Of a DNA stretch of 64,000 bases, positions 1-64,000 are shown piece after piece. Under the pieces are notes generated by a model. It did no database searches. It had not been told where the DNA came from and was given only the letters and a program-made list of their open reading frames with translations. The stretch's first letter is position 1. Each line of letters opens with the position of its first letter. The position numbers and the translations under genes are program-made. Location: positions 1-64,000 of the forward strand of contig NZ_JAOWLB010000015.1 in assembly GCF_025751555.1 (NCBI RefSeq). Reading direction: 5' to 3'. The stretch comes from Ruegeria aquimaris. Its GTDB lineage: Bacteria > Pseudomonadota > Alphaproteobacteria > Rhodobacterales > Rhodobacteraceae.

Positions 1-343
1 AGCTGGTCTCCATCGCAGATACCAGCTTGAATCACGTTCAGCGCTGCCTGTGAATCCCTTTTGTCAACACGGCCTAGGTCCCTTTCAAAACAAACTGAAT
101 GTTTTGATCTGATGCTAAAGAGCGGCAGGTGCTGCGACAACATGATTTTAAACTTAGAAGAGAAAAGGGCGCCCGAAGGCGCCCTTGAACTCCGGTACAA
201 AACGGTCAATCCGAGGTTTGGACCGCGTACAAAAAGGTCAAAACCCTGTACAGATCACAGGCCCGGCCTGGCCGCGACCAGATCGTTGACCGCCTTGGCG
301 CGCGCTCGCACGATCCCTTGGATCATGCTGCCGCGCGGGTGTG
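1..343. other. Region downstream of gatB without a recognised gene
   Basis: I find no protein or RNA gene that I would defend here. The stretch holds the 3' flank of gatB (minus strand), a strong minus-strand terminator hairpin near 165-186, and a weak 7-bp inverted repeat at 1-7/21-27. A 23-codon minus-strand reading frame (255-326) lies just after gatB but has no visible ribosome binding site. The left end may be the edge of a neighbouring gene's control region outside the window. Confidence 0.5.
165..186 (-). terminator. Rho-independent terminator with UUCG loop
   Basis: A perfect 9-bp stem (AAGGGCGCC / GGCGCCCTT) closes a 4-nt loop. Read on the minus strand the loop is TTCG, a very stable tetraloop when closed by C-G, and the stem runs into TTTTCTCTTC. 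It lies about 160 nt past the gatB stop codon and is the only strong terminator there, so it probably ends the gatB transcript. Confidence 0.75.
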
Positions 344-1855
344 TCAGCCATTCAGTTTCTTCGAAACCATCTGGTTGACAACGCCCGGATTGGCCTTGCC
401 ACCGGTTGCCTTCATCACCTGACCCACGAACCAGCCCGCCAGTTTCGGGTTCACCTTGGCCTTTTCGACCTGCGCCGGGTTGGCGGCGATGATCTCGTCC
501 AGCGCGGCCTCGATGGCGCCGGTGTCGGTGACCTGTTTCATGCCACGTTTCTCAACGATTTCAGCAGGATCGCCGCCTTCGGCATAGACGATTTCGAACA
601 GGTCCTTGGCGATCTTGCCCGAGATCGCGTCGGATGCGATCAGGTCGATGATGCCGCCCAGCTGGCTCGGGCTGACCGGGCTGTCGGTGATGTCGTGGTC
701 TTCCTTCTTCAGCCGCCCGAACAGCTCGTTGATGACCCAGTTGGCCGCCAGCTTGCCGTTGCGCCCCTTGGCCACTTCCTCGAAATAGGTGGCCGATTCC
801 ACCTCGGCCGTCAGCACCGAGGCGTCATAGTCGGTCAGGCCGAAGTCGTTGATAAAGCGCGCCTTTTTGTCGTCCGGCAGTTCCGGCAGGCTGGCCGCGA
901 TATCGTCGACCCAGGCCTGCTCGATCTCAAGCGGCAACAGGTCGGGATCGGGGAAGTAGCGATAGTCATGCGCTTCTTCCTTGGAGCGCATCGAACGGGT
1001 CTCGTTCTTGTCCGGGTCATAGAGCCGGGTTTCCTGATCCACCTTGCCGCCCGCCTCGACAATGGCGATCTGGCGCCGCGCCTCATATTCGATGGCCGCC
1101 TGGATGAACCGCATCGAGTTCATGTTCTTGATCTCGCAGCGCGTGCCCAGATGCGAAAAGTCCTGTGTTTCCTGATACTTCTCATAGGCACCCGGGCGGC
1201 AGATCGACACGTTCACATCGGCCCGCAGGTTGCCGTTCTGCATGTTGCCGTCGCAGGTGCCCAGATAGCGCAGGATCTGGCGCAGCTTGGCGATATAGGC
1301 GGCGGCCTCTTCGGGGCCGCGGATGTCGGGGCGGCTGACGATCTCCATCAGGCAGACGCCGGTCCGGTTCAGGTCGACAAAGGACATGTTCGGATCCATG
1401 TCATGGATCGACTTGCCCGCGTCCTGTTCCATGTGGATACGTTCGATCCGGACCCGGCGCGCGGTGCCGTCGCCCATCTCGACCAGCACTTCGCCTTCGC
1501 CCACAATCGGTTGATAAAGCTGGGAAATCTGGTATCCCTGCGGCAGGTCGGGATAAAAATAGTTTTTGCGGTCGAAGGCCGATTTCAGGTTGATCTCGGC
1601 CTTCAGCCCCAGCCCGGTGCGCACCGCCTGTTCGACGCAGAACTCGTTGATCACCGGCAGCATGCCCGGCATCGCCGCATCCACGAAAGAGACGTTGGAA
1701 TTGGGTTCGGCGCCAAAGGCGGTCGAGGCGCCCGAGAACAGTTTCGCCTGCGACGCGACCTGAGCATGCACCTCCATGCCGATCACCAGTTCCCAGTCGT
1801 GCTTGGCACCGGCGATGGTCTTGGGTTTGGGGGTCTCGAAGGTCAGGTCCAGCAT
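344..1855 (-). CDS. gatB: Aspartyl/glutamyl-tRNA(Asn/Gln) amidotransferase subunit B
   Basis: 503 residues, the normal length for GatB. It is the glutamine-dependent amidotransferase subunit that binds Glu-tRNA(Gln)/Asp-tRNA(Asn) and, with GatA and GatC, converts the mischarged tRNA to Gln-tRNA or Asn-tRNA in the cytoplasm. The N-terminal half carries the family signatures [12 protein letters not shown], the run [11 protein letters not shown] and the [13 protein letters not shown] block. The C-terminal third is the helical YqeY-like tail, ending in MVSKKLNG. The ATG at 1855 sits 7-8 nt after an AGAGG box. gatA and gatC are not next to it, which is common in alphaproteobacteria. Identity is secure. 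Confidence 0.97.
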
Positions 1856-1996
1856 GGGTGTGCCTCTTGTCCGCTTGGTACAAACCGCCTTCTAGGCGCG
1901 TGTGCGGCGTTGGGCAAGGGGGCACGGGGAAAGGGGCTTGATCTCAACCATGGTTGAGGCGGCAGGTTGGGACGAATCCAGATGGGAGGCACGGAA

Positions 1997-2839
1997 ATGA
2001 GGCTGTTTGTGACAGGGGCTAGCGGGTTGGTAGGGAGTGCGGTTCTGCGCGCGGGCGTCGCGGCGGGGCATCAGGTGACCGGGCTGGCCCGGTCCGACCA
2101 AGCGGCGGAGCAGGTCAGGGGCGACGGGGCGCAGGTCTGTCGCGGTGATCTGCGTCAACCCGAGGTCTGGGCGGCAGAGGCGGTGGCGGCGGATGCCGTG
2201 ATCCATGCCGCTGCCACATTCGGCCCGGATATGGGCGACGTTGACCGTGCTGCGATGGAGGCGCTGGTCATGGCGGCGCGTGACACCGGACAGCGCCCGC
2301 GCCTGATTTATACAGGCGGTATATGGCTTTACGGCGATACCGGCGGGCAGATCAGGGATGAAACCGCGCCCTTTGACCCTGCCACGCCCTGGGGTTGGAT
2401 GCTTGACGCCGTGGCGATGCTGGAAGCGAGCGATGCCACCGATCTGGCAGTGCTGCATCCCGGCGCGGTCTATGACAGCACCGCGGGTGGCATGCTGGAA
2501 CGGTTCCACGCACCAGAGGTCGAGATCCTGGGCGACCCGGCAATCCGCTGGCCGCTGGTGCATGCCGATGACCTGGCACAGGCCTATCTGCTGCTGGCCG
2601 GGTTGCCGGGGCAGGGCGGTCATTTCCTGGCCACAGCCGAACCGGGCCGCCCGGTGGGCGAGATCGCGCGCGTCGTTGCCGGGCCGGATGCGCAGATCCG
2701 GGTGCTGGATCGGGCCGAGGCCCTGGCGCGCCACGGCGACAGCGCATTCGGACCGATGCTGGATCAGAGACTTGCGGCGCGTCGGGTGACCGCGCTGGGC
2801 TGGCGGCCTGCCTACCGCGATTTCACGCAATGCCTATGA
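1997..2839 (+). CDS. NAD-dependent epimerase/dehydratase family protein (extended SDR)
   Basis: 280 residues from the ATG at 1997, chosen because a GGAGGC box lies 6 nt upstream; an in-frame TTG at 1967 would add ten residues that precede the Rossmann strand. The N-terminus has the dinucleotide loop in MRLFVTGASGLVGSAV, followed by GDLRQPE and VIHAAATFG at the usual cofactor-binding spacing. The later IYTGGIWLYGD and LHPGAVYD segments match extended SDRs acting on nucleotide sugars or related carbonyls. The usual YxxxK pair is not obvious, so catalytic competence is uncertain. It diverges from gatB and is followed by a convergent gene 12 nt away. The substrate cannot be told from sequence. 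Confidence 0.85.
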   Translation: MRLFVTGASGLVGSAVLRAGVAAGHQVTGLARSDQAAEQVRGDGAQVCRGDLRQPEVWAAEAVAADAVIHAAATFGPDMGDVDRAAMEALVMAARDTGQRPRLIYTGGIWLYGDTGGQIRDETAPFDPATPWGWMLDAVAMLEASDATDLAVLHPGAVYDSTAGGMLERFHAPEVEILGDPAIRWPLVHADDLAQAYLLLAGLPGQGGHFLATAEPGRPVGEIARVVAGPDAQIRVLDRAEALARHGDSAFGPMLDQRLAARRVTALGWRPAYRDFTQCL

Positions 2840-2851
2840 GACTGCTGGCGT

Positions 2852-4117
2852 TCAGATCCCGTGAAGTTGCGGGCCGTCCGGGGTAAACACCACGCGGTTG
2901 CCGCGCCGGATCTCGTCGCGGAACAGGTCGGCGATCACGTGCAGTGCGTCGGCCCGTCCCCGCGCCGCGAAGCGACCGGGAGAACTCACTCTCATGTTGT
3001 TTGCGAAACCGTCGGCTGCATGAGCCCAGATCAGGGGATGTACCTCTGTCAGATGGTCGCGGACGAGCCATTCGGTCGCCTGGCAGATCCGGATTCGGGG
3101 CATATCGGCGTCCTCGCTCAGGCCGAACCCCGCGCGCAGCGTAACGGCGCAATAGCTGGCCAGGAGATTCACCGTCTCTTGGTCGGGGCGGGCGGCGACG
3201 ATATCGCGCAACCCGTCGATAAAGAAATCGACATCGACCCGCGCACAGGCGTTTTCGTCCAATGCGATGGCGTCGAAACAGACCCAGGTATAACCGCCCG
3301 CACCCCAGATATCCTGGGTACGCGCGGCGGTGCGCCGGGCCTCAAGTTCCAGCTCCTGATACGATCCGAACCAACGCGGCAGCAGGTGGTTGCCGAGCGC
3401 GCGCATGTGACGAGGGTTTCGCGGATCGAGGTCGATGAGATCTTCGTAGCAGTCGGCTACGTTCCGGTCCTGCGCTCTGCGACCCGCCAGCATCGAGCAG
3501 CAGGCCGCCTGAAGGATCGGACTGTTCAGTTCAAGACTGCACCAGCGGGCAAGTATGGCGCCAGCGCGATCGAAATGAGCGGCGCATTTCTGTTTGTTCA
3601 GCTTGGGAATGATCGTGTCGCGGACTGTTCCCCTCCAGATCCATGCCATGTCGATATGGGCAAGGGCGACGATCAGCGAGATATAGGGGTCGTCGGGATG
3701 ATCCTGAAGCACGAATTCGAGCCCACGAATGCCGGCGGTCAGGGGAAGATCCGATTTGCGGCTGCTGTCTTCCAACGCCTCTTCGAGCGCGCCGACCACA
3801 TCGCTGCGCGCGCCAAAGGCCAGAAGATCGGCGATCGGGGTTCCGCCGCTGGTGCGCGCGCGTTCTGAATCGGCGGCGCGGATTTCGGCGCTCAGTTCTG
3901 ACCAGCGGTCCTGTCGGGCCATGAACTGACCGCGCATGCGGGCCTCGCGGCATTCCTTCTCATCCCGGCTGTGATCGGCGATGGGGATGGAAAGCGAGTC
4001 TTCGAGACGACCTGCCTGAGATGCTGCCGACAATGCCGGAAAATTGGCCGCGCGGCGAGAACGGCGCGCGGCCAGTTTCGGCAATGTACTCAGAAACGTG
4101 CGAGCGAGATGCAGCAT
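2852..4117 (-). CDS. Hypothetical protein, helical (TPR-like)
   Basis: 421 residues and no family that I recognise. The first ~30 residues are basic and amphipathic (LARTFLSTLPKLAARRSRR) without a clear signal peptide. The rest looks alpha-helical, with segments such as the run around DDPYISLIVALAHIDMAW and YEDLIDLDPRNPRHMRALGN that resemble tetratricopeptide repeats. Cysteines are more frequent than usual for this genome. Codon use looks less GC-biased than its neighbours and the upstream flank (4118-4256) is AT-richer, which fits a relatively recent arrival. No good ribosome binding site precedes the ATG at 4117. A later Met near residue 61 (MRGQFMARQ) could be the true start. Confidence 0.6.
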   Translation of the reverse strand: MLHLARTFLSTLPKLAARRSRRAANFPALSAASQAGRLEDSLSIPIADHSRDEKECREARMRGQFMARQDRWSELSAEIRAADSERARTSGGTPIADLLAFGARSDVVGALEEALEDSSRKSDLPLTAGIRGLEFVLQDHPDDPYISLIVALAHIDMAWIWRGTVRDTIIPKLNKQKCAAHFDRAGAILARWCSLELNSPILQAACCSMLAGRRAQDRNVADCYEDLIDLDPRNPRHMRALGNHLLPRWFGSYQELELEARRTAARTQDIWGAGGYTWVCFDAIALDENACARVDVDFFIDGLRDIVAARPDQETVNLLASYCAVTLRAGFGLSEDADMPRIRICQATEWLVRDHLTEVHPLIWAHAADGFANNMRVSSPGRFAARGRADALHVIADLFRDEIRRGNRVVFTPDGPQLHGI

Positions 4118-4256
4118 ACTTGTTAACGACCAGCCTTAGTGTTGTTGATATGCTCAGGGTGACGCTGATTTGCGGCACAAACATGGCTCAGTCAGGGTGT
4201 TTCGGGACAAGTTTTGCGGCACTGCCGGGGATTGCCGCTGTCTCGGCACCAATTCT

Positions 4257-4688
4257 CTAGAAGCGCGCGAAATGGTGCCGAATGACGGTCAAGCCCCGGC
4301 TTGTCAGCACCTCTTCGAACGCGCGATGTGGCGGGGTGCATTCCTGTGGCAGGCGCACGCGCTTGCCCGATCTGAGGCAAAGCGTAGTGCGAACCGAGAA
4401 ATCCCAGCGGGTGTCCATGCGAACCCAGTCGATCTCGGCCAGTTTGGCGGTGCCGCTCATGCGGCCGGAGAACCAGTTGAGATGGGTGTCGTCCATCTCG
4501 AGCCCCGATTGGCGGTCGGTGGCGATTTCCCAGATCAGGGGCAGGCTCGGTAGGGTGCAAAGCGCCATCAGCCACCAGGCGGCGTCAAACATCACGATCA
4601 AGGCCGCCAGGCCCGCCCAGACTGCGCTCACGATTGCGATATTGCGCGGGCTGCGGGCGTGGCGGACGTATCGGATCGGCGCACTCAC
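4257..4688 (-). CDS. Small membrane protein of unknown function
   Basis: 143 residues, unrecognised. Two hydrophobic stretches at about residues 17-34 and 36-53 form a membrane hairpin. A soluble tail follows with beta-rich segments (DDTHLNWFSGRMSG, IDWVRMDTRWDFS) resembling bacterial PH-like/YcxB-type domains, but this resemblance is weak. It starts with GTG inside the stop codon of the upstream SDR gene (GTGA overlap), so it is translationally coupled as the last gene of the pepN - SDR - membrane protein unit. Confidence 0.75.
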   Translation of the reverse strand: MSAPIRYVRHARSPRNIAIVSAVWAGLAALIVMFDAAWWLMALCTLPSLPLIWEIATDRQSGLEMDDTHLNWFSGRMSGTAKLAEIDWVRMDTRWDFSVRTTLCLRSGKRVRLPQECTPPHRAFEEVLTSRGLTVIRHHFARF

Positions 4689-5425
4689 CGTCCGCCGGTG
4701 ACGTCGAGTGTCGTCGAGGTGACGTAAGAGGCTGCATCAGACAAGAGGTACAAGATGGCCTCGGCCACTTCCTCGGCCGATCCGGTGCGTTTCATCGGCA
4801 CCATATGCGCCAGGCGTTGCGCGCGGTCCGGCTCGCCGCCCTTGCCGTGCAACCCGGTCTCGATCAGGCCGGGCCGGATGGCGTTCACCCGGATGTTCTG
4901 ACCCGCGACCTCGTCGCCCAATCCCTTGGTGAACGTGTCGATTGCGGCCTTGGAGGCGGCATAATCCACGTATTGGTTTGCCGAACCCAGCCGCGCGGCG
5001 GCCGAGGAGATGTTGACGATGGCACCGCCCTGACCATGGGCCTGCATCCGCAGCACCGCCTCTTTGGCGACCAGAATGGCACCGATCACGTTGACGTCGA
5101 ACATGCGCCGCAGGCGGGCATGGGTCAGGTCGGTGACCTTGGCCGTCCTGTCTACGATCCCGGCGTTGTTGACCAGCGCGTCGAGACGCGGAAAGGCTGC
5201 ATCAATGGCGGCGTACATCTGTTCGATCTGCTCGGGGTCGGCGACATCGGCGGGGCAGAGGATGACCTGCGCGCCGGCGGCGCGGGCGGCTTCGGCCACG
5301 GCCTCGGCCCCGGCCTGATCACTGCGATAGTTCAGCGCCAGATCATAGCCGCGGGCAGCGGCCAGACGGGCGGTCGCGGCGCCGATACCGGCGCTGGCAC
5401 CGGTGATGAGAAGGGTCTTTCGCAT
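4685..5425 (-). CDS. Short-chain dehydrogenase/reductase
   Basis: 246 residues, classical SDR length. It shows the cofactor loop TGASAGIG near residue 8, LVNNAGI near residue 85, the active-site Ser in NISSAAARLG and the Tyr-Lys pair in YVDYAASKAA, and it ends in the typical SSTTLDVTGGR-like block (here TSTTLDVTGGR). It should be a soluble NAD(P)-dependent oxidoreductase; the substrate is unknown. Its ribosome binding site AAAGGAG lies across the pepN stop codon, only 3 nt separate the two genes, and it overlaps the next gene by 4 nt. Confidence 0.92.
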   Translation of the reverse strand: MRKTLLITGASAGIGAATARLAAARGYDLALNYRSDQAGAEAVAEAARAAGAQVILCPADVADPEQIEQMYAAIDAAFPRLDALVNNAGIVDRTAKVTDLTHARLRRMFDVNVIGAILVAKEAVLRMQAHGQGGAIVNISSAAARLGSANQYVDYAASKAAIDTFTKGLGDEVAGQNIRVNAIRPGLIETGLHGKGGEPDRAQRLAHMVPMKRTGSAEEVAEAILYLLSDAASYVTSTTLDVTGGR

Positions 5426-5428
5426 GGC

Positions 5429-7987
5429 TCAGGCTCCTTTGATGCGGGTCAGCATTTCGGTCGTGTCGCGGCTCAGACCGGGTTGGGCAAGGATGCGGTC
5501 CAGCTGGACTGCGATCAGCGCCTGCCGATCCGCGTCATAGCGCCGCCAGGTCTGGAAGGCAGAGCACATGCGCGCCGTGGTCTGCGGGTTCACAGGGTCG
5601 AGCCGGATCAGCCAATCGGCCAGCAGTTCGTAGGCGGCACCACCGGCAAAATGGAACCCCGCGTGATGCATGGCCAGCGGGCCAAACAGGGCGCGGAAAC
5701 GGTTGGGGTTCTTCCAGTTGAAATCCGGGTGCCCGGTCAGGGCGCGGGCGGTTTCCACCACCTTGTCGGGGGAGGCCAACCCGACCTGCAAGCCGAACCA
5801 TTTGTCGATCACCAGCCGGTCGTGCCGCCATTGGTCATAGAAGGCTGCCAGTTCCGCCTGTCCCTTGCCCGCCTTGAGCAGGCAGGACAGGGCCGAAAGC
5901 TGCAGGGTCATGTTATCTGCGCGGCCATAGTCATCTGTTGCCTGCGCGCCGCCGTCGAGCCGCGTGAGCAGGGCCAGCGCCGCGCCACCAAGCGCGCGCT
6001 TGCCAGATTGCGCGGCATCCGGGGCAAAGGGCTGATCCACCTGGGTTTCGGCACGCAGGCGCGGCAGCAGGTCGTGCAAGTGCTGGGCCGTGGACTGTCG
6101 CAGCGTCTCGGTCGCGTCCCAGATCGCCTGCGGGTTCGGGGTCACACCGCGCCGGTGCAGGGTTGCGGCCAGTTCGGACTGGCTGGGAAGCCCAAGCATC
6201 AGCGCGCGATAGGCCGGGTCGAGCGTCTCGTCCCGCAAGACTGCCAGCAGACCGTTCAGGTAATCGGCATCGGGTGCCGCCCCTTCGGTGATCATCGTCA
6301 GCAGGCATTCTTCGGCCAGGGTGCGGCCCGCTTCCCAGCGGTTGAACGGATCGGTGTCATGCGCCAGCAGAAAGGCGCGCTCGGCCGGGGAGGTCTCGCG
6401 CTCCAGCACCACCGGGGCCGAGAACTCGCGCAGGATCGACGGTACCGGACGGGCAGCCAGCCCTTCGAAGGTGAAACTCTGCTGTGCGCGGGTGAACTCC
6501 AATATCTGGGTTGGCTGCACTTCGTCGCCGTTTGGCCCCAACAGGCCCAGCGCGATCGGGATCACCTGTGGCAGCTTGTCGGGCTGGCCGGGGGTGGGCG
6601 GGGTCACCTGCGACAGGGTCAGGGTATAGGTGCCGTCCTGCCAGTCTTCTTCGACCTTGACGCGTGGCGTTCCGGCCTGGCTGTACCAGCGCTTGAACTG
6701 GGCAAGGTCGCGCCCCGTGACATCCTCGAACACCTTGAGCCAGTCCTCGATAGTGCAGGCCTGTCCGTCATGGCGCGCGAAGTAGAGATCCAGCGCCTCG
6801 GCATAGGCGGCATCGCCCACCAGGCGTTTCAGCATGCCGATGACCTCGGCGCCTTTCTCGTAGACGGTGGCGGTGTAGAAGTTGTTGATCTCCTGAAAAC
6901 TCTCGGGTCGCACAGGATGGCTGAGTGGGCCCTGATCCTCGGGGAACTGGCGGGCGCGCAACTCGATCACGTCGCGGATGCGCTTGACCGGCGCGCTGCG
7001 CAGGTCCGAGGTGAACTGCGCGTCGCGGAACACGGTCAGCCCTTCCTTGAGGCAGAGCTGGAACCAGTCGCGGCAGGTGATGCGGTTGCCGGTCCAGTTG
7101 TGGAAATACTCATGCGCGATGATCGCCTCGATTCGTTCGAAATTGTCATCGGTCGAGGTTTCCGGGCTGGCCAGCACGGCGGCCGAGTTGAAGATGTTGA
7201 GCCCCTTGTTCTCCATCGCGCCCATGTTGAAATCGTCGACCGCGACGATGTTGAACGCGTCCAGATCGTATTCGCGGCCATAGACCTCTTCGTCCCAGCG
7301 CATGGATTTCTTCAGCGCCTCCATGCCAAAGGCGCATTTGCCTTCGTCCCCGGGGCGGACCCAGAGGTTCAGGTCGACCTCGCGGCCCGAGACGGTGGTG
7401 AACCTGTCGGAATGGGCCACCAGGTCTCCGGCCACCAGCGCAAAGAGATAGGCCGGTTTCGGCCAGGGATCATGCCATTCTGCAAAGCCCTCGCCGCTTG
7501 CCCCTGGGTTGCCGTTGGACAGCAGCACCGGGTGTGGCCCGTTGATGCGCACGGTGAACGTGCTCATCACATCGGGGCGGTCGGGGTAATAGGTGATCTT
7601 GCGGAAGCCCTCGGCCTCGCACTGGGTGCAATACATGCCGTTTGATAGATAGAGCCCTTCGAGCGCGGTATTGGCCTCCGGATTGATCTCGACCTGAGCC
7701 TCCCAGACGAAGGGGGTCTCGGGGTTGGGCGGGGTGGCGGACAGGATGCCATCGCGGACATGCGGTTTCCAATCCTGCCCGTCGATCTTGGCCCATCGCA
7801 GAGACAGCCCCTCGCCATTCAGGCGGAAATCACGATTGTCGGTATCGGGGTTGGGACGAAAGGCGATGCGCGAGGTGACGAGGGTGGCGTTGGGGGCAAG
7901 GTCAAAGGTCAGGTGTACCTCGTCCACGAGATACCCGAACGGTACATAGTCCTTGAGATAGATGGTGGCGGGGGCGGCGTCGCGCAT
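5429..7987 (-). CDS. pepN: Aminopeptidase N (M1 zinc metallopeptidase)
   Basis: 852 residues, close to bacterial PepN. It removes N-terminal amino acids from peptides in the cytoplasm as part of intracellular peptide turnover. The exopeptidase motif GAMEN lies near residue 255 (NMGAMENKGLNIF). The zinc site HEYFH is near residue 293, and the third ligand Glu follows 19 residues later in CLKEGLTVF. A C-terminal helical domain fills the second half, as in E. coli PepN. It is first in a three-gene unit reading leftwards. The ATG at 7987 is the natural start; no leader peptide is present. Confidence 0.96.
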   Translation of the reverse strand: MRDAAPATIYLKDYVPFGYLVDEVHLTFDLAPNATLVTSRIAFRPNPDTDNRDFRLNGEGLSLRWAKIDGQDWKPHVRDGILSATPPNPETPFVWEAQVEINPEANTALEGLYLSNGMYCTQCEAEGFRKITYYPDRPDVMSTFTVRINGPHPVLLSNGNPGASGEGFAEWHDPWPKPAYLFALVAGDLVAHSDRFTTVSGREVDLNLWVRPGDEGKCAFGMEALKKSMRWDEEVYGREYDLDAFNIVAVDDFNMGAMENKGLNIFNSAAVLASPETSTDDNFERIEAIIAHEYFHNWTGNRITCRDWFQLCLKEGLTVFRDAQFTSDLRSAPVKRIRDVIELRARQFPEDQGPLSHPVRPESFQEINNFYTATVYEKGAEVIGMLKRLVGDAAYAEALDLYFARHDGQACTIEDWLKVFEDVTGRDLAQFKRWYSQAGTPRVKVEEDWQDGTYTLTLSQVTPPTPGQPDKLPQVIPIALGLLGPNGDEVQPTQILEFTRAQQSFTFEGLAARPVPSILREFSAPVVLERETSPAERAFLLAHDTDPFNRWEAGRTLAEECLLTMITEGAAPDADYLNGLLAVLRDETLDPAYRALMLGLPSQSELAATLHRRGVTPNPQAIWDATETLRQSTAQHLHDLLPRLRAETQVDQPFAPDAAQSGKRALGGAALALLTRLDGGAQATDDYGRADNMTLQLSALSCLLKAGKGQAELAAFYDQWRHDRLVIDKWFGLQVGLASPDKVVETARALTGHPDFNWKNPNRFRALFGPLAMHHAGFHFAGGAAYELLADWLIRLDPVNPQTTARMCSAFQTWRRYDADRQALIAVQLDRILAQPGLSRDTTEMLTRIKGA

Positions 7988-8130
7988 GGGAACCTCGGCT
8001 GCTGTCGCTTTGCCGAGACGTTAGGAAGAACGCGCCGGGGGTGCAAGCGGCGCTCAGGCATCCCGCGTGTGAGATTGCGCGCCTGGCTTGCGCCGGGTGC
8101 GTGCCGCGGCTGGGCCATTGTCCGGGGCAC

Positions 8131-8841
8131 TTACGCGCTTGCGACCCGTTTTGCGGCGACCACCTGATTGCGACCTTGGGCTTTGGCACGATAAAGCGCC
8201 TCATCGGCGCGCTTCAGAACATCGCCCACATTCTGGCGCATCTGCCTTATCTCGATACCGATGGAGATTGTGCAGGACAGCTTGCGCCCGTCGATCATGA
8301 CGGACTGAGCCTCGACCGCCTGGCGAACCGCCTCGGCGCGGAATTCGGCCGCTTAGAGGTCGAGACGTGGCACATAGATCACGAATTCCTCACCGCCAAA
8401 GCGGGCGGCGATACCTTCGGGCAAGCTCGACCTTTGCAGGACACGGGCGACCTCGATGATGACGAGATCGCCGACGTCGTGACCGTAGGTATCGTTGATC
8501 TGTTTGAAGTGGTCGATATCGGCGATCAGGATCATTCCGCCTTCTTCCGGCTCCTGTTCCAGCTTTTCCATCAGGCAGGCGCGGTTGTAGAGCTGGGTCA
8601 TCTGGTCGATGCGGTTGAGGTGCGCCAGTTGCTGGTTGAGCCTGTCGATTTCGAGCAGGCGATCGGCGCCCCAATGCGTGACCAGCGGCGCCACCAGCAA
8701 TGGCATGATGATCGCGGGGCGCAGGGCCTGGGGGTCGAGCGCGCCGACCACGATCACGGTGACGATCACCGATGCAATCACCGAAACCAGGGTAACAATG
8801 GCCACCGCGGCCCATTTCTTGCGGCGGGTGTTTATTCTCAC
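8131..8841 (-). pseudogene. Membrane-anchored GGDEF (diguanylate cyclase) gene with an in-frame stop codon
   Basis: A GTG at 8841 opens a frame with two membrane segments (about residues 12-35 and 42-56) followed by a GGDEF domain. The substrate region (MILIADIDHFKQINDTYGHD) and the active-site loop RFGGEEF near residue 147 are intact. At 8353-8355 the frame meets TAA directly after FVIYVPRLDL. The same frame then continues without shift for 73 codons, through SCTISIGI and the typical ending RADEALYRAKAQGRNQ, to a second TAA at 8131-8133. So the gene is a full-length 236-codon cyclase interrupted by a single nonsense codon. The truncated 162-residue product lacks the C-terminal half of the domain core and should be inactive. 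A sequencing error is the main alternative. Confidence 0.9.
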
Positions 8842-9167
8842 GTCAATGCAGCCCTACGACCAGTTTCGTACCTATTCTGCACGGCTTGCTTGACAGCTCC
8901 TTAATTGCGACATGCCAGTTTCGGGCAAGTTTACTCAATTCCGGTTTCAGGCGAGCCGCTCTCGATGTGGCTTTCCGAAGAACAGGTGAAGTTTCGTGTT
9001 CTGACTTAGCGGCGCTGGGTCGGCTTGCGTTGCACTGTGAGCGGGTCAGGAAATACGCCCTGAAAACTGGTCAATTAAATTTACCGAAATGTTGCCTATC
9101 GGAAACTTTCGTTCTAATTGGAACCGGCATACGGTTGCACACGAATTTTGAGGCTGGAGGGCTGCGC
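8842..9167. other. Divergent intergenic region between the GGDEF gene and malate synthase
   Basis: 326 bp with no convincing gene. Although the malate synthase frame stays open upstream to 8886, that stretch has no start codon with a ribosome binding site and would add residues unlike the family. The right half (9060-9125) is clearly AT-richer than its surroundings and holds a candidate promoter at 9092-9120. Confidence 0.6.
9092..9120 (+). promoter_or_regulatory. Candidate sigma-70 promoter of the malate synthase gene
   Basis: TTGCCT, a 17-nt spacer and TAATTG lie in the AT-rich part of the region, about 47 nt before the ATG at 9168. Spacing fits a housekeeping promoter but the -10 match is only partial. 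Confidence 0.4.
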
Positions 9168-11315
9168 ATGGCGGGCAGGGTTGATCGGAGCGGGTTGCAG
9201 GTGGCGGGGGAACTGGCCGCCTTTGTGGAAGATCGGGCATTGCCCGGTACCGGCGTGTCGGCGGAGACCTTTTGGACAGGCCTGGCGCGGATGGTGGCGG
9301 AACTGGGGCCGAAGAACCGGGCGCTCCTGGCCAAACGCGAGGACCTTCAGGCCCGCATCGACGCCTGGCATATCGCACATCGCGATCAGCCGCACGATCA
9401 TGAGGCTTACAAGGCGTTCCTGAGCGACATCGGCTACCTCTTGCCCGAGGGCGAGGCGTTCGAGATCGAGACCGCGAATGTCGATCCCGAGATCGCAACC
9501 GTTCCCGGCCCGCAGCTGGTGGTACCGATCACCAACGCGCGCTATGCGCTGAACGCGGCCAATGCCCGCTGGGGTAGCCTGTACGACGCGTTTTACGGCA
9601 CCGACGCCATGGGCGGTCCGGCTCCGGCTGGCGGATACGACCGGGGTCGCGGCGCAAGGGTCGTGGCCCGGGCGCGGGTGTTCCTGGACGAGGCGTTTCC
9701 GATCAAGGGGACCAGCCATGCCGACGCGCGCCGCTATCACGTGCATGACGGGGCATTGCTGGTCGATGACCAGCCGTTGACGCACCCCGAGAAATTTGTC
9801 GGCTTCCGCGGCCATCCCAAGGCGCCGTCGGCGGTCTTGCTGCGCAATAACGGTCTGCATGTGGAACTGGTGTTCGACCGGACGCATCCGGTCGGCAGTC
9901 GCGATCAGGCGGGGCTGGCTGACGTGGTCATGGAAAGCGCCGTATCGGCCATTATGGACTGCGAGGATTCGGTCGCCTGCGTCGATGCCGAGGACAAGGT
10001 GCTGGCCTATTCCAACTGGCTGGGCCTGATGCGCGGCGACCTGACGGAGGAGGTCAGCAAGGGCGGCGGGACGTTCACCCGAGCGCTGAACGCCGACCGC
10101 AGCTATACCGCGCCGGACGGCACCGACCTGACGGTCAAGGGCCGGGCGCTGATGCTGGTGCGCAATGTCGGTCACCTGATGACCAACCCGGCGGTTCTGG
10201 ACGCCGAGGGCGGCGAGATCGGCGAGGGTCTGATGGATGCCCTTTGCACCACGCTGATCGCCATGCATGACCTGAAACGGGACGGCGGCAACTCCGTCTC
10301 AGGTTCGGTCTATGTGGTCAAGCCCAAGATGCACGGGCCGGAAGAGGTGGGTTTTGCCGTCGAGATCTTTGACATGGTCGAGGATATCCTCGGCCTGCCG
10401 CGTAACACGGTCAAGATCGGCATCATGGACGAGGAGCGGCGCACCAGCGTCAATCTCAAGGAATGTATCCGCGCCGCCAGATCGCGGGTCTGCTTCATCA
10501 ACACCGGATTCCTCGACCGGACCGGCGACGAGATCCATACCTCGATGGAGGCGGGGCCGTTCAGCCGCAAGGATTTCATCAAGCGCAAGTCCTGGATCAC
10601 CGCCTACGAGAACCTCAATGTCGATATCGGTCTGGAATGCGGTTTGTCTGGCAAGGCCCAGATCGGCAAGGGCATGTGGGCGATGCCCGACAAGATGGCG
10701 GCGATGATCGAGACCAAGATCGAACATCCCAAGGCCGGTGCCAACTGCGCCTGGGTGCCCAGCCCGACGGCCGCCACCCTGCATGCGCTGCATTATCACA
10801 AGGTCGATGTCTTTGCGGTGCAAAAGGCGCTCAAGGCCGGGGGGCGGCGGGCGCATGTGGACGGGATCCTGGAAATCCCGCTGGCCAGTTTCCGCAAATG
10901 GTCGCCCGAGCAGATCCGCCGCGAGGTCGAGAACAACGCGCAGGGCATCCTGGGCTATGTGGTGCGCTGGGTCGATCAGGGCGTCGGCTGTTCCAAGGTG
11001 CCGGACATCAACAACGTCGGCCTGATGGAGGACCGTGCCACCTGCCGAATCTCGGCCCAGCACATCGCCAACTGGCTGCATCATGGCGTTGTGGACGCGC
11101 AAGAGGTGATGGCGGCGATGCGCAAGATGGCCGAGGTGGTGGATGGCCAGAACGCCAGTGATCCGGCCTATCGCCCAATGGCGCCGGGGTTTGACGGCAT
11201 CGCCTTTCAGGCGGCCTGCGATCTGGTGTTCAAGGGGCGGGTGCAGCCCTCGGGCTACACCGAGCCGGTGCTGCATGCCCGGCGGCTGGAACTGAAGGCC
11301 GACCTTGGTGCGTGA
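9168..11315 (+). CDS. glcB: Malate synthase G
   Basis: 715 residues from the ATG at 9168, which has GGAGG 7 nt upstream; MSG enzymes are about 720 residues. It condenses glyoxylate and acetyl-CoA to malate, in the glyoxylate shunt or glycolate use. Family blocks are all present: [16 protein letters not shown] (Mg-binding acidic residues), the catalytic-Arg segment [32 protein letters not shown], and [18 protein letters not shown] with the catalytic Asp. Isocitrate lyase is not in the window. A GlcG-like gene follows 85 nt downstream on the same strand, which supports a glycolate/glyoxylate role. Confidence 0.97.
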
Positions 11316-11317
11316 TT

Positions 11318-11351
11318 GAGAGGGCGGAGCGAGGGGGCTGTCTGCCCTCTC
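11318..11351. terminator. Intercistronic hairpin after malate synthase
   Basis: GAGAGGGC and GCCCTCTC form a perfect 8-bp stem with an 18-nt loop. No T-run follows directly, but the downstream box at 11362 supplies TATTTT. It probably attenuates or processes the message between glcB and the GlcG-like gene. Confidence 0.45.
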
Positions 11352-11361
11352 GCGCTACCCC

Positions 11362-11390
11362 GAGAGTATTTTCAACCAGAAAGAAACAGG
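11362..11390 (+). repeat. Intergenic repeat box, copy 1
   Basis: GAGAGTATTTTC followed by AACCAGAAAGAAACAGG, preceded by a GC-rich hairpin. Close relatives lie at 39914-39941, 58651-58679 and, inverted, 55601-55613. It sits immediately before the ribosome binding site of the GlcG-like gene. Confidence 0.6.
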
Positions 11391-11400
11391 GAGCGGAAAG

Positions 11401-11826
11401 ATGGCAATCAGTTTGCGGCGTGCGCGGGTGATCATCCGCAAGGCGCTGGAGAAGGGGCGCGAGATGCAGCTCAAGCCACTGTCGGTGGTTGTGCTGGACG
11501 CGGGCGGGCATGTGATCGCGTTCGAGCGCGAGGATGGCGCGGCGCCGGGTCGGTTCGGCATTGCCCAGGGCAAGGCGTATGGATCGGTCATGCTGGGCAT
11601 GGCGGGCACCGCGCAGATGGCGCGGGCCGAGGCGCAGGCCTATTTCATGGCGGCGGTTAACGGCGTCTATGGCGGCAAGGTGATCCCGGTGCCGGGCGGC
11701 GTGCTGGTGCGGGACAAGAAGGGCGCGGTGATCGGGGCGGTGGGCGTGACCGGCGATACCTCGGACAATGACGCGATTGCGGCGATGGCCGGGATCGAGG
11801 CCGCCGGTCTGGCTGGTGAAATCTGA
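11401..11826 (+). CDS. GlcG/HbpS family protein (DUF336)
   Basis: 141 residues, typical length for the GlcG/HbpS family (PF03928). The pattern PLSVVVLDAGGHVIAFER, followed by a Gly/Ala-rich middle and PVPGGVLVRDKKGAVIGAVGVTGD, is diagnostic. Family members bind haem or corrinoids or are found beside glycolate oxidase and malate synthase genes (glcG); the biochemical role of GlcG is not settled. Position directly after malate synthase G matches the glc arrangement, though no glycolate oxidase subunits are here. The start follows a GGGAGCGGAAAG box. Confidence 0.85.
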   Translation: MAISLRRARVIIRKALEKGREMQLKPLSVVVLDAGGHVIAFEREDGAAPGRFGIAQGKAYGSVMLGMAGTAQMARAEAQAYFMAAVNGVYGGKVIPVPGGVLVRDKKGAVIGAVGVTGDTSDNDAIAAMAGIEAAGLAGEI

Positions 11827-11948
11827 GGCAGCGCGGCAATTGTGCGCATTTGAACAGGGGCTTGCGCCCCTGTCGGGCCGCTGTAGCTGTTGCGGGGCCT
11901 CAGATGGCGAGATAACCTCTGTATCAGGCATGTGACAAGAGGGGAAAC

Positions 11949-12728
11949 ATGGCGCGGCCTGTCGTTGGGATCATCGGAAATTCCTATCTTTTGAACGACC
12001 AGTATCCTACCCATGCTGGCGGTACGATGAACTCGGACGCTGTGGCGAACGTAGCGGGCTGCCTGCCTTTGTTGATCCCGGCGGATCCCCGGTTTGTCTC
12101 GGTGGAGGAGTTGCTGGAAACCTGCGACGGCTTCCTGCTGACCGGGGGGCGGCCGAACGTGCACCCCGAGGAATATGGCGAGGATGAAACCGAAGCGCAC
12201 GGGCAGTTCGACCGGGCGCGGGATGCCATTACCCTGCCCTTGGTACGCGCCTGTGTGGAGCGCGGGCAACCCTTTCTGGGCATCTGCCGGGGTTTTCAGG
12301 AAGTCAACGTTGCGCTGGGCGGAACATTGCACCCGGAGATACGCGATCTGCCCGGGCGGATGAACCACCGGATGCCTCCGGATGGCACGCTGGAGGAGAA
12401 GTTCGCGCTTCGGCATGTGGTCTCCGTCAGCGAGGGCGGTGTTTTCCACCGTCTGTTCGGCGCCCGCGAGGTTATGACGAACACCCTGCACGGGCAGGGG
12501 ATCAAGTGCCCGGGCTGCCGTGTGGTTGTCGATGGTGTGGCGCCTGACGGAACCCCCGAGGCGATCTATGTCAAGGACGCGCCGGGCTTTACCCTGTCGG
12601 TGCAATGGCATCCGGAATGGGATGCCGCCAACGACCCGGTATCGCGGCCGCTGTTTACGGCATTTGGTGACGCGGTGCGTGCCTGGGCCGATGGCCGGTC
12701 GCGACCGGTCATGCAGAAGTCGGCGTAA
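11949..12728 (+). CDS. Class I glutamine amidotransferase-like hydrolase (peptidase C26)
   Basis: 259 residues, of the gamma-glutamyl-gamma-aminobutyrate hydrolase (PuuD-like) family. The nucleophile elbow GICRGFQ is near residue 115 and the His-Glu of the triad is in VQWHPEWD near residue 227. LLTGGRPNVHPEEYG matches the family's LTGGxxNVxPxxY block. It probably hydrolyses a gamma-glutamyl amide, such as an intermediate of polyamine or amine catabolism; no other puu genes are nearby, so the substrate is open. The ATG at 11949 follows GAGGGGAAAC. It ends 9 nt from a convergent gene. Confidence 0.9.
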   Translation: MARPVVGIIGNSYLLNDQYPTHAGGTMNSDAVANVAGCLPLLIPADPRFVSVEELLETCDGFLLTGGRPNVHPEEYGEDETEAHGQFDRARDAITLPLVRACVERGQPFLGICRGFQEVNVALGGTLHPEIRDLPGRMNHRMPPDGTLEEKFALRHVVSVSEGGVFHRLFGAREVMTNTLHGQGIKCPGCRVVVDGVAPDGTPEAIYVKDAPGFTLSVQWHPEWDAANDPVSRPLFTAFGDAVRAWADGRSRPVMQKSA

Positions 12729-12737
12729 ACCAGCAGA

Positions 12738-14816
12738 TCAAGCGGCGAGAATTCGGGCTTCATGTGCCTTGAGGCAAGGCCGCGCCGTGGCGCCAAAAGC
12801 GCCCTTGTGGCTCCGCAGCTCCGGGAAAAGAAGAAACATCTCGTCCCGCGCGCAATCGCTGAGCGCCGCCAGGCCTTCATCGCCGGGATAAAAGCTCTCG
12901 GTGGCGGCATCGTTGGCATAGATGACTTCGTGCCGATCCAACATGAGGTGGATATAGGTCACCTCACCGCCCTCGATCCGGGCAGCGGCCGGATTATCAA
13001 GCAGATGACTCGCCGCGACCAGGACCTCGGGTTCGCCGAAGTACATCTGGGCCCGCGGCCCGGACCACAGCAGCCTGTGCTGCGGCGAAACGAGCAGGGG
13101 CGCCGTTGCCCCCGGCAGCAGGACCGGGTCCAGCCGGATGGGCGCGTGCTTGCCCTGGGCATGGACGGTACGGCTGCCGATCCAGCGCAACGGTTGCAGC
13201 CCGTTGTCGCGAGTCACGATGAGGTCACCTAGGCGCAGTGTCTCGATGGGGCGCGGCCCATGGGCGGTAGCGATCAACGTGCCGGGGGTGAAGCAGATGA
13301 TGTTTTCGATGTTGGTGAACGACACCAGCGTGCCGTCGAACAGTTCGACCGTGCCTGCCAGTTCGCCAGGTAGGTTGGTGGTCAGGTTCAGGGTGTTGCG
13401 GTCGGCAACTCCACCCAGATCGAGGGTGTCGCCATTGATCTCGTCCTCTTCGTTCCCGATGATCGATATCGTCCCGCTGCCTGCCTCTCCCAGTTCAGTT
13501 AGAATGAACAGATCATCGCCCGCTCCGCCTTCAACGGCGTCACCTTGCGCGGCTTCGATGGTATCGTTTCCATCGCCGCCAAACACCTGATCGGCCCCGG
13601 TATTGCCAAGCAGCAGATCGCCCCCCCCCTGACCCGAGAGCGTGTCATCGCCGCTGCCTCCGTCGATTGTGTCGTTGCCGTCCTGCGGATTGCGAGTGTC
13701 AAAGTAGACGTCGCTGATCCAGACGGCTTGTGTCCCATTGAGGGCGTTGGCGTAGACGATTTCGATCGACTGAACCGGTCCGGCAATCTCGACCAGAACA
13801 GACCCCGACTCGTCCAGCGCGCTGTCGGATTGATTCCCGGCCGTTATCGTACTGCCGGACACCGTGTCGGGATTGGTTCCCGCACCCGAAGGGGTAAGGG
13901 TGATGGCGACCGGGTTGCCGTTTGCGTCAAAGGCACGGACCTCGAGAATGTCGCGATGATTGCGGTTGGCCCAGTCGACATCGTTGATGCGGAACATCAC
14001 GTTCTCGACTTCGTCCTCGACATCGAAATCGGTGCGGGCCGAGAACTCTATTCGGGTCGTCGAGGTCGCGCCCCGGCCTTGCCCGGCGAGGTAAAGGGAG
14101 GAGTATTCGGATTGAACCTCGCCGCTGCGAACATAGCTCTCTTCACCGGTATCGACCTCGAAGACGGGATTGTTGTTGCCGTCGTCAGTGAAACTGACTG
14201 TTACATTCATGCGGCCGGTCGCCTGCGTGAAACCGGCAGAGAGGTCGGTGCCGTCGGTGCCTTCGGCAAACCAGTTCAGGGATTCGGTGCTACCACCCTG
14301 CCCATCGCCGTAGAGCAGGTCGTTTCCGTCGCCCCCTTGAATTTCGTCATCGCCGCTTCCCCCATAGACCAAGTCGTCTCCAAGACCCGAGTCGACGGTA
14401 TCGTTCCCCTTGCTGGCAAAGACCTGATCTCCGAACCCGCCGGGGCCGGTTCCGTTGCCGCTATCGACCGAACTACCATTGTTGTCCACATAGCCATCGT
14501 CGATCAGGTCGTCGTTGTTGGTACCTTGAACCTTGTTGAATGGCGAGAAATACGGGGCCGACACTGTCTCGGCACCGGACAGAGTGCTGACCGGCCCCAG
14601 GTCGGGGACGAAATAAAGGCTTCCGTTGGTGGCCAGGTAGTACTGACCAGTTTCCAGCTCGTTGTTGTAGGTGGTGCTGCCAACAGTTCCCGACCAGGCC
14701 CATTCTCCAGAACCGATCAACTGGGCGGTGGTGAAATTGACCAGGGCGCCGCCGATGCTGGCGGCGAGCGACAAGTCCTGATCGATCCCGAGGGTTACGA
14801 GATAACCGCTGGGCAT
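12738..14816 (-). CDS. Hint-domain and RTX-repeat (haemolysin-type calcium-binding) secreted protein
   Basis: 692 residues from the ATG at 14816, which has GGAAGG 8 nt upstream; a GTG at 14825 is the alternative. After an N-terminal region of about 110 residues, RTX nonapeptide repeats (GGSGDDEIQGGDGNDLLYG type) appear near residues 135-165. A beta-rich middle domain (about 175-370) follows, then more RTX repeats (GGSGDDTLSGQGGG, GGDGNDTIEAAQGD) near 380-430. A C-terminal Hint domain starts at CFTPGTLIATAHG near residue 505. The RTX repeats imply calcium folding and type I export; no export genes are adjacent. Hint/RTX proteins are common in roseobacters, but their substrates are unknown. Confidence 0.88.
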   Translation of the reverse strand: MPSGYLVTLGIDQDLSLAASIGGALVNFTTAQLIGSGEWAWSGTVGSTTYNNELETGQYYLATNGSLYFVPDLGPVSTLSGAETVSAPYFSPFNKVQGTNNDDLIDDGYVDNNGSSVDSGNGTGPGGFGDQVFASKGNDTVDSGLGDDLVYGGSGDDEIQGGDGNDLLYGDGQGGSTESLNWFAEGTDGTDLSAGFTQATGRMNVTVSFTDDGNNNPVFEVDTGEESYVRSGEVQSEYSSLYLAGQGRGATSTTRIEFSARTDFDVEDEVENVMFRINDVDWANRNHRDILEVRAFDANGNPVAITLTPSGAGTNPDTVSGSTITAGNQSDSALDESGSVLVEIAGPVQSIEIVYANALNGTQAVWISDVYFDTRNPQDGNDTIDGGSGDDTLSGQGGGDLLLGNTGADQVFGGDGNDTIEAAQGDAVEGGAGDDLFILTELGEAGSGTISIIGNEEDEINGDTLDLGGVADRNTLNLTTNLPGELAGTVELFDGTLVSFTNIENIICFTPGTLIATAHGPRPIETLRLGDLIVTRDNGLQPLRWIGSRTVHAQGKHAPIRLDPVLLPGATAPLLVSPQHRLLWSGPRAQMYFGEPEVLVAASHLLDNPAAARIEGGEVTYIHLMLDRHEVIYANDAATESFYPGDEGLAALSDCARDEMFLLFPELRSHKGAFGATARPCLKAHEARILAA

Positions 14817-14974
14817 AGTTTCCACCTTCCACGCGTTTCTGCGTTGATTTCTCCCGGTTCATGGGACGGAAAGGGGATGAACCTGTTCCGCCAGTATCCT
14901 CAATAAAAGGCGACATTGGCGAGACAGAGGTCGGATTGAGGCCGATGTGGAAACATTTGTGTTAACTTTGTGAA

Positions 14975-15001
14975 CAAAAAACCCGCGCCGGTTGGCGCGG
15001 G
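14975..15001 (-). terminator. Rho-independent terminator of the molybdenum hydroxylase operon
   Basis: CCCGCGCC, a 4-nt loop and GGCGCGGG form a perfect 8-bp stem. On the minus strand it is followed directly by a run of seven T residues, 23 nt past the stop codon at 15024. Confidence 0.9.
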
Positions 15002-15023
15002 TGTCCCGTTTTGCCGGGCTGGA

Positions 15024-17264
15024 TCAGGCTAACAGGTCGAAGTGTTCGGATAACGGCAGGCTGCGTGCCCTCTTGCCGGTGAGGTCGAACAGGGCGTTGC
15101 CAAGTGCGGGCATCGCCGGAGGCGTCCCGGGTTCTCCCACACCGCTGAGCCGGTTCTTTGTTTCCAGAATGCGCACATCGAACGCAGGCGTGTTGTGCAT
15201 TCGCATGGCGTCATAGTCGGGAAAGTTCATCTGTTCGACTTCGCCGCCCGAGAAGGTGATCTGGCCGAAGCAGGCCGCCGACAGGCCATAGATCATGCCA
15301 CCGACAAGCTGCGCCTCGACTGTGCCCGGGTCCAGCGCAAGACCCACATCCGCCGCGATCCATGCTCTGGCGATGCGAATGCCGGCGTCTTCGGCCACCA
15401 CCTCGACAACCTGCGCGACCGGCGTGCCAAAGGAATAGGTGAAGGCCACGCCGCGCCCGACACCTTCGGGTGTCTTGCCGGTCCAGCCGGACATGTCGCG
15501 CACGGCCTCCAGCACGGCGGCGGCGGGGGCCCATTCGGCGCGCGCCAGTTCCAGCCGGAAATCGAGCGGGTCCCGTCCGGCGGCATGGGCCATTTCGTCG
15601 ATGAACGTGTCGAAGAAGAACCCGTTCATGGAGGCGCCGACAGACCGCCAGAACCCGACCGGGATTGCCATGTCGGCCAGATAGCCACGCACGCGAAAAT
15701 TGGGAATTGCGTAGGGTGCGTTGAACGCCGCATCCACGGTCGCCTTGTCCGGACCGGCCATCGGCAGGCCCAGCCAACGGCCAACACCCTGCTGCGCGCA
15801 GGATTGCGCGGCGATGCGGCCATCGACCACAACCGCTTTTCCATCCTGCACCGCGCCACGGAACCGGGCGATTGCGCCGGGGCGGTAGAAATCGTGGCGC
15901 ATGTCCTCTTCGCGCGACCAGGTCACCTGAACCGGTACACCCTCCAGTTCCCGCGCCACACGCGCCGCCAGGACCGAGAAGTCCACTTCGCCGCGTCGCC
16001 CAAACCCACCGCCCATGTAGGTCGTGTGGATCTCGACCTGCTCGGGTTCCAGACCGACCGCCGTTGCGCAATGGTTCTGGACAAACACGGGCGCCTGATT
16101 GCCGCTCCAAACCTGCAACCGGTCACCGGTGAACAGCGCGGTCGCGCTCATCGGCTCCATGGTTGCATGCGCCAGGTAGGGAATGCGGTACTCGGCGTCG
16201 ACTTCGGTGCTCCCGGCGGGCAGGGCAGAGGCGTCGCCGTCATCCCGGAGGGTCGAGTTCGCCTCACCGTCGAACGCGGCGGCGATGGTGTCGAAGATCT
16301 GTTCCGTCTCGGGCGGATAGGGTGCGTCTTCCCACGCGATCTCGACCGCGTCGAGCGCCTGCATCGCCAGCCAGGTGTTGCTGGCCACAACCGCGACACC
16401 GGTGCCGAGGTCCACGATCCTTTCGACGCCGGGCATGGCAAGCGCTGCACTGTCGTCAAAGGATTTCATGCCCGCGCCCAGGCGCGGCGACATGCGCAGG
16501 CTGGCGAATTTCATTCCAGGCAGGCGAACGTCGATCCCGAACTCGGCGGTACCGGTGGCCTTGCCCGCCATGTCGAGGCGCGGCTGAGTGCGCCCAAGCA
16601 GGCGCCATTCGGACGGGTTGCGCAGTGCGCCTTCGACCGGGTCGAGCCGGGCGGCCTCTTCGGCAAGTTCGGTGTATGCGATCTCGGTTCCATCCGGCGC
16701 GATAACCTTGCCGGCCTTGGTCGAGAGCCGGTCGCGGGGCACGCCCAAACGCTTGGCGGCGGCCTCTTTCAGGGTTTCCCGGGCCGCAGCACCCGCCTCG
16801 CGCATCCGCTCGAACCCGTCGACCATCGAGGTTGAGCCACCCGTCACTTGGGCGCCGATCAGCTTGCCGACGACTCCCAGCGTTTCCGCCAGGCCATGCA
16901 TGAAGTCGGATTGATCATATCCTTTGCCCGGCAGCGCCTCTCCCATCAGAGCGGTGTTGTAATACGCCACCGCTGCCGGACCATGCAGGACCCTGACCTG
17001 ATCCAGTTCGACATCCAGTTCCTCGGCGATCAGGGCGGCCCAGGTTGTCTGTACCCCCTGACCCATCTCGGCGCGTGGCGCAAAGAGCGTGATCCCCTCG
17101 GCATCAATCAGCACAAAGGGGTTGAGCGCGGCCTGTCCCGGTCCCGGTTTCAAGGGGTTGGGCGCCGGGCGCGAGACGTAATAGGCGCCAAATGCCACCC
17201 CGCCGACGATTGCGGCAGATCCGATCAGAAAGGTGCGGCGGGCGATCTTGCCAATGCTTGCCAT
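15024..17264 (-). CDS. Molybdopterin-binding subunit, xanthine dehydrogenase/isoquinoline 1-oxidoreductase beta type
   Basis: 746 residues, the size of IorB-type molybdenum hydroxylase large subunits. A twin-arginine leader is visible at the N-terminus (ARRTFLIGSAAIVGG), so the enzyme probably works in the periplasm. The Moco-binding blocks include GGFGRRGEVD near residue 425, NCAT and MEPM, as well as CAQQGVGRWLG. The active-site Glu region near the C-terminus reads GVGEPGTPP. It oxidises an aldehyde or N-heterocycle by hydroxylation with water. The partner iron-sulfur subunit lies 3 nt upstream; no FAD subunit is present, as in the isoquinoline and aldehyde oxidoreductase subgroup. Electrons would leave to cytochrome c or quinone. 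Substrate unknown. Confidence 0.92.
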   Translation of the reverse strand: MASIGKIARRTFLIGSAAIVGGVAFGAYYVSRPAPNPLKPGPGQAALNPFVLIDAEGITLFAPRAEMGQGVQTTWAALIAEELDVELDQVRVLHGPAAVAYYNTALMGEALPGKGYDQSDFMHGLAETLGVVGKLIGAQVTGGSTSMVDGFERMREAGAAARETLKEAAAKRLGVPRDRLSTKAGKVIAPDGTEIAYTELAEEAARLDPVEGALRNPSEWRLLGRTQPRLDMAGKATGTAEFGIDVRLPGMKFASLRMSPRLGAGMKSFDDSAALAMPGVERIVDLGTGVAVVASNTWLAMQALDAVEIAWEDAPYPPETEQIFDTIAAAFDGEANSTLRDDGDASALPAGSTEVDAEYRIPYLAHATMEPMSATALFTGDRLQVWSGNQAPVFVQNHCATAVGLEPEQVEIHTTYMGGGFGRRGEVDFSVLAARVARELEGVPVQVTWSREEDMRHDFYRPGAIARFRGAVQDGKAVVVDGRIAAQSCAQQGVGRWLGLPMAGPDKATVDAAFNAPYAIPNFRVRGYLADMAIPVGFWRSVGASMNGFFFDTFIDEMAHAAGRDPLDFRLELARAEWAPAAAVLEAVRDMSGWTGKTPEGVGRGVAFTYSFGTPVAQVVEVVAEDAGIRIARAWIAADVGLALDPGTVEAQLVGGMIYGLSAACFGQITFSGGEVEQMNFPDYDAMRMHNTPAFDVRILETKNRLSGVGEPGTPPAMPALGNALFDLTGKRARSLPLSEHFDLLA

Positions 17265-17267
17265 GGA

Positions 17268-17732
17268 TCAGGCCTCCTTCAGCTTGCTGGCAGCCGCGTG
17301 GATGGCGGCGCGGATGCGGGGATAGGTTCCACAGCGGCACAGATTGCCTTGCATGGCCTCGTCGATCTCTTGATCCGTCGGCGCCGGGTTGGTGCTCAGC
17401 AGCGCGGCGGCCTGCATGATCTGGCCAGACTGGCAGTACCCGCATTGCGCCACCTGATGATCGACCCAGGCCTGCTGGATCGCGGCCATCGCTTCAGGCG
17501 TGCCGAGGCCTTCGATCGTGGTGACCGACCCCCAAACATCGCCAAGCGCGACCTGGCAGCTGCGCACCGCCTCGCCGTCGATATGAACGGTACAGGCTCC
17601 ACAGGCGGCGACGCCGCAGCCAAACTTGGTTCCGGTCAGCCCGATTTCGTCGCGCAGGACCCAAAGCAGGGGAACATCGTCGGGCAGGTCCACCTGGTGT
17701 GCCTTGCCGTTGATCGTCAGGGAGGTTGCCAT
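17268..17732 (-). CDS. [2Fe-2S]-binding subunit of the molybdenum hydroxylase
   Basis: 154 residues with both [2Fe-2S] clusters of the family. The plant-ferredoxin-like set is [20 protein letters not shown] near residue 35, and the alpha-helical cluster is in [15 protein letters not shown] near residue 98 and [15 protein letters not shown] near residue 131. It passes electrons from the molybdenum centre of the 746-residue partner. No signal peptide is present, as expected if it is co-exported bound to the Tat-tagged partner. First gene of the operon, divergent from the TetR gene. Confidence 0.93.
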
Positions 17733-17759
17733 GGTCGCCTCGTTTCTGAATGTCGGTTA

Positions 17760-17798
17760 TGACAAAATGGTCATTATTTGTCAGGATGTCAATTGACA
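17760..17798. promoter_or_regulatory. Candidate operator for the divergent TetR regulator
   Basis: Between the iron-sulfur subunit gene and the TetR gene are two palindromic sites. One is TGACAAA...TTTGTCA, spanning 17760-17783. The other is a perfect 12-nt palindrome TGTCAATTGACA at 17787-17798. Both contain the half-site TGACAAA/TTTGTCA, and they lie where a repressor would block both promoters. Confidence 0.55.
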
Positions 17799-17821
17799 AA
17801 ATCTGAAGCTTCTGTCAGTTC

Positions 17822-18403
17822 ATGAACATGAAAGACGCGGATATCGATCCAAAGGTGAAGGCGATCCTCGAGTCGGCCTGGCAGGTTTTTGCGACCTATG
17901 GGTTTCGCAAGACCTCGATGGATGACATAGCGCGCGGCGCAAAGATGTCGCGTCCGGCGGTGTACCTTTATTACAAGAACAAAGAGGCGATCTTTCGCAG
18001 CCTTGTCGAGATGCATTACACGACCAAGACACAGGCCCTGAGCGCGGCGTTGAACGCCGACGCACCGGTGGAAACCCTGTTGCAAGCGGCCGTTGCCGCA
18101 CAGGGGGACGGTGTGGCCACCTTATTGAACTCACCGCATGGGATGGAGCTGTTGGACGCTGGAACCTCCACCGCGCCCGATATTGTCGAGGCCGGAGAGG
18201 CCGGGTTGCAACGGGTCTATGCCGACTGGCTGCAACGCGAGAGCGACGCGGGCCGTATTCGGTTGGCCGACGATCCGGCAGAGGTCGCGGCGACAATTGC
18301 CGCCGCTCTCAAGGGGATCAAGATGACCGCGCCCGATTACGCGCGCTATACCGCGCGCGCCGCACAACTGGCGGCGCTGGTCGCGGCGGGGTTGACCGCC
18401 TAG
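17822..18403 (+). CDS. TetR family transcriptional regulator
   Basis: 193 residues. The N-terminal helix-turn-helix is clear: AWQVFATYGFRKTSMDDIARGAKMSRPAVYLYYKNKEAIF in pattern, residues about 18-58. The C-terminal ligand domain is variable and does not tell the inducer. It is transcribed away from the molybdenum hydroxylase pair, with paired palindromes between, so it most likely represses that operon and itself. Start could be the ATG at 17822 or 17828; neither has a strong ribosome binding site. Its 3' end overlaps kynU by 4 nt tail to tail. Confidence 0.93.
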   Translation: MNMKDADIDPKVKAILESAWQVFATYGFRKTSMDDIARGAKMSRPAVYLYYKNKEAIFRSLVEMHYTTKTQALSAALNADAPVETLLQAAVAAQGDGVATLLNSPHGMELLDAGTSTAPDIVEAGEAGLQRVYADWLQRESDAGRIRLADDPAEVAATIAAALKGIKMTAPDYARYTARAAQLAALVAAGLTA

Positions 18404-19593
18404 GTGACACGGGCGCGAACCTTGTATTCAGGCCGGTCCCAAAGCCGGTTGTTCATCACGTCGGCCAGGATATCGACAGCAGCGCGCACGTCTCCTTCGT
18501 CGATGTAAAGCGGGGTGAAGCCGAAGCGCATGATATCGGGCGCGCGGAAATCGCCGATCACGCCGCGTGCGATCAGGGCCTGCATCGCGGCATAGCCATC
18601 GGCAAAGCGGAATGAGACCTGGCTGCCCCGCAGGTCAGCATCACGCGGGCTGGCCAGTGTCAGATCGGGGCAGGCGGCTTCGACCTCGGCGATGAAAAGT
18701 TCGGTCAGTTCAACCGATTTTCTGCGGATATCGGCCATTTCCGCCATGTCCCAGATGTCCATCGCGGCCGAGAGCGCCGTCAACTGGATCACTGGCGGAG
18801 TGCCGACCCGCATACGCTCGATCCCTGAGCCCGGACGGTAATCGAGGTCAAAGGCAAAGGGTGCCTCGTGCCCCAGCCAGCCGGACAGTGCCGGTCGCGC
18901 AGTGTCTGCGTGACGGGGGGCGACATAGATGAAGGCGGGGGCGCCGGGGCCGCCGTTGAGGTATTTGTACGTGCAGCCGACCGCGAAATCGGCGTTGCAA
19001 CCTGACAGGTCGACGGGAAGGGCGCCTGCGGAATGGGCGAGGTCCCAGACTGTCAGCACACCTTTGGCATGGGCCTTGGCGGTCAGCGCCTTCATGTCGT
19101 GTTTGCGGCCCGTGCGATAGTCGACCTCGGTCAGCATCAGGACCGCGACCTCTTCGGTGATGGCCTCCTCGACGGCTTCGGGGTCGACCACGCGCAGCTC
19201 ATACCTGTCGCCCAGCGAACGCAGCAACCCGTCGACCATATAGAGATCGGTGGGGAAATTGCCGTTGTCCGAGAGCACTACCTTACGTCCGGGGTTCAGT
19301 TCCAAAGCCGAGGCAACTGCTTGATAAACCTTGATAGAAAGCGTGTCGCCCATAACCACATGGCCGGGTTCCGCGCCGATGAGGCGGCCGATGCGGTCGC
19401 CCAGCTCGGTCGGCAGGCCCATCCATCCGGCCTTGTTCCAGCCGGTGATCAGCATCTGACCCCATTCGGCGGTCATCATGTCGCGGACCTTGCCGGCAGC
19501 GGCCTTGGGCAGGGGGCCCAGGGAATTGCCGTCGAGATACAGAACACCCTCGGGCAGGTCGAACATCGCTTTGGTCGCGGCAAAGTCGGTCAT
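18400..19593 (-). CDS. kynU: Kynureninase
   Basis: 397 residues, normal for bacterial KynU. A PLP enzyme that splits kynurenine to anthranilate and alanine in tryptophan catabolism. Markers are LDGNSLGPLPKAA near the N-terminus, the Asp of TVWDLAHSAGALPVDL, and the PLP-lysine segment CTYKYLNGGPGAPAFIYV near residue 213. Tryptophan dioxygenase and formamidase genes are not in the window. An SDR gene lies upstream on the same strand after 222 bp, so co-transcription is uncertain. Confidence 0.96.
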   Translation of the reverse strand: MTDFAATKAMFDLPEGVLYLDGNSLGPLPKAAAGKVRDMMTAEWGQMLITGWNKAGWMGLPTELGDRIGRLIGAEPGHVVMGDTLSIKVYQAVASALELNPGRKVVLSDNGNFPTDLYMVDGLLRSLGDRYELRVVDPEAVEEAITEEVAVLMLTEVDYRTGRKHDMKALTAKAHAKGVLTVWDLAHSAGALPVDLSGCNADFAVGCTYKYLNGGPGAPAFIYVAPRHADTARPALSGWLGHEAPFAFDLDYRPGSGIERMRVGTPPVIQLTALSAAMDIWDMAEMADIRRKSVELTELFIAEVEAACPDLTLASPRDADLRGSQVSFRFADGYAAMQALIARGVIGDFRAPDIMRFGFTPLYIDEGDVRAAVDILADVMNNRLWDRPEYKVRARVT

Positions 19594-19712
19594 GGTGGCC
19601 TCACGTAGATATTTTAAGCCTAAAGCATCTTCGTGAGGAGATACGTCTTGTACCGCCGCAAGTCCAGCTTTTGTTTAAATTGGACACCCGCCAGCAGGGG
19701 GATTGACTGTTT

Positions 19713-19748
19713 TGTACACGGCTGCGGCGGCCTTGTTTTCCTTGTACA
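19713..19748. promoter_or_regulatory. Pair of TGTACA palindromes upstream of kynU
   Basis: TGTACA occurs at 19713-19718 and 19743-19748, each within TTGTACA context, with a 30-bp centre-to-centre spacing. This is about three helical turns on one DNA face, 120-150 nt upstream of kynU. A related TTGTAC lies at 19648-19653. This is only a positional suggestion of a regulator site. Confidence 0.3.
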
Positions 19749-19754
19749 TTTGGC

Positions 19755-19794
19755 TGCCGCGCACCGGTTGCTATCGGGAATCCGATGCGCGGCA
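19755..19794 (-). terminator. Extended inverted repeat after the SDR gene
   Basis: TGCCGCGCA (19755-19763) pairs perfectly with TGCGCGGCA (19786-19794), and a second small stem (ATCGG/CCGAT) sits inside. It lies 22 nt past the stop codon of the minus-strand SDR gene, so it may end that transcript, though no T-run follows. Confidence 0.4.
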
Positions 19795-19815
19795 TCACAA
19801 TAATTGATAACCCGG

Positions 19816-20568
19816 TCAGGTCTGGCCGCCCGCGATTTCGATGCATTGGCCGTTGATGCTTTGCGAGCCGGGGCCGACCAGCCAGAGGGCGGCTGCGGCG
19901 ACCTCTTCGGGGTCGATGAGACGTTTGTGGCGGTTCTGGTTCACCATCAGTTTCAACGCGTCCTCGGCCCCCAGGCCGGTGCGCTGCGAGATCGAGGCGG
20001 TGTTGCGCTCGACGATGGGTGTGTCGACATAACCCGGGCAAAGCGCGTTGAACGTGTAAGGGGTGCCCATGAACTCTTCGGAATAGGTGCGGGTCAGACC
20101 GATCATGCCGTGTTTCGAGGCGGAATAGGCGCCCGCGCCGGGCGCGCCGCGCAAACCGGCGATGGAGGCGACCGTGATCACCCGGCCCCAATCGGTTTCC
20201 AGCATCGAGCGCAGGCTTTCGCGGATGGTCAGAAAGGCGCCGTCGAGATTGGTCGCCATGATGTCGCGCCAGAATGCCATGTCAGTCTTTTGCAGGGTCT
20301 TGCCGACCGCGATCCCGGCATTTGCGACGCAGATCTGCACCGGGCCGCGCGCCTCGACTGCCTGGGCGATGCCGGTGACGACCTCTTCTTCCTGACGCAC
20401 ATCCATTGCCAGGCCGAACATCCGGTCGCCCGCCACCTGTTCCAGCACCTCGGCGCGCCGTCCGGTGATCGTGACGAGCGCCCCTTGATCCGCGAGCGCG
20501 CGCGCAATCGCCAGACCGATCCCGGTGCCGCCGCCCGTGACCAGCGCGTGTTTTCCTTGCAAGCTCAT
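19816..20568 (-). CDS. Short-chain dehydrogenase/reductase (3-hydroxybutyrate-dehydrogenase-like)
   Basis: 250 residues from the ATG at 20568, chosen because AGGGAGAA lies just upstream and the Rossmann strand follows at once (MSLQGKHALVTGGGTGIG). Upstream in-frame codons to 20655 are not supported. It shows NAGIAVGK, the Ser of VITVASIAG, and the Tyr-Lys pair in AYSASKHGMIGL. The C-terminal ALWLVGPGSQSINGQCIEIAGGQ is typical of SDRs related to 3-hydroxyacyl and 3-hydroxybutyrate dehydrogenases. Substrate not assigned. It diverges from the MBL-fold gene. Confidence 0.9.
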   Translation of the reverse strand: MSLQGKHALVTGGGTGIGLAIARALADQGALVTITGRRAEVLEQVAGDRMFGLAMDVRQEEEVVTGIAQAVEARGPVQICVANAGIAVGKTLQKTDMAFWRDIMATNLDGAFLTIRESLRSMLETDWGRVITVASIAGLRGAPGAGAYSASKHGMIGLTRTYSEEFMGTPYTFNALCPGYVDTPIVERNTASISQRTGLGAEDALKLMVNQNRHKRLIDPEEVAAAALWLVGPGSQSINGQCIEIAGGQT

Positions 20569-20687
20569 TGCGCGTTCTCCCTGTTTTGACGTCAGACTAA
20601 TTCCATGCAGCCCTGTGACAAGACGTTCCGTATCGTTCCGTTTCGTCTTATGCACAAATATGAATGAATCATGCGGAGGAGATTGCC

Positions 20688-21635
20688 ATGCAGAAGATTT
20701 CAGGAATGCTGTTGATCCTTGCGGCCGGCGCCGCCGCAGCGAGCGAGGATATCGCCGATCAGTATCCGCAATCCGAGCTCTATTCGAAACCGGTCGAGGT
20801 CATCCCGCATGTGTTCTCGGCCATCGGCGCCACCGCGCCGCCGACCTATGAGAATGCCGGGCACAACAACAACCTGTCCTTCATCGTGACGGATGAGGGG
20901 GTGGTGGTGATCAATGCCGGGGCCTCGGCTCGGCTGGCCGCCGCCTTGCATGACGAGATCAAGAAGGTCACCGACCAGCCCGTGGTTCTGGTCATCAACG
21001 AGAACGGGCAGGGCCACGCCATGCTGGGCAACAGCTATTGGCGCGACCTTGGGATCGATGTTCTGGCCCATGTGGATGCGGTCGAGGAAACCACCCAAAA
21101 CGGCGATTTCATCCTGATGGGGATGGAGCGGTACAATGGCGACCGGGCCGAGGGCACGCGGGTGGAACATGCGAATGTGACATTCGAGGATCGGTACGAC
21201 CTGACGCTGGGCGGTGTGGCGATTGAAGTCATGCATATGGGCCCGGCGCATGATCCGGGCGATATCCAGGTCTGGATCCCCGAATGGAAGATCCTGATCG
21301 CGGGCGACATCGCCTTTCACGAGCGGATGCTGCCGATCTTTGAGCATACCTGCACCAGCTGCTGGCTGGAGACCTGGGAAACCAAGATGGAGCCGCTGGC
21401 CCCCACCTATGTGATCCCGGGCCATGGCCATCCGACCAACCTGGATCAGGTGCGGCGCTATACCTATGACTATCTGACCGACCTGCGCGAAAAGATCGGC
21501 GCCCATATCGAAGAGGGCGGCGACCTGGCGGGTGCCTACTACGTGGATCAGGAGCGCTGGCGCAACCTGGACACGTTCGAGGAACTGGCGACCAAGAATG
21601 CGGGCCGTGTCTTTGCCGAGATGGAGTGGGAGTAA
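20688..21635 (+). CDS. Metallo-beta-lactamase-fold exported protein with altered metal motif
   Basis: 315 residues from the ATG at 20688, with GGAGGAG upstream. The first ~19 residues form a signal peptide ending AAGAAAAS, so the product is probably periplasmic. The MBL fold is recognisable, and the alignment to the common form VINTHxHxDHxxGN is clear. But here the segment reads VINENGQGHAMLGN, so the HxHxDH ligands become Asn, Gln, His and Ala. The later motifs survive: GPAHDPGD near residue 190, the Asp of LIAGDIAFHE and VIPGHGHPT near residue 250. It may bind metal differently or be non-hydrolytic. Related SoxH and quinoprotein-relay MBL proteins are the nearest families that I can name. 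Confidence 0.85.
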   Translation: MQKISGMLLILAAGAAAASEDIADQYPQSELYSKPVEVIPHVFSAIGATAPPTYENAGHNNNLSFIVTDEGVVVINAGASARLAAALHDEIKKVTDQPVVLVINENGQGHAMLGNSYWRDLGIDVLAHVDAVEETTQNGDFILMGMERYNGDRAEGTRVEHANVTFEDRYDLTLGGVAIEVMHMGPAHDPGDIQVWIPEWKILIAGDIAFHERMLPIFEHTCTSCWLETWETKMEPLAPTYVIPGHGHPTNLDQVRRYTYDYLTDLREKIGAHIEEGGDLAGAYYVDQERWRNLDTFEELATKNAGRVFAEMEWE

Positions 21636-21823
21636 GGGGCGGAACAATCGTTCCGATCCGGCGCAAGAACAGGAATATCCGCCCGGGCTGTGGCACCGCT
21701 GCCGCCGCCTTCTCCCTTATTGTCGCAGGGCGGTCGGTTTTTTTGCAAATCCTGTCGCAACCGGGTAGAGGTGCGCCATGAACGCTTGGGGATATTCGGG
21801 CGGATGCCCGGAAAGGAACGGCC

Positions 21824-22273
21824 ATGCACCGCATTGACCTGCCGCCGATATGGCTGGCGGCCTTCATTGCCATGGCCTGGGCCCAACAGCGCTACTTCTC
21901 TTTTGGCCTGTCGCTGGACAGCGGCCTCGCCGACCTGATCGCAGGTCTGCTGATCGGGGGCGGGGTTTTGTTGCTGCTGCTGGCGGCGGCCGAGTTCCGC
22001 CGCCACCGCACCACCATCATTCCGCATCGGGCGCCGTCGGCCATGGTGCAGAGCGGCATCTACAAGCGCAGCCGCAACCCGATCTACCTGGGTGACGTGC
22101 TGATTCTGACCGGTGTGATTCTGCATCTCGACGCGGTTCTGTCGCTGGTTCTGGTGCCGGTCTTTGTCTGGCTGCTGGAAAAACGCTTCATCGTGCCCGA
22201 GGAGAACCGCCTCCGACGGCAATTCCGGGCGGATTTCGCCCGATATTCGCAGAAAACGCGACGCTGGATATAG
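21824..22273 (+). CDS. Isoprenylcysteine carboxyl methyltransferase family membrane protein
   Basis: 149 residues with membrane segments near 9-27, 33-56 and 98-122. The C-terminal core GIYKRSRNPIYLGD ... EKRFIVPEENRLRRQF ... YSQKTRRWI is the signature of the ICMT/phospholipid-methyltransferase fold (S-adenosylmethionine-dependent methylation at the membrane face). Bacteria rarely have prenylated proteins, so the physiological substrate is unknown. The ATG at 21824 follows GAAAGGAA. It reads the same way as the MBL gene but after a 188-bp gap. Confidence 0.88.
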   Translation: MHRIDLPPIWLAAFIAMAWAQQRYFSFGLSLDSGLADLIAGLLIGGGVLLLLLAAAEFRRHRTTIIPHRAPSAMVQSGIYKRSRNPIYLGDVLILTGVILHLDAVLSLVLVPVFVWLLEKRFIVPEENRLRRQFRADFARYSQKTRRWI

Positions 22274-22312
22274 GACATGACAGGACTGGACCTAACGTCG
22301 CGCATGCTGCGC

Positions 22313-22340
22313 TTGCGAAATAAAATTGCGCAAGATACAT
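22313..22340 (+). promoter_or_regulatory. Candidate promoter of pntAB
   Basis: TTGCGA, a 16-nt spacer and ATACAT lie about 64 nt before the pntA GTG. The spacer contains the palindrome TTGCGCAA (22326-22333). Match to consensus is moderate. Confidence 0.35.
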
Positions 22341-22403
22341 CTTTGCTTTGCAAACCTAACCGTGGCGCGTCCGATCTCCGGGCCGAATAGGGGGACCTGA
22401 CTG

Positions 22404-23975
22404 GTGAAAATAGGCACACCAAAGGAAATTTTCGAGGGCGAGAACCGCGTCGCGATGACACCGGATTCCGCTTTGCAGTTGCAGAAGCTTGGCTATGACT
22501 GCGCGATCGAGAGCGGGGCCGGTGCGGCCGCCGGCTTCTCGGACGCGCTGTATGAGGCGGCGGGCGTTCAGATCATCAAGACCGCGGCGGCGCTGTGGAA
22601 AGAGGTCGATATCGTCGCAAAGGTGCGCCAGCCCGATGCGACCGAGCTGAAGCGGCTGAGCAAGGGCAAGACGCTGATCTCTTTCTTCAACCCGGCGGGG
22701 AACGAAGAGGGGATGGCGGCGGCCAAGTCCAAGGGCGCCAATGTGATCGCCATGGAGATGGTGCCGCGCATCAGCCGCGCCCAGAAGATGGACGCGCTGT
22801 CGTCGATGGCCAATATCGCGGGCTACCGCGCGGTGATCGAGGCGGGCAACAACTTTGGCCGCTTCTTCACCGGTCAGGTGACGGCGGCGGGCAAGGTGCC
22901 GCCGGCCAAGGTGCTGATCGTCGGCGCCGGTGTGGCCGGTCTGGCCGCCATCGGGACGTCGACCAGTCTGGGTGCGATCACCTATGCGTTCGACGTGCGG
23001 CCCGAAGTGGCCGAACAGGTCGAGTCGATGGGTGCCGAGTTCGTCTATCTCGATTTCGAGGAAGAGCAGCAGGATGGCGCGGCCACGGGCGGGTATGCCT
23101 CGGTCTCGTCCCCGGAATTCCGCGCGGCGCAGCTGGCCAAGTTCCGCGAGCTGGCGCCCGAGATGGATATCGTCATCACCACCGCGCTGATCCCCAACCG
23201 CGAGGCGCCGGAGCTGTGGACCGAGGACATGGTCGCGGCGATGAAGCCCGGCTCGGTCATCGTGGACCTTGCGGCGGAAAAGGGCGGCAACTGCAAGCTG
23301 ACCGTCAAGGACGAGAAGATCGTTACCGAGAACGGTGTCACCATCATCGGGTATACCGATTTCCCCAGCCGCATGGCGGCGCAGGCCTCGACGCTTTATG
23401 CCACCAATATCCGTCACATGATGACCGATCTGACCCCCGAAAAGGACGGCCAGATCAACCACAACATGGAAGACGACGTGATCCGGGGCGCCACGGTGAC
23501 GTTTGAGGGGGACATCACCTTCCCGCCGCCGCCGCCAAAGGTTCAGGCGATTGCGGCCAAGTCCAAGGAAAAGCCCAAGGAACTGACCCCCGAGGAGAAG
23601 CGTGCGAACGAGGTTGCGGCCTTCAAGGCGCAGACCAAGAACCAGGTGACGCTGCTGACCGTGGGCGGCCTGTTGCTGCTGCTGGTGGGGCTGGTGGCCC
23701 CGGCGAGCTTCATGCAGCATTTCATCGTCTTCGTGCTGGCGGTGTTCGTGGGCTTCCAGGTGATCTGGAACGTCTCGCACTCGCTGCACACGCCGCTGAT
23801 GGCCGTGACCAACGCCATTTCGTCGATCATCATCCTGGGTGCGCTGATGCAGATCGGGTCGGGGTCGTTCCTGGTGATCCTGCTGGCCGGCCTGTCGGTC
23901 TTTATGGCCGGGATCAACATCTTCGGCGGCTTCCTCGTCACTCGGCGCATGCTCGCCATGTTCCAGAAATCGTAA
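22404..23975 (+). CDS. pntA: NAD(P) transhydrogenase subunit alpha
   Basis: 523 residues, E. coli-like length for PntA. With PntB it forms the membrane enzyme that uses the proton gradient to drive hydride transfer from NADH to NADP+, supplying NADPH. The N-terminal NAD-binding domain I shows [20 protein letters not shown] and the Rossmann loop [15 protein letters not shown] near residue 172. A Pro/Lys-rich linker ([20 protein letters not shown] type) precedes a C-terminal group of four membrane helices from about residue 410. GTG start at 22404, preceded by GGGGGACC. pntB follows after 13 nt. Confidence 0.97.
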
Positions 23976-23988
23976 GGAGTAGAGGGCA

Positions 23989-25422
23989 ATGGAATTCGGA
24001 TTCACCACTGCCGCCTATGTCGTTGCGGCTGTTCTCTTCATCCTCTCGCTGGGCGGCCTGTCGGGCCAGGAAAGCGCCAAGCGCGCTGTCTGGTACGGCA
24101 TTGCGGGCATGGCTCTGGCGGTGTTCGCCACGCTCATCGGCCCCGGTGCGGGCCTGTGGCTGCTGTCGCTGATCCTGATCGCGGCGGGCGGCATCATCGG
24201 CACCTATGTCGCCAAGCGCGTGCAGATGACCGAGATGCCGCAGCTGGTCGCCGCGATGCACAGCCTCGTCGGTCTGGCCGCCGTGTTCGTCGGCTATAAC
24301 GCGCATTTCGAGCTGGGCAATGTCCTGTCGATGACCGAAGAGGCCCGTCACGGGCTGGAGGGCTTTGCCGCGCTTCTGGCGCACAAGACCCCGATCGAAC
24401 AGAACATCCTGCGGGTCGAGCTGTTCCTGGGCGTGTTCATCGGGGCGGTGACCTTTACCGGGTCGGTGGTCGCCTATGGCAAGCTGGCGGGCAAGGTCAC
24501 CTCGGCCGCGACCAAGCTGCCGGGCGGTCATATGCTGAACGCCGGTGCGGCGGCGCTGTCGCTGATCTGTCTGATCTGGTACTTCAACTCGGGTGGTTTC
24601 CTGCCGCTCCTGATCATGACGCTGGCGGCTTTCTTCATCGGCTATCACCTGATCATGGGCATTGGCGGCGCCGACATGCCGGTGGTGGTGTCGATGCTGA
24701 ACAGCTATTCGGGCTGGGCGGCGGCGGCCATCGGTTTCAGCCTTGGTAACGACCTGCTGATCGTGGTCGGCGCGTTGGTGGGTTCGTCCGGTGCGATCCT
24801 GTCCTATATCATGTGCAAGGCGATGAACCGCTCGTTCATCTCGGTGATCCTGGGCGGCTTTGGCGGCACCACGGGCCCGGCGATGGAGGTCGAGGGCGAA
24901 CAGATCGCCATCGACGCCGAGGGCGTGGCCGCGGCGCTGAACGATGCCGACAGTGTCGTCATCATCCCCGGCTATGGCATGGCGGTGGCGCAGGCGCAGC
25001 AATCGGTCAGCGAACTGACCCGCAAGCTGCGCGCCAAGGGCAAGAACGTGCGTTTCGCCATCCACCCGGTGGCGGGCCGTCTGCCCGGGCACATGAACGT
25101 GCTGCTGGCCGAGGCCAAGGTGCCCTATGACATCGTGCTGGAGATGGACGAGATCAACGAGGACTTCCCCGATACCGATGTGGCCATCGTGATCGGCTCG
25201 AACGACATCGTGAACCCGGCCGCACAGGAAGACCCCAACAGCCCCATCGCCGGCATGCCGGTTCTGGAATGCTGGAAGGCGAAACAGGTGTTTGTCTCCA
25301 AGCGCGGGCAGGGCACCGGCTATTCAGGCATCGAGAACCCGCTGTTCTACAAGGAGAACACGCGCATGTTCTATGGCGACGCAAAGCAGTCGCTGGACAA
25401 GCTGCTGCCGATGATCGACTGA
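23989..25422 (+). CDS. pntB: NAD(P) transhydrogenase subunit beta
   Basis: 477 residues. The N-terminal two-thirds is a bundle of about nine membrane helices forming the proton channel; the C-terminal third is the NADP-binding domain III. Domain III is marked by [16 protein letters not shown] near residue 325, [21 protein letters not shown] and [33 protein letters not shown] precedes the ATG. It ends the operon at a good terminator. Confidence 0.98.
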
Positions 25423-25442
25423 TCCGGCTGAAACAATTGAGG

Positions 25443-25472
25443 AAAGGGGCGTCCATGCGGGCGCCCCTTTTC
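25443..25472 (+). terminator. Terminator of pntAB
   Basis: AAAGGGGCGTCC pairs with GGGCGCCCCTTT (12 bp with one G-T pair) around the loop ATGC and runs into TTTTC. It begins 20 nt after the pntB stop codon. Confidence 0.9.
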
Positions 25473-25612
25473 GTTTCCGGGCCTCGTTGCGGTGCGGGTT
25501 TTGCACCCGAGCGGCGGGATGTATGCCAATGTATCCCGTAACTGACTGAAATAAATAAATATTTGCTGTTGGATGCTGAGTGGATATAGTGCCCGGAAAC
25601 CGGAGCCCCCCT

Positions 25613-26890
25613 ATGACGCCCATTCAGGACCACCCCTTGCGCTTTGCGCTGGCCAACGAGCTGCATGCACGCCCCTTTCCCGTCTCGGACGCGCCCTGCA
25701 CCGTGGCTTATCTGGCCATCAAGCAACCGGGCGTTGCCGCCGCGCGGGATCGCAGCTTGGATCGGGCGCATCTGATCGACCTGCTGGACCGTCATGGTGC
25801 GCCGCACCCGCAGCCCGATGCGACCCATTATGCCGGGCAGATCGGGCGGCACTGGCTGAAATGGGAAAGCCATACCGAGTTCGTGACCTATACCGCCTTT
25901 GCCACGGGGGTCAGCGAGCGGGCCTTCAACCCTGTGGACTTCGAGGTGTTTCCGCCCGACTGGCTGCATGCCGCACCGGGGCAGCGGGTGACATCGGCCC
26001 TGTTGCGGGTGGTCGAGCGGCCATCGGAGGATGAGATCCGCGAGCATCTGGCTGACTGGTTCGTGCCCGAAAGCCTGGCCGTGGCGCATGTTCTGGACCG
26101 CGCGGCGGTTGCGGCGGGCGATTTTCGCATCGATCCGGCGGGGCATATGCGCTTTGCCATCTTCGTTGCGCCGGAGACCGGCGAACGCCGGATCGGGCGG
26201 GTGATCCAGCGGTTGTGCGAGATCGAGACCTATAAGGCGATGTCGATGCTGGGGTTTGCCCGGATCAAGGATCTGGCGCCGCAGCTGGGCCAGCTTGACG
26301 CGCGGCTGACCGAGCTGACGGTTGAGATGTCGGACGACAACCACCGGGCCGAAGAGCTTTTGCCACAGCTCCTGTCCACCTCGGCCGAACTGGAAACCAT
26401 GGCGGCGCGGTCCGAGTTCCGCTTTGGCGCGACCGGGGCTTATGAGGCGATTGTCGGGCAGCGTATCCAGTCGCTGCGCGAGGAGCGGTTTGGCGGGCGC
26501 CAGACCTTCGCCGATTTCATGCTGCGCCGATACGAGCCCGCCATGCGGACGGTGAAATCCACCGAACAGCGGTTGAAGCGGCTGTCGGACCGGGCGATCC
26601 GGGCAGGCGACCTGCTGCGCACCCGGGTCGATGTGGAACGCAGCGCCCAGAACCAGGCGCTCTTGGAGAGCATGGACCGCCGTGCCGATATGGCGCTGCG
26701 GCTGCAACACACGGTCGAGGGGCTGTCGGTGGTGGCGATCAGCTATTACGCGGTGTCGCTGGCGGGGTACCTGCTCTATCCCTTGACCGGCTTGGGGGTC
26801 AGCAAGGGGATGCTGACCGCTGCTGTCACTCTGCCGGTTGTGGCGGGCGTGTGGTGGTCGGTGCGGCGAATCCGGCGCCGTCTCGAATGA
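25613..26890 (+). CDS. DUF3422 family membrane-anchored protein
   Basis: 425 residues from the ATG at 25613, with GGAG 7 nt upstream; an in-frame GTG at 25580 would add 11 residues. The opening HPLRFALANELHARPFP and the block FVTYTAFATG match DUF3422, found in many alpha- and betaproteobacteria. The last ~65 residues form two membrane helices (VVAISYYAVSLAGYLLYPL and VTLPVVAGVWWSV type), so a large cytoplasmic domain is tethered at its C-terminus. Function unknown. Its 3' end overlaps the convergent YeeE-like gene by 65 nt. Confidence 0.85.
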   Translation: MTPIQDHPLRFALANELHARPFPVSDAPCTVAYLAIKQPGVAAARDRSLDRAHLIDLLDRHGAPHPQPDATHYAGQIGRHWLKWESHTEFVTYTAFATGVSERAFNPVDFEVFPPDWLHAAPGQRVTSALLRVVERPSEDEIREHLADWFVPESLAVAHVLDRAAVAAGDFRIDPAGHMRFAIFVAPETGERRIGRVIQRLCEIETYKAMSMLGFARIKDLAPQLGQLDARLTELTVEMSDDNHRAEELLPQLLSTSAELETMAARSEFRFGATGAYEAIVGQRIQSLREERFGGRQTFADFMLRRYEPAMRTVKSTEQRLKRLSDRAIRAGDLLRTRVDVERSAQNQALLESMDRRADMALRLQHTVEGLSVVAISYYAVSLAGYLLYPLTGLGVSKGMLTAAVTLPVVAGVWWSVRRIRRRLE

Positions 26891-27896
26891 TTGCATCGGT
26901 CAGCCTGGCCCCGAGTGCGACGGAGGCGAGCGCAAGGATTGCGGCAAGGCTGAGCGTGGGGACACCGGCCAGGCCGGCGCCCAGGGTGCAGCCGCCCGCC
27001 AGCACGCCACCCATGCCCATCAACGCGGCTCCGGCCAGATAGCGACCGGTCTGGCGCGGGCTTTCAAAGCTCTGCCAGCGGAAGCTGCCAAAGAGCAGCG
27101 CCGCGGCCAGCGCGCCCAGCAGCACGCCGCCCACCAGCCCGGTGCCGAAACCGGGGGTGATCGAGGTCGAGGCGATGGTGTAGAACAGCGTATCGGCGGC
27201 AGGGGCGGTGAAGGAGAGGCTCTCCATCGCGATAGGGTCAAACTCGTCAAACAGGACATAGCCGGTGCCGACCCAGCCCAGCGGCACCAGCAGGCCGATC
27301 AGGGCCGCGCCCAGCAAGGGGAGCGCCCGATTGCCCGAGCGCGCGGCGACCAACAGCGCGGCCAGCGCCAACGCGGCGGACCAGAGCGTAGCACCTCCGG
27401 GCAGGGTGGCCAGCGATACGGTCTCGCCCAGGTCAATGGTGAAAGTGCCAAGCGTGGTGCGCAGCGGTGCAAGCACGCCTTTCAGCATCGCATGGGCCAC
27501 AATGGCAAAGACCACGAGTACGGTCAGCGCCCGCAGGTTGCCGGTGCCGCCCAGCACGGTGAGCCGTGAGATACAGCCGCGTGTCAGCACCATGCCGGCG
27601 CCGAACATCAGCCCGCCCAGCACCACCGCCAGCACCGGCAGGTCCGAGACGAGAAGGCGATGGTCGGCAAAGCTGATCAGCCCGACCGCCACGGCGGCCT
27701 GGGTACCCAGGATCGCGACGGCGAGCGCGGTGAACCAGACACCGGCGGCCTGGCGCGCATCCTCGCCCACCACGGCGCGGCGGAAACAGAACCGCGTCCG
27801 TTCGGCTAACAGGCCGAACAGAACGCCCAGGGTCAGGCCCAGAAGAACACTGATCTCTTTTGCGGTGGTCTCTTCGAAACCAAGGGACTCGAACAT
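26826..27896 (-). CDS. YeeE/YedE family membrane transporter (sulfur-compound uptake)
   Basis: 356 residues from the ATG at 27896 (GAGGCTGCC upstream), about ten membrane helices. Characteristic conserved segments are RTRFCFRRAVVG near residue 32, GLMFGAGMVLTRGCISR near residue 98, and GMGGVLAGGCTLGAGLAG near residue 308. These Cys-containing GGC and RGC repeats line the thiosulfate path in YeeE. Selenium- or sulfur-species transport is therefore likely; the cargo is inferred. The C-terminal tail (AGFAAPTTTRPPQPAE) lies in the region shared with the convergent DUF3422 gene. Confidence 0.88.
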   Translation of the reverse strand: MFESLGFEETTAKEISVLLGLTLGVLFGLLAERTRFCFRRAVVGEDARQAAGVWFTALAVAILGTQAAVAVGLISFADHRLLVSDLPVLAVVLGGLMFGAGMVLTRGCISRLTVLGGTGNLRALTVLVVFAIVAHAMLKGVLAPLRTTLGTFTIDLGETVSLATLPGGATLWSAALALAALLVAARSGNRALPLLGAALIGLLVPLGWVGTGYVLFDEFDPIAMESLSFTAPAADTLFYTIASTSITPGFGTGLVGGVLLGALAAALLFGSFRWQSFESPRQTGRYLAGAALMGMGGVLAGGCTLGAGLAGVPTLSLAAILALASVALGARLTDAIIRDGAGFAAPTTTRPPQPAE

Positions 27897-28055
27897 GGCA
27901 GCCTCACGGGGAATTGAGAATAATTTCCCAGATGAAGCGGTAAGCGGCGACAATCAAGCGTATCCGAATGTGTTCTGGTGTTCAGAAGTGGGATATTGTC
28001 CTGTGCAGAAGGATGTATTGAAAATGCTGTCCCGGCCTTTCTGGTTGGGCGAAAC

Positions 28056-28083
28056 AAAAAGGCCGCCCGGGATCGGAGCGGCC
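28056..28083 (-). terminator. Terminator of the peptide-type permease operon
   Basis: GGCCGC pairs with GCGGCC, and on the minus strand the stem continues as AGGCCGC...GCGGCCT into TTTTTG. It lies 23 nt past the stop codon at 28106. Confidence 0.8.
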
Positions 28084-28105
28084 TGTTCTTTGTTCTTATT
28101 TGACC

Positions 28106-29017
28106 TCAGCGGCCCCGGATGCGCGGGTCGAGCGCGTCGCGCAGGCCGTCGCCCAGATAGTTGACGCTGAGCACGGTGAGCGAGATCGCCAGACCGGGCC
28201 AGATCACCCGTTCGGGGAATTGTTGCAGATAGTCGACGCCATCGAACAACAGCCGCCCCCAGGTCGGGAAGTCGGGCGGGAAACCGAGACCCAGGAAACT
28301 GAGCGCGCTTTCGGTGATGATCGCGGTGGCGATACCAAGGGTGGCTGACACCATGATCGGCGACAACACGTTGGGCAGGATATGCCGGGTGATCAGCCGC
28401 GTGTTCGTGGTGCCGATCGAGCGGGCCGCCAGCACGAATTCGCGTTCCTTCAGCGCCAGCACATCGCCGCGCACGATCCGCGCGGTGGGCATCCATGAAG
28501 TAATGCCGATGGCCGACACGATGAGGATGAAGATCCCCCGCTCGAGCCCGAAGGCGGCGTTCAGCGGCTCGCGGAACAGCAGCATCATCACCAGCAGCAG
28601 CGGCAGCAGGGGCAGGGCGAGGAACAGGTCGGTGAGCCGCATCAGCGGCCCGTCGAGTTTGCGGAAGAACCCGGCCAGCACACCGACGAATGACCCGAGG
28701 ATCAGCGACAGCATCATCGCGGTGATGCCAACCGAAACCGAGGTCGCGCCGCCTGCCATCATCCGGGCCAGCAGGTCGCGGCCCAATTGGTCGGTGCCAA
28801 AGGGATGCGCCAGGCTGGGCCCCTGGTTGCGCTCGCGGATGGCGGTCTTGGTCGGGTCGATATCCCAAAGATACGGGCCCAGATAGACAGCGGCCACGAT
28901 CAGGAAGAACAGGGTCGCCCCCATCATCGCGCCCTTGTGCTGACGGAACTGGTCCCACACGTCATACCATTGGCTGCGCGGCGGTTTGGTGGGCTGGGGT
29001 TGGCTCAACTCAGTCAT
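28106..29017 (-). CDS. Peptide-type ABC transporter permease (DppC/OppC-like)
   Basis: 303 residues from the ATG at 29017, which overlaps the upstream permease stop by 8 nt; this coupling decides the start over an in-frame upstream codon. Inner-membrane permease with the OppC N-terminal domain (WYDVWDQFRQHKGAMMG) and six helices. The periplasmic segment HPFGTDQLGRDLLARMMAG and the EAA loop region (AARSIGTTNTRLITRHILPN) contact the ATPase. The tail GLRDALDPRIRGR is a typical DppC ending. It works with the partner permease, binding protein and fused ATPase. Confidence 0.95.
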   Translation of the reverse strand: MTELSQPQPTKPPRSQWYDVWDQFRQHKGAMMGATLFFLIVAAVYLGPYLWDIDPTKTAIRERNQGPSLAHPFGTDQLGRDLLARMMAGGATSVSVGITAMMLSLILGSFVGVLAGFFRKLDGPLMRLTDLFLALPLLPLLLVMMLLFREPLNAAFGLERGIFILIVSAIGITSWMPTARIVRGDVLALKEREFVLAARSIGTTNTRLITRHILPNVLSPIMVSATLGIATAIITESALSFLGLGFPPDFPTWGRLLFDGVDYLQQFPERVIWPGLAISLTVLSVNYLGDGLRDALDPRIRGR

Positions 29018-30017
29018 AGCGGATCCGCGGGTCAAGGATGCCATACAGGACGTCGGCGATCAGGTTGAAGAGTACGATCAGCACGGCAAAGATAAAGGTC
29101 AGGGTCTGCACCATCGGCAGGTCGTTGGCCTGAAGCGCACCGATCAGCAGCTGGCCGATGCCGTTCACCTTGAACACCTGCTCGGTGATGATGGCGCCGC
29201 CAAAGATCGAGGGAATGCCCAGCGCGATCACGGTCACCACCGGGATCATCGAGTTCCGCAGCACGTGGACCATCACGACGACATATTCGCTGAGCCCCTT
29301 GGCGCGGGCGGTGCGGACGTAATCCTGGTTCAGGTTGTCCAGCATCGAGGCGCGCATGAAACGGGAAAGCTGTGCGGTGATCTGGAGCGCCAGCACCATT
29401 ACCGGCATGATCATCTGTTTGAGCTGATAGACGAAACTGTCCCAACTGTTGACCACATGTGTGGTGTCATAGATCGACGGGAACCAGCCAAGCTGCACCG
29501 AGAAGATCACGATCACCAGCACGCCCGAGAAGAAGGGGGGCACCGAGAAGCCCACCATCGAGACAAAGGTCCCGAGCTGGTCGAACCAGCTGTATTGCCG
29601 GTAGGCGGAATAGATGCCGATGGGCAGGGCGATAATGATGGCCACCACATAGGCGGTGCCGACCACCCACAGGGTCTGCGGGATACGCTGCACCACGATA
29701 TCCATCACCGGCGAACGGGTCTGCCAAGAGATCACCCGCAGCTTGCCCTCGGAAAAGGCGGTGCCGAAGTAATGGTCGATCAGCACCTGCGGTTCGATCC
29801 AGAAGAACTGCACGATCCATTTCCAGAACCGGATATGCACCGGCTGGCCGAGACCCAGCGCCTCGCGCATCTTTTCCTTGACCTCGGGCGGAACCGTCAG
29901 CGGCACCTGTGCCATGGGATCGCCCGGGGCCAGTTCCAGCAGCAGGAAGATGACAAGACTGATGAACAAAAGCGTCGGAATTGCCAGAACCAGACGGCGG
30001 ATGGTGAAGGTCAGCAT
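29010..30017 (-). CDS. Peptide-type ABC transporter permease (DppB/OppB-like)
   Basis: 335 residues with six or seven helices. The N-terminus FTIRRLVLAIPTLLFISLVIF is the classic DppB opening, the EAA region reads TARAKGLSEYVVVMVHVLRNSMIPVV, and the end ADVLYGILDPRIRYD is standard. It follows the binding-protein gene after 95 nt containing a large hairpin that probably lowers permease expression relative to the binding protein. Confidence 0.95.
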   Translation of the reverse strand: MLTFTIRRLVLAIPTLLFISLVIFLLLELAPGDPMAQVPLTVPPEVKEKMREALGLGQPVHIRFWKWIVQFFWIEPQVLIDHYFGTAFSEGKLRVISWQTRSPVMDIVVQRIPQTLWVVGTAYVVAIIIALPIGIYSAYRQYSWFDQLGTFVSMVGFSVPPFFSGVLVIVIFSVQLGWFPSIYDTTHVVNSWDSFVYQLKQMIMPVMVLALQITAQLSRFMRASMLDNLNQDYVRTARAKGLSEYVVVMVHVLRNSMIPVVTVIALGIPSIFGGAIITEQVFKVNGIGQLLIGALQANDLPMVQTLTFIFAVLIVLFNLIADVLYGILDPRIRYD

Positions 30018-30066
30018 TCGGGTGCGCCTTTGTTTACGAGTCTTTTTGTTGGGTCAGATGCCAATT

Positions 30067-30097
30067 GCCGCGCCCCGATCATGGATCGGGACGCGGC
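30067..30097 (-). terminator. Attenuator-type hairpin between binding protein and permease genes
   Basis: A 14-bp stem (GCCGCGCCCCGATC against GATCGGGACGCGGC, one mismatch) with a 3-nt loop lies 16 nt after the binding-protein stop codon. No T-run follows, so it is more likely an RNA-stabilising or partial-termination structure than a full terminator. Confidence 0.7.
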
Positions 30098-30112
30098 AGG
30101 AATGTGTTGGCC

Positions 30113-31813
30113 TTACTTGATGCGGTACCAGTCGGCTACGTTCCACAGCTCGCTGTCCCACACGTTCAGGACGACGCCGCCCAGCGTGTTGGAATGAGCC
30201 GACAGACGGCCACGGTGCACCAGCGGGATCATGCCGCCGTTTTCGACCATGATGTCGTTCAGGCGCTTGGCAATTTCCGCGCGTGCATCGGCACCGGCAG
30301 TCTTGGTCAGTTCGGCATGCAGCGCATCGTATTCTTCGTTGCAGAAGCGGCTGATGTTCTCACCCTGCCACTGGCTTTCGGGCTTGGGCGCCTTGTCGCA
30401 CAGGCCGTTGGCCAGATAGGACTGCGGGTCGGTGCCGTTGAAGGTGTTGGCGTACATTTCCACGTCGGCATAGAACTTCTGGAAGGTGTCGGGCGAGCCC
30501 GGGTCACCACCGAAGAACACCGATGCGTTGATGTTGCGCAGTTCGGATTCGATACCGATCTCGGCCCACCACTCCTTGATCAGAGCCTGAAAGTCCTGAC
30601 GCACGGCGTTGGTCGAGGTCTGGTAGACCACTTTCAGCGGCACGCCGTCCTTTTCGCGGACGCCGTCGCCGTCGCTGTCGACGATGCCGGCATCATCCAG
30701 CAGCTTCTTGGCGCCTTCGATGTCCTGAGTGTCGCAGGTGAATGTGTCCGAGTTCACGGCCGCAGGCGCCGGGACCCAGTTGCAGGTGACCTTGCCGGCC
30801 TGACCATAGCCGATCTCAACCAGCAGCGGCCGGTCGATGGCCATCGACATCGCCTTGTAGACAGCCGGATCCTTAAGGAAGGGATGCGGGTGCTTGGCGG
30901 TCGAGCGTTCGCCTTCGGGCAGGTCGGGCGAGGGGTTGGTCTGGTTCAGCATGATACGCTCGACCAGCGGACCAAAGCCCGCGACCGGGGTACCCTTGCC
31001 GCCCGCCTGCATCTGCTGGATCACCTCGGGCGCCAGCTGAAGGTTCCAGGCATAGTCGAACTCGCCGGTTTCCATCACGGCGCGACCGGCCGCGGTGGCA
31101 TCGCCGCCGCCCTTGAAAGTCAGCGTGGCAAAGGCCGGTTTGTTCGGGTCACGATAGTTGTCGTTGGCCTTCATGGTGATCACGTCGTTCGGCTTGAACT
31201 CGGTGACGACAAAGGGGCCGGTGCCGATCGGGCCAAAGTTCTCGGTGGTGCATTCGGGGGCCTTGGCGCCCATGCAGTTCTCGAACTGGGCCTTCTGGAT
31301 GATCGGGCTTTCGCCACCCACGAAGGGGCCATAGGGGAACGGGGTCGGCTTGTCGAAGGTGACCTTGACGGTCATGTCATCGAGCGCCTCGACCGAGGTT
31401 ACGCCCTCGAACTTGGTGAGCTGCGCGCAGCCGCCTTCGGGATGCATGCAGTAGTCGGCGGTGAATTTCACGTCATGGGCGGTAAAGGCGCTGCCATCCG
31501 ACCACTTGATGCCCGGCGCGATCTTCCAGGTGATCGAGGTCAGATCGGCGCTGACGCCGCCATTCTCGACGGTCGGAATCTCGGAGGCCAGGAAGGGTAC
31601 CATGCCGCCGTTTTCGTCGTAACGGGCCAGCGGTTCGATGATCAGCGACGCGGATTCAACGTCCTTGGTGCCGCCTGACAGGAACGGGTTCAGGATCGAG
31701 GGGGCCTGCCAGTAGATGATGCTGACATTGCCGTCGGCGCCGCGCTCGGCAAAGGCCGCGGGGGCCAATGCGGTGCAGGCAATCGCACCCATAAGTAGGG
31801 TTTTGATCTTCAT
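30113..31813 (-). CDS. Periplasmic peptide-type solute-binding protein (SBP family 5)
   Basis: 566 residues from the ATG at 31813, with AGGAG 7 nt upstream. The first 23 residues are a signal peptide cleaved after AAFA. Family 5 features include SLIIEPLARYDENG, the WSDGSAFTAHDVKFTADY segment near residue 115 and the late DWYRIK end. A DSDGDGVREKDG stretch (about residue 365) resembles a calcium-binding loop, a known variation in this family. It delivers substrate to the two permeases downstream. Ligand unknown; adjacent deacylase genes suggest acylated amino acids or short peptides. Confidence 0.94.
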   Translation of the reverse strand: MKIKTLLMGAIACTALAPAAFAERGADGNVSIIYWQAPSILNPFLSGGTKDVESASLIIEPLARYDENGGMVPFLASEIPTVENGGVSADLTSITWKIAPGIKWSDGSAFTAHDVKFTADYCMHPEGGCAQLTKFEGVTSVEALDDMTVKVTFDKPTPFPYGPFVGGESPIIQKAQFENCMGAKAPECTTENFGPIGTGPFVVTEFKPNDVITMKANDNYRDPNKPAFATLTFKGGGDATAAGRAVMETGEFDYAWNLQLAPEVIQQMQAGGKGTPVAGFGPLVERIMLNQTNPSPDLPEGERSTAKHPHPFLKDPAVYKAMSMAIDRPLLVEIGYGQAGKVTCNWVPAPAAVNSDTFTCDTQDIEGAKKLLDDAGIVDSDGDGVREKDGVPLKVVYQTSTNAVRQDFQALIKEWWAEIGIESELRNINASVFFGGDPGSPDTFQKFYADVEMYANTFNGTDPQSYLANGLCDKAPKPESQWQGENISRFCNEEYDALHAELTKTAGADARAEIAKRLNDIMVENGGMIPLVHRGRLSAHSNTLGGVVLNVWDSELWNVADWYRIK

Positions 31814-31917
31814 TTTACACTCCTTGTTGGACACGGATGTGTCATGATTATTCCGCATGATCTGCGGTTCTAGTGTTGCCGTTTTGGGCGCAAGACGTTG
31901 AAACTTATTCCAAAAAC

Positions 31918-31936
31918 CACTCGCGTTACGCGAGTG
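31918..31936. promoter_or_regulatory. Inverted repeat in the divergent transporter control region
   Basis: CACTCGCG, TTA, CGCGAGTG: a perfect 8-bp inverted repeat in the 285-bp gap between the binding-protein gene and the ATPase gene. No regulator gene adjoins, so whether it is an operator or an RNA hairpin is open. Confidence 0.4.
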
Positions 31937-32098
31937 CCTATCACTTCCCCCACAACGGTTACGTCGCGTATCGAAACAGAGTTTTGAAAAAATGCAAGCC
32001 TTGCCGTCGGGAAAACGGTCAATGCGTTTGACTCTTTGCCAGCGACAGCCGTAGCGTTTGGCAAACAAAAACATAAGGCGACCAAAGGGAGCGCGCGC

Positions 32099-33919
32099 GT
32101 GCTGGATCAGCCTATTGCCCAGATCAGAAAACTGAGAGTCGAGTTTCAGACCAAGGATGGCCCGGTTGTGGGGGTCGAAGACGTGTCGTTCGAGGTGCGT
32201 CCCGGCGAAACCGTGTGCATCGTCGGCGAATCAGGGTCCGGCAAGTCCGTCTCGTCGCTGTCGCTGATGCGGCTTGTCGAATTCGGCGGGGGTGACATCG
32301 CCGGTGGACAGCTTTTGTTCGACCGTGGCAAGGGCGGAGAGCTGGATCTGGCCAAGGTCGATCAGGACCAGATGCGCGATATTCGGGGCAACGAGATCGG
32401 AATGATCTTTCAGGAGCCGATGACGGCGCTGAACCCGGTGTTCACAGTGGGCCGGCAGTTGACCGAGGGGCTGCGGGTGCATCGCGGTCTCAGCCAGGCG
32501 GAGGCCGAGAAGCGGGCGCTGGAATTGTTGCGCCAGGTCCGCATCCCGGAACCCGAGCGGCGCCTGAAGCAATACCCGCACGAACTCAGCGGTGGTATGC
32601 GCCAGCGGGTGGTGATCGCGATGGCGATGGCTTGCCAGCCACGCCTTCTGATCGCGGATGAACCCACGACCGCGCTGGACGTGACCATCCAGGCCGAGAT
32701 CCTGGCGCTGATGGATCGGCTCAAGCGCGAGACCGGGACGGCGGTGATGTTCATCACCCATGACATGGCGGTGGTGGCCCAGATGGCCGACCGCGTGGTC
32801 GTCATGTTCCGGGGCAACAAGGTCGAAGAGGGCACGGTCGAGGAAATCTTCGAGAACCCGCAGCATGCATATACCAAGGCGCTGCTGGCGGCGGTGCCGA
32901 AGCTGGGCGAAATGCGCGGCAAGGCCGCGCCCGAGCCGATGAAGCTGATGGGGGTCGCGGATCAGAAGATCGAGCCGATCATGGGCACTGACAAGCCCCT
33001 GCTGCGGGTCAAGGGGCTGACCACCAGATTTGCAGTCAAGGGCGGGTTTTTTCGTCGCACGGTCGCCAATGTGCATGCGGTCGAGGATGTCTCCTTTACC
33101 CTCAACAAGGGGCAGACGCTGAGCCTTGTGGGCGAATCGGGCTGTGGCAAATCATCCGCAGGGCGATCCATCTTGCGGCTTGTCGAACCGATGGCGGGCG
33201 AGATCAATCTGGACGGCGTCGATGTGATGCAACTCGACCAGTCGGGGTTGCGCAAGGCGCGGCTCGACATGCAGATGATCTTTCAGGACCCGTTCGCCTC
33301 GCTCAATCCGCAGATGCAGTTGCTGGAGCAGGTGGCCGAACCGATGCGCAACTATGGTGTTGCGAGCGGGTCCGAACTGGTGGACCGGGTTGCCTCGCTG
33401 TTCGACCGGGTGCAACTGCCGCGCAGCTTCATGCGCCGCTACCCACATGAGATGTCCGGCGGTCAGCGGCAGCGGATCGCAATCGCCCGGGCGCTGGCGC
33501 TGAACCCCAAGCTGATCGTCGCGGATGAGGCGGTCTCGGCGCTGGACGTGTCGGTGCAGGCACAGGTGCTGAACCTGATGATGGAATTGCAGGCCGATCT
33601 TGGCCTGAGCTATCTGTTCATCAGCCATGACATGGCGGTGGTCGAACGGGTCAGCCACAATGTGGGCGTCATGTATCTGGGCCGGATTGTCGAACTTGGC
33701 ACGCGTGAGAAGGTGTTCGAGAACCCGCAGCACCCCTATACGCAGGCCTTGATGAAGGCGGTTCCGATTGCCGATCCCAGAATGCGGAAGTCGGAGAAGG
33801 ATCTGAACTTCAAGCCGATCCCGTCCCCGATCCATCCGATTGGTTATGTGCCGGAACCGTCGCGCTATGACGAGGTCGAGCCGGGTCACTATGTGCTGAC
33901 CACGGACAGCGGTTACTGA
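32099..33919 (+). CDS. Fused dual-domain ABC ATPase of the peptide-type importer
   Basis: 606 residues from the GTG at 32099, supported by AAAGGGAG 7 nt upstream; the open frame upstream to 32036 has only a TTG. Two complete ATPase domains sit in one chain. Domain 1 has Walker A GESGSGKS near residue 44, signature LSGGMRQRV near 165 and LLIADEPTTALD. Domain 2 has GESGCGKS near residue 344, signature MSGGQRQRI near 455, and LIVADEAVSALDVS. The domains correspond to DppD and DppF (GsiA-like fusion). Each ends in an oligopeptide C-terminal extension (NPQHAYTKALLAAVP, NPQHPYTQALMKAVP). Confidence 0.95.
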   Translation: MLDQPIAQIRKLRVEFQTKDGPVVGVEDVSFEVRPGETVCIVGESGSGKSVSSLSLMRLVEFGGGDIAGGQLLFDRGKGGELDLAKVDQDQMRDIRGNEIGMIFQEPMTALNPVFTVGRQLTEGLRVHRGLSQAEAEKRALELLRQVRIPEPERRLKQYPHELSGGMRQRVVIAMAMACQPRLLIADEPTTALDVTIQAEILALMDRLKRETGTAVMFITHDMAVVAQMADRVVVMFRGNKVEEGTVEEIFENPQHAYTKALLAAVPKLGEMRGKAAPEPMKLMGVADQKIEPIMGTDKPLLRVKGLTTRFAVKGGFFRRTVANVHAVEDVSFTLNKGQTLSLVGESGCGKSSAGRSILRLVEPMAGEINLDGVDVMQLDQSGLRKARLDMQMIFQDPFASLNPQMQLLEQVAEPMRNYGVASGSELVDRVASLFDRVQLPRSFMRRYPHEMSGGQRQRIAIARALALNPKLIVADEAVSALDVSVQAQVLNLMMELQADLGLSYLFISHDMAVVERVSHNVGVMYLGRIVELGTREKVFENPQHPYTQALMKAVPIADPRMRKSEKDLNFKPIPSPIHPIGYVPEPSRYDEVEPGHYVLTTDSGY

Positions 33920-33932
33920 TTGGGTGAAGAAA

Positions 33933-35099
33933 ATGGCCGCGCGATTATCACCGCTGGCGATCATGACCAAGCTTGTGTCTTTCCCGACCGTCAGTCGAGA
34001 TACCAACCTGCCGCTGGTGGATTGGCTTGAGGACTATCTTACGGGCCATGGGATCGAGACCCATCGCTGGATTGACCCCGAGCAGCCGCACAAGGCCGCG
34101 CTGATGGCGCATGCCGGTCCCCGTGTCGAGGGGGCGGTTGTGCTGTCGGGGCATAGCGACGTGGTGCCTGTTGACGGTCAGGACTGGGACAGCGACCCGT
34201 TCGCCGTGGTCGAGCGGGACGGCAAGTATTTCGGGCGTGGCACCTGCGACATGAAGGGGTTCGACGCGCTGGCGATCTGGGCGCTGGTCGAGGGGCACCA
34301 TCGCGGGTTGAAGCGCCCGTTGCAGCTGGCGCTGAGTTTCGACGAGGAGCTTGGCTGCACCGGGGCGCCGCCGATGATTGCCGAGATGCAGAAGCTGCTG
34401 CCCAAGGGCAGCGCGGTCATTGTGGGCGAGCCGTCGATGATGCAGGCGGTGACCGGTCACAAGGGCGGGCAGACCTTTCGGATCGAGGTCTGGGGGCACG
34501 AGGTTCACAGCTCGATCATGCATACTGGCGTCAGCGCGGTGATGGAGGCCGCGCGGGTGATCCAATGGGCCAACGAGGTCAACGCGGCGGAAGCGGCACG
34601 CGCGCCGTCTGATGTGGCGGCGATGTTCGATCCACCGTTCACCACCCTGCATACGGGGCTGATCGAGGGCGGCACCGCGCAGAACATCACGGCGCGACAG
34701 TGCCGGTTTGACCTGGGGTTCCGGGCGGTCCCCGACCAGCCGCATGAAGACTGGCGGAGCCGCATCCTGGGCCGCATCGCCGAGGTGGAGCAGGCGATGC
34801 AGGCCGTTCACCCGGAGGCCCGCATTGATGTGGAAACCCGGTTTGGCGTGCCGGGGCTGGTGCCTGAGCAAGAGGGCGAGGCCGAGGCGCTTGCCCGCGC
34901 GCTGACCGGTGACAATGCCAGCCACGTGGTCAGTTACGGTACCGAGGCGGGCCAGTTTCAGGAAGCGGGATATTCCGCCGTGGTCTGTGGGCCAGGCGAC
35001 ATCGCCCAGGCGCATCAGGCGAACGAGTTCATATCCGTAGCGCAGTTCGAGGCCGGGCACGGGTTCATGCGCCGCCTGGTTGACCGGTTGGCCGCCTGA
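33933..35099 (+). CDS. M20 deacylase, acetylornithine deacetylase (ArgE)-like
   Basis: 388 residues from the ATG at 33933; a GTG 9 nt upstream (33924) is equally possible. A cytoplasmic metallohydrolase that removes an N-acyl group. Metal site segments are SGHSDVVPVDG (His), GRGTCDMKG (bridging Asp), FDEELGC (catalytic Glu and ligand) and VGEPS, with a His near the C-terminus in EAGHGFM. ArgE-type length and motif order fit, but its place between a peptide importer and four M20D enzymes suggests catabolic deacylation of an imported N-acyl amino acid rather than arginine synthesis. The gap to the ATPase gene is 13 nt. Confidence 0.88.
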   Translation: MAARLSPLAIMTKLVSFPTVSRDTNLPLVDWLEDYLTGHGIETHRWIDPEQPHKAALMAHAGPRVEGAVVLSGHSDVVPVDGQDWDSDPFAVVERDGKYFGRGTCDMKGFDALAIWALVEGHHRGLKRPLQLALSFDEELGCTGAPPMIAEMQKLLPKGSAVIVGEPSMMQAVTGHKGGQTFRIEVWGHEVHSSIMHTGVSAVMEAARVIQWANEVNAAEAARAPSDVAAMFDPPFTTLHTGLIEGGTAQNITARQCRFDLGFRAVPDQPHEDWRSRILGRIAEVEQAMQAVHPEARIDVETRFGVPGLVPEQEGEAEALARALTGDNASHVVSYGTEAGQFQEAGYSAVVCGPGDIAQAHQANEFISVAQFEAGHGFMRRLVDRLAA

Positions 35100-35130
35100 T
35101 GCCGGTCGTGGAACAGCAGGAGAGACAGAT

Positions 35131-36297
35131 ATGCCGATAAAGAACCGACTTGCCGATCTGCATTCCGAGATCACCGGTTGGCGCCGTCATCTGCATGCGC
35201 ACCCCGAGCTTATGTACGATGTGCATGAGACCGCGGGTTTCGTTGCCGAACGTCTGAAGGAGTTCGGGATCGACGACATCACCACTGGGGTCGGCAAGAC
35301 CGGCGTGGTCGCGACGATCAAGGGCAAGAGCGACAGCAAGGGGCGGGTGATCGGCCTGCGCGCCGACATGGATGCACTGCCGATCACCGAGATCACCGGG
35401 CTCGACTATGCCTCGACCGTACCGGGCAAGATGCATGCCTGCGGCCATGACGGGCATACGGCGATGCTCTTGGGCGCGGCAAAATACTTGGCCGAGACGC
35501 GCAATTTCGATGGCACGGTCGTGCTGATCTTTCAGCCCGCCGAAGAGGGCGGCGCGGGCGGCAAGGCGATGTGCGACGACGGGTTGATGGACCGTTGGGG
35601 CATCCAGGAAGTCTATGGCATGCATAACGCGCCCGGAATTCCTGTGGGGACTTTCGCCATCCGGCCCGGGCCGCTGATGGCCTCGTCCGATGATTTCGAG
35701 ATCGTGGTGACGGGCAAGGGCGGGCATGCCGCCTCGCCGCATGATGCGATTGACACGACGCTTGTCGCCTCGCAGATCGTGGTATCGCTGCATTCCATCG
35801 TGTCGCGCAATATCGACCCGTTGAAATCGGTGGTTCTGACCGTGGGGACGTTCAAGACCGATAGCGACGCGTCGAACATCATTGCGCATACGGTCCGGAT
35901 GACGGGCACGGTGCGGACGCTGGACAGCGCATACCGCGCCATTGCCGAGGACCGGGTGCGCCGTGTGGCGACCGATATCGCCAGCGCCTATGGGGCAACG
36001 GCCGAGGTGAACTGGGCACCCGGTTATCCGGTGACGATAAATTCGGAGGCCGAAACCCAACACGCAATCGAGGCCGCGCGCGCGGTGTCCGGCAACGTGG
36101 ATGAGGACACGCCGCCGATCATGCCCAGCGAAGATTTCTCCTACATGCTGGAAGAGCGGCCCGGCGCCTATATGTTCCTTGGTAATGGTGACACCGCACA
36201 ATGCCATCACCCGGCCTATAACTTCGATGACGAGGCGATCCCGGTCGGATGCAGCTGGTTTGCCGAGATCGTCGAACGACGCATGCCCGCCGCCTGA
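35131..36297 (+). CDS. M20D amidohydrolase (hippurate hydrolase-like), copy 1
   Basis: 388 residues; AGGAGA lies 6 nt before the ATG. Hydrolyses an amide bond of an N-acyl amino acid or related conjugate using two divalent metals. Visible ligands: Cys and His in HACGHDGH near residue 103, Glu-Glu in QPAEEGG near 137, His in MHNAPG near 167 and the final His in CHHPAYNF near 360. This copy differs from the other three in having MPSEDF instead of GGEDF near residue 333 and MHNAPGIPVG rather than HNWPG, both beside the active site. This points to different specificity. Confidence 0.93.
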   Translation: MPIKNRLADLHSEITGWRRHLHAHPELMYDVHETAGFVAERLKEFGIDDITTGVGKTGVVATIKGKSDSKGRVIGLRADMDALPITEITGLDYASTVPGKMHACGHDGHTAMLLGAAKYLAETRNFDGTVVLIFQPAEEGGAGGKAMCDDGLMDRWGIQEVYGMHNAPGIPVGTFAIRPGPLMASSDDFEIVVTGKGGHAASPHDAIDTTLVASQIVVSLHSIVSRNIDPLKSVVLTVGTFKTDSDASNIIAHTVRMTGTVRTLDSAYRAIAEDRVRRVATDIASAYGATAEVNWAPGYPVTINSEAETQHAIEAARAVSGNVDEDTPPIMPSEDFSYMLEERPGAYMFLGNGDTAQCHHPAYNFDDEAIPVGCSWFAEIVERRMPAA

Positions 36298-36325
36298 GCG
36301 GGCCGAACGGACAGGAAGACACAGG

Positions 36326-37489
36326 ATGCCGATCAAGAACCGCCTTGCCGAAATGCATGCCGAAATCACCGAATGGCGGCGCGACATCCACAGGCACCCG
36401 GAGATCCTGTACGAAACCCACCGGACCTCTGCCATGGTGGCGGACAAGCTGCGGTCGTTTGGCTGTGACGAGGTGGTGACCGGCATCGGGCGTACCGGCG
36501 TTGTCGGTGTGATCCGGGGCAAGAGCGACACGGCGGGCCGCGTCGTGGGATTGCGCGCCGATATGGACGCACTGCCGATGCAGGAGCAGACGGGGCTCGA
36601 TTATGCCTCGGACATTCCCGGCGCCATGCATGCCTGTGGCCATGACGGCCATACCGCGATGCTCTTGGGCGCGGCCAAGTATCTGGCCGAGACCAGGAAC
36701 TTCGACGGCACGGCGATCGTGATCTTCCAGCCCGCAGAAGAGGGCGGCAATGGTGCCGAGGCGATGGTCAAGGACGGCATGATGGACCGGTTCGGGGTGC
36801 AGGAGGTCTATGCCATGCACAATCATCCGGGCCTGGCCGCCGGTCAGTTCAAGATCCGGCCCGGGCCGCTGCTGGCCGCCGCCGATACGTTCGAGATCCA
36901 TCTCGAAGGGCACGGGGGCCATGCGGCCAAGCCACACGACACGGTCGATACCACGGTGATGTTGTCGCAGATGATCGTGGCGCTGCAAACGGTGGTGTCG
37001 CGCAATACCGACCCGATCCTGCAAGCGGTGCTGTCGGTGACCTCGGTCGAGACCTCGTCGAAGGCGTTCAACGTGATCCCGCAGGCGGCCACGCTGAGGG
37101 GGACTGTGCGCACCCATTCGGGGGAGATGCGCGATTTGATCGAACGGCGTCTTGGCGAGGTGGTTCAGGGGATTGCCGCCACCTTTGGCGGCAAGGCCGA
37201 GGTGAATTACGAGCGCGGCGTGCCGGTGACGGTGAATGCCGAGGAACAGACCCGCCATGCCGCAGAGGTGGCGGAACGGGTTTCGGGCGGCTGCGGCGAG
37301 GCCGCCATGGTGATGGGAGGCGAGGACTTCTCCTTCATGCTGGAGGCGCGCCCGGGGGCCTTCATCATGATCGGCAACGGGCCAAGCGCCGGGCTGCACC
37401 ACCCGGAATACAACTTCAATGACGAGATCATACCAGCGGGCTGTTCCTGGTTCGCCGAGATGATCGAGCGCCGGATGCCGGCGGCATAG
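36326..37489 (+). CDS. M20D amidohydrolase (hippurate hydrolase-like), copy 2
   Basis: 387 residues. Metal-site motifs HACGHDGH, QPAEEGG, MHNHPGLAAG and LHHPEYNF are all present, as is VMGGEDFSFML. An extra His replaces the Trp/Ala after HN (HNHPG), distinguishing it from its neighbours. The dimerisation/lid domain (residues about 185-300) has ETSSKAFNVIPQAATLRGTVR. Ribosome binding site ACAGG lies upstream of the ATG; 28 nt separate it from copy 1. Closest to copy 4 in overall wording. Confidence 0.93.
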   Translation: MPIKNRLAEMHAEITEWRRDIHRHPEILYETHRTSAMVADKLRSFGCDEVVTGIGRTGVVGVIRGKSDTAGRVVGLRADMDALPMQEQTGLDYASDIPGAMHACGHDGHTAMLLGAAKYLAETRNFDGTAIVIFQPAEEGGNGAEAMVKDGMMDRFGVQEVYAMHNHPGLAAGQFKIRPGPLLAAADTFEIHLEGHGGHAAKPHDTVDTTVMLSQMIVALQTVVSRNTDPILQAVLSVTSVETSSKAFNVIPQAATLRGTVRTHSGEMRDLIERRLGEVVQGIAATFGGKAEVNYERGVPVTVNAEEQTRHAAEVAERVSGGCGEAAMVMGGEDFSFMLEARPGAFIMIGNGPSAGLHHPEYNFNDEIIPAGCSWFAEMIERRMPAA

Positions 37490-37502
37490 AGGAGGACAGG
37501 CG

Positions 37503-38672
37503 ATGCCGGTCAAGAACAGGTTTGCCGAATTGCAGAATCAGATCGCCGAATGGCGGCGCGATATCCATGCGCATCCCGAGATAAGGTTCGAGGAACACCG
37601 CACCAGTGCGCTGGTGGCCGATCAGTTGCGCGCCTTTGGCTGTGATGCCGTGGAGACCGGGGTCGGACAGACCGGGGTTGTGGGTGTCATCCATGGCCGG
37701 GAAAACGGCTCGGGCCGGGTGATGGCCTTTCGCGCTGATATGGATGCGCTGCCGATCATAGAGGCGACCGGGCTGCCGCATGCCTCGACCCATGCGGGCA
37801 AGATGCATGCCTGCGGTCATGACGGCCATACCGCGATGCTGCTGGGGGCGGCGCAATACCTGGCCGAGACCCGCAATTTCGACGGTACCGTGGTGCTGCT
37901 GTTCCAGCCCGCCGAAGAGGGCGGCGGTGGCGCCAAGGCGATGCTGGCCGATGGGGTGATGGACCGCTACGGCGTGAACGAGGTCTATGGCCTGCACAAC
38001 TGGCCGGGCCTGCCGGTGGGCCAGTTCGGCTTACGCGAAGGGCCGATGATGGGGGCCGTGGATTTCTTTGAAATCAAGGTTCAGGGCCGGGGTGGGCATG
38101 GGGCCATGCCGCATCTGACCGCCGATGCCACGCTGGCTGCCGCGCAGCTGACCGTGGCCCTGCAACAAGTGGTGGCGCGCAATGTCGATCCGATGAAACC
38201 GGCGGTCCTGTCGGTGTGTTCGCTGCGCACCGACAGCAACGCCCATAACGTGATCGCCGACAGCGCCATGATCAAGGGAACCGTGCGCTACCTGCACCCC
38301 GAAGTGCAGGCGCTGATCCGCGCCCGCATGACCGAGGTAACCCGTGCCACCGCAGAGGCACATGGCGCAACGGCCGAGCTGAACTATATGCAGCTGGTGC
38401 CGGTCACCAGCAACCCGGCCCCCGGTGCGGCCCATGCCGCCGAAGCGGCGCGGGCGGTGACCGGCCAGCCCCCGATCGACATCGACCCGGTGATGGGCGG
38501 CGAGGATTTCGCCGACATGCTGGCCGAGCGCCCTGGCGCCTTTATCTTTCTGGGCAATGGCGACAGCGCCGATCTGCACCATCCCGCCTATGAATTCAAC
38601 GACGCGGCCATTCCCGCCGGGTGCAGCTGGTTCGCCACGCTGGCCGAGCAGCGAATGCCGCTTAACCCCTGA
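37503..38672 (+). CDS. M20D amidohydrolase (hippurate hydrolase-like), copy 3
   Basis: 389 residues. It carries HACGHDGH, QPAEEGGGG, LHNWPGLPVG, VMGGEDFADML and LHHPAYEF, so the binuclear metal site is intact. It is the most divergent of the four in the lid domain (DPMKPAVLSVCSLRTDSNAHNVI), which usually shapes substrate choice. GAGGACAGGCG precedes the ATG, 13 nt after copy 2. Confidence 0.93.
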   Translation: MPVKNRFAELQNQIAEWRRDIHAHPEIRFEEHRTSALVADQLRAFGCDAVETGVGQTGVVGVIHGRENGSGRVMAFRADMDALPIIEATGLPHASTHAGKMHACGHDGHTAMLLGAAQYLAETRNFDGTVVLLFQPAEEGGGGAKAMLADGVMDRYGVNEVYGLHNWPGLPVGQFGLREGPMMGAVDFFEIKVQGRGGHGAMPHLTADATLAAAQLTVALQQVVARNVDPMKPAVLSVCSLRTDSNAHNVIADSAMIKGTVRYLHPEVQALIRARMTEVTRATAEAHGATAELNYMQLVPVTSNPAPGAAHAAEAARAVTGQPPIDIDPVMGGEDFADMLAERPGAFIFLGNGDSADLHHPAYEFNDAAIPAGCSWFATLAEQRMPLNP

Positions 38673-38693
38673 TGTGACGCAAGAGGAAACATT

Positions 38694-39857
38694 ATGCCCG
38701 TCAAGAATCGCTTTGCAGAATTGCAATCCGAGATCACCGAATGGCGCCGGGATATCCATGAAAACCCGGAAATCCTGTTCGAAACCCACCGGACAAGCGC
38801 GCTGGTAGCCGAAAAGCTGCAAGAGTTCGGCTGTGACGAGGTGGTGACCGGCATCGGCCGCACCGGCGTGGTCGGGGTGATCAAGGGCAAGAGCGACAGC
38901 AAGGGCAAGGTGATCGGGCTGCGCGCCGATATGGACGCGCTGCCGATCCATGAGCAGACCGGGCTCGAATATGCCTCGAAGACGCCGAATGCCATGCATG
39001 CCTGTGGCCATGACGGCCATACCGCTATGCTCTTGGGCGCGGCCAAGTATCTGGCCGAGACCCGCAATTTCGACGGTACCGTGGTGGTGATCTTTCAGCC
39101 CGCCGAAGAGGGCGGCGGCGGTGGCCGCGAGATGTGCGAGGATGGCATGATGGACCGCTGGAACATCCAGGAGGTCTACGGCATGCACAACTGGCCCGGC
39201 GCGCCCGTGGGCAGTTTCGCAATCCGTCCCGGCGCGTTTTTTGCCGCCACCGACCAGTTCGACATCACCTTCGAAGGGCGTGGCGGCCATGCGGCCAAGC
39301 CGCATGAGACGGTCGATACCACGGTGATGACCGCGCAGGCGGTGCTGGCGCTGCAAACCATCGCCAGCCGCAACGCCGACCCGATCGACCAGGTGGTAGT
39401 CTCGGTCACCTCGTTCGAAACCTCGTCCAAGGCGTTCAACGTGATCCCGCAGCGGGTGCAGATCAAGGGCACCGTGCGCACCATGTCCAAGGGGATGCGC
39501 GACCTGGCCGAAAAGCGCATTCACGAGATCTGTTCGGGCATCGCGGCCACCTTCGGTGGCTCTGCCGATATACGCTATATCCGGGGTTATCCGGTGATGG
39601 TGAACTCGGACGAGCAGACCGAGTTCGCCGCCAAGGTGGCGCGCGACGTCTCGGGGGGCTGCGAGGAGGCGGCACTGGTCATGGGGGGCGAGGATTTCGC
39701 CTATATGCTCGAAGAGCGCCCGGGGGCCTATATCCTGGTCGGCAATGGCGACACGGCGATGGTGCATCACCCCGAATACAACTTCAACGACGAGGCCATT
39801 CCGGCGGGATGCAGCTGGTGGGCCGGGATCGTCGAACAGCGGATGCCGGCGGCCTGA
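38694..39857 (+). CDS. M20D amidohydrolase (hippurate hydrolase-like), copy 4
   Basis: 387 residues with intact HACGHDGH, QPAEEGGGG, MHNWPGAPVG, VMGGEDFAYML and VHHPEYNF. The lid sequence VTSFETSSKAFNVIPQRV is close to copy 2, suggesting that those two share the most recent duplication or have exchanged sequence by gene conversion. AGAGGAAAC lies upstream of the ATG. It ends the operon, followed by a hairpin. Confidence 0.93.
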   Translation: MPVKNRFAELQSEITEWRRDIHENPEILFETHRTSALVAEKLQEFGCDEVVTGIGRTGVVGVIKGKSDSKGKVIGLRADMDALPIHEQTGLEYASKTPNAMHACGHDGHTAMLLGAAKYLAETRNFDGTVVVIFQPAEEGGGGGREMCEDGMMDRWNIQEVYGMHNWPGAPVGSFAIRPGAFFAATDQFDITFEGRGGHAAKPHETVDTTVMTAQAVLALQTIASRNADPIDQVVVSVTSFETSSKAFNVIPQRVQIKGTVRTMSKGMRDLAEKRIHEICSGIAATFGGSADIRYIRGYPVMVNSDEQTEFAAKVARDVSGGCEEAALVMGGEDFAYMLEERPGAYILVGNGDTAMVHHPEYNFNDEAIPAGCSWWAGIVEQRMPAA

Positions 39858-39867
39858 GGAAGAGGAG

Positions 39868-39887
39868 GAGGGGGCGTCTGCCCCCTC
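39868..39887 (+). terminator. GC-rich hairpin after the M20D array
   Basis: GAGGGGGC, loop GTCT and GCCCCCTC form a perfect 8-bp stem 11 nt after the stop codon of copy 4. It is followed by TTGGCCTTTGAGGCC, itself a small palindrome (GGCCTTTGAGGCC). The intergenic repeat box lies 26 nt further on. Confidence 0.65.
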
Positions 39888-39913
39888 TTGGCCTTTGAGG
39901 CCAATTCACCCCT

Positions 39914-39941
39914 GAGAGTACTTGTGACCAGAAAGAAGCGG
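39914..39941 (+). repeat. Intergenic repeat box, copy 2
   Basis: GAGAGTACTTGTG then ACCAGAAAGAAGCGG, with the same hairpin-then-box order as copy 1 at 11318-11390. It lies between the convergent ends of the M20D operon and the glycosyltransferase gene. Confidence 0.6.
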
Positions 39942-39944
39942 CAA

Positions 39945-40988
39945 TCAACCCAGTGACCAGAGGTGCTGGTAGACCGCTTCGATTCCTGCGGCCTCGCGCG
40001 CGGCGCTGAAACTCTCGACCGCGATCTCACGGGCGGCAAGGGCGGCGGCACCGTGGACATCCTCGTCAACCAGCAGGGCGCGGGCGGCCTCGGCCCCCTG
40101 GGCCGCGTTTTCCAGCGGTACCACGCGCCCGGTGCGGCCCTGGGCCGAGAACTCGCGAAAGAAGCCGGTATCCGAGCCGACAAAGGGTACGCCCGAGGCC
40201 ATCGCCTCGAGCGGGACCATGCCGTAACCCTCGTATCGCGGCAGTTGCACCACCAGCGACAGGGCGCGCATCAGGTTGGGCAGGCGGTCGGGCGCAACCT
40301 CGTCGATGAAACGGATGCGGTCGATCATGCCGGCGCGCTGCACCTTGTCCTTGAGGGTCAGGGCGAATTTCTGGTGTTCCTTGGTGGCGCGGCCCACCAC
40401 CAGCGCCACCGCGCCCGGCATCTCGGGCAAAAGGTGCAGCATCGCCTCGACAAACAGGTCGGTGCCCTTTTCCGGGCGCACCCGCCCGATGGTGGCGATG
40501 CCGAAGTCGCCGCCATAGCCCTGCGCCGCCCAGGCGGCGGGGCGGTCGGGGGCGGGGGTGAAGCGGTCGGTATCGACGCCATGCGGCACCACCGCGCGCA
40601 CATGCGGGACAAAGCTTGCAGCCGCGTCCGAGGTGGCCACCACCGCGTCCATGCGGCTGATCAGCCAGCGCGGAAAGGCCGAATGCCGCCGGATCGCGGC
40701 CGAGGTAAAGACGATGCGGATCGGCAGGCGCAGCACGTCACGCGCCCAGAGCGCGGTCTGCATCTCGGGGTTGCGGCGCACGTGCCAGATGGCAAAGGGC
40801 TTGCCCGACGGTGGCGTGCGTGAGAGCGCGCGGGCGGCGCGTGCGCTGATCGGTGTGGGGCAGCCGGGCAGGGCGTGGCCCACCAGCGCCAGATCGTGGG
40901 TCGTGACCTGCTGGCGGATCACATTTGCCGCCGTGGCCGAGACGCCGGTGAAGTTGCGGTTGAAATTGGTGACGAAGAGATCGGGCAT
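39945..40988 (-). CDS. Glycosyltransferase family 4 (LPS core type)
   Basis: 347 residues from the ATG at 40988, sharing one base with the kdtA stop codon (TGATG). A longer open frame extends upstream but lies entirely within kdtA. GT-B fold with the donor-binding C-terminal half: IGRVRPEKGTDLFVEAM near residue 172, LPRYEGYGMVPLEAMASGVPFVGS near residue 265 (the EX7E motif). GT4 enzymes retain sugar configuration; coupling to kdtA points to transfer of a sugar, perhaps mannose, to the Kdo-lipid A core at the inner membrane. Confidence 0.92.
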   Translation of the reverse strand: MPDLFVTNFNRNFTGVSATAANVIRQQVTTHDLALVGHALPGCPTPISARAARALSRTPPSGKPFAIWHVRRNPEMQTALWARDVLRLPIRIVFTSAAIRRHSAFPRWLISRMDAVVATSDAAASFVPHVRAVVPHGVDTDRFTPAPDRPAAWAAQGYGGDFGIATIGRVRPEKGTDLFVEAMLHLLPEMPGAVALVVGRATKEHQKFALTLKDKVQRAGMIDRIRFIDEVAPDRLPNLMRALSLVVQLPRYEGYGMVPLEAMASGVPFVGSDTGFFREFSAQGRTGRVVPLENAAQGAEAARALLVDEDVHGAAALAAREIAVESFSAAREAAGIEAVYQHLWSLG

Positions 40989-42286
40989 CAATCCAGCTCC
41001 AGCCGGGTTGTCAGGGTGTCGATGACACCCTCCAGCGCGGTTTCCTGTGCGGCGACCAGCGCGCGGGCCTGGGTGCGGGCGGTGCCGAATGCCGCCTTGT
41101 CGTCCAGCCAGTGGCGGACGGCGCGGGCCAGGGGCGTGGCGCCCGTCACCTCGACGGCGCCGCCACTGGCGATCAGAGGCTGATAGGTTTCGGCAAAGTT
41201 GAAATAGCCCGGCCCGGTGATCACCGCCGCGCCCGCCTGGGCCGGTTCGAACGGGTTGTGGCCACCGATCTCGCGCAGCGAGCCGCCGAGGAAAACCAGC
41301 GGGCAAAGCGCGTACCAGGTGCCGGTCTCGCCCAGCGTGTCGGCCAGATATACCTGTGTCGTGGGGGTGATCCGCTCGCCGCTGCTGCGGCGGGCGGAGG
41401 TGAGCCCGGCACCTGTTATCAGTGCCGACACCTCGGTTCCCCGCTCGGGGTGTCTCGGGATCAGCAAGAGCAACAGGTCGGGATGGTCGGCCAGCAATTG
41501 GCGATGGGCTTCCAGCACCACCTCTTCCTCGCCCGGATGGGTGGAACTGGCGACCCAGACCGGGCGGGGGCCGATGGCGGCGCGCATCTCTGTCAGCAGG
41601 GGGGCATCGACCGGCAGCGGTCCGGCCATTGCCTTGAGGTTGGTGCCGGGCGTGACCCGCGCCGGGTCGGCGCCCATGGCAATCAGGTTGTCGGCGGTCT
41701 GCTGGTTCTGGGTCAGGAACAGGCGAAAGCGGTCCAGCAGAAAACGCGCGGTATCCGGGAAGCGTTGCCAGCCGCGTACCGATTTTTCCGACAGGCGGGC
41801 ATTCAAGAGGGCAAGCGGCACGCCTGCTCGGGCACCTTCGACGATCATGCGCGGCCAAAGCTCGCTTTCGACGAACACCGCCGCGTCCGGGCGCCAGTGG
41901 CGATAGAAGCGCGCCACCGGGCCCGGCCCGTCGAGCGGCGCGAACTGGTGGCGGCAGCGCGGCGGCATCCGCCGCGCGATCAGATCGGCCGAGGTGGGCG
42001 TGCCCGAGGTGATCAGGAATTCGAGGTTTGGCATCCGCTCGCCCATGCGGGTGATCAGGCGCAGCACTGACAGGCTTTCACCCACACTGGCGGCATGGAA
42101 CCACACAAGTCGCCCGGCGGGGCGCGGTTGGCTGGCATGGCCCAGCCGCTCGTGTTGCCTTTCCAGCGGCACATCGGCGCGGCTCAGCTTCTTGCGGACC
42201 GCGCGCCATGCAAACGGAACCAGCACCGAGGATGCCGCGCGATACAGGTGATAGAGCGGGGTCGGCGACAGGCCGGGGCCGGACAT
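40988..42286 (-). CDS. kdtA: 3-deoxy-D-manno-octulosonic acid transferase (Kdo transferase)
   Basis: 432 residues (waaA family). Adds Kdo to lipid A precursor on the cytoplasmic face of the inner membrane. The N-terminal hydrophobic segment (YHLYRAASSVLVPFAW) anchors it, the catalytic Glu is in VWFHAASVGES near residue 68, and VESELWPRMI, FLGGSLREIGGHNPFEPA and NFAETYQPL are typical. Gap of 2 nt from moaA upstream and 1-base overlap with the glycosyltransferase. Confidence 0.96.
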   Translation of the reverse strand: MSGPGLSPTPLYHLYRAASSVLVPFAWRAVRKKLSRADVPLERQHERLGHASQPRPAGRLVWFHAASVGESLSVLRLITRMGERMPNLEFLITSGTPTSADLIARRMPPRCRHQFAPLDGPGPVARFYRHWRPDAAVFVESELWPRMIVEGARAGVPLALLNARLSEKSVRGWQRFPDTARFLLDRFRLFLTQNQQTADNLIAMGADPARVTPGTNLKAMAGPLPVDAPLLTEMRAAIGPRPVWVASSTHPGEEEVVLEAHRQLLADHPDLLLLLIPRHPERGTEVSALITGAGLTSARRSSGERITPTTQVYLADTLGETGTWYALCPLVFLGGSLREIGGHNPFEPAQAGAAVITGPGYFNFAETYQPLIASGGAVEVTGATPLARAVRHWLDDKAAFGTARTQARALVAAQETALEGVIDTLTTRLELD

Positions 42287-42288
42287 GC

Positions 42289-43296
42289 TCAGCCGCCCGT
42301 GTGGCTCATATGCCGCGACATCCTGCCATCGACCTGCTGGCGGGAATAGTCGAAATCATGGCCCTTGGGTTTCAGCCCGATGGCGGCGCGGATCGCCTGT
42401 TCCAGCGGTTCCTCGCTGCCCGGGTGATCGCGTAGCGGCTTGCGCAGGTCGGCCATATCCTCTTGCCCGAGGCACATGTAGAGCTCGCCGGTGCAGGTCA
42501 GCCGCACCCGGTTGCAGCTTTCGCAGAAATTATGGCTGAGCGGGGTGATGAAGCCGATCTTTTGCCCGGTCTCTTCCAGCCGCACATAGCGGGCGGGGCC
42601 GCCGCTGCGTTCGGCCAGATCGGTGACCTGATAGTGTTTCTCGTACTCGGCGCGCACGTCCTTGAGCGACCAGTACTGGTCCAGCCGGTTCTCGTTGCCG
42701 ATATCGCCCATCGGCATGACCTCGATCCAGGTCAGGTCCATGTCGCGCTCGGCGCACCATTCGGTGATGCGCGGCAGTTCTTCCTCGTTGAAGCCCTTGA
42801 GCGCCACCGCGTTGATCTTGATCCTGAGGCCCGCGCGCTGGGCCGCGTCGATGCCGCGCAGCACTTGCGGCAGGCGGCCCCAGCGGGTGATATCGGCGAA
42901 TTTCTGATCGTCCAGCGTATCAAGCGAGACATTCACCCGGCGCACGCCCGCGGCATAAAGCTGATCGGCAAAGCGCTCCAGCTGCGAACCATTGGTGGTC
43001 AGTGTCAGCTCTTTCAGCGCGCCGCTGTCCAGATGCCGGGTCATGCCGTTGAAAAAGGTCATGATATCGCGGCGCACCAGCGGCTCGCCACCGGTGATGC
43101 GCAGCTTCTCCACCCCCATGCGGACAAAGGTCGAGCACATGCGGTCCAGTTCTTCCAGCGTCAGCAGATCTTTCTTGGGCAGAAAGGTCATGTTTTCCGA
43201 CATGCAATAGACGCAGCGGAAATCGCAGCGGTCCGTGACGGAGACACGCAGATAAGTGATGGCGCGCGCGAATGGGTCGATCAGTGGAGCTGTCAT
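42289..43296 (-). CDS. moaA: GTP 3',8-cyclase (molybdenum cofactor biosynthesis protein A)
   Basis: 335 residues from the ATG at 43296; upstream in-frame codons to 43332 lack support. Radical-SAM enzyme that starts Moco synthesis by cyclising GTP. The first [4Fe-4S] motif is CDFRCVYC near residue 27. The second is the C-terminal set [19 protein letters not shown] near residue 265. The chain ends in the functionally required Gly-Gly (MSHTGG). Moco is needed by the molybdenum hydroxylase at 15-17.7 kb. It heads the unit moaA-kdtA-glycosyltransferase, an unrelated functional mix. Confidence 0.96.
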
Positions 43297-43388
43297 GGCC
43301 ACATAGGTAAAGCGGCGCACCGCCTGCGGCAAGTGTCCTTATGGGTTAGGGCTGGCGAGTCACCTGTGCCAAGGACTAGGGTAGCGGT

Positions 43389-43841
43389 ATGAGATACGTT
43401 CTGCTGATTTCCCTGATCCTTGTGGCCGGTTGCGACCGGGTCCGCTCGACCACCGACAAGCTGCTCAACCGGTCCGAACCGGTCGCACAGACCGAAGTAC
43501 CGGCAACCGAGGCATCCGAAACCGAAGCGCCGGAAGAACCCGAGGCGGTCGCCGAGCCGGTTCAGGAGGCGGCCGATATTCAGCCCGGTTGGGTCGGCGC
43601 AAGGCAGACCATCGCGGGGTTGGGCGATCCCACGATTCCGGGGCGGTGGCTGGAGACATCTCTGGTCAGTCAGGAACGCAACGGGCGCGTGGTGGTGCGC
43701 AAGACTGGGGCGACGGCCCATGTCACGCTGATCCCGGTCGCGGGTGATCCGGGGGCGGGCAGCCGGTTGTCGCTGGAGGCGATGCGCGCGCTCCTGGCGC
43801 CGATCGACGAGTTGGTCGAACTCGACGTCTATTCCAACTGA
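43389..43841 (+). CDS. Small lipoprotein of unknown function
   Basis: 150 residues. A lipobox LILVAGC gives a lipidated Cys at residue 15 after a short hydrophobic leader. An acidic Glu/Pro/Ala-rich linker (TEVPATEASETEAPEEPEA type, about residues 35-62) then leads to a compact C-terminal domain (GWVGARQTIAGLGDPTIPGRW onward). No family recognised. The gene diverges from moaA and its stop overlaps the convergent AlkD-like gene by 13 nt. Confidence 0.82.
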   Translation: MRYVLLISLILVAGCDRVRSTTDKLLNRSEPVAQTEVPATEASETEAPEEPEAVAEPVQEAADIQPGWVGARQTIAGLGDPTIPGRWLETSLVSQERNGRVVVRKTGATAHVTLIPVAGDPGAGSRLSLEAMRALLAPIDELVELDVYSN

Positions 43842-44515
43842 CCGTTCAGGTATTTGCCCGCTTCCTTGCGGGCAAAGGCTTTCATCGCCGGGCCATGTTC
43901 GGCGAGAAAGGCGCGCACCGCTTCGGGGTCATGTTTGGAATGGTCGCGCAGCCACCAGGCGACGACCTTTTGCATGAACCAGTCGCGGTCGGGCACATAG
44001 CTTGCCGCCCAGCCCAGGATGCGGTCGCGTGCGGCGGTATCGGCGGGTTTGGGATTGCTCATCTTGGCCCAGGGCAGGGTGGCCACCAGCGCCGCGCGCC
44101 GGGTCCAAATGTGATCCGACCGGGTCCAGTCTTCGACCTCGTCAAGGCGGGACGGGTCGGCCACCAGGCGTTTCTGCATCGCCATCGCGGCGTGATCTGC
44201 CACCGCCCATGCGTCGAAATCGGGCAGCCAGGAGGTGAGCAGTGCCCAGACCTCGGCATCCGGCCTGATCCGCGCCTGAGTCAGGAGTTTTGCCGCGGCC
44301 AGGCGGGCCTCGTGAATGTCGGTCTGCCAGAGCGCGTCGGCCAGGGCGACACGTTCCGGCACGTCGAGATCCTGCCGCCAGGCTTTGGTCAGGTCGTTCA
44401 GCACGGGGTTCGAGACCCCCAGATACCGGCGCGGAACCTTGTGATAGGCGGCCATTTCGGTGGCACGCTCCGGGTCGGCATGGGCGCCGATCTGGTCCAG
44501 ATAGTGTGCGAGCAT
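43829..44515 (-). CDS. DNA alkylation repair protein (AlkD-like HEAT-repeat fold)
   Basis: 228 residues from the ATG at 44515, AAAGGA upstream. All-helical with repeats such as ALADALWQTDIHEARLAAAKLL and WTRSDHIWTRRAALVATLPW, matching the DNA alkylation repair family. AlkD-type enzymes excise N3- and N7-alkylated purines. The last blocks (DRDWFMQKVVAWWLRDHSKHDP) fit the conserved Trp-rich DNA-binding face. Last of the glmU-glmS-PNPOx-like unit, 23 nt after the upstream stop. Confidence 0.85.
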   Translation of the reverse strand: MLAHYLDQIGAHADPERATEMAAYHKVPRRYLGVSNPVLNDLTKAWRQDLDVPERVALADALWQTDIHEARLAAAKLLTQARIRPDAEVWALLTSWLPDFDAWAVADHAAMAMQKRLVADPSRLDEVEDWTRSDHIWTRRAALVATLPWAKMSNPKPADTAARDRILGWAASYVPDRDWFMQKVVAWWLRDHSKHDPEAVRAFLAEHGPAMKAFARKEAGKYLNGQLE

Positions 44516-44538
44516 CAGGGTGTCCTTTGGTGCCGGTC

Positions 44539-45081
44539 TCAGACCGGTACGCCGGTGGGTTTGCCGTCGATGGTCGTCTGGTTCTTTTCGACCCAATAGG
44601 CGCGGATGTCGTCATCCGATTTGGCATCGACCCATTTCTGCATCGTGTCGCGCTCGGATCTATACTCCATGAACGGTACGGCATAGCCGCAGGAGGTCTG
44701 CACCAGATCGACCGAGACATCGAAGACCTGGCGCGCGCTGCGGTGGGCGGGGAAGAGCGGGGCAAGGCTGTCCCAGCCCGGATCGCCGACATGCAGGGTG
44801 CGTGCGGTTCCATAGCAGCGCAGGATCAAGGGCCGTGTGGTGAAGGAACACCACATCAGGGTCATCCGGTTGTTTTCCAGCAGATGCCCGGCGGTTTCAT
44901 TCCCGCTGCCGGTGATGTTCATCCAGACGATGCGATTGGGGCCGAGCACCCGCAGCGAATCCATCCCCTTGGGCGAGATGTTGACGCGCCCCTCGGGACC
45001 GGCCGAACCGGTAAAGAACATGTGCTGCTCTTCGATGAACTTGCGGTGTGTATCGTCTATCTGCGGAAACTGCTTGGCCAT
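44539..45081 (-). CDS. Pyridoxamine 5'-phosphate oxidase-like flavin-binding protein
   Basis: 180 residues with the split-barrel pattern of PNPOx-like proteins: FFTGSAGPEGRVNISPKGMDSLRVLGPNRIVWMNITGSG in outline (residues 22-60), then NETAGHLLENNRMTLMWCSF. These proteins bind FMN or F420-like cofactors and reduce unknown substrates; it is not the PdxH vitamin B6 enzyme. It follows glmS by 4 nt and precedes the AlkD-like gene. Confidence 0.85.
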   Translation of the reverse strand: MAKQFPQIDDTHRKFIEEQHMFFTGSAGPEGRVNISPKGMDSLRVLGPNRIVWMNITGSGNETAGHLLENNRMTLMWCSFTTRPLILRCYGTARTLHVGDPGWDSLAPLFPAHRSARQVFDVSVDLVQTSCGYAVPFMEYRSERDTMQKWVDAKSDDDIRAYWVEKNQTTIDGKPTGVPV

Positions 45082-45085
45082 GGGA

Positions 45086-46900
45086 TCACTCCACCGTCAC
45101 CGATTTTGCCAGGTTGCGGGGCTGGTCCACGTCGGTCCCCTTGGCCACGGCGGTGTGATAGGCCAGCAATTGCGCCGGAACCGCGTAGAGGATCGGTGCC
45201 AGCAACGACGGCGCCTCGGGCAGGATGAGGGTGGCGGCGGTGCCCTCCTGTGCCAGCCGGGCGCCTTCGGGGTCGGTGACAAGGATCACCTGACCGTGGC
45301 GGGCCATCACCTCTTGCATGTTCGACACCGTCTTTTCGAACAGGCCGTCATGCGGCGCAAAGACCACGACCGGGACGTTACGGTCGATCAGGGCGATGGG
45401 GCCGTGTTTCAATTCGCCCGAGGCGTAGCCTTCGGCGTGAATGTAGCTGAGTTCCTTGAGTTTCAGCGCGCCTTCGAGCGCGAGCGGATAGAGCGCGCCG
45501 CGCCCGAGGAACAGCACGTCCTGTGCCTCGGCCAGACGGTCGCCCAGGCGTTCGATCCTTGCCTCGTTTGTCAGGACCTGGTTCATCAGGCCGGGCAGGC
45601 GGCGCATGTCGTCCAGCGCCTGCGCCAGACCAGCGGCGTCCAGATGCCCGCGCTGCGACGCGGCTTTCAGGGCCATCAGCGCCAACAGCAACAGCTGGTT
45701 GGTAAAGGCCTTGGTCGAGGCGACGGACACTTCGACACCTGCCAGGATCGGCAGCGCCAGGTCAGCTTCGCGGGCAATCGAGGATGTCGGCACGTTCACC
45801 AGCGACCAGACCCTGTCGGCCTTGTCCCGGCAATAGCGCAGCGCCGCCAGCGTGTCGGCGGTTTCGCCCGACTGGCTGACGAACAGCGATGCGGTGCCGC
45901 CGGGGATCGGCGGTTCGCGATAGCGGAACTCTGACGCGACATCGACCTCGACCGGCAGGCGGGCGATCTGTTCGAACCAGTATTTTGCCACCAGACAGGC
46001 GTAATAGGCGGTGCCACAGGCCACCATGGTGATCCGCTCTATCCCGGTGAAATCCAGCCCGTCCGGCAGGTTCAACGCGCCGCTCCGGGTATAGTGGCGC
46101 AGGGCATCGGCCAGCACCACCGGCTGTTCGGCGATTTCCTTGGCCATGAAGTGCTTGTAGCCCGCCTTGTCGATGCGCACCGAATCCTGTCGGATCGGGG
46201 TCACCTCGCGGTTGGCGCGGCGCCCTTCGGCATCGAAGATCTCGACCCCGGCGCGGGTCACCACCGCCCAGTCACCCTCTTCGAGATAGGTGATGCGATC
46301 GGTCAGCGGCGCCAGCGCGATGGCGTCGGAGCCCACGAACATCTCGCCGTTTCCGTGGCCGATGGCCAGGGGGGAGCCTTTGCGCGCGGCGATCATAAGA
46401 TCCTCCTCGCCATCGAAGAGGAAGAGCAGTGCAAAGGCACCTTCGAGGTGCTTGAGCGTGGCCTCGGTCGCGTCGCGCGGTGTCATGCCCTCGTTCAGAT
46501 AGGCGCGGGTCAGCATCGCGATGGTTTCGGTGTCGGTGTCGGTTTCCGGGGTCAGCCCGCGTTCGGCCAGTTCGGCGCGCAACTCGCGATAGTTCTCGAT
46601 GATCCCGTTATGGACCACCGAAACGGCCCCGGCGCGGTGCGGGTGGGCGTTGTTCACCGTGGGCGCGCCATGGGTGGCCCAGCGGGTGTGGCCGATGCCG
46701 GATTTGCCGGCAAGCGGTTCGTGCACCAGAAGGTCGCTGAGGTTGACCAGCTTGCCCACGGCCCGGCGGCGATCCAGCACGCCGTTGTTGACCGTGGCGA
46801 TGCCCGCGCTGTCATAGCCGCGGTATTCGAGCCTTTTGAGGGCTTCGACCAGGATTGGGGCAACCTCGTGGTCGCCCAGAACGCCGACTATGCCGCACAT
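45086..46900 (-). CDS. glmS: Glutamine-fructose-6-phosphate aminotransferase (isomerizing)
   Basis: 604 residues. Makes glucosamine-6-phosphate for cell wall and LPS. The catalytic N-terminal Cys follows Met1 (MCGIVGVLGDHEVAP), and the glutaminase domain shows the TRWATHGAPTVNNAHPH block near residue 74. Two SIS domains follow, with FVSQSGETADTLAALR near 345, and the chain ends in the conserved AKSVTVE tail. Only 2 nt after the glmU stop codon, so the two steps of UDP-GlcNAc synthesis are co-expressed. Confidence 0.98.
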   Translation of the reverse strand: MCGIVGVLGDHEVAPILVEALKRLEYRGYDSAGIATVNNGVLDRRRAVGKLVNLSDLLVHEPLAGKSGIGHTRWATHGAPTVNNAHPHRAGAVSVVHNGIIENYRELRAELAERGLTPETDTDTETIAMLTRAYLNEGMTPRDATEATLKHLEGAFALLFLFDGEEDLMIAARKGSPLAIGHGNGEMFVGSDAIALAPLTDRITYLEEGDWAVVTRAGVEIFDAEGRRANREVTPIRQDSVRIDKAGYKHFMAKEIAEQPVVLADALRHYTRSGALNLPDGLDFTGIERITMVACGTAYYACLVAKYWFEQIARLPVEVDVASEFRYREPPIPGGTASLFVSQSGETADTLAALRYCRDKADRVWSLVNVPTSSIAREADLALPILAGVEVSVASTKAFTNQLLLLALMALKAASQRGHLDAAGLAQALDDMRRLPGLMNQVLTNEARIERLGDRLAEAQDVLFLGRGALYPLALEGALKLKELSYIHAEGYASGELKHGPIALIDRNVPVVVFAPHDGLFEKTVSNMQEVMARHGQVILVTDPEGARLAQEGTAATLILPEAPSLLAPILYAVPAQLLAYHTAVAKGTDVDQPRNLAKSVTVE

Positions 46901-46902
46901 GC

Positions 46903-48255
46903 TCAGGTTTCCTTTTGCTTTCGGGCCTTCTTGGCGCGCAACATCTGGAACAGCTTGCGCGCATAGCCCGGCTTGTTTTCCTGCGCGGCGCGTCCAACCG
47001 CCAGCGCGTCGGGGTCCACATCGCGGGTGACAACCGTTCCGGTTGCCGTCATGGACCCGTCGCCCAGAGAGACCGGCGCCACCAGCATCGTGTTCGACCC
47101 GACAAAGACATTGGCGCCAATGGTCGTGCGGTGTTTCATCACGCCGTCATAGTTGCAGGTGATGGTTCCCGCCCCGATATTGGTCTCGGCGCCGACGCTG
47201 GCATCGCCGATATAGGATAGGTGGTTGACCTTGGCGCCCTCGCCGATCTCGGCGTTCTTGATCTCGACAAAATTGCCGATGCGGGTGTTCTCGGCCAGCT
47301 CCGTGCCCGGGCGCAGCCTTGCATAGGGGCCGACCACCGATCCCTGGCTGACATGGCAGCCTTCGAGATGCGAGAAGGCGCGGATGGTCGCGCCGCTTTC
47401 CACGGTGACACCGGGGCCGAAGACCACGTTCGGCTCGATCACCGTATCGCGCCCGATCACGGTATCGGCAGCCAGATAGACCGTCTCGGGTGCCATCAGG
47501 GTGACGCCCAGATCGAGCAGCTCGGCCCGGGCGCGGGTCTGGAACACGGCATCGGCCGCGGCCAGATCGGCCCGCGAATTCACGCCCAGTGTCTCGCTTT
47601 CGTCGCAGGAGACGGCAGTGACCTTGAGACCGCGTTTGCGGGCAATCTCGACGACATCGGTCAGATAGTATTCACCGGCGGCATTTGCGTTACCCACGTC
47701 GGCGATCAGGGAAAAGAGGGTTTCGGCCTTGCAGGCCAGAAGGCCCGAATTGCAAAAGGAAATTGCGCGTTCGGTGTCATTGGCATCCTTGAACTCGACG
47801 ATCTTCTCAAGGCTGTCGCCCTGCATCACCAGGCGGCCGTAGCGCGCCGGATCGGCGGCGTGGAACCCGAGGATGACAAGGTCGTACTTGGCGCGGGCCT
47901 CGACCATCCGCTCCAGCGTGGCCGGTTGCAGAAACGGCGTATCGGCATAGAGAACCACTGCATCGCCGGGAAAGCCCTGCAAGGCCTGCCGGGCCTGATC
48001 GACCGCATGGGCGGTGCCCAGCTGTTCCTCTTGCAGAACGACAGTGGCGGTTTCGTCTTCGTCCAGCGCCGCCGCCCGCACGGCATCTGCGCCGTGCCCC
48101 GCGACCACCACCGTGCGTTCGGGCGCCAGCGCAGCCCCGGTCCGCATGGCATGGACCAGCATCGGGACCTGCGCGATTGGATGCAGAACCTTGGGAATGT
48201 CCGAGTTCATCCGTGTGCCCTTGCCTGCGGCCAGGATGATCAATGCGGTGCTCAT
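46903..48255 (-). CDS. glmU: Bifunctional GlcNAc-1-P uridyltransferase / glucosamine-1-P acetyltransferase
   Basis: 450 residues from the ATG at 48255, with AGAGAAA upstream and the nucleotidyl loop LAAGKGTRMNSDIPKVLHP directly after it. The C-terminal half is a left-handed beta-helix of hexapeptide repeats, with VEIKNAEIGEGAKVNHLSYIGDA and NIGAGTITCNYDG. It makes UDP-N-acetylglucosamine for peptidoglycan and lipid A. First gene of a four-gene unit reading left. Confidence 0.97.
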   Translation of the reverse strand: MSTALIILAAGKGTRMNSDIPKVLHPIAQVPMLVHAMRTGAALAPERTVVVAGHGADAVRAAALDEDETATVVLQEEQLGTAHAVDQARQALQGFPGDAVVLYADTPFLQPATLERMVEARAKYDLVILGFHAADPARYGRLVMQGDSLEKIVEFKDANDTERAISFCNSGLLACKAETLFSLIADVGNANAAGEYYLTDVVEIARKRGLKVTAVSCDESETLGVNSRADLAAADAVFQTRARAELLDLGVTLMAPETVYLAADTVIGRDTVIEPNVVFGPGVTVESGATIRAFSHLEGCHVSQGSVVGPYARLRPGTELAENTRIGNFVEIKNAEIGEGAKVNHLSYIGDASVGAETNIGAGTITCNYDGVMKHRTTIGANVFVGSNTMLVAPVSLGDGSMTATGTVVTRDVDPDALAVGRAAQENKPGYARKLFQMLRAKKARKQKET

Positions 48256-48384
48256 ATGGCGTTTTCTCTTTTGTTTTGCTGCCGCCCGTTTTATCCGCTG
48301 GAAACAAAGGCGCAAGCGTTAGCGCGATCAAACTAGATTGCGGCTTGCAACAGGCCAAGGCGGAAAGCCGCCGAAGGAGGCAGC

Positions 48385-49047
48385 ATGCGAACGGTGATTT
48401 TCGATCTTGATGGGACATTGGCGGATACGTCCGGCGATCTGTTGGCGGCGGCAAATCACTGTTTTCGAGAGATGGGCTATGGCGATGTCCTGGTGCCCGG
48501 ACAAGATGCGGGCATCGCCTTGCGGGGCGGGCGCATGATGCTGCGGCGCGGGCTGGAGCGGGTGGGGGCCTATGAGGATGCCACCGTCGACCGCTACTAT
48601 CCCGTCCTGCTGGAGGCTTATCGAGGGGCGATCGACCAACACACCTTTGTCTATCCCGGTGCGATGGATGCGGTAGAGGCGTTGCGGACGCAAGGCTATG
48701 GCGTGGGGATCTGCACCAACAAGCCCGAGGCCCTGGCCGAATTGCTGTTGCAGCGCCTGGGGGTGCGGGGGGCGTTTGCGTCGATGATCGGGGCCGATAC
48801 GCTGCCGGTACGCAAGCCCGACCCCGAGCCGTTGCGCGCGGCGGCGCGGGCGGCGGGGGGCGATCCGGCGGCCTGTGTGCTGGTGGGCGACAGCGATACC
48901 GACCGCAATACGGCGCGGGCGGCAGGGGTGCCTTCGATCCTGGTTACGTTCGGCCCCTCGGGCGCCGACATGGCCGCGCTGGAACCCGAGGCGCTGCTGG
49001 ATCGTTTCGAAGACCTGCCAGGGATCGTGAATCACCTGATCGGATGA
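48385..49047 (+). CDS. gph: HAD phosphatase, phosphoglycolate phosphatase type
   Basis: 220 residues. HAD motif I FDLDGTLADT at the N-terminus, motif II Thr/Asn in GICTNKPE near residue 109, motif III Lys in RKPDPEPL near 144 and motif IV VGDSDTDRNTA near 169. The alpha-helical cap lies between motifs I and II. Length and the TNKP block match Gph-type phosphatases, which clear 2-phosphoglycolate from DNA repair. AAGGAGG precedes the ATG. It diverges from glmU across 129 bp. Confidence 0.85.
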   Translation: MRTVIFDLDGTLADTSGDLLAAANHCFREMGYGDVLVPGQDAGIALRGGRMMLRRGLERVGAYEDATVDRYYPVLLEAYRGAIDQHTFVYPGAMDAVEALRTQGYGVGICTNKPEALAELLLQRLGVRGAFASMIGADTLPVRKPDPEPLRAAARAAGGDPAACVLVGDSDTDRNTARAAGVPSILVTFGPSGADMAALEPEALLDRFEDLPGIVNHLIG

Positions 49048-49120
49048 GGTTGGGTTTCGATTTTCAAAATCGGCAAGCGACCTCTTGACCGGCGGGCGGA
49101 CCGACCTCAGAAACATCGTC

Positions 49121-50311
49121 ATGACAGAGACATTCTCGGGTAGTTTCACCCAGCAGGAACCCATTCCGGACGAGGCGATAGAGGCGGCACTGGCCGTGCT
49201 GCGCCATGGTCGGCTGCATCGCTATAACCTTGCCAAGGGCGAGCTGGGCGAAACGGCCCTGCTGGAACAGGAATTCGCAGCACAGACCGGCGCGCGCTAT
49301 TGCCTGGCGGTGGCCTCAGGCGGCTATGCGCTGGCCACCGCGCTGCGCGCTGTGGGGGTGGGGCCCGGCGATGCGGTGCTGACCAATGCCTTTACGCTTG
49401 CGCCGGTCCCTGGCGCGATCGCCTCGGTGGGCGCGCGGCCCGTATTTGTGGGCGTGACCGAAAGCCTGACCATCGACCTCGACGATCTGGCCGCCAAGGC
49501 GGGCGCGGCGCGGGTGCTGATGCTGAGCCATATGCGCGGGCATCTGTGCGACATGGACCGGCTGATGCAGATCTGCGACGATGCCGGGATCACCGTGATC
49601 GAGGATTGCGCCCATACGATGGGCGCGGCGTGGAACGGCGTGCCCTCGGGGCGGCAGGGCGCTGTGGGCTGCTACTCTTGCCAGACCTACAAGCACGTGA
49701 ACTCGGGCGAGGGGGGGCTGCTGGTCACCGATGACGAGGAGATCGCGGCGCGGGCGGTAATGCTGTCGGGCTCTTACATGCTCTATGAACGTCACCTGGC
49801 GGCGCCGGGGCCTGAGGTGTTCGAGCGGATCAAGTATCACACCCCCAATATCTCGGGCCGGATGGACAATCTGCGCGCCGCGATCCTGCGGCCGCAGCTG
49901 CGCGCGCTAGACACACAGGTGACGCGCTGGAACGAACGCTATCAGCGGATCGAGGCGGGCTTGCGCGGCACGCCGGGCCTCACCGTGATCGAACGGCCCG
50001 AGGCCGAGACCTATGTCGGCTCATCCATCCAGTTCCTGCTACTCGACTGGGCGGCGGACAAGGTGCAGGAGGCGCTGCGCCGCTGTGCGGCGCGCGGGGT
50101 CGAGCTGAAATGGTTCGGCACGCCTGAACCCGTTGGATTTACCTCGCGCTATGACAGCTGGCGCTATGCCGAGAGCGCGCCGATGCCTGCCAGCGACCGG
50201 GTGCTGGCCGGGATCATCGATATGCGGGTGCCGCTGACCTTCAGCCTCGAGGATTGCGATCTGATCGCGCGCATCATCCGGGCCGAGGTGGGGGCGGTCC
50301 ACCAGTCCTGA
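49121..50311 (+). CDS. DegT/DnrJ/EryC1/StrS family PLP aminotransferase
   Basis: 396 residues from the ATG at 49121; an in-frame TTG at 49085 is less likely. Fold-type I PLP enzyme. EDCAHTMGAAWNG near residue 162 holds the Asp that contacts the pyridine ring. QTYKHVNSGEGGLLVTDD near residue 188 holds the Schiff-base Lys. Members usually aminate keto-sugars for LPS or capsule, or work in antibiotic sugar routes. No sugar pathway genes surround it, so the substrate is unknown. It is monocistronic, ending at a hairpin. Confidence 0.9.
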   Translation: MTETFSGSFTQQEPIPDEAIEAALAVLRHGRLHRYNLAKGELGETALLEQEFAAQTGARYCLAVASGGYALATALRAVGVGPGDAVLTNAFTLAPVPGAIASVGARPVFVGVTESLTIDLDDLAAKAGAARVLMLSHMRGHLCDMDRLMQICDDAGITVIEDCAHTMGAAWNGVPSGRQGAVGCYSCQTYKHVNSGEGGLLVTDDEEIAARAVMLSGSYMLYERHLAAPGPEVFERIKYHTPNISGRMDNLRAAILRPQLRALDTQVTRWNERYQRIEAGLRGTPGLTVIERPEAETYVGSSIQFLLLDWAADKVQEALRRCAARGVELKWFGTPEPVGFTSRYDSWRYAESAPMPASDRVLAGIIDMRVPLTFSLEDCDLIARIIRAEVGAVHQS

Positions 50312-50333
50312 CATCGTGAAACGCCGCGAGGCC

Positions 50334-50369
50334 GCAAAGGCGCCGTTCCGCAAGGGGCGGCGCCTTTGC
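50334..50369 (+). terminator. Strong hairpin after the DegT-family gene
   Basis: GCAAAGGCGCCG and CGGCGCCTTTGC form a perfect 12-bp stem with a 12-nt loop, 22 nt past the stop codon. There is no T-run, so it is a terminator-like or RNA-stabilising structure separating this gene from the leucine cluster. Confidence 0.65.
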
Positions 50370-50388
50370 GACTCAGATGCAGGAATCG

Positions 50389-50437
50389 TTGACGGGTGGG
50401 AAAAACGCTGGTAACGCCTTTATTGAACGGTTGTTCA
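50389..50437 (+). promoter_or_regulatory. Candidate promoter and operator of the leucine catabolic cluster
   Basis: TTGACG, 17 nt, TAACGC (50389-50417) form a plausible promoter. Immediately downstream, TGAAC, four bases, GTTCA (50424-50437) is an inverted repeat placed over the expected transcription start, where a repressor would act. The first gene starts at 50460 after GGAGAGGAGAG. No liu regulator gene is in the window. Confidence 0.45.
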
Positions 50438-50459
50438 TTAATGCGGAGAGGAGAGCGCG

Positions 50460-51623
50460 ATGTTCGCAGCTACCATGCAATTCGATCTGGGCGAGGACGT
50501 GAACGCGCTGCGCGACATGGTGCATCGCTGGGCGCAGGAGCGGGTCCGCCCGATGGCCGCCGAGATCGACCAGACCAACGAGTTTCCCAACCAGCTGTGG
50601 CGCGAGATGGGCGATCTGGGCCTGTTGGGCATCACGGTGCCCGAGGAGTTCGGCGGCGCGGGCATGTCGTACCTGGCGCATGTGGTCGCGGTCGAAGAGA
50701 TCGCGCGCGCCAGCGCCTCGGTCAGCCTCAGCTATGGCGCGCATTCCAACCTCTGCGTCAACCAGATCAAGCTGAACGGCAATGACGAGCAAAAGCGCAA
50801 ATACCTGCCGGGCCTGGTCTCGGGTGAGCATGTGGGCGCGCTGGCCATGTCCGAGGCGGGCGCCGGATCGGACGTGGTGTCGATGAAGCTGCGCGCCGAA
50901 AAGCGCAACGACCACTATCGCCTGAACGGCAACAAGTACTGGATCACCAACGGCCCCGACGCCGATACGCTGGTGGTTTATGCCAAGACCGATCCCGAGG
51001 CCGGCAGCAAGGGCATCACCGCCTTTCTGATCGAGAAGTCGATGAAGGGGTTCTCGACCTCCAAGCATTTCGACAAGATGGGCATGCGCGGCTCGAACAC
51101 CGCCGAACTGGTATTCGAGGATGTCGAAGTGCCGTTTGAGAACGTGCTGGGTCAAGAGGGGCGCGGCGTTGCCGTGCTGATGTCGGGTCTCGATTACGAA
51201 CGCGTGGTGCTTGCGGGCATCGGCACCGGCATCATGGCCGCCTGTCTGGACGAGATCATGCCGTATATGGCCGAGCGCAAGCAGTTCGGCAAACCGATCG
51301 GAACCTTCCAGCTGATGCAAGGCAAGATCGCCGACATGTACACGGCGATGAATTCAGCCCGCGCCTATATCTATGAGGTGGCCAAGGCCTGTGACCGGGG
51401 CGACGTGACCCGTCAGGACGCCGCCGCCTGCTGTCTTTATGCCAGTGAACAGGCGATGGTGCAGGCGCATCAGGCGGTGCAGGCGATGGGCGGTGCCGGG
51501 TTCCTGTCGGACAGCGCAGTCAGCCGTATCTTCCGCGATGCCAAGCTGATGGAGATCGGCGCCGGCACCTCGGAGATCCGCCGCATGCTGATCGGCCGCG
51601 AGCTGATGAATACGGTGCTCTGA
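50460..51623 (+). CDS. ivd: Isovaleryl-CoA dehydrogenase
   Basis: 387 residues, acyl-CoA dehydrogenase family; leucine pathway step converting isovaleryl-CoA to 3-methylcrotonyl-CoA with FAD, passing electrons to ETF. Key blocks are [14 protein letters not shown] near residue 130, [17 protein letters not shown], and [12 protein letters not shown] near residue 343. The catalytic Glu sits in the early position typical of IVD ([11 protein letters not shown], about residue 244), rather than the usual C-terminal site. This and the methylcrotonyl-CoA carboxylase genes nearby make the assignment firm. Confidence 0.95.
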
Positions 51624-51632
51624 AAACGCAAA

Positions 51633-51663
51633 CGGCCCGCAAGCCGAGGGAACTTGCGGGCCG
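51633..51663. terminator. Bidirectional hairpin between ivd and the OmpW gene
   Basis: CGGCCCGCAAG and CTTGCGGGCCG form a perfect 11-bp stem with a 9-nt loop between convergent stop codons at 51623 and 51684. On the minus strand it is followed by TTTGCGTTTTC, on the plus strand by CCTGTCTTG, so it fits best as the OmpW gene terminator. Confidence 0.8.
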
Positions 51664-51683
51664 CCTGTCTTGCCGGGGAGGGA

Positions 51684-52289
51684 TCAGAACCGATGCACGT
51701 ACTGGACGCCGATCACCAGCGGGTCGATCTCGGCCGTGCCGATTGCGGCACCGTTCAGGGTGGCGTCGGTTTCGATGTTGATCCAGCGCGCGTTCAGACG
51801 CAGCGCGCCGCGGTCGCTGATCTGATAGTCGAGGCCCGCGTTCACGGCGACACCAAAGCTGTCATCCAGTTTCAGGGTGCCGAGCGGCGAGCTTTCCTCG
51901 AAGAACGTGGTGTAGTTCACACCGAGGCCGACATAGGGTTTCCAGGCCGAGTTGGTCGGGAAGTGATAGTTCAGCGACAGGGTCGGCGGCAGGTGTTTGA
52001 CAGTACCGGCATAGCCGATGCCGCTGATCGAAACGTCATGCTTGAACGGCGTTGCGGCCAGCAGCTCGATGCCCAGATTGTCGCGGATGAAGTACTCGAC
52101 GGTAAAGATAGGTTGGGTGTTGTCGTCCACCGTGGCAATGCCACCGGCCATGGTGCCATTGTTGGATTTGGGGTTCACATAACCCACACCGACACCGACG
52201 GTCCAGTCGCCCTGAGATTGAGCCGCGAGCGGTCCGGCCAGAGTGGCAAGGGCAGTGGAAAGCGCCAGGGCAGCAGCCATACGTGTCAT
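51684..52289 (-). CDS. OmpW family outer-membrane beta-barrel protein
   Basis: 201 residues. A signal peptide (MTRMAAALALSTALATLAGPLAAQ, cleaved after the AAQ region) is followed by an eight-strand barrel pattern: DWTVGVGVGYVNPKSN, YFIRDNLGIELLAATPFKHD, LPPTLSLNYHFP, KPYVGLGVNYTTFFEE and an aromatic final strand ending in VQYVHRF. OmpW barrels let hydrophobic molecules cross the outer membrane. It lies on the opposite strand inside the leucine cluster. The region between its start and the acyl-CoA synthetase gene (52290-52456) presumably holds both promoters. Confidence 0.93.
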   Translation of the reverse strand: MTRMAAALALSTALATLAGPLAAQSQGDWTVGVGVGYVNPKSNNGTMAGGIATVDDNTQPIFTVEYFIRDNLGIELLAATPFKHDVSISGIGYAGTVKHLPPTLSLNYHFPTNSAWKPYVGLGVNYTTFFEESSPLGTLKLDDSFGVAVNAGLDYQISDRGALRLNARWINIETDATLNGAAIGTAEIDPLVIGVQYVHRF

Positions 52290-52456
52290 GAGAGTACCTT
52301 TGGTTTAGTTGACGCCCCGGTTCTGCTCCCGGACATATGCGGATTCTCTGATTTGGATCAACTTCCGATGAAGTTCCGCCGCGTAACCAATTATGTTTAT
52401 TTGGAAAACACGTTTGAAACGCCTTCTGGACAAGGGCCTTTCGGCAGGGTGTTCCA

Positions 52457-53989
52457 GTGACATTTGCGGCGCGCATACCGGGTTTGCGTCCTGATGGGGG
52501 CTGGGATTTGCCCGAGCGTCTGAACATGGCGCGGCAATGCCTGTCGCAACCTGCCGACGCGCTGGCGATCATCGACCTGACCGGACCCGCGCGGCGCGAC
52601 ATCACCCATGGCGAACTGACAGGCATGGTGCAGGGGCTGGCGCGGGCGCTGCTGCCGCGCGTGGCGCCGGGCGACCGGGTCGGCGTGCTGCTCAGCCAGT
52701 CGCCCTGGTGCGCGGCGGCGCATCTGGCGCTCTGGCATATCGGTGCCATTTCCGTGCCGCTGTTCAAGCTGTTCCAGCGGGACGCGCTGCGCAGCCGTCT
52801 GGAGGATTCCGGCGCCCGGCTGGTGCTGACCGATGCCGAGGGCGCGACCCTGCTGGGCGATCTGGCGACCCCGCTGATGGCGGCCGAGATCGGGATGCCG
52901 GGCGAGCCGGTGCCGCAAGCCGATACGCGGCCCGAGGATCCGGCGGTGCTGATCTATACTTCGGGCACCACGGGCCGGGCCAAGGGCGCGCTGCATGGCC
53001 ACCGGGTGCTGACCGGCCATTTGCCGGGCGTCTCGATCAGCCACAATCACCTGCGCCCGGGCGATTGCCTGTGGACGCCCGCCGACTGGGCCTGGATTGG
53101 CGGTCTGTTCGACGTGCTGATGCCGGGGCTGGCGCTGGGCATTCCGGTGGTGGCCGCGCGGCTGGACAAGTTCAGCGCCAATGCCTGCACCGATGTGATC
53201 GCGCGGGGCGGGGTCCGCAACGTGTTCTTTCCGCCCACCGCGCTCCGCATGCTCAAGGCGGCGGATCAGGCCATTCCCGGCCTGCGCTCGGTCGCCTCGG
53301 GCGGCGAGCCGCTGGGTGCCGAGATGCTGGCCTGGGGCGAGGGTGCCTTTGGCCTGACGATCAATGAATTCTACGGCCAGACCGAGTGCAACATGACCGT
53401 GTCCTCCTGTGCCGCCGATTTCCCGGTGCGTCCGGGCTGTATCGGCCAGCCGGTGCCGGGGCATGAGGTTGCGGTGATCGACGATGCGGGTCAGCCCACA
53501 AAGGGCGAGGGCGATGTCGCCGTGCGGCGCGGCTCGGCCTCGATGCTGCTGGAATACTGGCGCAACCCGGCAGCCACCGCCGAGAAGTTCCGGGGCGATT
53601 GGCTGGTGACCGGCGACCGGGGCGTGTGGGAGGGCGAGTACCTCCGTTTCGTGGGGCGCGAGGATGACGTGATCACCTCGGCCGGCTACCGCATCGGCCC
53701 GGCAGAGATCGAGGATTGCCTGCTGACCCATCCGGGCGTTGCGACCGTGGGCGTGGTCGGCAAGCCCGACCCGCTCAGGACCGAGATCGTCAAGGCCTAT
53801 GTGGTGCTGAAACCGGGCGCCCGGGCCAGCGCCGAAGAACTGCAAGCCTGGGTCAAGGACCGGCTCGCCCAATATTCTTACCCGCGCGAGGTGGCGTTTC
53901 TGGACGCGCTGCCGATGACGGTGACAGGTAAAGTGATCCGCAAGGAATTGAAGCGCCGCGCAGCGGCAGAACTGGAGGCCAATCCATGA
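52457..53989 (+). CDS. AMP-forming acyl-CoA synthetase of the leucine cluster
   Basis: 510 residues from a GTG at 52457; later starts would remove family residues ([18 protein letters not shown]). ANL superfamily. The P-loop [16 protein letters not shown] is near residue 163, NEFYGQTE near 302, and [11 protein letters not shown] with the hinge [17 protein letters not shown] near 405-420. The catalytic Lys of the C-domain is in [11 protein letters not shown] near residue 499. In this setting it may activate isovalerate, methylcrotonate or another branched acid entering the pathway; acetoacetyl-CoA synthetases are longer (about 650). It overlaps mccB by 4 nt (ATGA). Confidence 0.9.
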
Positions 53990-55590
53990 AACTCACATCC
54001 AAGGCCATGCCCGCCTCCGAGGGCTTCAAGGCGAACCGCGCCGCGCATCTGGAGGCGCTGGCGCAGATCGGGGCGGCGGCCGAGGCCGCGCGTCTGGGCG
54101 GCGGTGAAAAATCGCGGGCCCGCCACGAAAGCCGGGGCAAGATGCTGCCGCGCCGCCGGGTGGCCAACCTGCTCGATCCGGGCTCGCCCTTTCTGGAAAT
54201 CGGCGCCACCGCAGCCCATGACATGTATGACAACGCGGCTCCCGCCGCCGGTGTCGTCGCCGGGATCGGCCGGGTCGAGGGGCAGGAAGTCATGGTCGTC
54301 TGCAACGACGCCACGGTAAAGGGCGGCACCTATTACCCGATGACGGTCAAGAAACACCTGCGCGCGCAGGAGATCGCCGAGGAAAACAACCTGCCTTGCA
54401 TCTATCTGGTGGACAGCGGTGGCGCCAACCTGCCCAACCAGGACGAGGTGTTCCCGGACCGCGATCACTTTGGCCGCATCTTCTATAACCAGGCGCGGAT
54501 GAGTGCGAAGGGCATCCCGCAGATCGCGGTTGTGATGGGCTCCTGCACCGCAGGCGGCGCTTATGTTCCGGCCATGTCCGACGTCACCATCATCGTCAAG
54601 GAACAGGGCACCATCTTTCTCGCTGGCCCGCCGCTGGTCAAGGCGGCCACGGGAGAGGTGGTCAGCGCCGAAGACCTCGGCGGCGGTGACGTGCACACGC
54701 GCTTATCGGGCGTGGCCGATTACCTGGCCGAGGATGACGCCCACGCGCTGGCGCTGGCGCGCCGCGCGGTGCGTTCGCTCAACCGCCGCAAGCCGCTGAC
54801 GGTGGACTGGGCCAGCCCCGAGGAACCGGCATACGATCCCGAGGAAATCCTGGGCGTGGTGCCCGCCGACCTGAAAACCCCCTATGACATCCGCGAGGTG
54901 ATCGCGCGGCTGGTCGATGGTTCGCGCTTTGACGAGTTCAAGCCGCGCTTTGGCGAGACCATCGTCTGCGGTTTTGCCCATCTCAAGGGTTGCCCGATCG
55001 GCATCATCGCCAATAATGGCGTGATCTTCAGCGAGGCGGCGCAGAAGGCGGCGCATTTCGTGGAACTGTGCAGCCAGCGCAAGATCCCGCTGGTGTTCCT
55101 GCAAAACATCACCGGTTTCATGGTAGGCCGCAAATACGAGAACGAAGGTATTGCGCGCCACGGCGCCAAGATGGTGACGGCGGTCGCCACCACCAGCGTA
55201 CCCAAGATCACCATGCTGGTGGGCGGCTCGTTTGGCGCGGGCAACTATGGCATGGCGGGCCGCGCCTATCAGCCGCGCTTCCTGTGGACCTGGCCCAACA
55301 GCCGCATCTCGGTGATGGGCGGCGAACAGGCGGCGGGGGTTCTGGCCACCGTCAAGCGGGACGGGATCGAGCGGGCAGGCGGCAGTTGGTCGGCTGAGGA
55401 AGAGGCCGAGTTCAAACGCCCGACGCTGGAGATGTTCGAGCGCCAGTCGCACCCGCTCTATGCCAGCGCCCGGCTTTGGGATGATGGCATCATCGACCCC
55501 CGCAAGAGCCGCGACGTGCTGGCCCTGTCGCTGAGCGCCGCGCTGAACGCGCCCATCGAGGAGACACGTTTCGGCGTGTTCCGGATGTGA
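53986..55590 (+). CDS. mccB: Methylcrotonyl-CoA carboxylase, carboxyltransferase (beta) subunit
   Basis: 534 residues, the standard length. Transfers carboxyl from carboxybiotin to 3-methylcrotonyl-CoA, giving 3-methylglutaconyl-CoA. The crotonase-like halves show [41 protein letters not shown] near residue 182 and [22 protein letters not shown] near residue 380, with the oxyanion Gly-rich loop [16 protein letters not shown] near 412. Translationally coupled to the acyl-CoA synthetase; its biotin partner mccA lies one gene further on. Confidence 0.97.
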
Positions 55591-55600
55591 ACTTCATTTC

Positions 55601-55639
55601 GCGAAAAATACTCCGGGGGTCCGGGGGCAGAGCCCCCGG
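55601..55639 (-). repeat. Intergenic repeat box, copy 4 (inverted), with hairpin
   Basis: On the plus strand GCGAAAAATACTCC is followed by a perfect 8-bp hairpin CCGGGGGC / GCCCCCGG (55621-55628 and 55632-55639). Read on the minus strand the order is hairpin, then GGAGTATTTTT, the same order as copies 1 and 2. It lies between mccB and the nitronate-monooxygenase-like gene; it lacks the ACCAGAAAGAA part. Confidence 0.5.
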
Positions 55640-55705
55640 CGCGACGGTCGCCTGTCGTGGGGCCACCGGGGTCGATGCGGGCAAGACCGAGAAGAGGGAT
55701 TTGCC

Positions 55706-56677
55706 ATGATACGAACAAGGCTTACCGAGACCTTCGGATTGGACTATCCGATCGTATCGGCCCCGATGGCCAAGGTGGCCGGTGGGCGGCTGGCAGCGGC
55801 GGTGTCGCGGGCGGGCGGTCTGGGTCTGATCGGCGGCGGCTATTGCGAGGCCGACTGGATCGAGACCGAATTCGCAAATGCCGGGAATACCGCCGTTGGT
55901 TGCGGTTTCATCACCTGGCGGTTGGCAGAGGCGCCGCAGGTGCTGGATGCGGCGCTGGATCATGGGCCGCGGGCGGTGTTTCTATCCTTTGGCGACCCTC
56001 GGCCCTTTGCTGAACGGATCCATGCGGCCGGGGCGGCGCTGATCTGTCAGGTACAGACACTGGGTGATGCGCGCCAGGCGGTCGAGGCCGGGGCGCGGGT
56101 GATCGTCGCTCAGGGTGGCGAGGCAGGTGGTCATGGCGCCAACCGGGCGACCCTGACGCTGGTGCCCGAAGTGGCGGATTTCCTGCGTTCGGCTGCTCCT
56201 GGAACACTGCTGCTGGCGGCGGGGGGGATAGCCGACGGGCGGGGCCTGGCTGCGGCCTTGATGCTGGGCGCGGACGGGGTGCTGGTGGGGACGCGGTTCT
56301 GTCTGAGCGACGAGGCGCTGATCCCGCCGCAGTTTCAGCAGGCGGGTATTGCGGCCAGCGGGGATCAGACCGTTGCCACCAAGGTGGTCGATATCGTGCG
56401 CGGTTATGACTGGCCCGAGCGCTTTCGTATCCGCGTTCTCGACAATGCATTCACCGCGCGCTGGCAGGGGGATCTGGACGGGCTTCGCGCCGATCCCGCG
56501 CAGCACGCGACCTGGGCCGAAGCGCTGGCGGCGGGTGACCCGTCGGTCGCCAATCCGGTGCTGGGCGAGGGCATCGGGCTGGTCAAGGGCAGCGCCCCCG
56601 CGGCGGAAATCATGAAACAGATGGCCCACGAGGCCGAGGCCCTGCTTGCGGGCGGCTGGGACAGAAGGAAGAGCTAG
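55706..56677 (+). CDS. Nitronate monooxygenase / 2-nitropropane dioxygenase-like flavoprotein
   Basis: 323 residues, FMN TIM barrel. Opening YPIVSAPMAKVAGGRLAAAVSRAGGLG is the family pattern, and GARVIVAQGGEAGGHG near residue 130 carries the conserved His of nitronate monooxygenases. LLLAAGGIADGRGLAAALMLGADGVLVGTRF binds the FMN phosphate. It oxidises alkyl nitronates, or in related members reduces other substrates. The stop codon directly abuts the mccA ATG (no gap), so it is tied to the biotin subunit's translation. A role in the leucine pathway is not established. Confidence 0.88.
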   Translation: MIRTRLTETFGLDYPIVSAPMAKVAGGRLAAAVSRAGGLGLIGGGYCEADWIETEFANAGNTAVGCGFITWRLAEAPQVLDAALDHGPRAVFLSFGDPRPFAERIHAAGAALICQVQTLGDARQAVEAGARVIVAQGGEAGGHGANRATLTLVPEVADFLRSAAPGTLLLAAGGIADGRGLAAALMLGADGVLVGTRFCLSDEALIPPQFQQAGIAASGDQTVATKVVDIVRGYDWPERFRIRVLDNAFTARWQGDLDGLRADPAQHATWAEALAAGDPSVANPVLGEGIGLVKGSAPAAEIMKQMAHEAEALLAGGWDRRKS

Positions 56678-58624
56678 ATGTTCGACAAGATCCTGATTGC
56701 GAACCGGGGCGAGATCGCCTGCCGAGTGATGGAAACGGCGCAGCGCCTGGGTGTCGCCTGTGTTGCGGTTTACTCTGATGCCGATGCCGGGGCCAAGCAT
56801 GTGGCGATGGCGGACCAGGCTGTCCATATCGGCGGCGCGGCCCCGGCGGACAGCTATCTGAAGGGCGACGTGATCATTCAGGCGGCGCTGGATACCGGTG
56901 CGCAGGCCATCCACCCCGGATATGGGTTCCTGTCTGAGAACCCCGGTTTCGTGGATGCGGTCGAGGCGGCGGGCCTGACCTTTATCGGCCCGTCGGCCAA
57001 GGCGATCCGCGCCATGGGTCTGAAAGACGCGGCCAAGGCGCTGATGCAGGAGGCGGGCGTTCCCGTGGTGCCCGGCTATCACGGCGCCAACCAGGACCCC
57101 GAGCACCTGTCGGGGGCGGCTGATACCATCGGCTATCCGGTACTGATCAAGGCAGTCGCGGGCGGCGGCGGCAAGGGCATGCGTCTGGTCGAACGTCCGC
57201 AGGACTTTGCCGCCGCGCTCGACAGCGCGCGGGGCGAGGCGAAGACCGCCTTTGGTAACGATGCCGTGCTGATCGAGAAATATGTCTCGAAGCCCCGGCA
57301 TATCGAGGTGCAGGTCTTTGGCGACGGCACCCATGCGGTGCATCTGTTCGAACGCGATTGCTCGCTGCAACGGCGTCATCAGAAGGTGATCGAGGAGGCG
57401 CCCGCGCCCGGTATGACCGAGGAGATGCGTGCCGCGATGGGCCAGGCAGGCGTGCGCGCCGCCGAGGCCATCGGGTACAAGGGCGCCGGTACGGTCGAGT
57501 TTATCGTCGACGCCTCGGACGGGCTGCGGGCTGACCGGTTCTGGTTCATGGAAATGAACACCCGGCTTCAGGTTGAACATCCGGTGACCGAGGCGATCAC
57601 CGGCGTTGATCTGGTGGAATGGCAGTTGCGGGTGGCGGCCGGCGAGAGCCTGCCTGCCCGGCAAGAGGATTTGTCGATCAACGGTCATGCGTTCGAGGCG
57701 CGGATCTATGCCGAGGATGTGCCGAAAGGGTTCCTGCCCGCAACCGGCACGCTCAGCCATCTGGAGTTTCCGGCAGGCGCCCGTATCGACAGCGGCGTGC
57801 GCGCGGGCGATACTATCAGCCCCTGGTATGACCCGATGATCGCCAAGATCACCGTGCATGGCCCGACCCGTGGCGCGGCCCTGCGTCAGTTGGAACGGGC
57901 GCTGCGCTGGACCGATATCGGCGGCACCGTCACCAACGTGTCCTTCCTGCGGCTTTTGGCCTGTCAGCCGGATTTTGTCCGGGGCGATGTCGATACCGGG
58001 CTGATCGGGCGCGAGGCCGACAGCCTGACCGCCGCGCCGGTGGCCTGCACCAAGGCGCGCTCGATCGCGGCGCTGGCGGCGCTGGGCCTGCATGAGGGTG
58101 CGGGTGAATTGGGCGGCTTCACGCTGTGGGGGCCGCTGGGTTGGGATGTGACCCTGACCCACCATGACGAGGAATTCTCGGCCCGCGTTCTGGTCAGCGG
58201 TCCGGGGCAGTTCGATGTGGCGCTGGGCGACAACACGCGGCACCGCGTCGAACACAAGGGCGGCCTGTGGTGGGTCGATGCCACGCGGGTACAGGCGCGG
58301 GTTGCCCGGGGACGGGATGAACTGACCGTGTTCTGGGGCAATGGTTATCGCTTTGGTCTGATCGATCCGCTGGCGCGGGAAAGCAGCGCGGGCGGCGATA
58401 CCAACGTGGTTCTGGCGCCGATGCCCGGGCTGGTGAAAGCAGTTTTTGCCAGTGCTGGGCAAGAGGTGCACGAAGGCGACCGTCTCGCCATTCTCGAAGC
58501 GATGAAGATGGAGCATTCGCTGCTGGCCGCGCGTGACGGCGTGGTGGCCGAAGTGCTGGCCGAGGCCGGATCGCAGGTCGAGGCCGGGGCCGCTCTGGTC
58601 CGGTTGGAACCCGAAGAGGCTTGA
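56678..58624 (+). CDS. mccA: Methylcrotonyl-CoA carboxylase, biotin-containing (alpha) subunit
   Basis: 648 residues. Biotin carboxylase domain to about residue 445: MFDKILIANRGEIACRV, the ATP-grasp loop KAVAGGGGKGMRLV near 160, KPRHIEVQVFGDG and the catalytic EMNTRLQVEHPVTE near 295. A middle BT-type domain follows. The biotinyl Lys is in LEAMKMEHSL near residue 608 of the C-terminal biotinyl domain. It carboxylates its own biotin with ATP and bicarbonate for MccB. Ends 64 nt before the HMG-CoA lyase gene, with repeat box copy 3 between. Confidence 0.97.
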   Translation: MFDKILIANRGEIACRVMETAQRLGVACVAVYSDADAGAKHVAMADQAVHIGGAAPADSYLKGDVIIQAALDTGAQAIHPGYGFLSENPGFVDAVEAAGLTFIGPSAKAIRAMGLKDAAKALMQEAGVPVVPGYHGANQDPEHLSGAADTIGYPVLIKAVAGGGGKGMRLVERPQDFAAALDSARGEAKTAFGNDAVLIEKYVSKPRHIEVQVFGDGTHAVHLFERDCSLQRRHQKVIEEAPAPGMTEEMRAAMGQAGVRAAEAIGYKGAGTVEFIVDASDGLRADRFWFMEMNTRLQVEHPVTEAITGVDLVEWQLRVAAGESLPARQEDLSINGHAFEARIYAEDVPKGFLPATGTLSHLEFPAGARIDSGVRAGDTISPWYDPMIAKITVHGPTRGAALRQLERALRWTDIGGTVTNVSFLRLLACQPDFVRGDVDTGLIGREADSLTAAPVACTKARSIAALAALGLHEGAGELGGFTLWGPLGWDVTLTHHDEEFSARVLVSGPGQFDVALGDNTRHRVEHKGGLWWVDATRVQARVARGRDELTVFWGNGYRFGLIDPLARESSAGGDTNVVLAPMPGLVKAVFASAGQEVHEGDRLAILEAMKMEHSLLAARDGVVAEVLAEAGSQVEAGAALVRLEPEEA

Positions 58625-58650
58625 CGCGCGCCCGGCGAAATCGTCGTGAT

Positions 58651-58679
58651 GTGAGTATTTGAAACCAGAAAGAAGCGGG
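58651..58679 (+). repeat. Intergenic repeat box, copy 3
   Basis: GTGAGTATTTGAA then ACCAGAAAGAAGCGGG. Here the adjoining hairpin is missing, and the box supplies the GCGGGAG ribosome binding region of the HMG-CoA lyase gene. Confidence 0.6.
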
Positions 58680-58688
58680 AGAGCGCGG

Positions 58689-59543
58689 ATGGGCGATTTT
58701 GTCGAGATTTTCGAGGTGGGTCCGCGCGATGGGCTGCAAAACGAAAAGCGTGAGATCCCTGTAAAGGACAAGGTCGCCCTGGTCGACTGCCTGAGCCGGG
58801 CAGGGTTCAACCGGATCGAGGTGGCGAGTTTTGTGTCACCCAAATGGGTGCCGCAGATGGCGGGCTCGGCCGAGGTGTTGGCGGGCATCACGCGCGGCGA
58901 GGGCATCCGATATGCCGCGCTGACGCCGAACATGCGCGGCTACGAGGATGCGCTGGCGGCCAAGGCGGATGAAATCGCGATCTTCGCCTCGGCGTCGGAA
59001 GGGTTTTCCAAGGCCAATATCAACGCCACGATCGAGGAGAGCATCGAGCGGTTCAAACCGATCCTGAAGGCCGCGCGTCATATCGACCTGCCGGTGCGGG
59101 GTTATGTCTCTTGCGTGACGGATTGTCCCTTTGACGGGCCGACGCCGCCGGAAAAGGTGGCCGAGGTGGCCGACCGGTTGTTCTCGCTGGGCTGTTACGA
59201 GATTTCGTTGGGCGATACCATCGGACAGGCAACGCCGGACAAGATCGCCCGGATGCTGATGGCGGTGCGCGAGCGGGTTCCGGTCACGCGTCTGGCGGGG
59301 CATTACCACGACACCGCAGGCCGGGCGCTGGCCAATATCGACGCCTCGCTGGCGCTGGGCGTCCGGGTGTTCGACGCGGCGGTCGGGGGGTTGGGGGGCT
59401 GTCCTTATGCGCCGGGTGCGGCGGGCAACGTCGCGACCGAGGCGGTCGCCCTCCATCTGAAACGTCTTGGCTATCGGACCGGGCTGGATATGGGCGTGAT
59501 CGAGGAAGCGGCGACCATGGCCCGCAATATGCGGGCCGCCTGA
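58689..59543 (+). CDS. mvaB: Hydroxymethylglutaryl-CoA lyase
   Basis: 284 residues from the ATG at 58689, with GGGAG 7 nt upstream; an open frame to 58659 precedes it. DRE-TIM metallolyase that splits HMG-CoA to acetoacetate and acetyl-CoA, the end of leucine breakdown. EVGPRDGLQNEKR near residue 10 carries the metal Asp and catalytic Arg. GHYHDTAGRALANI near residue 200 gives two His ligands. GGLGGCPYAPGAAGNVATE near residue 234 has the catalytic Cys loop. Confidence 0.97.
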   Translation: MGDFVEIFEVGPRDGLQNEKREIPVKDKVALVDCLSRAGFNRIEVASFVSPKWVPQMAGSAEVLAGITRGEGIRYAALTPNMRGYEDALAAKADEIAIFASASEGFSKANINATIEESIERFKPILKAARHIDLPVRGYVSCVTDCPFDGPTPPEKVAEVADRLFSLGCYEISLGDTIGQATPDKIARMLMAVRERVPVTRLAGHYHDTAGRALANIDASLALGVRVFDAAVGGLGGCPYAPGAAGNVATEAVALHLKRLGYRTGLDMGVIEEAATMARNMRAA

Positions 59544-59600
59544 ACCAGACCAAAGTCAGCCCTGTTTTCCAGGCCGCTGGGCGGCTGTTGAGGAGTGATC

Positions 59601-60389
59601 ATGTATCAGACCATCACAATCGAGACCGACGCGCGCGGCGTCGCAACGCTCACCTTGAACCGGGTGGACAAGCATAATGCGATGTCGGCGCAGATGCTGG
59701 CGGATCTGACCCGGGCCGCTGGGGAACTGGCAGCGGACGAGGCCGTGCGCGTCGTGATCCTGACCGGCGCGGGCAAGACTTTCTGCGCTGGCGGCGATCT
59801 GGCCTGGATGCAGGCGCAGATGGCAGCGGATGCCGCCACCCGCTTTGTCGAGGCGCGCAAGCTGGCCGAGATGCTTCAGGCGCTCAATACCCTGCCCAAG
59901 CCGCTGATCGGTGCGGTGCAGGGCAACGCCTTTGGTGGCGGGGTGGGGATGGCCAGCGTCTGCGATATCGCCATTGGGGTGGACAGCCTGAAAATGGGCC
60001 TGACGGAAACCCGCCTGGGCGTCATCCCCGCCACCATCGGACCCTATGTCATCGCCCGTATGGGCGAGGCGCGGGCGCGCCGGGTGTTCATGTCGGGGCG
60101 GATCTTTGGCGCGGCCGAGGCGGTTGAACTGGGCCTTCTGGCCAGAGCGGTTCCGGCCGATGATCTTGCCACTGCGGTAGAGGCCGAAGTCGCCCCCTAT
60201 CTCGCCTGTGCGCCGGGCGCGGTTGCCTCGGCCAAGGCGCTGATCCGCGATCTGGGTCCGAGGATTGACGATGCCGCGATCGACAGGACGATTCAGGCGC
60301 TGGTGGACCGCTGGGAAACCGAAGAGGCGCAAGAGGGAATCGGTGCCTTTTTCGACAAGCGCAAACCTGCATGGAATACTCAGGTTTAG
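59601..60389 (+). CDS. liuC: Enoyl-CoA hydratase, likely methylglutaconyl-CoA hydratase
   Basis: 262 residues from the ATG at 59601 (AGGAG 5 nt upstream); a GTG at 59595 overlaps that box. Crotonase fold: oxyanion residues in GKTFCAGGDLAWMQAQM near residue 60 and GAVQGNAFGGGVGMASVCD near 107, with the catalytic Glu region KMGLTETRLGVIPATI near 131. Position between HMG-CoA lyase and the end of the cluster makes methylglutaconyl-CoA the probable substrate; other enoyl-CoAs are possible. Confidence 0.92.
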   Translation: MYQTITIETDARGVATLTLNRVDKHNAMSAQMLADLTRAAGELAADEAVRVVILTGAGKTFCAGGDLAWMQAQMAADAATRFVEARKLAEMLQALNTLPKPLIGAVQGNAFGGGVGMASVCDIAIGVDSLKMGLTETRLGVIPATIGPYVIARMGEARARRVFMSGRIFGAAEAVELGLLARAVPADDLATAVEAEVAPYLACAPGAVASAKALIRDLGPRIDDAAIDRTIQALVDRWETEEAQEGIGAFFDKRKPAWNTQV

Positions 60390-60483
60390 GACCCGGTCGC
60401 GTCCGGGATTTCCGCCTGAAAACATTCATGAAAGCCTATGTTTGCCTGCGTCGAAATATGCGTTACTGCGGGCTTTCGTTCAG

Positions 60484-60511
60484 TTGACCCTCTGCGCGGG
60501 CGCGGTTAGAG
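60484..60511 (+). promoter_or_regulatory. Candidate promoter of the nuo operon
   Basis: TTGACC, a 16-nt spacer and TTAGAG lie about 65 nt before the nuoA start. No terminator hairpin was seen between the leucine cluster and nuoA, so some read-through is possible. Confidence 0.4.
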
Positions 60512-60575
60512 AAGGTCGTGTCAACACGCCAATTGACGGCGCGTCCGAACGGGGCGCGCAGGAAAGGAGCCACTC

Positions 60576-60941
60576 GTGGAAGAGCTGTTGCGGGAATACC
60601 TCCCGATCCTCGTGTTTCTGGTCGTCGCAGCCGGTCTTGGCATAGTTCTGATTCTCGCTGCGGTGGTTCTGGCCGTGCGCAATCCCGATCCCGAAAAGGT
60701 CAGCGCTTATGAATGCGGGTTCAACGCCTTCGACGATGCGCGGATGAAGTTCGACGTCCGGTTCTATCTGGTGTCGATCCTGTTCATCATCTTCGACCTG
60801 GAAATCGCGTTCCTGTTCCCCTGGGCCGTCGGGTTCAAGGACATCAGCGATGTGGGCTTCTGGTCGATGATGGTTTTCCTGGGCGTGCTGACCATCGGCT
60901 TTGCCTATGAATGGAAGAAAGGGGCGCTGGAATGGCAGTGA
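60576..60941 (+). CDS. nuoA: NADH-quinone oxidoreductase subunit A
   Basis: 121 residues, three membrane helices. Starts at GTG 60576 with AAAGGAG 6 nt upstream. The conserved loop between helices 1 and 2, [22 protein letters not shown] in outline, carries the Cys that sits near the quinone channel of complex [22 protein letters not shown] is the family signature. First of the nuo genes; overlaps nuoB by 10 nt. Confidence 0.97.
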
Positions 60942-61465
60942 TGACGGGTGCCAACACCGCGGGCGTCGACAAGGAAGTCGCCACCCGGGCCCTGAATGCC
61001 GAGTTGCAGGACAAGGGGTTCCTGCTGACCTCGACCGAGGACATCATCAACTGGGCGCGCACCGGCTCGCTGCACTGGATGACCTTCGGTCTGGCCTGCT
61101 GCGCGGTCGAGATGATGCACACCTCGATGCCGCGCTATGACGCCGAACGCTTTGGCATCGCGCCGCGCGCCTCGCCGCGCCAGTCGGACGTGATGATCGT
61201 GGCCGGCACGCTGACCAACAAGATGGCGCCGGCGCTGCGCAAGGTCTACGACCAGATGCCCGAGCCGCGCTACGTGATCTCGATGGGGTCCTGTGCCAAT
61301 GGCGGCGGCTATTATCACTACAGCTATTCGGTTGTACGTGGCTGTGACCGGATCGTGCCGGTCGACATCTATGTGCCGGGCTGCCCGCCGACCGCCGAGG
61401 CGCTGTTGTATGGGCTGTTGCAGTTGCAACGCAAGATCCGCCGCACCGGCACCATCGTGCGCTGA
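60932..61465 (+). CDS. nuoB: NADH-quinone oxidoreductase subunit B
   Basis: 177 residues from the ATG at 60932, within the end of nuoA; an in-frame ATG at 60911 would add seven residues. It binds cluster N2, the last iron-sulfur centre before quinone. Its ligands are the adjacent Cys pair in [10 protein letters not shown] near residue 54, the Cys in [13 protein letters not shown] near 118 and [14 protein letters not shown] near 149. Confidence 0.97.
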
Positions 61466-61477
61466 GGGGACCCGGGT

Positions 61478-62083
61478 ATGAGTGAAGCACTGACAGAACT
61501 GGGCACGCAACTGGAACTCAAGCGCGCAGATTGTGTGTTGTCCTGGGACATCGCGTTTGGTGAGCTGAATGTCGACGTGGCGCCTTCGAACCTGGTTGAA
61601 TTTGTCGATTTCCTGAAATCGAATCAATCCTGCCGGTTCTCGACCCTGGTCGATATCACCGCTGTCGACTACCCCGAGCGCGCCAAGCGGTTCGATGTGG
61701 TCTACCATTTCCTCAGCATGTATCAGAACCAGCGCATCCGGCTGCGGGTTTCGATCCGTGAAGACGAGATGGTTCCGTCCATCGTGGGCGTTCACCCTTC
61801 GGCCAACTGGTTCGAGCGCGAGGTGTTCGACATGTTCGGCATCCTGTTCACCGGTCACCCCGATCTGCGCCGTATCCTGACCGACTATGGCTTTCGCGGC
61901 TATCCGTTGCGCAAGGATTTTCCGACCACCGGCTATACCGAGGTGCGTTATGACGAGGCGGAAAAGCGGGTGGTCTACGAACCCGTGAACCTGGTGCAGG
62001 AATACCGGCAATTCGATTTCATGTCCCCTTGGGAAGGCGCGAACTACATTCTTCCGGGGGATGAGAAGAAGGAGGCCAAGTGA
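61478..62083 (+). CDS. nuoC: NADH-quinone oxidoreductase subunit C
   Basis: 201 residues, unfused 30-kDa subunit of the hydrophilic arm. The signature ERE(V)FDMFGI is present as [42 protein letters not shown] in outline, near residues 107-148. Its stop codon shares a base with the next small gene (TGATG), so a coupled insert separates nuoC from nuoD. Confidence 0.97.
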
Positions 62084-62256
62084 TGGAGTTCCTCTTCTGG
62101 CTCGTGTGGACGGTTGCGACCATCGTGCCGATGTTGAAACTGCTGCCGCACTTCGGGATCGACAAGTACTGGGCGTTGGTCTGCGTGGTTCCCATCGGGG
62201 CGATTGCGCTGCTCTGGTGGATGGCGGTGAAGCTGCAAGAGTTGGAGCGCAGGTGA
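62083..62256 (+). CDS. Small membrane protein in the nuo operon (57 residues)
   Basis: 57 codons from the ATG at 62083, overlapping the nuoC stop by one base (TGATG), to TGA at 62254-62256. It encodes two hydrophobic segments (FLFWLVWTVATIVPML near residues 3-18 and WALVCVVPIGAIALLWWMAV near 30-49) and a charged end (KLQELERR). Codon use is coding-like and the coupling to nuoC is tight. No family recognised; the R. capsulatus nuo operon is known to hold extra unidentified small genes, so an accessory role in complex I or its assembly is plausible but inferred. Confidence 0.75.
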   Translation: MEFLFWLVWTVATIVPMLKLLPHFGIDKYWALVCVVPIGAIALLWWMAVKLQELERR

Positions 62257-62257
62257 C

Positions 62258-62389
62258 ATGATGATGATCCTGGGTGAAATGACAGCCCTGGCGGCATTCG
62301 GGGCGATCCTTGTCGGGGTCGCGGTCAAGGTAGCGGAGACGCAGGGCGCCCGGGCTCGGGCCGCGGCGAAGACGAACAAGCGGCGCTGA
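62258..62389 (+). CDS. Very small membrane-associated protein in the nuo operon (43 residues)
   Basis: 43 codons from the first of three consecutive ATG codons at 62258, one base after the preceding stop, to TGA at 62387-62389. One hydrophobic segment ([18 protein letters not shown], about residues 8-25) is followed by a strongly basic, Ala/Arg/Lys-rich tail ending NKRR, which would be cytoplasmic by the positive-inside rule. No family recognised. Weaker evidence than its neighbour because of its size, but phase and spacing fit translation from the same message. Confidence 0.6.
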
Positions 62390-62459
62390 TCGCGTCGGCG
62401 ACGGGGCCGCGTGCCCCGGCGCGAATTGTAATCCGGGGTGCCCCGGACAGGAGAGACAG

Positions 62460-63677
62460 ATGATGGATGGCGGCAAGGGCTTCGAGGACGCGCTGACGGG
62501 CGAGCAGAAGATCCGCAACTTCAACATCAACTTCGGCCCGCAGCACCCTGCGGCGCATGGCGTGCTGCGTCTGGTGTTGGAGCTTGACGGCGAGATCGTC
62601 GAACGGTGTGACCCCCATATCGGGCTGTTGCATCGCGGTACCGAAAAGCTGATGGAAAGCCGCACCTATCTGCAAAACCTGCCTTATTTCGACCGGCTCG
62701 ACTATGTTGCGCCGATGAACCAGGAACATGCCTGGTGTCTGGCGATCGAACGCCTGACAGGTGTCGAGGTGCCGCGTCGCGCCAGCCTGATCCGGGTGCT
62801 TTACTCGGAAATCGGCCGTATCCTGAACCACCTGTTGAACGTGACCACCCAGGCGATGGACGTGGGCGCGCTGACCCCGCCGCTTTGGGGATTCGAAGAG
62901 CGCGAAAAACTGATGATCTTTTACGAGCGGGCCTGTGGCGCGCGTCTGCACGCGGCTTATTTCCGGCCCGGCGGCGTGCATCAGGACCTGCCCGACGCGC
63001 TGTTGGACGATATCGAGGCGTGGAGCCACAGCTTCCCCAAGGTGCTCGATGACATCGACGGGCTGCTCACCGAGAACCGAATCTTCAAGCAGCGCAACTG
63101 CGATATCGGCGTGGTGACCGAGGAGGAGATCCTGCAATACGGATTCTCTGGTGTGATGGTGCGCGGCTCGGGTCTGGCCTGGGATTTGCGGCGCGCGCAG
63201 CCCTATGAATGCTATGACGAGTTCGATTTCCAGGTGCCGGTGGGCAAGAACGGCGATTGTTACGACCGTTACCTGTGCCGGATGGAAGAGATGCGCCAGT
63301 CGATCTCGATCATCCGCCAGGCCATTGCCAAGCTGCGCGATTGCCCCGGCGACGTGCTGGCGCGCGGTAAGCTGACGCCACCCAAACGCGGCGACATGAA
63401 AACCTCGATGGAAAGCCTGATCCATCACTTCAAGCTCTACACCGAAGGGTTCCACGTACCCGCTGGCGAGGTCTATGCCGCCGTTGAGGCGCCCAAGGGC
63501 GAGTTCGGCGTCTATCTGGTGGCTGATGGTACCAACAAACCCTATCGCTCCAAGATCCGGGCGCCGGGTTATCTGCATCTTCAGGCGATGGACCATGTCG
63601 CCAGGGGCCACCAGCTGGCCGACGTCGCCGCCATCATCGGCACGATGGACGTTGTGTTCGGGGAGATCGACAGATGA
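62460..63677 (+). CDS. nuoD: NADH-quinone oxidoreductase subunit D
   Basis: 405 residues, 49-kDa subunit that forms the quinone pocket with Nuo[27 protein letters not shown] is the N-terminal signature (His of the quinone site within HPAAHG). [18 protein letters not shown] and [11 protein letters not shown] follow, and the C-terminus has [22 protein letters not shown] lies before the ATG ATG start. It overlaps the following lipoprotein gene by 4 nt. Confidence 0.97.
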
Positions 63678-63985
63678 GCCCGATGCGATCCACTTTGACC
63701 GGGATGGGCATGCTGGCCGGGCTGGCTGCCTGTGAGGGTGCGCCCACAGGCGAGGGCAACACCGGCGTGATCACCGGTGAAATGCGCGCTGACTATCTGG
63801 ATGCCGTGGCCAGTGTCGGCTGCGTGCTGCGGGACGAGCGCCAATATGGTGCCGTCGATTTTCAGGCCGGTCTGAGCCGCGAGCAGACGCTGGCGATCAC
63901 CGCGAGTTATCTGTCGAAGGGCCAGGCGGAACGGTTGGGCGATGGCAACTCCATCCGCATCAACACCGGGCCCTGTGCCGCGTAA
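63674..63985 (+). CDS. Small lipoprotein-like protein following nuoD
   Basis: 103 residues, ATGA overlap with nuoD. The N-terminus has a hydrophobic leader and a lipobox-like LAGLAAC, giving a possible lipidated Cys at residue 20. The mature part holds two further Cys residues (VGCVLRD and the C-terminal GPCAA), which could form a disulfide in the periplasm. No family recognised. It occupies the place where nuoE would be expected next; the window ends 15 nt later, so the rest of the operon is not visible. Confidence 0.75.
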
Positions 63986-64000
63986 CGGGAAATAGAAGGA

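Follow-up and report, generated by a model that had tools for sequence, protein, structure and literature searches.

An ordered array of M20D amidohydrolases with differing acyl pockets beside an Opp/Dpp-type importer in Ruegeria aquimaris

Results

The window analysed is a stretch of 64,000 nucleotides from Ruegeria aquimaris (GCF_025751555.1, contig NZ_JAOWLB010000015.1, positions 1 to 64,000 of the forward strand), belonging to a 5.04-Mb assembly of 61 contigs in which 21 M20 matches were counted. Four M20D amidohydrolase genes (A1-A4), all complete, follow one another on the same strand, separated by 28, 13 and 21 bp, behind the genes of an ArgE-like deacylase and of a fused importer ATPase (Table 1). 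The genes of the substrate-binding protein (SBP) and of two permeases run opposite to this ATPase-ArgE-M20D run, across a divergent gap of 285 bp. The first-pass annotation had described the same layout, four genes of 387-389 codons in a row with the ArgE-like and ATPase genes ahead and the SBP and permeases divergent, and its coordinates agree to the base. The closest named relatives of the proteins belong to the roseobacter group, Ruegeria included. Right after A4, at 39862-39885, lies a GC-rich hairpin, GAGGGGGCGTCTGCCCCCTC, without a T-run, and the next gene is convergent. The same genome holds, at another locus (L179; G000:C2, ~6.0-10.1 kb), another opp-type ATPase gene directly followed by a tandem M20 pair; its product shares 44% identity with the window ATPase.

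Table 1. Genes and control features of the importer and amidohydrolase locus
Feature	Coordinates	Strand	Remarks
OppC/DppC-like permease	28106..29044	-	family scans
OppB/DppB-like permease	29010..30017	-	family scans
Periplasmic substrate-binding protein (SBP), SBP_bac_5, cluster C	30113..31813	-	family scans
29-bp element ATCGAAACAGAGTTTTGAAAAAATGCAAG (= ATCGAAACAGAGTTTNNNAAAAWTGCAAG)	31970..31998	+	conserved between the SBP and ATPase genes; single genomic copy
Promoter-like GTTTGAC-N18-GTAGCGT ahead of the ATPase gene	32026..32057	+	conservation; putative function
Fused ABC importer ATPase of Opp/Dpp type, with two nucleotide-binding domains	32099..33919	+	putative GTG start
ArgE-like M20A deacylase (acetylornithine deacetylase family)	33924..35099	+	family scans
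A1, M20D amidohydrolase, orthologue group I	35131..36297	+	388 aa; family scan and tree
A2, M20D amidohydrolase, group II	36326..37489	+	387 aa; 71.6% identity to A4
A3, M20D amidohydrolase, group III	37503..38672	+	389 aa; family scan and tree
A4, M20D amidohydrolase, group IV (final slot, best conserved)	38694..39857	+	387 aa; family scan and tree

Pairwise identity among A1-A4 is 57.7-71.6% over the full length, with A2 and A4 the closest pair; a likeness of 58-72% is far beyond chance, and the M20D fold of all four is clear from the sequence. In the TIGR01891 amidohydrolase scan A1, A3 and A4 scored 364.9, 359.2 and 351.5 bits against a cut-off of 153.75, and these three, which the family scans covered, also match Pfam Peptidase_M20 and M20_dimer; A2 was assigned to the family through its 72% identity to A4. 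Scores with two equivalog models stayed below their cut-offs, at about 357-366 bits for the CpsA carboxypeptidase NF040868 (cut-off 500) and 321-339 bits for DoeB2, NF038260 (cut-off 550). The full metal-ligand set that had been claimed for the four proteins, C104, H106, E139, H165 and H358 (A4 numbering), is present in each, as is H199 of the dimer-domain loop. Across the array proteins C104, H106, E138, E139, H165, H199 and H358 are invariant (168/168), which gives these proteins the di-metal set with bridging Cys, the general-base Glu and the dimer-loop His expected of M20D. N249, R262 and D334 are likewise invariant in 168 of 168, N249 and R262 being the counterparts of the substrate-carboxylate residues N251 and R264 of the Corynebacterium striatum aminoacylase CsAga.

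The ArgE-like protein scored 483 bits with NF005710 (cut-off 412) and 374.5 bits with TIGR01892 (cut-off 297.7). Since the genome has ArgJ (465.8 bits), arginine synthesis would not require the ArgE-like enzyme, whose role is probably catabolic. The transporter proteins comprise an SBP_bac_5 binding protein, two BPD_transp_1 permeases and two ABC_tran domains with oligo_HPY, both ABC_tran stretches lying in the fused ATPase, and are thus of Opp/Dpp type; their scores lie under the GsiA, DppA and OppA equivalog cut-offs.

The divergent gap holds a conserved 29-bp element, for which 34 matches at up to five mismatches were found in 200 loci, 33 of them between the SBP and ATPase genes, facing the latter, and none for the reversed pattern in the same 200 loci. 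Scanning the genome at up to three mismatches for a possible regulon returned no copy besides the one in the control region. The element is putatively promoter- or operator-like. The nearby GTTTGAC-N18-GTAGCGT was not picked up by a sigma-70 consensus scan. On the opposite strand, in the binding-protein leader (31918-31936), a perfect inverted repeat with 8-bp arms, CACTCGCG-TAA-CGCGAGTG, then GTTTTTGG, is terminator- or attenuator-like; as an operator it was rejected, being conserved not even in the nearest relative.

Gene order was read in more than 100 loci, and the family sample consisted of 198 genomes, mostly one per genus. An SBP orthologue (E <= 1e-100) occurs in 147 of the 198 (131/174 among good-quality genomes), and M20D relatives matching the A1-A4 profile occur in 196, usually one to three in each, the maximum, eight, being reached in four genomes, that of the window among them. 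The usual layout is OppC<-OppB<-SBP<- ->ATPase-ArgE-[FAD enzyme]-M20D(1-4): the copy-number survey found arrays of one to four copies, which adjoin opp genes in 50-odd loci, and in some relatives a pair of unfused genes on the opposite strand encodes the ATPase. Two trees, of 181 and 208 proteins, gave the same picture, and in the larger one groups I (39 rows), II (19) and III (11) are monophyletic across genera, with group II nested in the group IV lineage. The order of slots is nearly fixed, ArgE-[FAD oxidase]-I-II-III-IV, with group I first in 28/30 and group IV last in 32/32 multi-gene arrays. Four-copy arrays read I-II-III-IV in the window genome, in a congener (G031) and in G148, and I-II-II-IV in G092 and G193; the exception to the usual order is G084, with an unassigned copy followed by III-I-IV. 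In one genome (G128; L139, L227) the array is split, I and II staying with the importer and IV standing alone on another contig.

Because groups I-IV span many genera in near-constant order, the duplications predate the sampled genera. Gene amplification followed by specificity divergence, the explanation first put forward, therefore holds only in part: the paralogues do form an operon-like run and their pocket residues differ, but the amplification is ancient and not a recent local event. On the gene orders compared, slots have come and gone locally while the last gene stayed conserved. Given the tandem arrangement on one strand with short gaps, it could be argued that a single enzyme was recently amplified for dosage, with near-identical function, and the synonymous identity of A2 and A4 (65% in the window versus 43-52% between loci) leaves room for some gene conversion or shared codon bias. 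Such a recent amplification is nevertheless most improbable, as the copies are only 58-72% identical and differ in their pocket residues and, furthermore, the tree contradicts it: each copy lies nearer to its counterparts from other genera than to the copy beside it.

The slots are not equally conserved. When the same pairs of loci are compared, the identity of group IV exceeds that of group I in 406/406, of group II in 120/120 and of group III in 21/21, a comparison partly biased by the choice of loci through their best match, mostly a group IV protein; in the enlarged set the mean identity within group IV is 77% versus 65-68% in the other groups. By these sequence comparisons group IV is the most constrained copy.

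The linkage was also approached from the binding protein, in 36 SBP-centred loci with enough sequence; these were the remainder after M20D-based sampling and are biased towards weaker arrays, the strongest having already been taken, and they contain the ArgE-like gene in 29/36 and at least one adjacent M20D gene in 22/36. The absence of an adjacent M20D gene from 14/36 implies that the importer can work without the array, and the genes beside the importer in such loci gave no common substrate clue. This raises the possibility that importer and hydrolases are mere neighbours: cluster-C binding proteins take many ligands, and the importer could serve a metal chelate, an opine or another small molecule while the M20D enzymes act as independent deacylases, as the 14 loci would allow. 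However, this scenario is highly unlikely given the tight linkage and constant orientation across many genera, the gap of just 4 bp between the ATPase stop and the ArgE-like start, and the conserved control element ahead of the whole ATPase-ArgE-M20D run.

For CsAga, the N-alpha-acyl-glutamine aminoacylase of C. striatum (PDB 6SLF), the residues that bind zinc and those that bind the carboxylate, Gln side chain and acyl chain of the substrate are listed with the structure (PMC7209930), and this list was transferred to the array proteins by profile alignment. The acyl-pocket residues F170, F185, L186, L335 and G337 of CsAga (PMC7209930) correspond to A4 positions 167, 182, 183, 329 and 331, where A1 has A/L/M/I/P, A2 H/L/L/V/G, A3 W/M/M/V/G and A4 W/F/F/V/G. 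The motif differences described in the first-pass annotation occur as given, with MPSEDF in A1 and GGEDF in A2-A4, and HNAPG, HNHPG, HNWPG and HNWPG in A1-A4 in turn, so that HNWPG is common to A3 and A4; both differences are acyl-pocket positions on the 6SLF map, but they are not general signatures of the copies, as group I mostly has M and group II at least ten residues at the HNxPG position. Because both fall in the acyl pocket of a solved M20D structure, specificity divergence among A1-A4 is their likely meaning.

The divergence of residue frequencies between groups at the five pocket sites was compared with that of random five-site sets, sites 167, 182 and 183 having been marked as a group IV signature before the pocket definition was taken from PMC7209930. 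Divergence was 0.89 between groups I and IV against a mean of 0.17, and 0.58 between II and IV against a mean of 0.13 (P < 0.0001 for both). Versus variable sites only, the I-IV and II-IV differences persist (P < 0.0001 and P = 0.0006), those of I-III (0.055), I-II (0.09) and III-IV (0.15) are borderline or absent, and that of II-III is not significant (0.73). Groups I and II differ from group IV most strongly in the acyl pocket. In group IV proteins sampled via the SBP, W167, F182 and F183 are kept in 13/14. Site 167 lies two residues away from an invariant zinc ligand and yet ranks second of 387 sites in entropy within group II; as group II is no looser overall, with 146 invariant sites in samples of 11 versus 143 in group I, this pattern favours retuning over decay. 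The Gln-binding residues of CsAga, D301 and N191, are not kept in A1-A4, where the aligned residues are P/R/Q/R and D/T/F/Q, which suggests that the amino-acid side of the substrate may vary too.

In about half of the sampled M20D-bearing loci, a DAO-family FAD gene lies between the ArgE-like gene and the array. The best PDB match of its product is the Proteus L-amino acid deaminase (5fjm, E 1e-61), to which it is ~30% identical. None is present in the window, and the best hit in the rest of the genome shows 40% identity. The FAD enzyme in relatives supports a route in which the amino-acid half would be released and then deaminated. Arrays with group II are mostly without this gene, L039 and L160 being exceptions.

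Discussion

It is suggested, with a probability of roughly 0.6, that the locus encodes a divergent salvage system for imported X-CO-NH-amino acids, in which the hydrolases share an amino-acid clamp and differ in their acyl pockets. Here we infer import, cytoplasmic action, the class of substrate and the pairing of each enzyme with its X. The SBP, two permeases and fused ATPase would import small amides of this form with a free alpha-carboxylate, and the amide would be split in the cytoplasm, at a two-metal centre, by the ArgE-like enzyme together with as many as four M20D enzymes. All M20D copies would grip the carboxylate of the amino acid by Asn249/Arg262, and the pockets for X would differ, giving each copy its own range of X: the fixed W/F/F pocket of A4 is predicted to take short acyl groups, and the smaller pocket residues of A1 and A2 bulkier X. 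In many relatives the FAD enzyme of the operon, resembling L-amino acid deaminase, would deaminate the freed amino acid. The copies would stem from ancient duplications, kept or lost per lineage. X may be an acyl or aryl group or an N-terminal amino acid, as in a dipeptide.

A further and rather doubtful extension is that the array is an adaptable salvage set, in which a fixed group IV enzyme would serve common short-acyl conjugates and slots I-III would have their acyl pocket retuned per lineage, in slot II through recurrent substitution at a single position next to the metal, matching local acyl-amino acids, for example N-acyl amino acids made by algae or bacteria, or N-acyl-homoserines in opened form.

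The enzyme families concerned are known. CsAga shares with the array the M20D fold, the metal ligands, the carboxylate Asn/Arg and the five acyl-pocket positions, but its Gln-specific D301 and N191 are absent from A1-A4 and it has not been described with a linked importer or as part of an array. In a profile search the nearest solved relatives were Bacillus subtilis YxeP (1YSJ, E 2.7e-100) and the Arabidopsis IAA-amino acid hydrolase ILL2 (1XMB, E 7.4e-90), both distant from A1-A4 in sequence. YxeP is encoded in an operon and has a role with amino-acid conjugates. The Escherichia coli gsi operon (isoaspartyl dipeptidase IaaA and GsiABCD) likewise has a fused two-domain Opp-type ATPase and importer genes beside a peptidase gene, and the best score of the window ATPase was with GsiA (768, under the 1077 cut-off); unlike the present locus, gsi has a single hydrolase, of another family. 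As far as the searched literature shows, what is new is the ordered multi-slot array linked to an importer, with divergence centred on the acyl pocket. Although roughly three quarters of the sampled family genomes encode the binding protein, a search of the open-access literature on Roseobacter, Ruegeria and Phaeobacter yielded no paper treating the locus or its substrate, and peptide importers go unmentioned in the main text of a paper on Ruegeria transporters. The comparison gives a testable prediction with named residues, the same amino-acid end and a different acyl end, and A1-A4 offer a natural series for studies of M20D specificity. If the proposed function is true, acyl- or aryl-amino acids (or selected dipeptides) join the known diet of these bacteria.

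Because the M20D family also holds dipeptidases, 'N-acyl or conjugated amino acids', the substrate class proposed at the outset, stays provisional. Indeed, the locus could serve ordinary dipeptide use: Opp/Dpp transporters import dipeptides, A1-A4 would be carboxydipeptidases that differ in the N-terminal residue accepted, and the 'acyl pocket' would be an S1 pocket. This is unlikely, though it is a rival to be taken seriously, since the transporter is of the peptide class by family scans and M20D members from Burkholderia, Deinococcus and Staphylococcus reportedly act as Met-X carboxydipeptidases (Jamdar 2015, cited in PMC11511702). The binding protein bears on the question from both sides: in a low-identity alignment, N459 of the window SBP falls on the alpha-amine anchor (OppA D419 / DppA D408), a position with Asp in 53 of ~121 orthologues and otherwise N, S, A or P, so that the amine-binding Asp occurs in many but is not fixed. 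This variability speaks, weakly, for substrates that need not have a free amine. Furthermore, ArgE-type enzymes are N-acyl deacylases, which argues against dipeptide use. The anchor residue showed no link with array size (P = 0.23) or with the FAD enzyme (P = 1.0). In four loci of relatives (L146, L040, L244 and L220) the binding-protein gene itself is duplicated in tandem, possibly a parallel widening of ligand range.
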